43,704 nt of DNA from an uncultured bacterium. Lineage in GTDB: Bacteria; Bacteroidota; Bacteroidia; Sphingobacteriales; Sphingobacteriaceae. Positions 1 through 43,704 of this stretch are shown here, in pieces; position 1 is the stretch's first letter, and each line of letters starts with the position of its first letter. Below the pieces are notes generated by a model. It searched no databases, had not been told where the DNA came from, and saw nothing but the letters and a program-made list of their open reading frames with translations. Both the position numbers and the translations under genes were made by a program. The stretch covers positions 1 through 43,704 of the forward strand of contig CAIMAP010000139.1 of the NCBI GenBank assembly GCA_903838995.1, in the 5' to 3' direction.

Positions 1-16
1 ACAAATTAAAAAGTAT

Positions 17-3000
17 ATGAAATTGAAATTTAAACATCTTTTATTAATTGCTATTTGTTGCTTCAATAGTTTATTAGTTGCGCATGCCAATGAAAAATTA
101 TGGAACGATGCAAAGCAAAATCTTGCAGCTCCAAAATATAGCGCAGTCATGCCAGAAAAATTCAGAACCTTACAATTAGATTTTGATGGCATCAATTTAT
201 TATTAGCAAAAGCACCCATTCAAGATGGAAATATTTTTGCAAAATCAACTCAGTTAGCAATTTCTTTACCATTACCTTATGGAGGCTTTGAACATTTTTA
301 TGTTATACAAACGCCGATGATGGAAGCCGAATTAGCTGCTAAATATCCAGAGATAAAAACATATACTGCAATCGGTATTGAAAATCCTTCGCATGTGGCA
401 AAGTTAGATGTAGGACCAATGGGATTCAATGCCATGGTGCTTTCTAGCGAAGGCAGGTATTTTATTGATCCTGTTTTTGTAAATAACAATACAGAATATA
501 TTTCTTATTTCAGAAAAGATTTACCTACATGGGCCAATACATTTAATTGTAATGTGATAGCCGATGAACAATTTGAATTAGAAAATAAAAATAGGGTGGA
601 AGACTACCTAGCTAGAAATAATGCAACTGTAATTACCTATAGGGTTTATCGTTTGGCATTAGCATGTACCATAGAATATGCAAAAGCAGCAACAGGTTTA
701 TCCGCTCCAACTAAAGCACAAACATTAGCAAAAATGGTTACCTCTATGAACCGTGTGAATGGAGTTTATGAAACAGATGTAGCAGTACATATGAATTTAG
801 TAGCTAAAAATGACACATTAGTTTTTGTTTCAGGAACCGACCCTTATTCCAATAGTAATGGTAGCACCATGCTTTCTGAAAATCAAACCACTGTAACTGC
901 TAGAATTGGATCTGCCAATTATGATATTGGACACGTATTTAGTACAGGTGGAGGAGGAATTGCATCACTAGGAAGTGTTTGTGTATCTAGTAGAAAAGCA
1001 CAGGGCGTAACAGGTTCGCCTTCTCCTGTTGCCGATGCTTTTGACATTGATTATGTAGCCCACGAAATGGGTCATCAATTTGGAGGAAATCACACCTTCA
1101 ATTCTGTTACCAGTTCTTGTGGTGGTGGAAACAGAAGTTCTACTACTGCATTTGAGCCTGGAAGTGGAACCACCATTATGGCTTATGCAGGTATTTGCGG
1201 ATCAGATGATATCGCTGCGCATAGCGATCCATATTTTCATGCAGGTAGTTTAGATGAAATCAATGCATTTATATCTACAACTGCAAATGCATGTGCGGCT
1301 AAAACAGTAACTACTAATAATCCTCCAATAGTAAATGCAGGTGCAGATTATACTATTCCAATTAGTACTCCTTTTATTTTGAAAGGTACTGCAAGCGATC
1401 CAGATTCTGGAGATGTGTTATCATACAGTTGGGAGCAAATGGATTTAGGGCCACAGGGTGCACCCAATTCGGCTACCTTAAATGCGCCTTTATTTAGATT
1501 TTTTCCGCCTAAAAATACGGGAACAAGAATGTTCCCTCAGCTTTCCAATGTAATTGCCAATTCTACAACACTCGGTGAGCGTCTGCCTTCTTATGCTAGG
1601 AGTATGAAGTTTAGGTTGACCGCAAGAGATAGCAAGCCTAATGCAGGTGGAACGGGTAAAGATGAAATGAATATTACCGTATCTGCAAGTGCAGGACCAT
1701 TCGCCTTAACATCTTCAAATACCATTGATACTTTTTTAGTAGGCTCGACCGAAACCATCACTTGGAATGTAAATAATACCAATGCAGCTCCAGTAAATTG
1801 TGCATTGGTTAGGATTTTATTATCGACAGATAATGGACAAAGTTTCCTAACTGTTTTAGCAGATAGTACTGCAAATGATGGTTCCGAAACAATATTGGTT
1901 CCTAATAATTTAACAACTACTGCTAGGGTAAAAATTGAAGCAATTGGAAATATTTTCTTTGACATCAATAATGCGGCTATAAAAATTATAGCACCAGTTG
2001 GTCCAAGTTTCAACTTGTCTGGCTTTACTACTAATGCAAGTGTATGTCCACCAGATTCTGTCATTTTTGGAATTACTGCTAGTAGTATTTTAGGCTTTGC
2101 AGATTCGATTAGATTATCTGTTAGCAATTTACCTGTTGGTGCTTTTGCTGGCAAGTTCACTAAGAATCCTATTTATCCAAACGATACGGCTTATGTAAAA
2201 ATTGCTACACAGGGTTTAACAGCAGGTGCTAAAACATTTAAAATTAATGGCGCAGGGGTTTCAGTTAGTAATTCAGCAACATTTGGATTTACTGTTTTAG
2301 GAACAGTAACAGCAAGTTCGGCCATCACCTCTCCATCTCAACAACAATTAAATGTTTTACCAAATACCACTTTCAATTGGGGCACGGTAACCGCAGCAAC
2401 TGGATATCAGTTACAAGTTGCAATTGATTCTTCGTTTAACAATTTGGTAGCCGATAGCATCATTGTAGGGGCGGGCACACTTGTTTGCACCATTAACGGA
2501 TTACCTCAATTAACTAAATTATATTGCAGGGTAGCAGGTAGAAATTTATGCGGATCAGGACCCTTTTCTGAAATCATTGCCTTTACTACTAATGGTGTTC
2601 CTTCAGCCCCTACTAATTTAATTAAGGTTACAAGCACCGCTACAAGTGCAACCATTCGTTGGACAGACAATGCTTTAAACGAATCTTCTTTTAAAGTAGA
2701 GCGTTCTGATTCTGTTAATACTAACTTTTTACAAGTGGCTTCTTTGGCTTCTGGTGCAACACAATATATCAGCACTAATTTAGCTGCAGGTAAAACTTAT
2801 TATTACCGAGTGAAAGCAGTCAATGTAGTTGGCTCTTCCAATTATTCAAATGAATTAATGGTTACTATGCCAGTAGGTATTGCTGCGGAGACTGCATCAA
2901 ACATTTTATCGGTTTATCCAAATCCAACAAATAATAGTTTTGTTGCACAATTTAATAGTCCACTGAAAGGTAAAATGGAAGTGATAGTTTTAGACGAATT

Positions 3001-3148
3001 AGGTCGTGTGGTTAATTACCAAATGATCAATAAGTCTAGCGATATAATTCAAATAAATGTTGATTTATCGACGATGAATAAAGGCGTTTATTTCTTGAAA
3101 ATACAATCAGATCAGGCTCAATATATTAAACGAGTATTGAAATTCTAG
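17..3148 (+). CDS. Secreted zinc metallopeptidase (reprolysin/M12B-like) with T9SS sorting domain
   Basis: This encodes a 1043-residue secreted protease-like protein. Residues 1-24 form a signal peptide ending in AHA. A HEMGHQFGGNH zinc site (HExxHxxGxxH) lies at His349/Glu350/His353/His359, and a likely Met-turn (IMAY) is at Met388; together these mark a metzincin of the reprolysin-like type. A PKD/cadherin-like segment (PIVNAG...DPDSGD) starts near residue 434. A fibronectin III-like domain spans about 860-950. The last ~80 residues start with VYPNP and end in a KRVLKF-like strand, which is the type A T9SS C-terminal sorting domain. It is expected to cross the outer membrane through T9SS and be surface-bound or released. 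Its substrate cannot be read from the sequence. It is a close paralogue of the next gene and ends at a strong terminator. The promoter lies outside the window, as only 16 bases precede the ATG. Confidence 0.9.
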   Translation: MKLKFKHLLLIAICCFNSLLVAHANEKLWNDAKQNLAAPKYSAVMPEKFRTLQLDFDGINLLLAKAPIQDGNIFAKSTQLAISLPLPYGGFEHFYVIQTPMMEAELAAKYPEIKTYTAIGIENPSHVAKLDVGPMGFNAMVLSSEGRYFIDPVFVNNNTEYISYFRKDLPTWANTFNCNVIADEQFELENKNRVEDYLARNNATVITYRVYRLALACTIEYAKAATGLSAPTKAQTLAKMVTSMNRVNGVYETDVAVHMNLVAKNDTLVFVSGTDPYSNSNGSTMLSENQTTVTARIGSANYDIGHVFSTGGGGIASLGSVCVSSRKAQGVTGSPSPVADAFDIDYVAHEMGHQFGGNHTFNSVTSSCGGGNRSSTTAFEPGSGTTIMAYAGICGSDDIAAHSDPYFHAGSLDEINAFISTTANACAAKTVTTNNPPIVNAGADYTIPISTPFILKGTASDPDSGDVLSYSWEQMDLGPQGAPNSATLNAPLFRFFPPKNTGTRMFPQLSNVIANSTTLGERLPSYARSMKFRLTARDSKPNAGGTGKDEMNITVSASAGPFALTSSNTIDTFLVGSTETITWNVNNTNAAPVNCALVRILLSTDNGQSFLTVLADSTANDGSETILVPNNLTTTARVKIEAIGNIFFDINNAAIKIIAPVGPSFNLSGFTTNASVCPPDSVIFGITASSILGFADSIRLSVSNLPVGAFAGKFTKNPIYPNDTAYVKIATQGLTAGAKTFKINGAGVSVSNSATFGFTVLGTVTASSAITSPSQQQLNVLPNTTFNWGTVTAATGYQLQVAIDSSFNNLVADSIIVGAGTLVCTINGLPQLTKLYCRVAGRNLCGSGPFSEIIAFTTNGVPSAPTNLIKVTSTATSATIRWTDNALNESSFKVERSDSVNTNFLQVASLASGATQYISTNLAAGKTYYYRVKAVNVVGSSNYSNELMVTMPVGIAAETASNILSVYPNPTNNSFVAQFNSPLKGKMEVIVLDELGRVVNYQMINKSSDIIQINVDLSTMNKGVYFLKIQSDQAQYIKRVLKF

Positions 3149-3162
3149 GTCTAAAATCTTCT

Positions 3163-3198
3163 AAAAAAGGCAGCAAATCACATTTGCTGCCTTTTTTT
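3163..3198 (+). terminator. Rho-independent terminator after first metallopeptidase
   Basis: A 10-bp perfect stem, ggcagcaaat / atttgctgcc, with a 3-nt loop (cac), is followed by seven T and preceded by six A. It sits 14 bases after the stop codon. Because of the A-run on the other side it could act in both directions. It separates the two metallopeptidase paralogues into independent transcripts. Confidence 0.85.
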
Positions 3199-3261
3199 AT
3201 GGATAATTATTTCCAATCAAAAAAAATAGTAAATTGTAAAGAATTATTTAATTAATATAAA

Positions 3262-6200
3262 ATGAAATTGTTGTTCAAAAAAATAGTACTTGCTTTATTT
3301 TTGAGTAGTCCATTATTTGTAATGGCTGCAGATTGGAAAGCAGGAAACGATATATACACTAAAAATAATTATGCTTCGGTATTGCCACTCAAATTTAGAA
3401 GTGTAACAATTAATTATTCGGAGTTAAAAAATACGCTAGCATTAGCCCCTGTTTCGGATTTTTATACAGCGGCTAAATCAAAAGGTTTGCTTTTATCTTT
3501 GCCATTACCCGATGGTGGTTTCGAAACATTCAATATCATAGAAACACCAATGATGGAAGTTGAGTTAGCTTTGAAATACCCATCAATAAAGACTTATACG
3601 GGTGTGAGTGTAGAAAATCCTAGCCGTGCTGTAAAGATAGACATTGGTAATTTAGGTTTTCATGCCATTATCTTTTCAGAAGAAGGTAGAATTTTTATTG
3701 ATCCGGTGAGTAGTAAAAATCAAAATAATTATTTTGTTTTTTATGCAAAAGATATGCCTTTAGATCAGCAGCCATCTTTTGAATGCAATACTATTGCCGA
3801 TGATGAATTTTTAAAAGAAAATCAAAATAGGCTGGACGAGTATTATCAAAACAGACAAGGAATTGAGATTGTTTATCGTACTTATCGTATGGCTATTGCC
3901 TGTACCATTGAATATGCGCAGGCTTCAACAGGTCTTGCAAACCCAACAAAAGCAGATGTTTTATCCAGAATGGTAACTACTATTAACAGGGTGAATGGCT
4001 TATATGAAAGAGAAAACGCGGTGCATTTCAATATCATTGCAAAAACCGATACGCTTATTTTTTTATCAGGCACCGATCCATATACCAACGAAAGTGGGGC
4101 TACGATGTTAGGAGAAAATCAAGCAACCGTCAATGCGCGAATTGGTAATTTAAATTATGATATTGGACATGCATTTAGTACTGGCCCAGGTGGAATTGCA
4201 TCGTTGGCATCTGTATGTGTAACAGGCCGAAAGGCACAGGGTGTAACGGGTTTACCAAGTCCAATTGGCGATGTATTTGATTTAGATTTTTTGAGCCACG
4301 AATTAGGACATCAGTTTTCAGCAAACCATACTTTTAATTCTGTAACAGGTGGATGTGCTGGAAATAGAAATGGTTCTACAGCCTACGAACCTGGCGGAGG
4401 AACTACCATTATGGGTTATACCACACAATGCGGAGCCGATCAAATTACGAATGTTCCTGATCGCTTATTTCATGCAAGTGCATTAGACGAAATGTTTGCA
4501 TTTATGTATACTAGTTCGGGAAATAGTTGTCCAGTAAAAGTGCCAACAGGCAATTATCAACCTATTGTTAATGCTGGTTTAGATTATAAAATTCCTTTGA
4601 ATACGCCTTTTCAATTAACAGGTTCGGCATACGATCCAGACGGCGACTCTTTACTTTTTAATTGGGAAGAAATGGATTTAGGTCCCGAAGGTGGTCCAAA
4701 CAATCCGGTTGGCAATGCACCAACTTTTAGGGCTTTTCCTCCTGTTAAAACTACTACAAGAATTTTTCCTAGGTTGAGCAATATCATTACCAATACGCAA
4801 ACTAAAGGAGAAAAAATGCCTTTCTATCCTCGTAATATGCGCATGCGTTTATTAGCAAGAGACAATAAGCCAATGGCCGGAACATTTGGTTTTGATGATA
4901 TGAACATTGAGGTTGTCGGCAACGCAGGACCCTTTGTAGTCAATAGTTTTAACTACCCAGATACGGTATTTGCAGGCAGTATGCACCAACTTAAATGGGA
5001 TGTTGCCAATACAACAGCTAGTCCATTAAATTGTTCAAAAGTAGGTATTGCTTTTGCAACAGATAATGGCTTAACATTTCCAATTAAATTAAAAGATAGT
5101 ACCGCAAATGATGGAAGCGAAAATATTATTATACCTAATAGCATCACTAATTTAGGAAGGATCAAAGTATATGCTTTAGGTAATATTTATTTTGATATTA
5201 ATAATGGGGCTATGGTTGTAGTTAATAATAATCTACCGAATTATCAATTAATTGTAAAAACAAATAATGCTACCTATTGTGCGGCAGATACCATAAAATT
5301 AATGGTGATTGGAAAAAGTTATAATGGATTTAATTCCCCAATTACGCTAACATTAAATGCATTACCAGCTGGCGCTTTTGCTGGTCCGTTTTCTAAAAAT
5401 CCAATAATGCCAGGTGATACAACTTATGTGAAAATTGCTACGCAAGGAATTACAACAGGTGCTAAAACACTTAAAATAAATGCGCAATCGGATACCATTG
5501 CACATGTAAGTATTTTGCCATTTAACATCGCTCCTAAAATAACCACTGCGTCGGTATTAATTGCCCCTGCTGCTTTTCAAGTAAATGTAATTCCAAGCAC
5601 TGTGTTTTCTTGGAATACAATAAGTGGCGCAAAATCATATCAATTGCAAGTGGCATTAGATACCACATTTAATAATATTACGATAGATACTGTTGTGATT
5701 GGTGCTATGGCCAGCACATTTGCATCTAAAGATTTACCACAATACAAAAAACTTTTTTGGAGAATTAAAGCAATAAATGAATGTGGCGAAGGACCATTTT
5801 CTGCTATAGGTGTGTTTTATACCAATGGTTATCCGGCTGCACCAACGGGATTAAAAAAGCTCTCTAATGCAGGCACTAGTTTAACCATTCGCTGGAACGA
5901 CAATGCCTTGAATGAATCTTCTTATAAAATTGAAAGGTCCGATTCATTGAATTTGAAGTATTTGCAAGTGGCTAGTTTATCGGCAGATGCAAAACAGTAC
6001 GTGAGTAATAATTTAGTATTAGGACAATTATATTATTTCCGAGTAAGGTGCGCGAACGCTGTTGGATTTTCAGCTTATTCAAACGAAATAGTAGTGGGTT
6101 TAAATGTTGGAATGGATGGGCAAGTGCAGCAAACTACTTTCCAGGTTTATCCTAATCCTGCGCAGGATAATATCAATATTGCTTTAATTTCAGAGCATAC

Positions 6201-6378
6201 AAATGAAGTGAATTTGAAAATAATTGATCAAATAGGAAGGGTTGTTTACCAATCAAACGAACAAGGACAATTTAACAATTACATGAAAACCATAGCCATA
6301 GGGCAATTTGCAAATGGGGTATACCAAGTAATTTTAAAAACAAATGAAAACCAATGGGTGACAAAGTTTGTTAAATAG
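3262..6378 (+). CDS. Secreted zinc metallopeptidase (reprolysin/M12B-like) with T9SS sorting domain, tandem paralogue
   Basis: This 1038-residue protein is collinear with the preceding one along its whole length: signal peptide (about residues 1-22, ending VMA), pro-region-like N-terminus and metallopeptidase core. The zinc site HELGHQFSANH is at His346/Glu347/His350/His356, and Met384 sits in an IMGY Met-turn. The core is followed by the PKD-like segment (DPDGDS), a fibronectin III-like domain, and a C-terminal type A T9SS sorting domain starting at VYPNP. All zinc ligands and the catalytic Glu are kept, so both copies look active. Differences are spread evenly along the protein, which fits an old tandem duplication rather than a recent one. 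It should be exported by the T9SS to which porT and porG in this window contribute. The substrate is unknown. Confidence 0.9.
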   Translation: MKLLFKKIVLALFLSSPLFVMAADWKAGNDIYTKNNYASVLPLKFRSVTINYSELKNTLALAPVSDFYTAAKSKGLLLSLPLPDGGFETFNIIETPMMEVELALKYPSIKTYTGVSVENPSRAVKIDIGNLGFHAIIFSEEGRIFIDPVSSKNQNNYFVFYAKDMPLDQQPSFECNTIADDEFLKENQNRLDEYYQNRQGIEIVYRTYRMAIACTIEYAQASTGLANPTKADVLSRMVTTINRVNGLYERENAVHFNIIAKTDTLIFLSGTDPYTNESGATMLGENQATVNARIGNLNYDIGHAFSTGPGGIASLASVCVTGRKAQGVTGLPSPIGDVFDLDFLSHELGHQFSANHTFNSVTGGCAGNRNGSTAYEPGGGTTIMGYTTQCGADQITNVPDRLFHASALDEMFAFMYTSSGNSCPVKVPTGNYQPIVNAGLDYKIPLNTPFQLTGSAYDPDGDSLLFNWEEMDLGPEGGPNNPVGNAPTFRAFPPVKTTTRIFPRLSNIITNTQTKGEKMPFYPRNMRMRLLARDNKPMAGTFGFDDMNIEVVGNAGPFVVNSFNYPDTVFAGSMHQLKWDVANTTASPLNCSKVGIAFATDNGLTFPIKLKDSTANDGSENIIIPNSITNLGRIKVYALGNIYFDINNGAMVVVNNNLPNYQLIVKTNNATYCAADTIKLMVIGKSYNGFNSPITLTLNALPAGAFAGPFSKNPIMPGDTTYVKIATQGITTGAKTLKINAQSDTIAHVSILPFNIAPKITTASVLIAPAAFQVNVIPSTVFSWNTISGAKSYQLQVALDTTFNNITIDTVVIGAMASTFASKDLPQYKKLFWRIKAINECGEGPFSAIGVFYTNGYPAAPTGLKKLSNAGTSLTIRWNDNALNESSYKIERSDSLNLKYLQVASLSADAKQYVSNNLVLGQLYYFRVRCANAVGFSAYSNEIVVGLNVGMDGQVQQTTFQVYPNPAQDNINIALISEHTNEVNLKIIDQIGRVVYQSNEQGQFNNYMKTIAIGQFANGVYQVILKTNENQWVTKFVK

Positions 6379-6400
6379 CAGTAAATTCTAGCTATTTTTG
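6367..6400 (+). promoter_or_regulatory. Bacteroidota-type promoter for ubiE
   Basis: TATTTTTG at 6393-6400 matches the -7 consensus TAnnTTTG. A TTTG at 6367-6370 lies 22 bases upstream, slightly beyond the usual 19-21 spacing. The -33 element falls inside the end of the preceding gene. The ATG of ubiE begins 14 bases after the -7 box, giving a very short leader. Confidence 0.4.
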
Positions 6401-6414
6401 TAATTTCGCGGGCA

Positions 6415-7146
6415 ATGGGAACACCAATAAAACCTTATTATTCTGATGCTTCTAAAAAAACAGAAGTAGCTACCATGTTCAATAATATTGCCAAGACCTA
6501 TGATTTTTTAAATCATTTTTTGTCTTTGGGTATCGATATACTTTGGAGAAAAAAAGCCATTGCTTGTTTAATTAAAGATCAGCCCCAATATATATTAGAT
6601 GTGGCAACTGGAACAGGTGATTTTGCTTTCGAAGCTTTATCAAAACTTCATCCAACTAAATTGATTGGTATTGATATTTCTGAAGGAATGCTTGCCATTG
6701 CGCAAGAAAAAATTATCAAAAGAAAAGAAGGGCACCGCATGCAAGTGCAGTTAGGCGATTCCGAAAATCTTATATTTGAAGACCATACTTTTGATGCGGT
6801 AACGGTAAGTTTTGGTGTTAGAAATTTTGAAAATTTATCAAAAGGATTAGATTCCATTTATCGTGTATTGAAACCGGGAGGTAAATTAGTTGTTTTAGAA
6901 TTTTCTAATCCCACAAAATTTCCCATTAAACAATTGTATCAATTTTATTCCTTTAAGCTATTGCCTATTTTTGGAAAACTTTTCTCAAACGATGCAAGGG
7001 CTTATACTTATTTACCAGAATCAGTAAAGGCATTTCCAGATGGTGCACAATTTTTAGCAGTCATGCAGCGTTCAGGATTTGTGAAATCTGAATCAAAGTC
7101 TTTAGGTATGGGGATTTGTTCTATTTATATTGGCGTTAAAAATTGA
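6415..7146 (+). CDS. ubiE: Demethylmenaquinone methyltransferase (UbiE/MenG)
   Basis: This 243-residue class I SAM-dependent methyltransferase performs the last step of menaquinone synthesis, methylating demethylmenaquinone at the membrane surface. Family hallmarks are the N-terminal MFNNIAKTYDFLNHFLS stretch, the SAM-binding motif I DVATGTGDFA, GIDISEGML, and the VSFGVRNFEN and LKPGG segments. Length is normal for the family. In a Bacteroidota genome the substrate is expected to be demethylmenaquinone rather than a ubiquinone precursor. It supplies the quinone used by the complex I genes downstream. The stop codon overlaps the TTG start of porT by four bases, so the two are translationally coupled; ubiE next to porT is an arrangement I recognise from other Bacteroidota. 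Confidence 0.93.
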   Translation: MGTPIKPYYSDASKKTEVATMFNNIAKTYDFLNHFLSLGIDILWRKKAIACLIKDQPQYILDVATGTGDFAFEALSKLHPTKLIGIDISEGMLAIAQEKIIKRKEGHRMQVQLGDSENLIFEDHTFDAVTVSFGVRNFENLSKGLDSIYRVLKPGGKLVVLEFSNPTKFPIKQLYQFYSFKLLPIFGKLFSNDARAYTYLPESVKAFPDGAQFLAVMQRSGFVKSESKSLGMGICSIYIGVKN

Positions 7147-7841
7147 AAAAATTACTTTTTATTTCCTTATTGATGTTGTTTTGCTTGCGTTTAAATGCGC
7201 AAGACAATACACCAGGTTATGATCGACAGAAATATCATTTTGGTTTTTCTATGGGTTATAACGCTTCTTCTTTAGTGATACTTAAAAACCAAAATTTTTA
7301 CCAACCCGATTCTTTATTAGCGATTAGTCCAATATCCGGACCTGGTTTTAATTTAGGTTTAGTGGCCGATGTGCTTTTATATAAACATGTCAATTTAAGG
7401 TTTACCCCTAATTTGTCATTTGTAGATCGCTCTTTGCAATATACTTTTCAAGATGAAAGAAAAAATACCATTCGTTCAATAGAATCAACTTATGTAGAGT
7501 TTCCTTTAGATTTTAAGATAAAAGCAGATCGACGCAGAAATGTTGGGTTTTATGTAATAGGTGGATTGAAATATTCATACGATGTGATATCTAATAAAAA
7601 AGTGACTAAAGGGGAAGATCCATTCGACGAAGCAACAAGAAAAGTAAAATTACAAAGCTCGGGATTGTCTTACGAATGGGGCTTTGGCTGGGATTTGTAT
7701 TACCAATATTTCCGATTTACACCTGAAATAAAATTCCAACATGGGATTTCTGATTTACTCAAAAAAGAAGATCATATTTATTCGAGACCATTAGATAAAT
7801 TATTTTCGAGGGTAATTTGTGTTACACTATATTTTGAATAA
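7143..7841 (+). CDS. porT: PorT/SprT, type IX secretion outer-membrane protein
   Basis: This 232-residue outer-membrane beta-barrel protein has a signal peptide (MKKLLFISLL...LNAQ, about 20 residues). The body has alternating amphipathic strands and ends in an aromatic-rich strand (VICVTLYFE), as barrels do. Length, the FGFSMGYN start and the FKIKADRRRNVGFYVIGG region resemble PorT of the T9SS (SprT in Flavobacterium), which is required for secretion and gliding. The start is TTG, overlapping the ubiE stop as TTGA. The first in-frame ATG is residue 11, which would destroy the signal peptide, so TTG is preferred. The presence of T9SS cargo in the window supports the role. A generic PorT-family barrel cannot be fully excluded. 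Confidence 0.82.
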   Translation: MKKLLFISLLMLFCLRLNAQDNTPGYDRQKYHFGFSMGYNASSLVILKNQNFYQPDSLLAISPISGPGFNLGLVADVLLYKHVNLRFTPNLSFVDRSLQYTFQDERKNTIRSIESTYVEFPLDFKIKADRRRNVGFYVIGGLKYSYDVISNKKVTKGEDPFDEATRKVKLQSSGLSYEWGFGWDLYYQYFRFTPEIKFQHGISDLLKKEDHIYSRPLDKLFSRVICVTLYFE

Positions 7842-7856
7842 TATTTAAATTTGATC

Positions 7857-8618
7857 ATGAAAAAAATTGCATTAATTACTGGCGCAACATCTGGTATAGG
7901 AAAAGCAACAGCCATTCAATTTGCACAAAATAATTATCAGTTAATTTTAACGGGTAGAAGAAACGATAGGTTAGAAGCATTAAAAAATGAATTAAGCGCT
8001 AACTATCAAACAGCAATTCTTACTTTAAATTTTGATGTACAGAATAACGAAGCGGTACAAAATGCATTGGCCAGTTTGCCCGCAGATTGGAAAAAGATTG
8101 ATGTTTTAGTGAATAATGCTGGATTGTCTTTGGGCTTAGATCCAATACAGAGTGCTAATCTAGCCGATTGGGAGCAAATGATCGATACCAATGTGAAAGG
8201 TTTACTATATGTCAGCAAAATAGTAAGTAATTGGATGATCGAAAATAAAAAGGGACACATTATTAATATTGGATCTATTGCAGGAAAAGAAACTTATGCC
8301 AATGGTAATGTATATTGTGCTACCAAACATGCAGTAGATTCATTAAATAAAGCCATGCGTTTAGATTTATTAACAAGTGGCATTCGGGTAACTGCTATAC
8401 ATCCGGGTGCGGTTGAAACCGAATTTTCTGTGGTAAGATTTAAAGGCGACCAACAACGTGCAGATAAAGTATACGAAGGTTTTGAGCCACTAAGGCCATC
8501 AGATATTGCCGATGCAATTTATTATGCAAGTCAAACGCCTGCGCATGTAAATATCAATGAAATTATTATTATGCCAACTGCTCAGGCAAATGCGGGCACT
8601 ATTTTTCGTCAATCATAA
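7857..8618 (+). CDS. Short-chain dehydrogenase/reductase, YdfG-like
   Basis: This 253-residue cytosolic NAD(P)-dependent oxidoreductase is of the classical SDR family. The nucleotide-binding motif TGATSGIG is at residues 8-15, NNAG at 86-89, and the catalytic Ser140, Tyr153 and Lys157 (YCATK) are all present with classical spacing. An Arg-rich GRRNDRL follows beta-2, which suggests a preference for NADP(H). It most resembles the YdfG/serine 3-dehydrogenase branch that oxidises 3-hydroxy acids, but the substrate is not certain. The ORF track begins at a TTG six bases earlier; the ATG at 7857 aligns better with SDR N-termini. It lies 15 bases after porT and 13 before yqeY, probably in the same transcript. 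Confidence 0.88.
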   Translation: MKKIALITGATSGIGKATAIQFAQNNYQLILTGRRNDRLEALKNELSANYQTAILTLNFDVQNNEAVQNALASLPADWKKIDVLVNNAGLSLGLDPIQSANLADWEQMIDTNVKGLLYVSKIVSNWMIENKKGHIINIGSIAGKETYANGNVYCATKHAVDSLNKAMRLDLLTSGIRVTAIHPGAVETEFSVVRFKGDQQRADKVYEGFEPLRPSDIADAIYYASQTPAHVNINEIIIMPTAQANAGTIFRQS

Positions 8619-8631
8619 AAATTAATAAATT

Positions 8632-9087
8632 ATGTCATTAATTCAAACAGTAGATCAAGAAATAAAGCAAGCCATGCTTGCAAAAAATGAAATAAGATTA
8701 AGGGGTTTGCGTGCAATAAAAGCAGCGCTTTTATTAGCTAAAACAGAAAAAGGTGCACAAGTAGAATTAACTGAAGAAGCCGAAACCAAAGCCTTACAGA
8801 AGCAAATTAAGCAAAGAAAAGATGCGGTTGAAATTTATCAACAACAAAACAGAGCCGATTTAGCAAAAATTGAATTAGAAGAAATTGCAGTACTCGAAGA
8901 TTTTTTACCTAAACAATTATCAGCAGAAGAATTGGCTATTGCAATAAAAGCTATTGTACAAAATTTACAAGTAACAGATCCAAAAGATATGGGTAAAGTA
9001 ATTGGTGCGGCAAACAAGCAATTGGCTGGGAAATCTGATGGTAAATCCATTGCCGAAATGGTTAAAAAAGTCATAACCGAAATTTAA
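8632..9087 (+). CDS. yqeY: GatB/YqeY domain-containing protein
   Basis: This 151-residue, mostly helical, charged protein matches the YqeY family: N-terminal MSLIQTVDQEIKQAMLAKNE, a central KQRKDAVEIYQQQNR helix, LEEIAVLEDFLPKQLS, and the C-terminal DMGKVIGAANKQLAGKSDGK segment. Length is typical. The family shares its fold with the tRNA-binding tail of the GatB subunit of Asp/Glu-tRNA amidotransferase, so a link to tRNA is suspected, but the biochemical role is not established. It lies between an SDR gene and the PabA/TrpG gene with gaps of 13 and 6 bases, consistent with one operon. Confidence 0.88.
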   Translation: MSLIQTVDQEIKQAMLAKNEIRLRGLRAIKAALLLAKTEKGAQVELTEEAETKALQKQIKQRKDAVEIYQQQNRADLAKIELEEIAVLEDFLPKQLSAEELAIAIKAIVQNLQVTDPKDMGKVIGAANKQLAGKSDGKSIAEMVKKVITEI

Positions 9088-9093
9088 ATTATT

Positions 9094-9663
9094 TTGATTT
9101 TATTATTTGACAACTACGATTCGTTTACTTACAACCTCCTCGATTATTTTGCGCAATTAGGTGTTTCCTGTGTCGTTGTTAAAAATGATGAATATACTTT
9201 GGAAGAAATAGCTCAATTATCTTTCCAAGCAATTGTTATTTCTCCGGGCCCTGGTAAGCCACAAGATGCCGGCATGTTAATGGATTTAATTGCAAAGTAT
9301 CACCAGCAAGTTCCGATTTTAGGTGTTTGTTTAGGGCATCAAGCATTAGGTGAATTTTTCGGAGCTCAATTAAATCCAGCAGAAAATATCATGCATGGAA
9401 AAACTAGCCAATTAATAAATACCCAATTGCCCATGTATGAGAATATGCCTTTGCCCTTTAATGTGATGCGCTATCATTCTTTGATATTATCAAATTTACC
9501 CGAATGTTTACTTTTAACAGCAGAAACTGCAGCACAAGAAATTATGTCTTTTGCGCATAAAGATTTACCTATTTGGGGCTTACAATTTCATCCAGAGTCT
9601 ATACTATCCGAAAACGGCTTGTTAATTATCCGTAATTGGTTGCAGCAAAATGGCCTCAAATAG
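9094..9663 (+). CDS. pabA: Glutamine amidotransferase, PabA/TrpG type
   Basis: This 189-residue class I glutamine amidotransferase releases ammonia from glutamine for a chorismate-using partner. The FDNYDSFTYNL start is diagnostic for the PabA/TrpG group. The catalytic triad is Cys79 (GVCLGHQ), His166 and Glu168 (FHPES), and the SPGPGKP loop is present. It would act as component II of aminodeoxychorismate synthase (folate) or anthranilate synthase (tryptophan). No pabB or trpE lies in the window, so which partner it serves cannot be settled; the position outside a trp operon slightly favours PabA. The start is TTG (no ATG upstream in frame), chosen because the family N-terminus begins exactly here. 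The gap to yqeY is six bases. Confidence 0.85.
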   Translation: MILLFDNYDSFTYNLLDYFAQLGVSCVVVKNDEYTLEEIAQLSFQAIVISPGPGKPQDAGMLMDLIAKYHQQVPILGVCLGHQALGEFFGAQLNPAENIMHGKTSQLINTQLPMYENMPLPFNVMRYHSLILSNLPECLLLTAETAAQEIMSFAHKDLPIWGLQFHPESILSENGLLIIRNWLQQNGLK

Positions 9664-9770
9664 CTTATTTTATTAGCTAATCAACCTATTTTTTCGATTA
9701 CTTACTGTTAATAAAATAATAAGGTAATTAAGCATATTCTTATTATTTTAGCTGATAGTAAATTAGAATT

Positions 9771-10532
9771 ATGGCATTAAGCGTAAAAGTAGAAGATGGA
9801 TTTTCTTATGTTGAAGAAGGAGAAGGTCCAATATTATTATTATTACATGGTTTATTTGGGGCATTGAGTAATTGGGAACATGTGATTGATAAATTTAGCA
9901 CAAATTATAAAGTGTTAATTCCTTTACTGCCTATTTACGATTTGCCGCTATTGAATGCCAATGTGGAAGCCTTGGCAAATCATGTTCATAAATTTGTAAA
10001 CTTTAAAAAATTGTCATCTTTTACCATTTTGGGTAATTCACTTGGAGGGCACGTGGGTTTAGTATATACTTTAAAACATCCAACATTTGTTCATGCTATG
10101 ATGTTAACAGGTAGTTCGGGTTTGTACGAAGAAGGTATGGGCGGATCTTATCCTAAAAGAGAAAATTACGATTATATTAAAGATAGGGTTGCCTATACTT
10201 TTTACGATCCAGCATTTGCAACAAAAGAATTAGTAGATGAAGTTTTTGAAGTGGTGAATAATCGTTCTAAGGTTATCAGGATACTTTCGATGGCAAAATC
10301 TGCCATGCGTCATAATCTTAGAAATGAAATTCCAGCCATAAAAATTCCAGTTTCACTTATATGGGGAAATCAAGACAACATAACACCCGTAGCGGTTGCA
10401 GAAGAATTCAATCAATTGCTACCAAACTCCACTTTGCATTTTATTGATAAATGTGGGCATGCAGCAATGATGGAAAGACCCGAAGATTTTAATGTTTTAT
10501 TAAGTGAATTTTTAACACAGGTATATAAATAA
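9771..10532 (+). CDS. Alpha/beta hydrolase
   Basis: This 253-residue cytosolic alpha/beta-hydrolase fold enzyme has no signal peptide. The oxyanion-hole HGLFG follows strand 3, the nucleophile elbow GNSLGG carries Ser90, and the likely acid and base are Asp202 (GNQDNITP) and His230 (KCGHAAMMERP), a complete triad. The MERP-xDFN ending is common in the MhpC/epoxide hydrolase-like group. The substrate cannot be read from the sequence. It is followed after 15 bases by the CBS-domain gene, so it may head the envelope operon. The 107-base gap before it holds no convincing terminator and only weak promoter-like AT-rich sequence. Confidence 0.85.
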   Translation: MALSVKVEDGFSYVEEGEGPILLLLHGLFGALSNWEHVIDKFSTNYKVLIPLLPIYDLPLLNANVEALANHVHKFVNFKKLSSFTILGNSLGGHVGLVYTLKHPTFVHAMMLTGSSGLYEEGMGGSYPKRENYDYIKDRVAYTFYDPAFATKELVDEVFEVVNNRSKVIRILSMAKSAMRHNLRNEIPAIKIPVSLIWGNQDNITPVAVAEEFNQLLPNSTLHFIDKCGHAAMMERPEDFNVLLSEFLTQVYK

Positions 10533-10547
10533 AAAGAAATAATATAC

Positions 10548-11210
10548 ATGTTAGCTAGCGAAATAGTCAATGCACATATTCCAATTTTAAAACCTACAGA
10601 TAGCACTGCAAGGGCATTGTCTATTATGCAAGATTATAAAATTTCGCATTTGGCTGTGGTGAGTAAAAATAAATTACAAGGATTAATTTCGGAAGAAGCA
10701 ATATTATCTTCGGCTAAATTAAATCAGAAAATTGCCGATTATCAATTGGCTTTTTCTCATCCTTCAGTTTTAAGTACACAACATGTTTACGAAGTAATTG
10801 GTATTATGTCAGATTTGGGAATTGCCATTGTGCCAGTGGTAGATGCTGAAAACAACTACCTTGGTTTAATTACGCCCGCAGTTTTTTTAAAGTTTTTTTC
10901 TGAGATTACCTCGCTTTCAAACCCAGGCGGAATAATTGTTTTAGAGGTTGGGCAAAGAGATTATTCCTTAGTAGAAATTGCAAAAATTGTAGAATCAAAC
11001 GATGCGCATATTTTGAGTTCTTATATTAGTTCAAAACCAGATTCGGTTAAAATAGAAATTACCTTAAAAATTGATAAGACAGAGCTTTCTAGTATCATAC
11101 TTTCTTTCGAGCGGTATAATTACCGAGTGGTTCAATCGTTTAATCAACACAAACTATTTGAAGATTCAATGGATCGCTTTAATTCATTGATGAATTATTT
11201 AAATATTTAA
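10548..11210 (+). CDS. CBS-pair protein with C-terminal ACT-like domain
   Basis: This 220-residue cytosolic protein has two CBS motifs, about residues 1-55 (PTDSTARALSIMQDYKISHLAV-like) and about 70-122 (ending NYLGLITPAVFLKFF). It is followed by a beta-alpha-beta region of about 85 residues (GGIIVLEVGQRDYSL...) that resembles an ACT-type ligand module. CBS pairs usually bind adenine nucleotides and report energy state. There is no catalytic domain, so this looks like a stand-alone sensor or regulator. The gene ends one base before nadK, which makes co-expression near certain and suggests, without proof, that it senses adenylates in connection with NAD kinase. Confidence 0.8.
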   Translation: MLASEIVNAHIPILKPTDSTARALSIMQDYKISHLAVVSKNKLQGLISEEAILSSAKLNQKIADYQLAFSHPSVLSTQHVYEVIGIMSDLGIAIVPVVDAENNYLGLITPAVFLKFFSEITSLSNPGGIIVLEVGQRDYSLVEIAKIVESNDAHILSSYISSKPDSVKIEITLKIDKTELSSIILSFERYNYRVVQSFNQHKLFEDSMDRFNSLMNYLNI

Positions 11211-11211
11211 C

Positions 11212-12090
11212 ATGAGAATAGCAATATACGGCAGAAAATTCAATGATTCAGCCATTCAACACGTTCAACAATTAATTGATAGTTTTCTTGCTCATGAAGT
11301 GGAGATCACTATCTACGCTGCTTTTCATGCTTATCTTATTCCAAGAATTCAATTACCTGAAGGTGTTAAATTATTTATCCAACACCAAGATTTAGTAAAT
11401 CAAGTAGATTGTTTAGTAAGTATTGGAGGAGATGGTACGATGTTAGATACCCTCACTTTGGTGAGAGACTCAGGCATTCCGGTTATTGGCATAAACATGG
11501 GTCGTTTAGGTTTTTTAGCAAGTATTGCAAAAACAGAAATTGCCACTGCAGTAGATAGTTTAGTGAAAGGACATTTTACCATAGATAAACGTTCGCTTAT
11601 TAAATTAGAATCAAATATTGAATTGTTTAATGGACTCAATTATGGCTTGAATGATTTAACCATTCATAAAAAAGACACTTCTTCCATGATCATCATTCAT
11701 ACATATTTGAATGGAGAATTTTTAAACTCTTATTGGGCCGATGGTTTAATTGTAGCTACCCCAACTGGTTCTACTGGTTACTCTTTAAGCTGTGGTGGTC
11801 CAATTATCTTTCCAAGCTCCGAAAACTTTGTCATCACGCCCATCTCGCCACATAATTTAAATGTAAGACCAATTATTATTTCTGATAATCAGGTAATTAC
11901 CTTTGAAGTAGAAGGCAGAAGCGCTCATTTTTTAGCAACCCTAGATGCTAGAACAGAAACCATAGAGTCGACGGTTCAATTAGCCGTTAGAAAAGCAGCT
12001 TTTCAAATCAATCTGATCAGGTTACATTCAGAAAACTACCTTGGCACACTTCGAAATAAATTGATGTGGGGTTTAGATACCAGAAATTAA
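11212..12090 (+). CDS. nadK: NAD kinase
   Basis: This 292-residue ATP-NAD kinase makes NADP+ in the cytosol. The signature GGDGTML carries the catalytic Asp74, followed by NMGRLGFLA. The second conserved block DGLIVATPTGSTGYSLS-GGP is intact, and the C-terminal TLDARTE segment fits the family. Length is normal. One base separates it from the CBS gene upstream, and 34 bases separate it from porG downstream. Placement immediately before the porG-uppS-bamA block is an arrangement seen in other Bacteroidota, so the gene is probably part of the same transcript. Confidence 0.94.
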   Translation: MRIAIYGRKFNDSAIQHVQQLIDSFLAHEVEITIYAAFHAYLIPRIQLPEGVKLFIQHQDLVNQVDCLVSIGGDGTMLDTLTLVRDSGIPVIGINMGRLGFLASIAKTEIATAVDSLVKGHFTIDKRSLIKLESNIELFNGLNYGLNDLTIHKKDTSSMIIIHTYLNGEFLNSYWADGLIVATPTGSTGYSLSCGGPIIFPSSENFVITPISPHNLNVRPIIISDNQVITFEVEGRSAHFLATLDARTETIESTVQLAVRKAAFQINLIRLHSENYLGTLRNKLMWGLDTRN

Positions 12091-12124
12091 TCTATTTCGT
12101 TATTTTAGCGCTTCTAAAAAAAAT

Positions 12125-12958
12125 ATGTTCCAAAGAATCGGCTTGTTTTTATTGCTTTTTTGCTATTCCCCGCAGTATTTACATGCGCAGGAGTGGGAAT
12201 TTGGTGCATTTACAGGTGCTTCGGGCTATATTGGAGACCTAAATCCAAGAAATCCCTTCAAATTTACAGACCAGGCAAACGCTTTCTTTTTGAAATATAA
12301 TTTTTCGAGCTTAAGTGCCTATAAAATTGCCATTACGCAAGGGGCCATTCAAGCTAATGATGCAAATTCTTCCAATTCAAGCCAAAAACAAAGAAATTTA
12401 AACTTTAATTCTAACATTACAGAGTTAGCCCTTTTGTATGAATTTAACTTTTTTGAATTTATCCCAGGACAAAGAAAAAACAATTTTACTCCATACGCCT
12501 TTACTGGCATTTCTTATTTTACCTTTAACCCACAAACAAGTTACAATGGAATTACCTATAATTTAAGAGATTTGGGAACAGAGGGTCAAGGCACTAGTTT
12601 GAATCCAGCTAAAAAATATGGAACAGCTGCTATTGCCATTCCTTTTGGATTGGGTTTAAAATATTCATTTAAGAAAAATTTTATTATTGGGTTTGAATTA
12701 GGGTATAGAAATACACTAACCGATTACCTAGACGATGTGAGTGGGAAGTATGTAAATAAATCAGCATTAACATCTACAAACGGTACTATAGCTGCTGCTT
12801 TAGCAGACCGTTCGGCAGAAGTTAATTCAGGGGTGTACATTGGACAAGCAGATTTGCAAAGAGGTGACCAAAGCAGAAGAGACTTTTATATGTTTTCTGG
12901 TGTAACTATTTCTTATGCATTTTTACCAATTAAATGTCCACCATTTAGCAATAAATAA
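12125..12958 (+). CDS. porG: PorG-like type IX secretion outer-membrane protein (DUF6089)
   Basis: This 277-residue outer-membrane barrel starts with a signal peptide of about 21 residues ending LHAQ. The mature part opens with EWEFGAFTGASGYIGDLN, the typical start of the DUF6089/PorG family. It contains repeated aromatic strand patterns (YAFTGISYFTFNP, FIIGFELGYRNTLTDYLDD). PorG is an outer-membrane component that associates with the PorK/PorN ring of the T9SS. Synteny is the strongest argument: in Porphyromonas gingivalis porG is followed by uppS, bamA and two ompH/skp genes, exactly the order here. The stop codon overlaps the uppS start by one base. Function is inferred from family and context. 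Confidence 0.83.
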   Translation: MFQRIGLFLLLFCYSPQYLHAQEWEFGAFTGASGYIGDLNPRNPFKFTDQANAFFLKYNFSSLSAYKIAITQGAIQANDANSSNSSQKQRNLNFNSNITELALLYEFNFFEFIPGQRKNNFTPYAFTGISYFTFNPQTSYNGITYNLRDLGTEGQGTSLNPAKKYGTAAIAIPFGLGLKYSFKKNFIIGFELGYRNTLTDYLDDVSGKYVNKSALTSTNGTIAAALADRSAEVNSGVYIGQADLQRGDQSRRDFYMFSGVTISYAFLPIKCPPFSNK

Positions 12959-13701
12959 TGAGTAGCAAAGAACAAATAAAGATGAATGCTTTGCCTAGCC
13001 ATATTGCCATTATTATGGACGGTAACGGTAGGTGGGCTAAAGAAAAGGGAAAGCTTCGGGTTTTTGGTCATCAAAATGGAGTGAAAGCGGTGCGAGATAC
13101 CGTAGAAGCAGCGGCAGAATTGGGGATTCAACACCTCACTTTATATGCATTTTCTACCGAAAATTGGAATAGGCCTAAATTTGAAGTGAGTGCTTTGATG
13201 GAATTATTAGTAGCCACTATTAGTAAAGAAACCAAAACACTAATGGAAAATAATATTCGTTTAAATGCCATTGGAGATTTATCGCAATTGCCTAAAAGTT
13301 GTTATGATGAATTACAAGTTGCAATGGAAAAAACGAAGGGCAATAGCCGAATGACTTTACATTTAGCCTTGAGTTATAGTGCCCGTTGGGAAATAACCAA
13401 TGCAGCAAAATTGATTGCTGCCAAAGTAAAAGATAATTTATTGGCAATAGAAGATATTAACGAAAATGTGATTGCGGAAAATTTAACAACTAAAGGTTTT
13501 CCAGATCCGGAATTACTTATTCGTACAAGCGGAGAGTATCGCATTAGTAATTTCTTATTGTGGCAAATTGCTTATGCCGAACTTTATTTTACGGATAAAC
13601 TTTGGCCAGATTTTAGGAGTACAGATTTATATGATGCAATAGTAGATTTTCAAAATAGAGAAAGAAGATTTGGAATGACTAGTGAGCAGGTTTCGGTTTA
13701 A
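12958..13701 (+). CDS. uppS: Isoprenyl transferase (undecaprenyl diphosphate synthase)
   Basis: This 247-residue cis-prenyltransferase condenses isopentenyl units to make the C55 carrier lipid for peptidoglycan and surface polysaccharide. The diagnostic IMDGNGRWAK motif has the catalytic Asp21. GHQNGVKAVR, the TLYAFSTENW block, and the C-terminal PELLIRTSGE and NFLLWQ-AYAELYF motifs are intact. It acts at the inner face of the membrane. It starts at the ATG overlapping the porG stop (taATGa); a second in-frame Met at residue 9 is a possible alternative start. It is five bases from bamA, so cell-wall lipid carrier and outer-membrane assembly genes are co-transcribed. Confidence 0.95.
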   Translation: MSSKEQIKMNALPSHIAIIMDGNGRWAKEKGKLRVFGHQNGVKAVRDTVEAAAELGIQHLTLYAFSTENWNRPKFEVSALMELLVATISKETKTLMENNIRLNAIGDLSQLPKSCYDELQVAMEKTKGNSRMTLHLALSYSARWEITNAAKLIAAKVKDNLLAIEDINENVIAENLTTKGFPDPELLIRTSGEYRISNFLLWQIAYAELYFTDKLWPDFRSTDLYDAIVDFQNRERRFGMTSEQVSV

Positions 13702-13706
13702 TAATT

Positions 13707-16205
13707 ATGATGAAAAAAATACTATTATTAATTTATTTGGGATTAACTGCAATGAGTGCATCATTTGCACAGATAAGAATTGCAGGCCAAGTAGAAAATT
13801 TTGAATTAGATTATTCGAAACCGAAAGATTTTGAAATAGGAGGGATAACCGTTAGCGGTGTAAAATTCCTAGATAATTCGGCGCTGATAAAACTAACAGG
13901 CATTGCGGTTGGTGATAAAATTCAAGTGCCTGGCGATAAAATGTCTGGTGCTATTCATAAACTTTGGAAACAAGGATTGTTCGACGATGTGCAGATAAAT
14001 GTTGCAAGGGTAGAAGGTAATTTAATCTTTTTCGATATTTTTTTAAAAGAGCGTGCAAGATTATCTCGCTTTTCATTTAGTGGAATTAAAAAATCGGAAG
14101 CTGACGAAATCAGAGAAAAAATAAAATTAATTTCTGGAAAAGTAGTCAATGACAATTTAATTAATAATACCAAAAATAATATCAAAAAGTATTTTTACGA
14201 AAAAGGTTTTTTAAATGCAACCGTAGACATCAAAGAGTTTCCGGATAGTATTTTATCCAACTCCGTTTTATTAAAAATCATAATTGATAAAAATCAAAGA
14301 GTCAAAATTAATCAAATTAGCATTACCGGAAATTCGAGTCTTTCCTTAAAGAAAGTAAAAAAGACATTGAAAGAAACCAAAGAGAAATCGAGTTGGAATA
14401 TTTTAAGCTCTTCTAAATTTCAAGAAAAAACTTTTGAAGAAGATAAAGCATTGCTGATAGAAAAATACAATGAATTAGGCTATAGAGATGCTGCGATTAC
14501 TTTCGATACCGTTTATAAAAACGACGATAAAACAATCAACATAGCCCTTACTATTCACGAAGGCCCTAAATATTATTTTGGTGATATTAATTTTATTGGT
14601 AATACAAAATATAGCACCGAAATGTTAAAAGCAATTTTAGCAATTAAAAAAGGTGATATATACAATAAAAAAGTTTTACAGACTAGGCTAGAAATGAATC
14701 AAAGCGGGCGTGATGTGGCTTCGCTATATTTAGATGATGGCTATCTTTTCTTTAATGTAGAGCAAGTAGAAAAATTGGTTTACAATGACACCATTGATAT
14801 GGAGTTGGTATTAAGAGAAGGCCCACAAGCAACTATCGACAAAGTGATTGTCAAAGGGAACGATAAAACTAACGACAAAGTGGTATATCGTGAAATTAGA
14901 ACAAAGCCGGGGCAAAAATTTTCTCGTCAAGACATTATTCGTTCACAAAGAGATTTATCTCAATTAGGTTATTTCGATCCAGAAAAAATTGGTATTGAAC
15001 CAAAGCCAGACGCTGCTAAAGGCACGGTAGATATACTTTATACTGTAGTTGAAAGACCTTCCGATCAAATAGAATTATCTGGTGGATTTGGAGGAGGAAG
15101 AGCAGTAGGTACTTTAGGTTTATCTTTAAATAATATTTCCTTGAGAAATATGGCCAAAGGTAAATTTGATCCGATTCCAACGGGTGATGGTCAAAAATTA
15201 ACCGTTCGTGGACAAACGAACGGTTTGTTTTATCAATCTTATAGTTTATCATTTTCGGAACCATGGTTGGGTGGTAAAAAACCCAATTACTTTACCGCAA
15301 GTATTTTTAGAACCACCCAGTCAAATGGCTTGAGCAAATCTGATCCGAAGCGTACATCTATTATAATCAATGGCGTGAGCGTGAGTTTAGGTAGGCGATT
15401 AAAATGGCCTGACGACTTTTTCTTGATAAACAATTCGGTGGCCTATCAACAATACGATTTAACCAATTACGGAGGTTTTGTATTTAAAAGTGGTATTGCC
15501 AAAAGTATAAGTTTTACGAATGTGATTTCTAGAAACTCGGTAGACCAACCAATTTATCCTCGTTCGGGTTCAAATATTTCTTTATCGCTGCAGTTTACGC
15601 CACCATTTTCTTTATTTTCTTCAAAAGATTATTCGAAAGCAAGTGCAACCGAAAAGTATAAATACATTGAATACCATAAATGGAAATTTGATGCTTCTTT
15701 GTTTACTAAACTAGTAGGCGATTTAGTATTGAATACCAAAGCGCAATTTGGTTTCTTAGGTTATTATAACAAACAAATTGGCGTATCACCTTTTGAAAGA
15801 TTTAAATTAGGTGGAGACGGTTTAACTGGTTATGATTATTTAGCCGGTTCCGAAGTAATTGGATTAAGAGGGTATCAAAATAATTCTATCGTGCCTTTTG
15901 CAAATTATGGTGCGGTGGGTGCGCCTATTTTTAATAAGTTTACCATCGAATTAAGGCATCCAATTACGATGAACCAATCTGCTACCATATATGGTTTAGT
16001 GTTTGCCGAAGGTGGAAATACTTACGCAACATTTAAATCCTTCAGTCCTTTTAATTTCAAGCGTTCTGTAGGTGCGGGGGTAAGAATATTTCTTCCAATC
16101 TTTGGTTTACTTGGATTAGATTATGGTTATGGATTTGATAATATTCCAGGTAATCCTGGAGCGAATGGTGGGCAATTTCATTTTTCTATTGGACAACAGT
16201 TTTAA
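13707..16205 (+). CDS. bamA: Outer membrane protein assembly factor BamA
   Basis: This 832-residue Omp85-family protein inserts beta-barrels into the outer membrane. It has a signal peptide (about residues 1-22, SFAQ). Five POTRA-like repeats follow, each with the pattern I-I-GN...F and EGP (for example ITGNSSLSLKKVKK and FIGNTKYSTEML). The C-terminal 16-strand barrel begins near the ELSGGFGGGR segment. The GLRGYQ motif corresponds to the conserved loop-6 (V/I)RGF/Y motif, and the chain ends in a terminal Phe (FSIGQQF), as required for recognition. Two ATG codons lie in a row (13707 and 13710); either may serve. The skp genes 12 bases downstream encode the periplasmic chaperones for its substrates. 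Confidence 0.95.
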   Translation: MMKKILLLIYLGLTAMSASFAQIRIAGQVENFELDYSKPKDFEIGGITVSGVKFLDNSALIKLTGIAVGDKIQVPGDKMSGAIHKLWKQGLFDDVQINVARVEGNLIFFDIFLKERARLSRFSFSGIKKSEADEIREKIKLISGKVVNDNLINNTKNNIKKYFYEKGFLNATVDIKEFPDSILSNSVLLKIIIDKNQRVKINQISITGNSSLSLKKVKKTLKETKEKSSWNILSSSKFQEKTFEEDKALLIEKYNELGYRDAAITFDTVYKNDDKTINIALTIHEGPKYYFGDINFIGNTKYSTEMLKAILAIKKGDIYNKKVLQTRLEMNQSGRDVASLYLDDGYLFFNVEQVEKLVYNDTIDMELVLREGPQATIDKVIVKGNDKTNDKVVYREIRTKPGQKFSRQDIIRSQRDLSQLGYFDPEKIGIEPKPDAAKGTVDILYTVVERPSDQIELSGGFGGGRAVGTLGLSLNNISLRNMAKGKFDPIPTGDGQKLTVRGQTNGLFYQSYSLSFSEPWLGGKKPNYFTASIFRTTQSNGLSKSDPKRTSIIINGVSVSLGRRLKWPDDFFLINNSVAYQQYDLTNYGGFVFKSGIAKSISFTNVISRNSVDQPIYPRSGSNISLSLQFTPPFSLFSSKDYSKASATEKYKYIEYHKWKFDASLFTKLVGDLVLNTKAQFGFLGYYNKQIGVSPFERFKLGGDGLTGYDYLAGSEVIGLRGYQNNSIVPFANYGAVGAPIFNKFTIELRHPITMNQSATIYGLVFAEGGNTYATFKSFSPFNFKRSVGAGVRIFLPIFGLLGLDYGYGFDNIPGNPGANGGQFHFSIGQQF

Positions 16206-16217
16206 ACATAAAATATC

Positions 16218-16805
16218 ATGAAAAAAAGTGTATTAATTATTTTCTTTTTGTTGACAGCAGCATTTGCAAATGCGCAAACAAAATTTTGTTTTGTAGATAC
16301 AGATTATATCTTAAAACATATTCCAGAATACAAAGCAGCACAATTGCAATTAGATGATCTATCTGCACAATGGCAAAAAGAAGTGGATGCTAAATATGTA
16401 GAAATTGAAAAGTTGTATAAATCTTATCAAGCCGAACAAGTTTTACTAGCCGACGATTTGCGTAAAAAAAGAGAGGATGAAATTGTAGATAAAGAAAAAC
16501 AAGTCAAAGAATTTCAGAAAGCAAAATTTGGTTTTCAAGGTGAATTATCAAAGCAAAGAGAAGAACTCATTAAACCAATTCAAGATAAAGTTTTTGAAGC
16601 GGTGAATAAATACGCAGAACAATATACCTATGGTGCAATTTTCGATAAAGCTGGAGATGCAACTATGTTGTATACCAGTGGGAAATTAGATAAAAGCAAT
16701 GATATCATCATTGCCCTAGGCTATAAGCCAGGCGACCAATCTGGCTCAAAACCAAACGAAAAACCATCAGAAAAGGGCAAGACTATTGAACCTAAGAAAA
16801 AATAA
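16218..16805 (+). CDS. skp: OmpH/Skp family periplasmic chaperone (copy 1)
   Basis: This 195-residue protein has a signal peptide ending ANAQ near residue 20. A KFCFVDTDYILKHIPEYKAAQ start follows the pattern of OmpH/Skp proteins. A long charged helical section of about 80 residues (KEKQVKEFQKAKFG...) forms the coiled-coil tentacle, and a return strand YTYGAIFDKAGD completes the head domain. Skp holds unfolded barrel proteins in the periplasm for BamA. It carries a C-terminal extension of about 25 residues rich in Lys, Pro, Ser and Glu, which is probably disordered. It is the first of two adjacent copies, a duplication shared with other Bacteroidota. Confidence 0.9.
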   Translation: MKKSVLIIFFLLTAAFANAQTKFCFVDTDYILKHIPEYKAAQLQLDDLSAQWQKEVDAKYVEIEKLYKSYQAEQVLLADDLRKKREDEIVDKEKQVKEFQKAKFGFQGELSKQREELIKPIQDKVFEAVNKYAEQYTYGAIFDKAGDATMLYTSGKLDKSNDIIIALGYKPGDQSGSKPNEKPSEKGKTIEPKKK

Positions 16806-16836
16806 ATTGTATATTGCATCATTATAAAAAATCTAT

Positions 16837-17409
16837 ATGAATCCATTTGTTAAAATCACATTAGTTAGCGCAATTTGCCTGTTAGGCTCTTTGTCATTAA
16901 ATGCACAATCAACTAAGTTTGGGCACATCAATTCTGCAGAATTATTAGCATCTATGCCAGAAATTAAAGTGGCAGATAAAACTTTGCAAGATTTCAATGC
17001 ATCTTTAGAGGCGCAATTGAAAACCATGACAACAGAATACCAAACAAAAGTTCAAGCTTATCAAGGACAACAAGCTGCCATGGCCGATCCAATTAAAGAA
17101 GCTAAAGTAAAAGAAATCACAGACCTTGAAGCTAGAATTCAAGAGTTTCAACAAACTGCGCAAGAGTCTGCTGCTAAAAAGAAAGAAGAATTATATTCTC
17201 CAATTTTAAAAAGAGCAGAAGCCGCAATTGTGGAAGTAGCAAAAGAAAACACTTATGCATATATATTTGATACCAGTGCAGGTGCAGTTGTTTATGCTCA
17301 GCCTTCAGATAATGTAATGGATATTGTAAAGAAAAAATTAGCAGCTATGCCTACTGCAGCGCCTGTAATGGCAGCACCTGCAGTAAAACCAATGATGCCT
17401 AAAAAATAA
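16837..17409 (+). CDS. skp: OmpH/Skp family periplasmic chaperone (copy 2)
   Basis: This 190-residue paralogue of the preceding gene has a signal peptide ending LNAQ. It has a KFGHINSAELLASMPEIK head start, a long coiled-coil (QTKVQAYQGQQAAM...ESAAKKKEELYSPI), and the returning AYIFDTSAGAVVYAQ strand. The last ~20 residues are Ala/Pro/Met/Lys-rich (APAVKPMMPKK), probably a flexible tail. It lies 31 bases after copy 1 and is the last gene before a strong terminator, closing the porG-uppS-bamA-skp operon. The helical parts of the two copies are clearly diverged, so the pair may have different clients or form mixed trimers; that is inference. Confidence 0.9.
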   Translation: MNPFVKITLVSAICLLGSLSLNAQSTKFGHINSAELLASMPEIKVADKTLQDFNASLEAQLKTMTTEYQTKVQAYQGQQAAMADPIKEAKVKEITDLEARIQEFQQTAQESAAKKKEELYSPILKRAEAAIVEVAKENTYAYIFDTSAGAVVYAQPSDNVMDIVKKKLAAMPTAAPVMAAPAVKPMMPKK

Positions 17410-17426
17410 TTAAAATCACCATTTTT

Positions 17427-17458
17427 AAAGCCCCTTATTCCGATAAGGGGCTTTTTTT
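17427..17458 (+). terminator. Rho-independent terminator of the bamA-skp operon
   Basis: A 12-bp stem, aaagccccttat / ataaggggcttt, with a TCCG loop is followed by a run of T. It lies 18 bases after the second skp gene and directly before the nuoH promoter, so it separates the envelope operon from the nuo operon. Confidence 0.88.
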
Positions 17459-17472
17459 ATGCGCAAATTTCC

Positions 17473-17480
17473 TACATTTG
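17473..17480 (+). promoter_or_regulatory. Putative -7 box for the nuoH-N operon
   Basis: TACATTTG matches TAnnTTTG exactly and lies 17 bases before the nuoH ATG, just after the terminator. No clear TTTG is found at the expected upstream distance, where the terminator T-run sits, so the -33 element is weak or absent. Confidence 0.45.
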
Positions 17481-17497
17481 ATAGATTGTAAAAAAAT

Positions 17498-18559
17498 ATG
17501 GCTTTCTATTTTATTTCTATCGTTTTATTAGGCTTTATTGCAGTTTATGCATTAATGGCTGTTTGGGCCGAACGCAAGATTTCTGCATGGATTCAAGATA
17601 GGGTAGGGCCAGTTGTGACTGGTAAATACGGTTTATTGCAAACATTTGCCGACATTTTTAAAATGTTGCAAAAGGAAGATATTACCCCAACATTAGCCGA
17701 TAAAAAACTATTTCTTGCAGCGCCCATACTTGTATTTACAGCCGTATTTATGGGTTTTGCTACTATCCCATTTTCGCCAACTTATATCAGCTCTTCCATC
17801 AATATTGGGATATTTTATTTATTAGCGATTGTTTCAATTGAAGTACTTGGCATATTAATGGCGGGTTGGGCTTCTAATAATAAATATGCATTATTAGGAT
17901 CTATTAGATCCATTGCTCAAATTATCTCTTACGAAATCCCTGCCGCCTTGGCCATACTTGCCGTAATCATGCTCTTTCAAACTTTAAATTTGCAAGAGAT
18001 TTGCATGCAACAAGGAATTTTGAGCAAACAAAAGATCTACTTTTTTGGTTTTTGGGAAGTAAGTAAAATTGGTGGCTTTTTTGCTTGGACTATTTTTCAA
18101 GCACCGCATTTATTCATTGCATTTATTATTTATTTTATTGCATCCTTGGCAGAGTGTAATCGAACACCCTTCGATATACCAGAGGCGGAGTCAGAATTAG
18201 TAGCGGGTTTTCATGTGGAGTATACCGGCTTTAAATTCGGCGCTTTATTTTTAGCAGAATATGCGATGATGTTTTTGGTATCGATGATTGCAGCGGTATT
18301 ATTTTTCGGTGGTTGGAATACACCTTTACCAAATTTAGCTTCGTTTGCATTAGCAGATTATACCACTGGAACTTATTGGGGAATTGTTTGGATATTACTC
18401 AAAGCCCTTAGTTTAGTGCTTTTGCAGGTTTGGATTCGTTGGACTTTTCCGCGTTATCGCATGGATCAATTAATGACATTGTGTTGGAAAGTATTGATAC
18501 CACTTTCATTTGTACTGGTTTTGTTTTCTGGAATTTGGAAATTATTTATACTCAATTGA
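17498..18559 (+). CDS. nuoH: NADH-quinone oxidoreductase subunit H
   Basis: This 353-residue inner-membrane protein is the complex I subunit that forms the quinone chamber together with the peripheral arm. Hallmarks are AERKISAWIQDRVGP in the first cytoplasmic loop, GLLQTFADIFKMLQKED, ISYEIPAAL, and the acidic loop NRTPFDIPEAESELVAGFHVEY. The Glu-rich residues of the E-channel are all present. About eight transmembrane helices are visible. Length is slightly above the E. coli protein. It is the first gene of the nuo cluster here; nuoA-G are not upstream, which instead holds skp. The 3' end overlaps the likely nuoI start by four bases. Confidence 0.96.
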   Translation: MAFYFISIVLLGFIAVYALMAVWAERKISAWIQDRVGPVVTGKYGLLQTFADIFKMLQKEDITPTLADKKLFLAAPILVFTAVFMGFATIPFSPTYISSSINIGIFYLLAIVSIEVLGILMAGWASNNKYALLGSIRSIAQIISYEIPAALAILAVIMLFQTLNLQEICMQQGILSKQKIYFFGFWEVSKIGGFFAWTIFQAPHLFIAFIIYFIASLAECNRTPFDIPEAESELVAGFHVEYTGFKFGALFLAEYAMMFLVSMIAAVLFFGGWNTPLPNLASFALADYTTGTYWGIVWILLKALSLVLLQVWIRWTFPRYRMDQLMTLCWKVLIPLSFVLVLFSGIWKLFILN

Positions 18560-19158
18560 GGAAGAAAAAAAATACATATCAATTAATTAAAGGTTTGTTT
18601 AAAGGATTAGCCATTACGCTAAAACATTTTCTCAAGCCTAAAAACCGTGTCGACAAAGGAATTCAATCGGTTGATTATTTTAGTCAAAGAACTGGAAGTT
18701 CCACGCTCCGGTATCCTGCCGATCAAATTCCCGTACCCGAAGTAGGGCGCTATCAATTGGCTATAGAAATGGACGATTGTATTGTATGTGATTTATGTGC
18801 AAAAATTTGCCCAGTAGATTGTATCGATATAGAAGCTATTAAAGCAACAGAAGATATCGGTAAAACATCTGATGGCACTACGAAGCGCTTACATGCAGCC
18901 AAGTTTAGCATCGATATGGGTAAGTGTATGTTTTGTGGATTATGCACAGTTGTATGTCCCACAGAATGTTTGGTCATGACCAACGAATACGATAGAAGTT
19001 TTACTGACCCTCAAGAATTAAATTATGTTTTTGCGGAAATGCCGGAAGCAGAAGCGGCACAAAAACGCGAATTAGCGGCAGCAGCAGAACAAGCTAAAAA
19101 AGAAGCTAAAGCCGCTGCCTTAGCAAATTCTGCAATAAATAAGGAGGGGCAAATATGA
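18556..19158 (+). CDS. nuoI: NADH-quinone oxidoreductase subunit I (2 x 4Fe-4S)
   Basis: This roughly 200-residue peripheral-arm subunit carries two 4Fe-4S clusters that pass electrons toward the N2 cluster. Cys75-x2-Cys78-x2-Cys81-x3-Cys85 and Cys124-x2-Cys127-x2-Cys130-x3-Cys134 are complete. The ORF track starts at 18430, but its first 42 residues are an out-of-frame reading of nuoH. I choose the TTG at 18556, which overlaps the nuoH stop as TTGA and gives a normal N-terminus (MRKKKNTYQLIKGLFKGL). The C-terminal ~35 residues are Ala/Lys/Glu-rich and look like an added helical tail. The nuoJ ATG overlaps its stop. Confidence 0.92.
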   Translation: MRKKKNTYQLIKGLFKGLAITLKHFLKPKNRVDKGIQSVDYFSQRTGSSTLRYPADQIPVPEVGRYQLAIEMDDCIVCDLCAKICPVDCIDIEAIKATEDIGKTSDGTTKRLHAAKFSIDMGKCMFCGLCTVVCPTECLVMTNEYDRSFTDPQELNYVFAEMPEAEAAQKRELAAAAEQAKKEAKAAALANSAINKEGQI

Positions 19159-19655
19159 TTAAGCTCGTATTTTATCTTTTTGCTTTTTTGGCCATTGCTG
19201 CTGCATTGTATGCGGTAAGCACTAAGCAAATTATACGATCGGTATTTGCCATGTTTGCTTGTTTTTTTGCCATCTCTGGTTTGTTGGTTTTTGCGCAATC
19301 CGATTTTATCGCTATTGCTCATTTAATGATTTATGTTGGCGGAATATTAGTGGTGATGGTTTTTGGAATTATGTTATCACAGAAAGCAAGTTTGTCTAAT
19401 GTAGTGCTGCAAAAGAAAAGTATTTCACTACATCAATATTTAGCATTACTGGCCTGTATTGCGCTATTCGTAATTTTAATGTATTTCTTTAATCTGTATG
19501 CGCCAAACACGCCAATACATTATGTTGGAAGCGATATTCAAATATTAGGAATTGCATTGTTAACAAAATATTTATTGCCATTTGAATTAGTGTCTTTGCT
19601 ACTATTGGCTGCATTTATATTTACTGCAATGGTGACTAGAAAAAATAAAATTTAA
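19155..19655 (+). CDS. nuoJ: NADH-quinone oxidoreductase subunit J
   Basis: This 166-residue hydrophobic protein with about five transmembrane helices sits between NuoH and the antiporter-like subunits. The conserved third helix is recognisable as HLMIYVGGILVVMVFGIML, with the YVGGI motif that forms the pi-bulge region. It lacks cofactors. It starts with ATG overlapping the nuoI stop (ATGA) and ends five bases before nuoK. Sequence conservation in this family is low, so the call leans partly on gene order. Confidence 0.92.
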   Translation: MIKLVFYLFAFLAIAAALYAVSTKQIIRSVFAMFACFFAISGLLVFAQSDFIAIAHLMIYVGGILVVMVFGIMLSQKASLSNVVLQKKSISLHQYLALLACIALFVILMYFFNLYAPNTPIHYVGSDIQILGIALLTKYLLPFELVSLLLLAAFIFTAMVTRKNKI

Positions 19656-19660
19656 TAAAA

Positions 19661-19975
19661 ATGGATATCAATATCAGTCATTTTTTATTTATATCTGCTG
19701 CTTTATTTGCCATCGGTTTTTATGCTGCCATTCGCCGTCGTAATATTATTTTGGTTTTAATAGGAATAGAATTAATGGTCAATGCAGCGGTAATAAACCT
19801 AGTGGCATTTGCTAATGTGAATACCAAAGCAAATGCAGCAGACGGAAAACTAATGGCTTTATTTGCCATTGTGTTATCGGCTGCAGCCATTGCGCTTGCG
19901 CTGGCTATTGTAGTTAAAGTGCATCAATATTTTAATACCATCAACCCAGATCAAATAGAAGAATTTAAAAATTAA
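19661..19975 (+). CDS. nuoK: NADH-quinone oxidoreductase subunit K, variant lacking second conserved Glu
   Basis: This 104-residue, three-helix membrane subunit has a normal length. Helix 2 retains the essential Glu37 in LIGIELMVNA (E. coli Glu36). An ungapped comparison of the helix 3 region with the E. coli protein from memory (GQVM...AAAEASIGLAL) places the usual second glutamate (E. coli Glu72) at Ala76 here (VLSAAAIALAL). Substitution of that Glu in E. coli lowers activity only partly, so the enzyme may still pump. The reading frame and neighbours are intact, and its stop codon overlaps the nuoL ATG by one base. Confidence 0.94.
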   Translation: MDINISHFLFISAALFAIGFYAAIRRRNIILVLIGIELMVNAAVINLVAFANVNTKANAADGKLMALFAIVLSAAAIALALAIVVKVHQYFNTINPDQIEEFKN

Positions 19976-21882
19976 TGAATCAAGCCATAACATATCAAGT
20001 GGATTCGCTACTGCAGGTGCTAGATTTTTCTGCCATCGGATTCCTCTTGCCTTTGTTATTTTTTATACTTTTTTCTTTTGCTCGTTTTTCAGAAAAAATA
20101 ATTTATTGGGCTGCAATTGTTGCTATACTTGCATCTTATGGCTCTTTATTTTATTTTTTAAAACCCTTAGTCCATTCGCATCAATATTATATACTCGATT
20201 GGTTTAGCATTGCGCAAAGCAAATTTCAAATCACCTTATTAATAGACGAAACTTGTTTTTGGGTCTTGTCGATGATTCATTTGGTTACCCTTATGGTGAT
20301 TATATTTTCGGGTTATTACATGAAAGCTGAATTGCGTTTCGAAAAATATTTTGCATATATATTATTTTTCTTTACCGCCATGTTTGGCCTAGTGCTGTCA
20401 AATAATTTATTTTTGACTTATATTTTTTGGGAATTAGTGGGATTTGCCTCTTATGCTTTAATTGGTTTTTGGCGAACCAAAGAATCAGCAATTTTGGCAA
20501 ATAAAAAAGCATTTATCATCAATAGAATTGGCGATTTAGGTTTTTTAGCAGCGATTTGTATTTTATTCAATCAGTTTCAAACGCTCAACATACATAGCAT
20601 AGAGGTGATGCTGCAAACTTCTCCAAAAGATTTACCCGCTTTGTATTTCGCCAGTTTTGCCATTATAATAGCGGTGATTGCTAAATCTGCACAGTTTCCT
20701 TTACATGTTTGGTTGCCAGATGCAATGGAAGGCCCTACACCTGTTTCGGCGCTCATACATGCTGCTACCATGGTTATTGCGGGTGTTTACCTCTTATTAA
20801 GAATTACTTTCTTTTTTCCGCCAGAAGCTTTATTATTTCTAAAATACATTGCTATTATCAGTATGGTCATGGCTTCCCTATTTGCAATTGCACAACAGGA
20901 TATCAAAAAAATATTAGCTTACTCTACCATTTCGCAAATAGGATTTATGCTTTTTGCAATTAGTATAGGCAATCAATCGCTCGCTTTATTTCATTTATTA
21001 ACGCATGCTTTTTTCAAAGCGGCCTTATTTTTAACAGCGGGTGTTTTTATTCACGAAAAAAAATCACAAGATATACGAAACTTAAGTGGTGTTGCGCAGC
21101 AACAGCCCATTGCATTTATTGCTTTTAGTATTGCGGCCGCTGCCTTAATCGGCTTGCCATTTACGGCTGCATATTTTTCTAAAGAAGCCATTTTGTTTGC
21201 GGCTATTCAACAACATGGATTAGATGTGTTTAATACATTACTACTTTTTTCTGTGTTATTAACCAGCATTTACATTGCAAGAATTTGGTTTTATTTGTTT
21301 GCAAAAAACAATTCAAGTAATACGCCACGTACAAAATCTGTAGCAATGAATTTGCCAATAATCGTATTGGATATGTTCTCTTTATTTATAGCTTTTTCTG
21401 CTAGTCCATTTCATTTGCAAGCATTTTGGTTTACAATAGTCACCGAAACCATAAATCCAATCTTTAGTATAAGTATTGTATTTTTGAGTGTCCTAGGCAT
21501 TTTAGCTGTCAAATTTATTCCAGCAATTTTATTGATGGATGAAAAAAATACAATGGTATATTTCCTTAAAAACGGTGCTTTTATAGATCGTTTTTATGAA
21601 TTTCTATTTGTAAAACCAATACAACAAATAGCTACCTTGCTTAAATGGTTAGACAAGCATGTGGTAGATGCGCTAGTGAACGGAATTGCCAAATTAGCCA
21701 TTGTGATTGCCAATTGCTCCGACTGGTTTGATCGAAATATAATTGATGGATTGGTTAACCTGATTGCGCTCATCGCCAAACGATTTGGAGACATTATTCG
21801 CATTGCACAAACAGGTAGAGTGCAAACTTATTTTTTATTGGCATTGATGTTGATGGCAATGGTGGCATGGTTTATTTATTAA
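19975..21882 (+). CDS. nuoL: NADH-quinone oxidoreductase subunit L
   Basis: This 635-residue antiporter-like subunit is at the far end of the complex I membrane arm. Key residues are present: Glu in FWELVGFASYALIGFW, Lys in AKSAQFPLHVWLPDAMEGP, the PVSALIHAATMVIAGVYL helix, and Lys in AAYFSKEAIL. After the 14-helix core, the C-terminal region (about residues 520-610) forms the long amphipathic helix running along the arm, and a final membrane helix anchors it (LLALMLMAMVAWFIY). Length matches the family. Confidence 0.96.
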   Translation: MNQAITYQVDSLLQVLDFSAIGFLLPLLFFILFSFARFSEKIIYWAAIVAILASYGSLFYFLKPLVHSHQYYILDWFSIAQSKFQITLLIDETCFWVLSMIHLVTLMVIIFSGYYMKAELRFEKYFAYILFFFTAMFGLVLSNNLFLTYIFWELVGFASYALIGFWRTKESAILANKKAFIINRIGDLGFLAAICILFNQFQTLNIHSIEVMLQTSPKDLPALYFASFAIIIAVIAKSAQFPLHVWLPDAMEGPTPVSALIHAATMVIAGVYLLLRITFFFPPEALLFLKYIAIISMVMASLFAIAQQDIKKILAYSTISQIGFMLFAISIGNQSLALFHLLTHAFFKAALFLTAGVFIHEKKSQDIRNLSGVAQQQPIAFIAFSIAAAALIGLPFTAAYFSKEAILFAAIQQHGLDVFNTLLLFSVLLTSIYIARIWFYLFAKNNSSNTPRTKSVAMNLPIIVLDMFSLFIAFSASPFHLQAFWFTIVTETINPIFSISIVFLSVLGILAVKFIPAILLMDEKNTMVYFLKNGAFIDRFYEFLFVKPIQQIATLLKWLDKHVVDALVNGIAKLAIVIANCSDWFDRNIIDGLVNLIALIAKRFGDIIRIAQTGRVQTYFLLALMLMAMVAWFIY

Positions 21883-21899
21883 CTTATTAAAGATTTAAA

Positions 21900-23528
21900 A
21901 TGAATAATTGGTTGTCTATTTTAATTTTCTTACCGATTGCAGCTGCATTAATTTTGTTGCTATTACCTAAGCGTGCATCAAATGTATTTAGGCCGGTAAC
22001 CATTGTTATTAGTCTTTTACAGACACTCATTGCAACTTATTTATATAGCCAATACTTAAAAAATCCACAAGGTTATCATTTTGTAGAACGTGCAGATTGG
22101 ATTAATTTAAATTTGGGAACTTTTGGACGTTTAAATATTGATTATTTCTTAGCCGTTGATGGATTAAGTATTGGATTGCTATTGTTGTCGGCATTTGTCA
22201 TGTTTATTGCGGCTATTGCTTCTAACGAAATTAAGAAAGATCCTAAAGCATATTATACCTTGTTTTTATTATTGAGTGCGGCTATTATGGGCGTATTTTG
22301 CGCACTCGATTTTTTCTTGTTTTATGTGTTTTATGAATTGATGTTATTGCCAATGTATTTCTTAATTGGCATGTGGGGTGGTCCAAACAGAGAATACGCT
22401 TCTATCAAATTTTTCTTGTACACTTTATTTGGATCTATATTTATGTTATTAGTAATGATCGGACTTTACTTTTCGGTCATCGATCCAGTAACAGGCGAAC
22501 ATACTTTTAATATGCTGTATATGATGGATGCAGCAAACTATACGAAAGACAGTTATTTCTCTATTTTCTCTACTGATGCATTATTATTTCATTATCCCGT
22601 AAGGTTCTTAGGCTTTATTGTTTTATTTATTGCATTTGCGATTAAAATACCTACTATACCCTTACATACTTGGTTACCCGATGCCCATGTGGAGGCGCCA
22701 ACACCTGTATCTATTATACTTGCAGGGGTGCTCTTAAAAATTGGTGGATATGGAATTATCAGAATTTGCTACGGAATTTTTCCAGAAGCAGCTATTTATT
22801 TTTCTTATTGGATAGGATTAATTGGCGTGGTCTCTATTTTATATGGCGCATTTATAGCATTGGCATCTACGGATTTAAAACGCATGATTGCTTATTCCTC
22901 TATTTCACATATGGGATTTGTTATTTTAGGAATTGCTTCGCTTACTTCGGAAGGAGTGAACGGTGCTATTTTTCAAATGATTAGTCACGGGGTACTTTCT
23001 ACGATGCTATTTTATTTAGTAGGCGTTATTTATCTAAGGGTTCAAGACCGCGAAATTGCGGCGTTCAGAGGACTGGCACAACCTATGCCTCGTTATACTT
23101 TATTTGTAGTAATTGCATTTTTTGCTTCTTTAGGATTGCCTGGCTTGTCTGGTTTTATTGGCGAAGCATTTACCCTTATCGGTGCATTTAAATCGGCTTC
23201 TGTCAATGCCTTATTGCCAAGAGGCTTTGCCATTTTAGCTTCGGTTGGCATTTTAATTGGTGCGGCTTATTTCTTATGGACTTTACAACGCATGTTTTTT
23301 GGAGCGCCGCGTTTCAAAGGGGCTCAAGAATGGCATTTAAAACTAAAAGATTTAACAGCAACAGAATATCTGGTATTAATCCCCTTAGCCTTGATCACCA
23401 TTTTATTAGGCATTTTCCCTTCTTTATTATTTGATGCCAGTAATAATACTATCAATGCTTGGGTTCACGAAACTTGGATACATGGCATTGCAAATTTAAA
23501 AAGCATGCAATCTTTATTAAAATTTTAA
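21900..23528 (+). CDS. nuoM: NADH-quinone oxidoreductase subunit M
   Basis: This 542-residue antiporter-like subunit belongs to complex I. The conserved Glu in FYELMLLPMYFLIGMWGG and the Lys pair in AIKIPTIPLHTWLPDAHVEAP and LLKIGGYG are intact, as is the C-terminal Glu in GFIGEAFTLIGAF. About 14 transmembrane helices are visible. It lies 17 bases after nuoL and four before nuoN. Length is slightly above the E. coli subunit, with an insertion of about 30 residues after helix 5 (DPVTGEHTFNMLYM...). Confidence 0.96.
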   Translation: MNNWLSILIFLPIAAALILLLLPKRASNVFRPVTIVISLLQTLIATYLYSQYLKNPQGYHFVERADWINLNLGTFGRLNIDYFLAVDGLSIGLLLLSAFVMFIAAIASNEIKKDPKAYYTLFLLLSAAIMGVFCALDFFLFYVFYELMLLPMYFLIGMWGGPNREYASIKFFLYTLFGSIFMLLVMIGLYFSVIDPVTGEHTFNMLYMMDAANYTKDSYFSIFSTDALLFHYPVRFLGFIVLFIAFAIKIPTIPLHTWLPDAHVEAPTPVSIILAGVLLKIGGYGIIRICYGIFPEAAIYFSYWIGLIGVVSILYGAFIALASTDLKRMIAYSSISHMGFVILGIASLTSEGVNGAIFQMISHGVLSTMLFYLVGVIYLRVQDREIAAFRGLAQPMPRYTLFVVIAFFASLGLPGLSGFIGEAFTLIGAFKSASVNALLPRGFAILASVGILIGAAYFLWTLQRMFFGAPRFKGAQEWHLKLKDLTATEYLVLIPLALITILLGIFPSLLFDASNNTINAWVHETWIHGIANLKSMQSLLKF

Positions 23529-23532
23529 GCGG

Positions 23533-25044
23533 ATGGAATTGTATCAAACTTTACAATCTTTAGTGACGAGCAATAATCTGAGTTGGAAATTTTTAATTCC
23601 AGAATATAGTTTATTATTTTTCTTTTTATTGGGTTTGTTTATTGATTTATTTTTCAAAAATAAAAAATGGATAACGGTCTTAATGTTAGTAGGGGTTAGC
23701 TTTTCGGGGTTTTTAACTTTTCAACAAATTTCTGCTAGCATTGAAATCCAACAACTATTTAACGGCATGTTGGTTTTAAGTAATAAAATAATTGTATTCA
23801 AATTATTGATTACATTGGTAGTATGCTTGTTTATTATTTTTGCAAGCACCGATGATCGCATCAAAAAACAAAACACAGCAGAATATTTTTATTTAGCGCC
23901 ACTTTTTTTAATTGCATTAAATATGCTCTGTATGTCTGCGCATATGTTAACCATTTATTTAAGTGTAGAAATGGTTTCGCTATTTTCTTATGGTTATGTT
24001 GCCTTGTCAATAAAAGATAAAAGCAATGCCGAATCTGGCATGAAATATATTTTGTTTGGCTTATTGGCTTCGGCTCTTTTATTGTACGGAATCTCCTTGA
24101 TGTATGGCTTTGCAGGCACCCTTTCTTTGCAAGATCCTCATTTCTTAGCTTGGTTTGCAAAAGCGCCAATGCCGATTATTGCTTTGAGTATTGGTTTAAT
24201 GATGGCTGGATTTTTATTTAAAATAGCTGCTGCGCCATTTCATTTTTATGCACCCGATGTTTATCAAGGAACTTCGTCTACTACATTGGTACTATTAAGT
24301 GTGGCTCCAAAAATTGCAGGTTATGCATTGTTTGCTAATTTTCTGGGATTCTTTTCGTTTAAAATTTTTAATCAAGTTTTATTTTGGCCCATGTATAATT
24401 GGGAAACTTTTTTAAGTGTAATTGCCATCATGACCTTAGTCATTGGTAGTTTTGTGGCTTTGTCTCAAACAAACATTAAACGTTTAATGGCTTATGCAGG
24501 AATTGCACAAACTGGTTTTCTCTTAATGGGTTTGATTGGCTATACCTCCATAGGAGTAATCGCTTTGCTGTTTTATTTATTGGCCTATTTATTAATGAAT
24601 ACGGCGGCATTTATGCTTATCAGTTATTTTGAACAGCAGCACGAAGCATATGAATTAGCAGATTATAAAGGCTTGGTTAGAAAATCTCCATTGGCTTCTA
24701 TTTTATTGGTAGTTGTATTTGCATCCTTCATTGGTTTGCCACCACTTGTTGGCTTTACCGGAAAATTTTTATTGTTTTCGGCGAGTTACCAAGCTTATGT
24801 CGCTTCTGCTAATCCAGCAATTTTAATCACCATCATTACCGCTGCAATCGCATCAATTGTTTCTTTATTTTATTATTTTATTATCATTCGAAACATGTTC
24901 ATGCAAGAAGCCACTTGGGTTAAGGTGAATAAAGAAGAACAAAATATTTTATATTTATTGGTATTGCCTTTGATTTTGGCCATTATTTATTTCGGAATTT
25001 TGCCCTCTAACATAATCAGTTATATCCAAAGCATTATTGCTTAA
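23533..25044 (+). CDS. nuoN: NADH-quinone oxidoreductase subunit N
   Basis: This 503-residue antiporter-like subunit is the one nearest NuoK. The Glu of IYLSVEMVSLFSYGYVAL, the Lys residues of LFKIAAAPFHFYAPDVYQG and VAPKIAGYALF, and the Lys of GFTGKFLLFSASY are kept, so the proton path residues are complete. It ends the nuo operon. The 96 bases after it hold no obvious terminator hairpin but contain the promoter of the purF-like gene. Confidence 0.95.
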   Translation: MELYQTLQSLVTSNNLSWKFLIPEYSLLFFFLLGLFIDLFFKNKKWITVLMLVGVSFSGFLTFQQISASIEIQQLFNGMLVLSNKIIVFKLLITLVVCLFIIFASTDDRIKKQNTAEYFYLAPLFLIALNMLCMSAHMLTIYLSVEMVSLFSYGYVALSIKDKSNAESGMKYILFGLLASALLLYGISLMYGFAGTLSLQDPHFLAWFAKAPMPIIALSIGLMMAGFLFKIAAAPFHFYAPDVYQGTSSTTLVLLSVAPKIAGYALFANFLGFFSFKIFNQVLFWPMYNWETFLSVIAIMTLVIGSFVALSQTNIKRLMAYAGIAQTGFLLMGLIGYTSIGVIALLFYLLAYLLMNTAAFMLISYFEQQHEAYELADYKGLVRKSPLASILLVVVFASFIGLPPLVGFTGKFLLFSASYQAYVASANPAILITIITAAIASIVSLFYYFIIIRNMFMQEATWVKVNKEEQNILYLLVLPLILAIIYFGILPSNIISYIQSIIA

Positions 25045-25094
25045 AATACTTGCTTTAACATAAAATTACAGGTTTTTTTTTCTAAAAAGTCGGC

Positions 25095-25123
25095 TTGAAA
25101 AAAGCGAGAAATGTTTATATTTG
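25095..25123 (+). promoter_or_regulatory. Bacteroidota-type promoter for the purF-like gene
   Basis: TATATTTG at 25116-25123 is an exact TAnnTTTG, with TTG at 25095-25097, 18 bases upstream, as a -33 element. The ATG is 17 bases downstream of the -7 box, so the leader would be about ten bases. Confidence 0.5.
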
Positions 25124-25140
25124 CATCTTAGCTAGCAACG

Positions 25141-27042
25141 ATGAGCGATAGTATCAAGCATGAGTGCGGAATTGCACTGATCAGATTAAAAAAACCTTTA
25201 GCATTTTATCAGCAAAAATATGGTTCGGCTACTTATGGCCTCAACAAATTATTTTTATTGATGTCTAAACAGCAAAATCGAGGTCAAGATGGCGCCGGAA
25301 TTGCAACTATCAAACTCAACACTTCGCCCGGCGACCGTTACATCAGTAGGCATCGTTCTACTTCTAAAAATTCGGTAGCAGAAATTTTCGAACATGTTCA
25401 AAATAGATTAATTGAAGTAGAAGCGCAAAATCCAATTGATTACCAAAATGCAGAATGGCTCAAATCTAATGCACCTTATATAGGAGAGTTATTATTGGGT
25501 CATTTAAGATATGGCACATTTGGAAATAATAATATCGAAAATTGTCATCCCTTTTTAAGACAAAATAATTGGATTACCAGAAACCTAATTATAGCTGGCA
25601 ATTTTAACATGACCAATGTGGATGAGTTATTGAATCAACTCTACGAATTGGGTCAACATCCTAAAGAAAAAGCAGATACCATTACCGTATTAGAAAAAAT
25701 AGGACATTTTTTAGATGACGATAACCAACGCCTTTTTGATCATTATAAAACTTTAGGCCATAGCAATGTTGAAATTACCAAGTTAATTGAAGAAAACATT
25801 GATGTGCCTTCTATACTTACCCGCTCTGCAAAAAGTTGGGATGGTGGATATACAATTTGTGGAATGTTAGGTCATGGTGATGCCTTTGTGATGCGAGATC
25901 CATCGGGTATTCGCCCTGCATTTTATTTCGAAGACGAAGAAGTGGTGGTGGTTACTTCCGAAAGACCAGCCATTCAAACGGCATTTAATGTTCCAATAGA
26001 ATCTATCAAAGAAATTCAACCAGGTCATGCTTTAATTATTAAAAAAAGTGGTTTGGTTTCGGAGCATCAATTCATTGAACCAGCTGAAAGAAAAGCTTGT
26101 TCCTTTGAACGCATTTATTTTTCTCGCGGTAACGATGCGGGTATTTATATGGAGCGTAAACAGTTGGGTCGAATGTTAGTACCCAAAATTTTAGCGGCCA
26201 TCGACAACGATTTAACCAATACGGTATTTTCTTATATTCCTAATACAGCAGAAGTTGCTTTTTATGGAATGGTAGAAGGCTTGCATAAGCATGTTAGAAA
26301 ATATCAAAAAGAAAAAATATTAAATTTTCAAAAAGATTTATCAAACGAGTCGCTCGAAAAATTATTAAGTATGGCGCCTCGTGTCGAAAAAATTACCCTC
26401 AAAGATGCTAAGTTGCGCACCTTTATAACCCAAGACGAAGATCGTCAAGATATGGTTGCGCATATTTATGACACTACTTATGGGGTAGTAAAAAAAGGCG
26501 TAGACACCCTTGTTGTCTTAGATGATTCTATTGTAAGAGGAACCACTCTAAAGCAAAGCATCTTAAGAATTTTAGATCGATTAGGTCCGAAAAAAATTAT
26601 AATTGTTTCCTCGGCACCGCAAATTAGGTACCCCGATTGCTACGGAATTGACATGTCTAGAATGGCTGAGTTTGTTGCCTTTTCGGCAACAATTGCCTTA
26701 TTAAAAGAAAGAGGAATGGATCAATTGATTCAACAAGTGTATGATAATTGTAAATCACAAGTAAACTTACCGAGTGATCAAATTAAGAATTTTGTTAAAG
26801 AAATATATAAGCCATTTAGCCCAGAAGAAATTTCTCAAAAAATAGCGGAAATAGTTCGACCTAAAGATATTCAAGCCGAAGTAGCAATTATTTTCCAAAG
26901 CATAGAAGATTTACACATGGCTTGTCCGGGGCATACCGGAGATTGGTATTTTTCTGGTGATTTTCCAACACCAGGCGGCATGAAAGTTGTGAATAATGCT
27001 TTTATAAACTTTATAGAAGGCAGCAATAAGCGTGCTTATTAG
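25141..27042 (+). CDS. purF: Amidophosphoribosyltransferase, long Bacteroidota type
   Basis: This 633-residue cytosolic enzyme is of the PurF type, catalysing the first step of purine synthesis (PRPP plus glutamine to phosphoribosylamine). The N-terminal class II glutaminase begins at Cys9 after an eight-residue leader (HECGIAL), suggesting propeptide removal. RGQDGAG, GHLRYGTFG and SWDGGYTICG follow the family pattern. The phosphoribosyltransferase half has RTFITQDEDRQ and the PRPP loop VVLDDSIVRGTT. It is about 130-150 residues longer than typical PurF, with additions in the glutaminase half and around residues 370-420. A long form is known in Bacteroidota, sometimes beside a canonical PurF, so its exact role may differ. 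It ends flush against the convergent LysE gene. Confidence 0.85.
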   Translation: MSDSIKHECGIALIRLKKPLAFYQQKYGSATYGLNKLFLLMSKQQNRGQDGAGIATIKLNTSPGDRYISRHRSTSKNSVAEIFEHVQNRLIEVEAQNPIDYQNAEWLKSNAPYIGELLLGHLRYGTFGNNNIENCHPFLRQNNWITRNLIIAGNFNMTNVDELLNQLYELGQHPKEKADTITVLEKIGHFLDDDNQRLFDHYKTLGHSNVEITKLIEENIDVPSILTRSAKSWDGGYTICGMLGHGDAFVMRDPSGIRPAFYFEDEEVVVVTSERPAIQTAFNVPIESIKEIQPGHALIIKKSGLVSEHQFIEPAERKACSFERIYFSRGNDAGIYMERKQLGRMLVPKILAAIDNDLTNTVFSYIPNTAEVAFYGMVEGLHKHVRKYQKEKILNFQKDLSNESLEKLLSMAPRVEKITLKDAKLRTFITQDEDRQDMVAHIYDTTYGVVKKGVDTLVVLDDSIVRGTTLKQSILRILDRLGPKKIIIVSSAPQIRYPDCYGIDMSRMAEFVAFSATIALLKERGMDQLIQQVYDNCKSQVNLPSDQIKNFVKEIYKPFSPEEISQKIAEIVRPKDIQAEVAIIFQSIEDLHMACPGHTGDWYFSGDFPTPGGMKVVNNAFINFIEGSNKRAY

Positions 27043-27675
27043 TTAAGCAACTAAGAGAAATAATTTGGCAATAATTGCAAATGCAAAAATCATCAGGGCA
27101 ATGCCAACAATTCTATTCATTAAATGAATCACTTTTGGGTTAAAAAGGTGTCGCATTTTTGCTGCAAAATAGGCTTTAATGATATCGGTACTTAAGACCG
27201 TTCCCATGCAAGTTCCTATAAATATTTTTATTTCATCTTGGCTATAAGTAGCACTGGTGCTCAGGTAACTCACTAATCCGATCCAATAAAATAACATTCC
27301 AGGGTTTAGTAAATTCATAAAAAGCCCTTTAAAATAATAGGCAAAAATCTTCAATTTACTGAGGGTAATTTCTTTGCCTTTTTCTTCGATAACATCGGCT
27401 GGTTTGCTGAAATATCTATAGCCAATAATTCCTAAAAACACACTGCCAATAATTGCGATGTAGTTTTGATAAGTTTGCGCAACCGATAAAAGTTTAGCGC
27501 CTAATAAAGTAATACTGACAAATATTAAATCGGCCGAAAAAACGCCTATAGCAAAAACTGCACCTGCAAAAAAGCCTTTCTGTATACTGGTTCTTATCAG
27601 TGAAAAAAATGCCGGCCCTGTCATAATTGTCATGAGCAGTCCTGCACCAATTGCACCTAATAATAATTGTATCAT
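27043..27675 (-). CDS. LysE/RhtB family amino-acid exporter
   Basis: This 210-residue inner-membrane protein has about six hydrophobic helices. The N-terminal LLGAIGAGLLMTIMTGPAFFSLIRTSIQKGF matches the LysE family signature (G-x-GPxxxxxxxxxxxxG), and the central ISxLGAKLL and GYRYF parts agree. A cytoplasmic charged loop (KPADVIEEKGKEITLSKLK) lies between helices 3 and 4. Such proteins export amino acids or related compounds by proton exchange; the substrate is unknown. Its stop codon begins at the base after the purF stop on the opposite strand. No clear promoter box was identified in the 131 bases upstream. Confidence 0.85.
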   Translation of the reverse strand: MIQLLLGAIGAGLLMTIMTGPAFFSLIRTSIQKGFFAGAVFAIGVFSADLIFVSITLLGAKLLSVAQTYQNYIAIIGSVFLGIIGYRYFSKPADVIEEKGKEITLSKLKIFAYYFKGLFMNLLNPGMLFYWIGLVSYLSTSATYSQDEIKIFIGTCMGTVLSTDIIKAYFAAKMRHLFNPKVIHLMNRIVGIALMIFAFAIIAKLFLLVA

Positions 27676-27785
27676 TTATAAAGTATTGTCTTGTAAATTT
27701 GTGAAAATAAATAAGAATACCCAATTTTTAGCCCATTTAATATTTAAATATTTTATAATTAGTAGCAAATTCAGGAGAGTTTTCT

Positions 27786-27793
27786 TAAACTTG
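27786..27793 (+). promoter_or_regulatory. Weak -7 box before the dCMP deaminase gene
   Basis: TAAACTTG differs from TAnnTTTG at one position and lies 13 bases before the ATG. No -33 element was seen at the right spacing. The 131-base divergent gap with the LysE gene holds nothing else recognisable. Confidence 0.25.
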
Positions 27794-27806
27794 CCCTTAT
27801 AACCTT

Positions 27807-28277
27807 ATGAAAACTCGTCCAGCATTCGATCAGATATTCATGAATTTGGCCCTAGATTTGGCTAAACGTTCTCATTGTGTGAAAGCGCAAGTAGGAGCGG
27901 TATTAACTAAAGATACGCGGATCATATCTATTGGCTATAATGGCCCGCCAGCTGGCACGCATAATTGCGATGAAGAATTTCAAATAGATGGCTGTCCAAG
28001 AGATACCAAAGGCAGTTGCTCTTTGGCTTTACATGCCGAAGAAAACGCCATTTTATATGCTGCAAAAAATGGTTCGCAATTAGAGGGAACTACATTATAT
28101 TGTACTTTATCGCCATGTATAAGTTGTGCGCGCCTAATTTTTCAGTCGGGTATTAAAAAAGTTTATTTCCATTCTTCTTATGCCCAATATAAAGGTTTAG
28201 CCGTCGATGAAGGGGTCGAATTTTTACGAAAATTTGGCGTAGAAACCTTTCAATATGAGCTTGATGCAGGGGTATAA
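27807..28277 (+). CDS. dCMP deaminase / ComEB-type cytidine deaminase
   Basis: This 156-residue cytosolic zinc deaminase converts dCMP to dUMP for thymidylate synthesis. The catalytic HAE motif is at His76-Ala77-Glu78, and PCxxC (SPCISC) supplies Cys104 and Cys107, completing the zinc site. The N-terminal [23 protein letters not shown] block and the Cys-containing stretch NCDEE...DGC...GSC are typical of the dCMP deaminase branch. It has a normal length. It lies just before guaA, with a 62-base gap that contains the guaA promoter box, so the two are probably separate transcripts. Confidence 0.92.
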
Positions 28278-28328
28278 AAAAAATCAAATTTCCTAGTAGC
28301 TGCAATCCCAAATTTCATTTCGAAAATG

Positions 28329-28336
28329 TATCTTTG
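28329..28336 (+). promoter_or_regulatory. Putative -7 box for guaA
   Basis: TATCTTTG matches TAnnTTTG exactly and ends only three bases before the ATG at 28340. If used, transcription would start at or next to the ATG, giving a leaderless mRNA. The TTG of the ORF-track start lies within this box, which argues against that start. Confidence 0.42.
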
Positions 28337-28339
28337 CGC

Positions 28340-29869
28340 ATGCAGGAGAAAATTATCATTCTTGATTTTGGTTCACAGTACACCCAATTAATTGCGCGTA
28401 GAGTTAGAGAACTAAATGTTTATTGTGAAATACATCCATTTCACCATGTTCCAGTTTTAGACGAATCAGTAAAAGGAGTTATTCTTTCGGGAAGCCCACA
28501 TTCTGTTCGGGAAGACCAAGCCCCCAATGTCGACTTTCAAGCGATTGCTGCAAATTACCCTGTATTAGGTATTTGTTATGGTGCTCAATTGATCGCACAA
28601 CAATCGGGTGGTGAGGTAATGCCTTCTAAAATTAGAGAATATGGTCGTGCAAATTTACTAGAGGTACATTCTAGTAATAAATTAATGAAAAGTATTCCTG
28701 TTCAATCTCAAGTGTGGATGTCGCATGGAGACACCATTTCGGAAATACCTGTAAATTTTGAAATTATTGCCAGTACAGATTCTGTTAAAATTGCTGCATT
28801 TCAGGTGAGCAATACAAATATTTACGGCATACAATTTCATCCAGAAGTAACGCATTCAACCGACGGCAAACAATTATTACAAAACTTTTTAGTCGATATA
28901 TGTGCTTGCTCACAAAACTGGACACCAGATGCTTTTATTGAAACAACCATTGCCGCATTGAAAAATCAATTAGGCGATGATCAAGTGGTACTTGGCTTGT
29001 CGGGTGGGGTTGATTCATCGGTAGCTGCTATTTTATTACACAAAGCCATTGGTAAAAACTTGCATTGTATTTTTGTCGATAACGGTTTATTACGTAAAAA
29101 TGAATACGAAGAAGTATTAGCTTCTTATCAACACATGGGTTTAAATGTTAAAGGGGTTGATGCCAAAGAATTATTTTATACAGACCTTAAAGGCTTATCT
29201 GATCCGGAACAAAAAAGAAAAGCCATTGGAAAAGTTTTCATCGATGTTTTTGATGCAGAATCACATTTAATTGAAAATGTTAAATGGTTAGGACAAGGAA
29301 CAATTTATCCAGATGTAATAGAATCGGTATCGGTTAAAGGTCCATCGGCAACCATTAAATCGCATCACAATGTGGGGGGCTTACCCGACTTTATGAAATT
29401 AAAAGTAGTTGAACCTTTGAATACTTTATTTAAAGATGAAGTACGAAGAGTTGGAAGAGCTTTGGCCATAGACGATAAAATTTTAAACAGACATCCTTTT
29501 CCTGGGCCTGGTTTAGGCATTCGAATTTTAGGAGAAGTCACCAAAGAAAAAATAGCCATCTTACAACAAGCAGATTATATTTATATTAATCATTTAAAAA
29601 ATGCGGGTTGGTACGATAAAATTTGGCAAGCTGGTGCTATTTTTTTACCAGTTCAATCGGTTGGTGTAATGGGCGATGAAAGAACTTACGAACATGTAGT
29701 TGCCTTAAGAGCCGTGGAGTCTGTTGATGGAATGACGGCAGATTGGTCGCCCATCCCTTATGATTTATTAGCAAAAATTTCGAACGATATCATTAATCAA
29801 GTAAAAGGCGTAAATCGTGTGGTTTATGATATTAGCTCTAAACCCCCTGCAACCATTGAATGGGAATAA
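28340..29869 (+). CDS. guaA: GMP synthase (glutamine-hydrolysing)
   Basis: This 509-residue cytosolic enzyme converts XMP to GMP using glutamine and ATP. The N-terminal class I amidotransferase has Cys79 (GICYGAQ), His167 and Glu169 (FHPEVTH). The ATP pyrophosphatase domain carries the P-loop SGGVDSS at 221-227. The C-terminal dimerisation domain includes [12 protein letters not shown] and ends in the invariant PPATIEWE. The ORF track begins at a TTG (28334) that overlaps the promoter box; ATG 28340 ([15 protein letters not shown]) fits the family start. The 3' end overlaps the next gene. Confidence 0.96.
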
Positions 29870-31004
29870 GCACATATTTGTAGCTATTTTATGGCTAAGT
29901 TTTTTTTCTGCTGCTCATGCACAGTCGGAGCATAGCAACTATGAAAAAAATAAAGCAAACATTGCTTTGTTATTACCCTTTCAATTTCAACAAATAGATC
30001 CTGCTGCAAACTTGCTGCAAAAAGATTTTGACAATGCTAATTTTGCCATTGATTATTATCGTGGATTTATATTAGGGTTAGATTCCTTAGCCAGCTTGGG
30101 TTATGGAACAAACCTGAATTTATTTGATACAGAAAACGATTCATTGGCCATTGAAAATATTTGTAAAACCAATGCCTTGCAAAATGCAGATTTCATTTTT
30201 GGTCCATTTTACCCTAAAGAATTAGCGATAATCAATGCTTTTTCAAAAAAAAATAATAAAATAATAATCTCTCCAATTTCTCCGCTACCTGTTGATATTT
30301 TGAAAAACAAAAACATCATCATGTTAAATAATACCTTAGAATCACATGCCATGCAAATGGCGGCATTTGCGGTAAATCATTTACAGTTAAAAAAATATTT
30401 AGTAGTTAGGAGCGGATTATTAGCAGAATCGAGGTATTCAAAGACTTTCTCAACTGCAATAGATTCAATAGCTAAAGGCATTAACAAAAAAGAAATCATA
30501 GTTGCTAAAGCGGGTTTAAAAACCATTGAAGCAAATCTATCTAAATACGAAGAAAATTATATTTTAGTGCCCAATGCCGATCAAGCATTTGCGATTACCT
30601 TATTCAAACAGCTCGAAGAGTATAAAAATAATTATGCTATTACTTTGTTGGTACACCCTAAATGGATTGATTTTCAAACCATAGAACCTACATTGTTGCA
30701 AAAGTATAAGGTTATTTTAACGACGGCTTATTTTGTAGACTATAACCTTCCCGCGGTGAGTATTTTTGTGAAAAAATTTAGAGACACCTTTTTTACAGAA
30801 CCACAGGAGATGGCATTCAAAGGCTTCGATCAAGCGATGTATTTACTGCCATTGATGCAGAAAATAAAAGAAAATAATGCATTGCCAGCTTATCAAGGAT
30901 TGGCGAGTAAATTTAATTTACAAGATCAAAACGGATTAGGTTTAAAAAATACGGCCATTCATATTTTGCAATACTGCGAAAATGATTTATACCCCATCAA
31001 ATGA
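29856..31004 (+). CDS. Periplasmic-binding-fold (type 1) protein, exported
   Basis: This exported protein of about 382 residues has a hydrophobic signal segment ([18 protein letters not shown]) and a mature part with alternating alpha/beta patterns. [11 protein letters not shown] and the [19 protein letters not shown]-like section resemble type 1 periplasmic binding proteins (the LivJ/LpoA fold). No transporter genes are adjacent. In several Bacteroidota a LysM-containing protein with a similar binding domain follows guaA; here the LysM part is absent. The ORF track starts at GTG 29817, deep in guaA. I prefer TTG 29856 (14-base overlap); ATG 29826 is also possible. The stop overlaps the rsmB-like ATG as ATGA. 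The ligand is unknown. Confidence 0.72.
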
Positions 31005-32149
31005 TAGTTGAAAATAGACTGCGAATTTTTAATGCTTTTTTAACTGAATTTCCAAAAGATCGACCTGTTACAAAATACTTGCCCGAATATTTCAAGCGTA
31101 ACAAGCAAATGGGCTCGCGAGATCGAAAAAATTTATCTAAAGCAATATATTCCTATTTTAGATTGGGTAATTGCTTAGCGGGCCTTAAATCGGACGAAAG
31201 TCTTTTTGTAGCTTTGTTTCTTACTGCTAATAGCCCAGACGATATGCTGGCTTATTTTAAGCCTGCCTATCAAGAAAGAATTACAGATAGCCTATCCGAA
31301 AAAGCTACCTATTTAGCTTCGTTATTTCCCGAATTTAATTTAAACGACATTTTTCCGTTTACTGCACATCTTTCTGCTTCGATAGATCAAACGCTTTTTA
31401 TCAATTCGCAATTAATACAACCCGATTTATTTATTAGAGTAATTAAAGGAGCGGAGCAAAAATTGGCAGCCTATTTAAACGAAGCACAAATACCTTTTGA
31501 AAAAAAGGAATGGTGTTATCGATTGCCCAATGCTGCAAAATTATTGAATACAGAATATTTGTATGAGGTTCAAGATCAATCATCGCAATACACAGCCAAT
31601 TATTTTCAACCAAAGCCAAAACAAATGTGGTGGGATTGTTGTGCCGCAAGTGGCGGCAAAAGCTTATTGTTACATGCTTTGGAGCCTAGTGTTTATATTT
31701 TAGCTTCCGATAATAGGGCATCTAGCTTACTGAATCTGGAAGTTAGGTTTAAGCAAGCAGGCATTACGCAATTTCGACGAAGAGAGATAGACTTATTAGC
31801 AGAAATTAATTCGATTGAAAAAGATAGTATGGATGGTATTATTTTAGATGCGCCATGTTCTGGTTCGGGCACCTGGTCTAGAACACCAGAAATGTTGAGT
31901 CAATTTAAAGAATCGCAATTAGAGAAATTTATTTATTTGCAGAGAACCATTGCCGAAAATGCTTCTCAATTTTTGAAACCTGGTTGCCCATTGGTTTACA
32001 TTACCTGTTCCGTTTTTAAAGAAGAAAACGAAGATGCGGTTGACTATTTTTTAGCAAATTTGCCTTTAAAATTAGAAAAGATGGAATTGATTAAAGGTTA
32101 TGAAAGCAAGGCCGACACGATGTTTGTGGCCCGCTTCATAAAGTATTAA
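31001..32149 (+). CDS. RsmB/NOP-family rRNA m5C methyltransferase
   Basis: This 382-residue SAM-dependent RNA (cytosine-5) methyltransferase has motif I CCAASGGKSLLL, which binds SAM. Motif IV, DAPCSGSGTW, provides Cys286, and motif VI, ITCSVFKEEN, has Cys336 as the likely nucleophile; the two-cysteine arrangement is typical of RsmB/NOP enzymes. The N-terminal ~150 residues form an RNA-binding-like region resembling RsmB's NusB-related part, though weakly. The target is probably 16S rRNA, but tRNA is possible. The start overlaps the upstream gene by four bases, and the stop overlaps the convergent yebC stop by four bases (TTAA). Confidence 0.88.
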   Translation: MIVENRLRIFNAFLTEFPKDRPVTKYLPEYFKRNKQMGSRDRKNLSKAIYSYFRLGNCLAGLKSDESLFVALFLTANSPDDMLAYFKPAYQERITDSLSEKATYLASLFPEFNLNDIFPFTAHLSASIDQTLFINSQLIQPDLFIRVIKGAEQKLAAYLNEAQIPFEKKEWCYRLPNAAKLLNTEYLYEVQDQSSQYTANYFQPKPKQMWWDCCAASGGKSLLLHALEPSVYILASDNRASSLLNLEVRFKQAGITQFRRREIDLLAEINSIEKDSMDGIILDAPCSGSGTWSRTPEMLSQFKESQLEKFIYLQRTIAENASQFLKPGCPLVYITCSVFKEENEDAVDYFLANLPLKLEKMELIKGYESKADTMFVARFIKY

Positions 32150-32853
32150 GCCATATTATGGTACACCTCGTTTACATCATCATCCTCGTCCATTTTATCA
32201 ATTAGTTTATCGATTTCTGCTCGCTGTTCATCGGTGACTTCAACGGTGCTCAATGGGAATCTTTGTAATTCAGAACTGATAATATTAATTCCTTTTTCTT
32301 CTAACACTTTTTGCATCGATCCAAATTCTTCAAAAGCAGTATAGATAACTATTTCGTTTTCATCTAACTCAATTTCTTCGGCACCGTAATCGATAAATTC
32401 TAATTCCATTTCATCGGGATCCAAACCTTCGGCACTAATTCTAAAAACGGCTTTACGTTCGAAAACAAAATTTAAAGAACCCGAAGTACCTAAGCTGCCA
32501 TTAAATTTGGTGAAATAACTTCTTACATTGGCAACCGTTCTGTTAATATTGTCGGTTGAAGTTTCTACTAAGATAGCTACACCATGGGGTGCATAGCCTT
32601 CGTATACAATTTCTTCGTAATCTTTTTCGTCTTTTGATGACGCGCGTTTTATAGCAGACTCTATTCGGTCTTTTGGCATATTTGCGCCTTTACCATTTTG
32701 AATAACTACACGAAGGCGAGCATTGGTTTCGGGGTTTGGGCCACCGGCCTTTACAGCCATAACAATGTCTTTGCCAATGCGGGTAAATGTTTTAGCCATT
32801 TTACCCCAACGTTTCATTTTGCGTTCTTTACGAAATTCGAATGCTCTTCCCAT
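32146..32853 (-). CDS. yebC: YebC/PmpR family protein
   Basis: This 235-residue cytosolic protein has the complete YebC pattern: MGRAFEFRKERKMKRWGKMAK N-terminus, GGPNPETNARLR, NMPKDRIESAIKRA, and YEGYAPHGVAILVE. The acidic middle domain and the EVYHNM end also fit. Family members were described as transcription regulators and more recently as translation factors that help ribosomes through difficult stretches. It lies 78 bases after the marC-like gene on the same strand, so it may be co-transcribed with it or have its own promoter. It is convergent with the rRNA methyltransferase gene. Confidence 0.94.
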   Translation of the reverse strand: MGRAFEFRKERKMKRWGKMAKTFTRIGKDIVMAVKAGGPNPETNARLRVVIQNGKGANMPKDRIESAIKRASSKDEKDYEEIVYEGYAPHGVAILVETSTDNINRTVANVRSYFTKFNGSLGTSGSLNFVFERKAVFRISAEGLDPDEMELEFIDYGAEEIELDENEIVIYTAFEEFGSMQKVLEEKGINIISSELQRFPLSTVEVTDEQRAEIDKLIDKMDEDDDVNEVYHNMA

Positions 32854-32931
32854 ACTATTTTTTCAAATGATGTACGAAGGTATAGAAAATTTAAAATTTC
32901 TACAAAAAATTAACCTTCCTAATAAATGCAA

Positions 32932-33516
32932 TTATAAACCTGTATTGTGTCTGAAAAGCTTAATGGCTATTGCTAGCAAGATGATTCCAAATGCTTTTCT
33001 TAAAATATTTAAACCTGTTTTGCCAAGCAGATTTTCGAGTCTTAAAGTGTTTTTTAATACGGCGTAAACAAAAATCATATTAATAATAATTCCAAAAATA
33101 ATGTTTTGTGTTTCGTATTCACTTTTTAATGACAATAGGGTAGTCATGGTGCCAGCACCAGCAATTATTGGAAAGGCTAAAGGCACAATGGAAACAGAAT
33201 CGGGAATTTCATCTTTGAAAAAATTTGCACCCAATACCATTTCTAGTGCAATAATAAAAATAACCAAAGAGCCAGCAATGGCAAATGATTTTACATCTAA
33301 GCCAATAACAGCAAGTAATTGCTCTCCTAAGAATAAAAATAAAATCATTAAAATTAAAGCAACCATCGATGCCTTTTCGGATTGAATATGACCAGCTTTT
33401 TTGCGCAATTGAATGATAATGGGAATGGCACCAACAATATCAATAATGGCAAATAAAATCATGGTGACAGAAATGATCTCTTTGAAGTTGAAATAATGTA
33501 AGATGGCGTTTTTCAT
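32932..33516 (-). CDS. MarC family integral membrane protein
   Basis: This 194-residue protein has six predicted membrane helices. The N-terminal helix MILFAIIDIVGAIPIIIQL matches the MarC family (DUF/UPF0056 NAAT type), and the central FAIAGSLVIFIIALEMVLG and PLAFPIIAGAGTMTTLL blocks are characteristic. The physiological role is not established; some members were proposed to transport neutral amino acids, while MarC itself is not confirmed as a drug-resistance factor. The terminator of the upstream permease gene ends just before it, so it should have its own start of transcription. Confidence 0.9.
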   Translation of the reverse strand: MKNAILHYFNFKEIISVTMILFAIIDIVGAIPIIIQLRKKAGHIQSEKASMVALILMILFLFLGEQLLAVIGLDVKSFAIAGSLVIFIIALEMVLGANFFKDEIPDSVSIVPLAFPIIAGAGTMTTLLSLKSEYETQNIIFGIIINMIFVYAVLKNTLRLENLLGKTGLNILRKAFGIILLAIAIKLFRHNTGL

Positions 33517-33527
33517 ATTATTTAATT

Positions 33528-33564
33528 TAAAAAAAGCCAGTATTCAAAAATAAAAATACTGGCT
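33528..33564 (-). terminator. Rho-independent terminator after the APC permease
   Basis: On the minus strand a 10-bp stem, agccagtatt / aatactggct, with a 10-base loop is followed by about six T. It lies 25 bases after the permease stop and just before the marC start, separating the two. Confidence 0.72.
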
Positions 33565-33588
33565 CTTTGTAATATTTAATGTTGTTAT

Positions 33589-35040
33589 TTATTTTTCTGA
33601 ATTACGAATTTTACTATGGTTTTTACTATAAGTATAATAAATAATAATCCCTAAAACCATCCACAATGCAGCTACTTTTAAGGTAGTATAATCTAATGCA
33701 ACTATCATTCCGCCACATATGATGATACCTAAAATAGGAACTAATGGCACCAATGGTGTTCTAAATGGTCGCTCTAAATCAGGGCTCTTTACTCTTAAAA
33801 TCCAGATGCCTGCACTTACCAATACGAATGCCAATAAAGTTCCGAACGAAGTTAAATCGCCTGCAACACTACCGGGTACAAATGCGGCAAATAAGCCTAC
33901 TAAAATAAATAAGATCATATTGCTTTTGTGTGGTGTGCTGTATTTTGGATGTAATTCCGAAAAAACTTTTGGTAATAAACCATCTTTAGACATGGTATAA
34001 AATACACGAGATTGTCCTAATAACATTACTAAAATAACAGAAGAAAATCCTGCTAATATGGCGATGGTTACGCCTGTTGCTAACCAACTATAACCACTCA
34101 TATAAGTAGATATAACATAGGCAACAGATGCTTCTTTTCCTTTTGCTGGATCAGCAAATTCGCTCCAATTGGCAACACCTGTTAAAACATGTGAAAACAA
34201 AATATAAAGAATAGTGCAAATAACTAATGATCCTAAAATTCCAATGGGCATATCTCTTTTTGGATTTTTTGCTTCTTGTGCTGCAGTGGAAACCGCATCA
34301 AAACCAATGAATGCAAAAAATACAATCGCTGCGCCACCTAATACGCCGCCCCATCCCCATTTGAAAAATCCTTCGTGACCAGGAGTTCCTTCAGGAATCA
34401 TAAATGGTGTATGGTTTTCTGGTTTAATAAACTGCCAACCTAATACAATAAATAATAATACGATGGCAACTTTAATAAATACAATAATGCCATTGAGCTT
34501 AGCAGATTCTTGCGTACCTCTAATCAATACCATTGTTAATACCAATAATATAACTAGCGCAGGTAAATTAATAAAACCAGACACGCCATTTAAAGATTCA
34601 AAAGGAGAATGTGACCATTGATAGGGTATGGCACCACCCAATAATTTATTTAAATATTCGCTCCAAGCAATAGAAACGGTTGCCGCACCAAGTGCATATT
34701 CCATAATTAAAGCCCAGCCTATAATCCAAGCAATTAATTCGCCCATGGTGGTATAAGCATAAGTATAAGCGCTTCCTGCAATTGGAATCATGGCAGCAAA
34801 TTCTGCATAACACAAACCAGCAAATGCGCAACCTACGGCAGCCACAATAAACGATAATGTTACAGCAGCGCCTGCGGCTTCACCGGCAGCAGCAGCAGTT
34901 CTAACAAATAAACCTGCGCCAATAATTGCGCCAATTCCTAATGCAATTAGGTTCCAACTACCTAGCGTTCGCTTAAGGCTACCTTCGCCAGTTGCATTGG
35001 CTTCTTTTAATAAATTCTCTATTGATTTAGTATATTTCAT
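33589..35040 (-). CDS. APC-superfamily amino acid permease
   Basis: This 483-residue inner-membrane transporter has about 12-14 helices. The first-helix motif ALGIGAIIGAGLFVRTA is the unwound substrate-binding segment of the APC fold. The YAEFAAMIPIAGSAYTYAY and AFIGFDAVSTAAQEAKNPKRDMP motifs point to the cationic amino acid transporter (CAT/YfnA) branch. It is expected to import amino acids with protons; the substrate is not certain. It is bounded on both sides by terminators (its own at 33528-33564 and that of hppA upstream), so it is likely a monocistronic unit. Confidence 0.92.
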   Translation of the reverse strand: MKYTKSIENLLKEANATGEGSLKRTLGSWNLIALGIGAIIGAGLFVRTAAAAGEAAGAAVTLSFIVAAVGCAFAGLCYAEFAAMIPIAGSAYTYAYTTMGELIAWIIGWALIMEYALGAATVSIAWSEYLNKLLGGAIPYQWSHSPFESLNGVSGFINLPALVILLVLTMVLIRGTQESAKLNGIIVFIKVAIVLLFIVLGWQFIKPENHTPFMIPEGTPGHEGFFKWGWGGVLGGAAIVFFAFIGFDAVSTAAQEAKNPKRDMPIGILGSLVICTILYILFSHVLTGVANWSEFADPAKGKEASVAYVISTYMSGYSWLATGVTIAILAGFSSVILVMLLGQSRVFYTMSKDGLLPKVFSELHPKYSTPHKSNMILFILVGLFAAFVPGSVAGDLTSFGTLLAFVLVSAGIWILRVKSPDLERPFRTPLVPLVPILGIIICGGMIVALDYTTLKVAALWMVLGIIIYYTYSKNHSKIRNSEK

Positions 35041-35062
35041 AAAGATTGAATGGATCTATTTT

Positions 35063-35070
35063 CAAACTTA
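35063..35070 (-). promoter_or_regulatory. Putative -7 box for the APC permease
   Basis: Minus-strand TAAGTTTG matches TAnnTTTG exactly and lies 22 bases before the ATG. No TTTG at the canonical spacing was found. Confidence 0.35.
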
Positions 35071-35124
35071 ATTAATTTTAAGCAAAAAACATAGCTTAAA
35101 TAGCATTTTTATTGGCTTAATAAC

Positions 35125-35158
35125 AAAAAAAAAGAGCGCTTTTGGGCGCTCCTTTTTT
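35125..35158 (-). terminator. Rho-independent terminator of hppA
   Basis: A gagcgc/gcgctc stem with a six-base loop is flanked by nine A on one side and seven T on the other, so it can work on both strands. On the minus strand it lies 16 bases after the hppA stop and separates hppA from the permease gene. Confidence 0.8.
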
Positions 35159-35174
35159 TATATCTTCTAAAAGA

Positions 35175-37631
35175 TTATTTTTCCTCGTTTGTTGATTTAC
35201 TTGCTTCGGTTTTAGCACTGCAATTAGCTTTGTCTTTACAATTTGCTTTGTCTTTACAATTAGCTTTGTCTTTACAAGCTTCCGAACTTCCGCTGCATTC
35301 CGACATATTAATGCCTTTATGGGCTTCTATCATTTTGATGCAAGCTGCTTTTTGTTCTGGTGTGCATTTCATGCTATCGCAATAAGCGGCACATGCTTCA
35401 GGAGTCATGCTCATGCATTTAGTTAAATCGCAATTACCCATATCAACAGAATCCATGCCTGCACACATTTCTGTTTGTGCATGACAATTCATTTCCTTGC
35501 TTTCTGCATTAACTACTGCAATATAAGGTGCGATTACTAATGAAACAATCGACATTAATTTAATTAAAATATTCATCGATGGTCCAGAAGTATCTTTGAA
35601 TGGATCACCTACGGTATCACCAGTAACAGATGCTTTATGTGGTTCTGATTTTTTGTAATACATTTCGCCATTAATCATCACACCTTTTTCGAAAGATTTT
35701 TTAGCGTTATCCCAAGCACCACCAGCATTTGATTGGAAGATTCCCATCAATACACCAGAAACAGTTACACCTGCTAATAAACCACCTAATACCTCAGGGC
35801 CAAAAATAAAACCAACAAGAATAGGAGTGATCAAAGCAATGGCACCTGGCATCATCATTTCGCGGATAGATGCTTTGGTAGAAATAGCTACACATTTTTC
35901 GTATTCAGGTTTTGCTTTGTATTCCATAATTCCAGGAATTTCTCTAAACTGACGACGCACTTCTTGAACCATATCCATGGCTGCTTTACCAACTGCTTGA
36001 ATACACAATGCAGAGAAAATAAATGGAATCATTCCACCTACAAATAAACCAGCTAATACATTTGCTTTGTAAATATCAATAGCATCAATTCCAGCAATAC
36101 CAACAAATGCTGCAAATAAAGCCAATGAAGTTAATGCTGCAGAAGCAATGGCAAAACCTTTACCAGTTGCTGCAGTTGTGTTTCCTACGGCATCTAAATT
36201 GTCTGTACGCTCACGCACTTCGGGAGGTAATTGACTCATCTCTGCAATACCACCTGCATTATCTGCAATTGGTCCAAATGCATCGATCGCTAATTGCATA
36301 GCTGTAGTAGCCATCATACCTGCAGCAGCAATGGCTACGCCATATAAACCTGCGAAATAATACGAAGCCATGATACCAGCAGCCAATGTTAAAATTGGAA
36401 TAACAGTTGATTTCATTCCTACAGATAAACCACCAATTATATTAGTAGCATGACCAGTAGATGATTGTTGAATGATAGACATAACAGGCGCTTTGCCCAT
36501 TGCAGTATAATATTCTGTAACAATACTCATGATGGCACCAACTAAAGTTCCAACAACAATTGCATAGAATACATTTAATTTTGTAAACTGATAACCTCTT
36601 AAGCTTAATGTTTCTGGTAACATCCAATTAACAATAAAATAAGAAGCAGCAACGGTCAATAACATAGAAGACCAGTTACCAATATTTAATGCATTTTGTA
36701 CACTCGATTTTTCATCTTTAATAGTTACAAACCAAGTTCCAACAATTGAAAATAAAATACCTAATCCACAAATTACCATGGGTAATAAAATAGGAGACAT
36801 GCCATTAAAATTATCGCTACTTGCGTTAATTTCTTGACCTAACACCATTGTTGCTAAAATAGTAGCTACATAAGATCCGAATAAATCGGCACCCATACCT
36901 GCTACGTCACCTACGTTATCACCTACGTTATCTGCAATAGTTGCAGGGTTACGTACGTCATCTTCTGGAATTCCAGCTTCTACTTTACCAACTAGATCGG
37001 CACCTACATCGGCAGCTTTAGTATAAATACCACCACCCACACGCGCAAATAATGCAATAGACTCCGCACCTAAAGAAAAACCTGTTAGTACTTCGATTGC
37101 TGTGGTAACAGTGTTTGCGCCTAAATCAGCAAAGATGCTTAAGAAAGCGATAAACAAACCGCCTAATCCTAATATAGCTAAACCAGCAACACCTAAGCCC
37201 ATTACAGTACCACCGGTAAATGAAACTTTTAAAGCTTGTTTTAAACTAGTACGAGCAGCTTGTGTGGTACGAACATTCGCTTTAGTCGCTACTTTCATAC
37301 CAATATAACCAGCGGTAGCCGAAAATACAGCACCGATAATAAACGAGATAGAGATAATCCAGCTAGAATGAATGGCTTTGCCATTTACTTCGTGGATTGT
37401 TCCAGAATAAGCCAATAATGCTGCTGCAAAAACAACAAAAATGCTCAATACTTTCCATTCTGCTTTTAAGAAAGCCATTGCGCCATCTGCAATATAACCA
37501 GCTAATTCGGTCATTTTTGCATCGCCAGCTTCTTGTTTAGAGACCCATGCGCTTTTGATAGCCATTACAATAAGGCCAATAATGCCTAATGCAGGAATAA
37601 AATAAATTAAATTGCTTTGTAAAAAATCCAT
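35175..37631 (-). CDS. hppA: Membrane-bound ion-pumping pyrophosphatase with Cys-rich C-terminal tail
   Basis: This 818-residue integral membrane pump uses pyrophosphate hydrolysis to move H+ or Na+. The PPi-binding [11 protein letters not shown] is at 208-218, followed by [37 protein letters not shown] at 483-492 has Ala at the position where K+-independent enzymes carry Lys, so K+-stimulated activity is expected. Sixteen helices are likely, the last being [17 protein letters not shown]. After it, about 110 extra residues (from about 709) contain 13 cysteines and a threefold KDKANC repeat; ordinary family members end near the last helix. With canonical topology this tail faces the periplasm. 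Which ion is pumped cannot be decided by eye. The gene has its own consensus promoter and terminator. Confidence 0.95.
35221..35274 (-). repeat. Three 18-bp tandem repeats inside hppA
   Basis: Three adjacent 18-bp units (caattagctttgtcttta, with one a-to-t change in the middle copy) encode KDKANC three times in the pyrophosphatase tail. The unit length is a multiple of three, so copy-number change would keep the frame. The near identity points to recent slippage-type expansion. Confidence 0.9.
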
Positions 37632-37674
37632 AAGGTTTTTTTGATTTATGTTAAAATTAAAAATTCAAGGATTG

Positions 37675-37705
37675 CAAAAATACGCCCTTTAGCCGAATAA
37701 TCAAA
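37675..37705 (-). promoter_or_regulatory. Consensus Bacteroidota promoter for hppA
   Basis: On the minus strand TTTG (37702-37705), a 19-base spacer and TATTTTTG (37675-37682) match TTTG-N19-TAnnTTTG exactly. The ATG is about 44 bases downstream, leaving a leader of about 35-40 bases. The rest of the 280-base gap to msrA is AT-rich with nothing recognisable. Confidence 0.62.
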
Positions 37706-37911
37706 CCTTATGGGTTCTAATTGTTCAATATGAGCTATATAATTTGCATAATTTGCTTTAAATCAAATGCTTATAAAGCCATTAATTTAAAAAATACAGC
37801 AAATAAACCGGCTAAATAGGTCTTAGCCAAAGTTTCTATGGGTGATAGGGTGATTTTAAGATTGATCAGTGTTTCAAATCGGCCTTATTGAACCATATTA
37901 GATTTTCAGCA

Positions 37912-38550
37912 CTATTTTAATTTGTTTTTAAATGCTTTTTGAAACTTTTCAACTTTAGGTCTGATCACAAATTGGCAATAAGGTTGGTTGCCGTTTTGGT
38001 TGAAATAATTTTGATGATAATTTTCTGCTTCGTAGAAAACTTCCGCCGGCACAATGGTGGTTACAATTTCATTTTCGAAAGCGCCTGATTTTTGCAATTC
38101 ATTTTTATAAAATTCGGCTGTTGATTGTTGTTCTGCAGAATGATAAAAAATAACCGAACGGTATTGTGTACCCACATCACCGCCTTGTTTATTTAAAGTG
38201 GTTGGGTCATGACTTTCCCAAAATGCTTGCAATAAAGTTTTATATGTTACTTTTTTGGGATCAAAAATAATTTGACAAACTTCTGCATGGCCGGTGGCTC
38301 CGGTGCAAACTTCTTCGTAAGTTGGGTTTGCGCTTGTGCCTCCTTCGTAGCCAGATTTCAGGGAAACTACACCTTCAATTTGCTGAAAAATGGCTTCTAC
38401 ACACCAAAAACAGCCAGCTCCAAAGGTAGCGGTGTCGGTCATTTGCGGGTTTTCGATTTCTTGGTTCATGGCAATTTTTTTTGCATTCGTTGGAACAGAT
38501 GTACATCCCAAAATAACCGTTAACAATACAATTGGGAGAATTATTTTCAT
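37912..38550 (-). CDS. msrA: Peptide methionine sulfoxide reductase MsrA, lipoprotein form
   Basis: This 212-residue enzyme reduces methionine-S-sulfoxide in proteins. The catalytic motif GAGCFWCVEA has Cys47 as nucleophile with an extra Cys50, and the QPYC segment near the C-terminus provides a likely recycling cysteine. GYEGG, TGHAEVCQIIFDP and ESHDPTTLNKQGGDVGTQYRS are family blocks. The N-terminus is a lipoprotein signal (MKIILPIVLLTVILGC) with a lipobox at Cys16, so the protein should be anchored in the periplasm or outer membrane rather than cytosolic. It follows the TonB receptor gene with a two-base gap, so the two are co-transcribed. Confidence 0.93.
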   Translation of the reverse strand: MKIILPIVLLTVILGCTSVPTNAKKIAMNQEIENPQMTDTATFGAGCFWCVEAIFQQIEGVVSLKSGYEGGTSANPTYEEVCTGATGHAEVCQIIFDPKKVTYKTLLQAFWESHDPTTLNKQGGDVGTQYRSVIFYHSAEQQSTAEFYKNELQKSGAFENEIVTTIVPAEVFYEAENYHQNYFNQNGNQPYCQFVIRPKVEKFQKAFKNKLK

Positions 38551-38552
38551 TT

Positions 38553-40853
38553 TTAAAAAGTCATGGTTATACCCAAACTAGGTAAGAATGGCAATTGGTA
38601 TTTCTTTGCATAAGATATTCTATCAAAATAAAATAAATTATTTCTATCGTACACATTTGTTACGCCCAAGGTGCTTTCTAAAATATTGTTTTTACTAAAC
38701 TCCCATTTCTTTTTCATAGAAATATCTAAGCGATGGTACCAAGGCAAACGGCCTAAATTTAATTGTCCATAAATAACACCTAATTGTCCATTTTGTTCGG
38801 TGTAAGAGCTATTAATATTTTCAAATAAAATTTTCTCGTAAAAACCTTGTGTTTGAGTGAAAGGGAAGCCAGAACCTAAGTTCCAACGACAATCAAGCTC
38901 CCAATTGTGTTTTTTACCAAAAGCATAAGTACTCACAATATTTACATTGTGTCTTCTATCGTAATGGGGGTTATAGTTTCTAATACCATCATACCTGCTC
39001 ACATAGCCCAAAGAATAGGTTGCCCATAAATACAAGTTTTGTTTCTCGTATTTAAATGTAAAGTCAATTCCTTTGGCTACGCCATCTTCGATGATATAGT
39101 CTTCTCTTTGGTAAGCGGGTTTGTCTTTATACTCGTCGGTGTTTGGATATATTTTATCTCTGTTGATATTGGTTAATTGATCAAACTTTTTAATGTATCC
39201 TTCCACATTAATTTGGAATCGTTTGGTTACATCAAATTCAAAACCTGCAATAATGTGACGTGCTTTTTGAAGTTTGCTGGTAACTGGTTTTCCTTTAAAT
39301 GTTTTTGGTGCATCTTCTGGCCCAGATAAAAATCCATAAAACAAATTGACAATATCACGATCCGAGCCCGCACTCAATAAATTTTGACTAAAGAAACCAG
39401 AAGCTAATTTAAATCTGATAAATTCATTAATAATATATTTGGCACTAAACCTAGGTTCTATAGACATTTCGGCCAATGAAGCATAATAATGAGCACGAAT
39501 ACTTGGTTCTAAAATAAGCCTATTGGTTGCATATTTATATTTTGTAAATGCAGCAATTTCTGAAGTAAATTGTTCTTGTTTAATAACAGTATTAGCCGCA
39601 TTGGTAAATTGAAAATCGGTTTGGAAACCTAACATTTCAATACCGTATTTTAATTCATCTTTACCAATAAAATAAGTGAAATTTAATCCTGCGTTGAAAC
39701 CATTAATTTTACTAAAGCGTGGCTTGCTTGTTAATTCTTTCATGCTAATATCATAACCAGAATAGGCGAAAGAACCATCCACCAAAACAGAAGAGGAACC
39801 TGGTATGACAACAAAGCTGCCGCCAAAACCGGTGCTGTTCCATGCAATAGCTGCTGGCGCTTTGTAATTTACTTGGTCGGTAAATTTAAAGCCAAATAAG
39901 TTGAGTTTGCTACCGTTGGTGCTATTGAAAGAAATTTTTCCGTACAAATCGGTAAAATTATAAGGTAAGCCAGCGGTATCTACATAACTATAAATATTTT
40001 TTGCGGTGTGTTCTAAGTAAGAAGTTCTGCCCGATAAAATAAAAGAGGAAGTAGATTTGCCTTCTTCATATTTACTCAAGGGACCTTCTAATAATATTTT
40101 ACTAGTAAACGGATTGCTTCCAATTTTTCCAGTTAGTTTTTGTTTATTTCCATCGCGTGTGGTAATGTCCATTACTGCAGAAATTCGGCCTCCGTATTCT
40201 GCGCCAAAACCACCGGTATAAACATCTGCATTTCTAATGATATCTGTTTCGAAGACAGAAAATAATCCAATCGAGTGAAATGGATTATAAACAATCATAC
40301 CATCTAATAATACTTTATTTTGAATAGGGGAGCCACCACGAATATATAATTGACCACCTTGGTCGCCTGTAAAGACAACGCCTGGTAGTATTTGAAGGTA
40401 TTGCGCTAAATCTGGTTCACCACCAACAGAGGGAATTCTGTTGATTTGTTTTGGAGTAACTTTTGCTACCGATACTTTTGTTTCGGTTAAGTTTTCTGTT
40501 TTATCGGCAGTAATATCAACAGTATTGATATTGATAGATTTTTGTGTTAAATAAATATTTTGTGTTATTCTACCTCCAGGTTTTAAGGTAATTCTAATTT
40601 TAACGGTGTCAAATCCAACGCCAGTACTACTTAAAATATAAGAACCAGGATTAATTTTGCTAAGGTTATAAAATCCATTTACATCACTGGCATTACCATT
40701 AGTTGTACCTTCTAAAAATACTTTAGTGAAGATAATTGGTTCGCCTGTTTTTTTATCGTAAACAAATCCTCTTACTTCTGCAAATTGTGCTAAAGCAGGA
40801 ATTGCAGTTAAAGTTAAAAAAGCAAGAAGCAGGATTTTTTGAATTCTTTTCAT
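38553..40853 (-). CDS. TonB-dependent outer-membrane receptor with carboxypeptidase-regulatory-like domain
   Basis: This 766-residue outer-membrane transporter has a signal peptide of about 22 residues (ending ALAQ). A carboxypeptidase D-regulatory-like beta-sandwich follows at about 25-105 (EVRGFVYDKKTGEPIIFTKVFLEGTT...). The plug domain spans about 125-235, with PGVVFTGDQGGQLYIRGGSP, LLDGMIVYNPFH and VYTGGFGAEYGGRISAVMDI, and then the beta-barrel. It is shorter than SusC proteins and has no SusD partner, so uptake of a metal chelate or small molecule is more likely than a glycan; the substrate is unknown. It is followed two bases later by msrA. No clear promoter box was found in the 80 bases upstream. 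Confidence 0.9.
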   Translation of the reverse strand: MKRIQKILLLAFLTLTAIPALAQFAEVRGFVYDKKTGEPIIFTKVFLEGTTNGNASDVNGFYNLSKINPGSYILSSTGVGFDTVKIRITLKPGGRITQNIYLTQKSININTVDITADKTENLTETKVSVAKVTPKQINRIPSVGGEPDLAQYLQILPGVVFTGDQGGQLYIRGGSPIQNKVLLDGMIVYNPFHSIGLFSVFETDIIRNADVYTGGFGAEYGGRISAVMDITTRDGNKQKLTGKIGSNPFTSKILLEGPLSKYEEGKSTSSFILSGRTSYLEHTAKNIYSYVDTAGLPYNFTDLYGKISFNSTNGSKLNLFGFKFTDQVNYKAPAAIAWNSTGFGGSFVVIPGSSSVLVDGSFAYSGYDISMKELTSKPRFSKINGFNAGLNFTYFIGKDELKYGIEMLGFQTDFQFTNAANTVIKQEQFTSEIAAFTKYKYATNRLILEPSIRAHYYASLAEMSIEPRFSAKYIINEFIRFKLASGFFSQNLLSAGSDRDIVNLFYGFLSGPEDAPKTFKGKPVTSKLQKARHIIAGFEFDVTKRFQINVEGYIKKFDQLTNINRDKIYPNTDEYKDKPAYQREDYIIEDGVAKGIDFTFKYEKQNLYLWATYSLGYVSRYDGIRNYNPHYDRRHNVNIVSTYAFGKKHNWELDCRWNLGSGFPFTQTQGFYEKILFENINSSYTEQNGQLGVIYGQLNLGRLPWYHRLDISMKKKWEFSKNNILESTLGVTNVYDRNNLFYFDRISYAKKYQLPFLPSLGITMTF

Positions 40854-40933
40854 ATATGCTAAAAGTTTGCAATATAATAGAATATAGCTTTAAAAACGCC
40901 TTTTAATAGGAAAAAATCGATGAAAAATGGAAT

Positions 40934-41863
40934 TTAGGCTCCTTGTTGACCAGCCAATAAATAGAGTACAGCCATTCGAATAGCAACTCCGTTTTCTACT
41001 TGATCTAGAATGATAGATTGTTTAGCGTCTGCCACATCACTCGAAATCTCCACACCTCTGTTAATGGGTCCAGGGTGCATCACCACAATTTCTTTTGGTA
41101 AAGAATCGAGTAAGCTTTTAGTTAAACCATGCATCATGGTATATTCCCTTAAGCTCGGAAAATATTTAATGTCTTGTCGTTCTAATTGTATTCTTAGCAT
41201 ATTGGCTACATCGCACCAAGCAAGTGCTTTGCGTAAGTCATGCTCTACGGTTACGCCAAGGCTTTCTATGTATTTTGGAATCAGAGTGGTTGGTCCGCAA
41301 ACTTTAACTTCTGCACCTAATAATTTTAAGCAGAGTATATTAGAAAGCGCCACTCTTGAATGCATAATGTCACCCACAATCACCACTTTTTTTCCTTTAA
41401 CATCTCCAAGTTTTTCTCTGATAGAAAAAGCATCGAGTAAGGCTTGCGTAGGGTGCTCGTGTGCGCCATCGCCTGCATTGATAATTGGCACATGAATATG
41501 TTTGGCTAAGAATAATGCTGCTCCTGGATTTGGATGCCTCATCACTACCATATCAACTTTCATGGCTAAGATATTATTGACGGTATCAATCAGTGTTTCG
41601 CCTTTGCTTACAGAAGAGGAGGCCGCAGAAAAATTGACCACATCGGCCGATAATCTTTTTTGAGCTAGTTCAAAAGAAAGTTTAGTGCGGGTAGAGTTTT
41701 CGAAAAATATATTAGCAATGGTGGTGTCTCTGAGTGAGGGAACTTTTTTTATGGGTCTATTGATCACCGTTTTGAAATTGTCCGCTGTTTCAAAAATCAA
41801 CTTAATATCATGTTGAGTTAATCCTTTGATTCCTAATAAATGGCGAACACTCAAATTTTGCAT
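40934..41863 (-). CDS. pyrB: Aspartate carbamoyltransferase catalytic subunit
   Basis: This 309-residue cytosolic enzyme joins carbamoyl phosphate and aspartate in pyrimidine synthesis. The carbamoyl phosphate motif STRT is at 57-60 within FFENSTRTKLSFE. DGAHEHPTQALLDAF, VVIVGDIMHSRVALSN and the HPGPINRGVEI motif are intact. Length is normal for the catalytic chain. No pyrI regulatory gene is adjacent, so it is probably of the unregulated trimer type. It lies one base after pyrR, which makes a pyrR-pyrB transcript near certain. Confidence 0.96.
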   Translation of the reverse strand: MQNLSVRHLLGIKGLTQHDIKLIFETADNFKTVINRPIKKVPSLRDTTIANIFFENSTRTKLSFELAQKRLSADVVNFSAASSSVSKGETLIDTVNNILAMKVDMVVMRHPNPGAALFLAKHIHVPIINAGDGAHEHPTQALLDAFSIREKLGDVKGKKVVIVGDIMHSRVALSNILCLKLLGAEVKVCGPTTLIPKYIESLGVTVEHDLRKALAWCDVANMLRIQLERQDIKYFPSLREYTMMHGLTKSLLDSLPKEIVVMHPGPINRGVEISSDVADAKQSIILDQVENGVAIRMAVLYLLAGQQGA

Positions 41864-41864
41864 A

Positions 41865-42434
41865 TTATTTTTGCTTCTTTTGGTTTGTTAAATTATTTTC
41901 TGAAATCAAGACTACTTCGTCTTTCCCTTCGGTCTCTTTCCATTTTACTATTACTTTTTCAGAAGAAATAGAATCGATGGCATGGCCAACATAATCGGGC
42001 TCAATTGGTAAATGCCTAGTGTATCTTCTGTCTATTAATACCAGTAGTTCTACTTTTGCCGGTCTGCCAAAAGCAAGCATAGCGTCCATTCCAGCGCGTA
42101 TGGTTCTGCCTGTAAATAAAACGTCGTCAATTAGAATGACTTTTTTATTTTCTATGATAAAATCAATTTGAGTGGCATTGGGCACTAATGGATTGGCCCT
42201 GTGTCTAAAATCATCTCTAAAAAAGGTCACATCTAGTTGGCCAAGATTGATGGTTTTTTTAGGAAGTAATCGTTGTAATTGTGCTTGAATTCTTTTAGCT
42301 AAATAAATTCCTCGGGGTTGTAATCCAATTAAAACAGAGTTGCTGAAATCGTTGTGATTTTCGATTAATTGATGACAAAGGCGTTGAATGGTGATGTCAA
42401 ACTTAGGGTTTCCTAATATGATGCCTTCTTTCAT
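41865..42434 (-). CDS. pyrR: PyrR: pyrimidine regulator / uracil phosphoribosyltransferase family protein
   Basis: This 189-residue type I phosphoribosyltransferase-fold protein has the PRPP loop VILIDDVLFTGRTIRAGMDA, the LIGLQPRGIYLAKRI segment and DVTFFRDDFRHR, all features of PyrR. In Firmicutes PyrR binds UMP and pyr mRNA to cause attenuation and also has uracil phosphoribosyltransferase activity. Here its leader is too short to hold an attenuator. It is translationally next to pyrB (one-base gap). Binding of RNA elsewhere, or a purely enzymatic or other regulatory role, remains possible. Confidence 0.92.
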   Translation of the reverse strand: MKEGIILGNPKFDITIQRLCHQLIENHNDFSNSVLIGLQPRGIYLAKRIQAQLQRLLPKKTINLGQLDVTFFRDDFRHRANPLVPNATQIDFIIENKKVILIDDVLFTGRTIRAGMDAMLAFGRPAKVELLVLIDRRYTRHLPIEPDYVGHAIDSISSEKVIVKWKETEGKDEVVLISENNLTNQKKQK

Positions 42435-42450
42435 TTGGAATTTGATTTGC

Positions 42451-42458
42451 CAAATATA
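42451..42458 (-). promoter_or_regulatory. Putative -7 box for pyrR-pyrB
   Basis: Minus-strand TATATTTG matches TAnnTTTG exactly, 16 bases before the pyrR ATG and just downstream of the rpsA terminator. The -33 region would fall at the T-run of that terminator and shows no clear TTTG. Confidence 0.45.
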
Positions 42459-42492
42459 AGGTTTTTTGGGAGATGTCTATAAAAAAATGATG

Positions 42493-42526
42493 CAAAAAAA
42501 AGCCCCTCGAGATTTCGAGGGGCTTT
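42493..42526 (-). terminator. Rho-independent terminator of rpsA
   Basis: On the minus strand an 11-bp perfect stem, aagcccctcga / tcgaggggctt, with a four-base loop is followed by eight or more T. It lies about 20 bases after the rpsA stop and separates it from pyrR. Confidence 0.9.
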
Positions 42527-42545
42527 AGGATAGCTTTAAAGCTAA

Positions 42546-43704
42546 TTATTCTGCAACATCTTCCGCTACATCGGCTGCTGCTTCAGCTGCGCTAGCAGCA
42601 TCTTTTTTAGCTTTTGTACCTTTTTCAGATGTTTCTAATGAAGATTTTAAGTTAGCTAATACACCTAAATCGCCTAAAGTGGTTTTTTCTACTGAATCTT
42701 TCACTTTTTTAACTGCGGTTGAGGCTGCTTTAGCTTCTTTTTTCTTCTTATCGGTTTCTTCTGCTCTTGCTTCTGCTTTAGCTTCTTCATGAAGTTTAGC
42801 ATGTGAAACTACAATACGCTTAGCATCTTTGTTGAATTCAATGATTTTGAAATCTAACACTTCTTCGTTTGTAGCCATTTTGCCGTCTTCCTTCATCAAG
42901 TGTTTAGTAGGAGCAAATCCTTCTACACCATAAGGCAATGTGATAACAGCACCTTTATCGGTAACTTTTACAATTGTACCTTGATGAATAGAATCTAAAG
43001 TGAAAATGGTTTCGAAAGTTTCCCAAGGGTTTTCTTCTAATTGTTTGTGACCTAAACTTAATTTGCGTTCTTCAGCATTCACTTCTAAAACAACAACATC
43101 TAATTTATCACCAACTTTAGTAAACTCATGAGGATGATTTACTTTCTTAGACCATGATAAGTCTGAGATATGAATTAAACCATCGATACCTTCTTCGATT
43201 TCAACAAACACACCAAAGTTAGTCATGTTTTTCACAACTGCATTTTGTTTGCTGCCTACAGGGTAACGATCTGCAACACCTACCCAAGGGTCTGGCGTTA
43301 ATTGTTTAATACCTAATGACATTTTTCTTTCTTCACGATCAAGCGTTAAAATAACAGCTTCCATTTCGTCACTTACTTTCATGAACTCTTGTGGAGAGCG
43401 TAAATGTTGTGACCATGACATTTCTGAAACGTGAATTAAACCTTCTACTCCTGGGATGATTTCTAAGAAAGCTCCGTAATCTGCAACAGTTACGATCTTA
43501 CCTTTTACTTTAGAACCAATTTCAATTTTGGTATCTAATGATTCCCATGGATGAGGTGTTAATTGTTTTAAACCTAATGCGATACGTTTTTTCTCGTCAT
43601 CAAAGTCTAATACTACTACATTGATTTTTTCATCCAATTTTAATACTTCTTCTGGATGCTCTATGCGGCCCCAAGAAATATCGGTAATATGTAATAAACC
43701 GTCT
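42546..43704 (-). CDS. rpsA: 30S ribosomal protein S1, 3' part (5' end outside the window)
   Basis: The open frame runs past the ORF-track start (a TTG at 43637) to the window edge, where it reads GLLHITDISWGRIEHPEEV, clearly the inside of an S1 domain, so the gene is cut by the window. The visible ~385 residues hold the end of one S1 repeat and three further repeats (VADYGAFLEIIPGVEGLIHVSE, MTNFGVFVEIEEGIDGLIHISD, and a more diverged VTDKGAVITLPYGVEGFAP). An acidic Ala/Lys/Glu-rich tail of about 90 residues ends in AEDVAE. S1 binds mRNA at the 30S platform and is important in this phylum, where Shine-Dalgarno pairing is little used. Confidence 0.95.
   Translation of the reverse strand, partial: DGLLHITDISWGRIEHPEEVLKLDEKINVVVLDFDDEKKRIALGLKQLTPHPWESLDTKIEIGSKVKGKIVTVADYGAFLEIIPGVEGLIHVSEMSWSQHLRSPQEFMKVSDEMEAVILTLDREERKMSLGIKQLTPDPWVGVADRYPVGSKQNAVVKNMTNFGVFVEIEEGIDGLIHISDLSWSKKVNHPHEFTKVGDKLDVVVLEVNAEERKLSLGHKQLEENPWETFETIFTLDSIHQGTIVKVTDKGAVITLPYGVEGFAPTKHLMKEDGKMATNEEVLDFKIIEFNKDAKRIVVSHAKLHEEAKAEARAEETDKKKKEAKAASTAVKKVKDSVEKTTLGDLGVLANLKSSLETSEKGTKAKKDAASAAEAAADVAEDVAE

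Follow-up and report, generated by a model that had tools for sequence, protein, structure and literature searches.

The usual picture of membrane-integral pyrophosphatases (M-PPases) is that of a bare pump of 16 helices, while many Bacteroidia carry, as described here, a conserved and selected domain on what is probably the exit side of the enzyme. The glutamate positions that characterize the M-PPase subtypes were taken from PMC6882861 and PMC10897367. Loop 5-6 and the site that binds pyrophosphate face the cytoplasm (PMC5150537), and an OmpA-like C-terminal domain of the Paucibacter M-PPase has been reported in a review (PMC11210485).

In the present work an M-PPase gene (hppA) was analysed in a window of 43,704 nucleotides, the whole stretch of DNA considered, from an uncultured freshwater bacterium of the Sphingobacteriaceae (contig CAIMAP010000139.1). 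The enzyme itself is already known. The module attached to it, predicted to be periplasmic, is conserved, probably binds metal, and was not found described in a search of open-licence papers. Without an annotated family, such a module is passed over in records named only 'sodium-translocating pyrophosphatase'.

The hppA gene and its core enzyme

The gene, its diagnostic residue, its last membrane helix and its downstream signal are as follows.

35175..37631, minus strand: hppA, membrane pyrophosphatase with a C-terminal extension, 818 aa (continuous ORF; Pfam H_PPase 891 bits; motifs)
37062..37064, minus strand: Glu190, the semi-conserved glutamate at 5.43, as in the Flavobacterium johnsoniae-type H+ pump (alignment to 4A01/5GPJ and motif table)
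35520..35618, minus strand: 16th (last) transmembrane helix, residues 672-704 (AlphaFold2 full-length model with 16 long helices; end of homology to solved structures)
35125..35159 (about), minus strand: intrinsic terminator-like hairpin downstream of hppA (arms GAGCGC/GCGCTC between A/T runs)

The H_PPase profile (PF03030) gives a full-length match of 891 bits (positions 1-645) and the catalytic motif lies at residues 208-218, which places it among the membrane-integral pyrophosphatases. Its motifs are GAES at 5.43, no Glu at 6.53/6.57, and GNTTAA, and the same holds for all HppA cores examined whose motifs were readable (Glu at 5.43 as GAES or GSES, none at 6.53/6.57, GNTTAA). Ala at 12.46, within GNTTAA, belongs with these Glu positions to the K+-dependent E5.43 subtype, and the window HppA has it. 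Judged by these motifs, the enzyme is predicted to be a K+-dependent, H+-pumping pyrophosphatase of the E5.43 type (Flavobacterium johnsoniae subtype), and its NCBIfam name, 'sodium-translocating', is not to be taken literally.

The core aligns with solved M-PPases up to residue 706, and the solved structures themselves end about 10-20 residues beyond the matching point. The preliminary description set the tail against ordinary M-PPases, which end near the last helix. For this phylum, however, the tail is nothing unusual: it recurs on Bacteroidia HppA, and relatives have YceI, OmpA or short tails instead. The terminator that it placed closely after the gene was recovered as a hairpin with T-runs.

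A Cys-rich extension under purifying selection

Beyond the 16th helix the protein continues with the following elements.

35178..35519, minus strand: C-terminal tail, residues 705-818, with 13 Cys and 9 Met, predicted to be periplasmic (composition; topology; YceI/OmpA fusions in relatives)
35340..35432, minus strand: conserved six-Cys module, 31 residues, C-x4-C-x7-C-x3-C-x4-C-x7-C (exact pattern match; comparison of distinct tails)
35223..35276, minus strand: three tandem 18-bp units, TGTAAAGACAAAGC[T/A]AAT, encoding CKDKAN (KDKANC repeat) (sequence; relatives)

The tail comprises 114 residues with 13 Cys, as against 3 Cys in the 704-residue core, a count with a binomial probability of about 4e-15 at the Cys frequency of the core and 2e-10 at a frequency of 1%. 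In nine probably exported proteins encoded elsewhere in the window, Cys averages 0.6%. In comparison with the same-genus genomes G005 and G002, whose whole HppA proteins share 99% and 95% identity with that of the window, dN/dS was 0.028 in the tail and 0.012 in the core for the former, and 0.088 and 0.027 for the latter, while indels within the tail preserve the reading frame. The tail is a genuine coding sequence under purifying selection, and the in-frame indels together with the low dN/dS rule out read-through, a frameshift or a misread end of hppA, as the preliminary description had maintained.

The threefold KDKANC repeat, also noted there, consists of three 18-bp units that differ at one base, and two identical tandem hexapeptides did not occur in any of 20,000 composition shuffles of the tail. 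The emphasis given there to the repeat needs partial correction: it is the least conserved part, absent from most relatives, with three copies in the window and two in G005 and G002, and the conserved unit is the six-Cys module located N-terminally of it. The number of repeats indeed varies among species of the genus. Such variation, along with the strong variation in length and sequence outside the module, would suit a low-complexity extension that arose through repeat slippage and is tolerated as nearly neutral. As an account of the whole tail, this is highly improbable, given dN/dS values of 0.03-0.09, which largely refute it for the module, as well as the confidently predicted fold of the module and its presence in both branches of the deepest division among the HppA cores examined (see below). 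For the KDKANC repeat alone, neutral slippage may apply.

The six-Cys module

The consensus of the module, C-[DE]-[ML]-x-K-C-x2-M-[TS]-x-[ED]-x-C-A-x-[YM]-C-D-x3-C-[TS]-x3-K-x2-C, is built of two pseudo-repeats, CDxxKC-x7-C. In the window tail the exact Cys pattern directly follows the HppA core. Among 96 distinct tails, 93 exact copies were counted, with ten tails holding two and 13 holding none, mostly due to the substitution of one Cys; all six Cys are retained in 84 of 100 distinct module sequences. A second pattern, C-x3-C-x3-C-x5-C-x3-C-x3-C, follows the module in 33/96 tails and often contains CKTKEEC, and the CKDKANC repeat of the window looks like an expanded form of this second hexad. 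Several Flavobacterium tails (L094, L104, L122, L129 and others) have a conserved Cys-free segment after the Cys module, VRVEITNTNGKAKATVTTT..TFEGTEAEVKAKVEALK, with no Pfam match above its cut-off.

In an AlphaFold2 model of the tail based on 53 sequences, tail residues ~27-71 (about 35313-35447) form a block of three short helices with pLDDT 80-90, and confidence is low outside it. The full-length model (mean pLDDT 67) has 16 long helices and, again, helices at 736-771. The window tail had no Pfam match at E up to 10, also with respect to OmpA- or YceI-type C-terminal domains, and the 53 tails gave no consistent match in Pfam (E up to 1) and NCBIfam, in agreement with the earlier expectation that the tail is not an annotated domain of the enzyme. 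The tail profile matched none of the PDB sequences, and a Foldseek search of the tail model against PDB yielded nothing (best E 6.4). No known Cys-rich metal-binding domain was recognized in the window tail by any of these searches (Pfam, NCBIfam, PDB, Foldseek).

Distribution of the module

The tail profile matches 55 of the 395 genomes of the class, spread over 22 of 197 genera. A phylum sample of 297 genomes yielded no match beyond the class. G595 belongs to what is probably Flavobacterium, and 84/121 genomes of its genus were matched by a profile that also spans the Cys-free Flavobacterium segment, so that some of the weak matches may lack the module. Scanning of genome contigs yielded 80 loci, including Flavobacterium palustre, F. 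sufflavum, F. seoulense, F. flevense and many lake MAGs. Every module-bearing ORF in the fetched loci contains the HppA core, or else the last helix of that core, and standalone copies were not found in the own genome or in the order, class and phylum samples; a second match within the own genome, to a pyruvate dehydrogenase E2-like protein, was rejected as a chance match. Three loci (L100, L116, L121) have clearly Bacteroidota-type hppA in MAG records that bear the names Candidatus Nitrotoga and Bifidobacterium breve in their titles; the titles or bins look wrong.

Within the family of the window organism, the module is absent from the sampled genomes outside its own genus. Six same-family HppA tails (L008, L010, L012, L014, L029, L031) have an alternative short Cys-free form, KKEIRV..DSLGN..DTI..TDTL, and in L007 this form is followed by a Cys-rich stretch. 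In a tree of HppA cores, whose sampling is biased towards carriers and in which the window row was removed as a duplicate (its genus being represented by L003 and L004), both branches at the deepest split include carriers of the module. This distribution suggests that the module is an old feature of Bacteroidia HppA, repeatedly lost or replaced. The scope thereby widens from the tail of a single enzyme to a Bacteroidia-wide module, one of several extra domains found at the same end of HppA.

Membrane side and other domains at the same position

The tail is strongly inferred to lie on the periplasmic side, as had been proposed from the usual topology. Since loop 5-6 is cytoplasmic and connects helices 5 and 6 in the 16-helix model, even-numbered helices would run outwards and helix 16 would end outside. 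The extra domains of relatives point in the same direction: a YceI domain directly follows the same last helix in five of them (L071, L158, L159, L172, L173; Pfam E 5e-19 to 3e-45), and an OmpA-family domain does so in one Bacteroidia relative (L157:397-1029, minus strand; E 4e-16). Both YceI and OmpA are periplasmic or envelope families, the former isoprenoid-binding and the latter peptidoglycan-binding. Together with the OmpA-like domain in Paucibacter, these fusions suggest that the C-terminus of HppA serves generally as a periplasmic port for fused domains.

The same fusions, including the Paucibacter one, are what would be expected if the tail were a docking or tethering segment, with the Cys module as one adaptor among domains whose targets are the cell wall, lipids or partner proteins. 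We regard this explanation as unlikely, as a Cys- and Met-rich helical module is unlike known wall- or lipid-binding domains, and neither a conserved gene neighbour of hppA nor a partner was found. The neighbourhoods consist of generic genes, with no metal, redox or Dsb theme. In the window, an MsrA-like peptide methionine sulfoxide reductase with a lipoprotein-type signal (37912-38550, minus strand) lies just upstream of hppA with its Met-rich, presumably periplasmic tail; such a gene is not in the recurrent neighbour clusters listed. Elsewhere in the window (17498-25044), a complex I cluster begins at NuoH, immediately preceded by two Skp-like chaperone genes, and the earlier nuo genes are absent from the window.

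Metal or disulfides

Of the metal, disulfide or redox roles suggested at the outset, metal binding is plausible and preferred, while stable disulfides are less likely. Neither DsbB nor VKOR was found in the genome of the window (99.4% complete). DsbB was missing in all 55 module-bearing genomes and VKOR in 52 of them, and with VKOR in 3/55 carriers against 28/395 genomes of the class overall, an association of the module with VKOR was rejected. Across 61 tails the number of Cys was even in 26 and odd in 35, and the tails contain 13% Cys, 9% Met and 3% His, several of them ending in His runs. Of 16 variant modules, 10 had lost the Cys at position 2 and no other, with V, I, M or Y in its place every time, whereas positions 1, 4, 5 and 6 were seldom lost, counts that are biased by search patterns demanding some of positions 4-6. 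Because of the scarcity of DsbB and VKOR, the lack of an even bias in Cys number, the single Cys losses and the richness in Met and His, soft-metal (Cu/Zn) thiolate binding by the tail is favoured here over fixed disulfides.

These observations weigh at the same time against the module as a disulfide-locked periplasmic mini-domain, in which three disulfides would make a rigid knob that resists proteases, or would act as a redox switch at the exit face; single loss of position 2 is the rule. The constant spacing of the six Cys within two pseudo-repeats, the exported location and the paired losses in L150 (positions 2 and 3) and L144 (positions 1 and 5) do speak for such a structure, which we consider doubtful. 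Disulfides can also form without DsbB or VKOR, as reported for a Bacteroidetes CuZnSOD that quickly forms its own (PMC8382915). Further points against metal binding are that the searches above matched the tail to no known metal-binding family, that the genes around hppA lack a metal or redox theme, that Met at module positions 3, 9 and 21 may serve hydrophobic packing, and that the module is missing from sampled genomes of other genera in the family.

Our preferred, if tentative, explanation combines an E5.43-type H+-PPase with a periplasmic, Bacteroidia-specific three-helix mini-domain of six Cys, probably metal-binding, and a variable disordered Cys-rich fringe. The module cysteines would largely stay thiols and bind a soft metal, e.g., Cu(I) or Zn(II), assisted by Met and terminal His. 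By keeping metal on the exit side of the pump, the module would buffer or sense periplasmic metal and might protect or tune the pump. Changes in KDKANC copy number would alter the count of weak extra ligand sites and leave the folded module untouched. For the metal-binding function as such, the chances are about even. In a broader form, which seems quite unlikely, the periplasmic end of Bacteroidia H+-PPases would be a general sensor/adaptor port, where a Cys module responsive to metal or redox state (or YceI/OmpA in its stead) would signal periplasmic conditions to the PPi-driven pump and adjust its activity. If the module does bind metal or sense redox state, it would provide exit-side control of a primary proton pump, linking pyrophosphate energy to metal stress in the envelope.

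Comparison with known systems

DUF326-type and copper-storage Cys-rich repeats are helical and have been proposed or shown to bind copper. They resemble the HppA module in being both helical and Cys-rich, but differ in Cys spacing, and were not among the Pfam families obtained for the 53 tails (E up to 1). The K+-dependent H+-PPase of the Flavobacterium johnsoniae type (PMC6882861, PMC10897367) has the same motifs in its core (GAES at 5.43, GNTTAA, and Glu at neither 6.53 nor 6.57) and likewise 16 helices; however, that type is defined by the core only, and the portions consulted of these papers do not describe a Cys module for it. The M-PPases of Paucibacter and relatives (PMC11210485) likewise have an extra domain of about 110 residues past the last helix, but it has an OmpA-like fold instead of a Cys module, and those enzymes are K+-insensitive and belong to Burkholderiales. 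The lumenal loop 2-3 of the plant vacuolar H+-PPase (PMC8657866) is, like the Bacteroidia module, lineage-specific and on the exit side, with a suggested role in lumen sensing and with a Cys-Cys disulfide, yet it is a loop of 14-19 residues between helices 2 and 3 and not a C-terminal domain.
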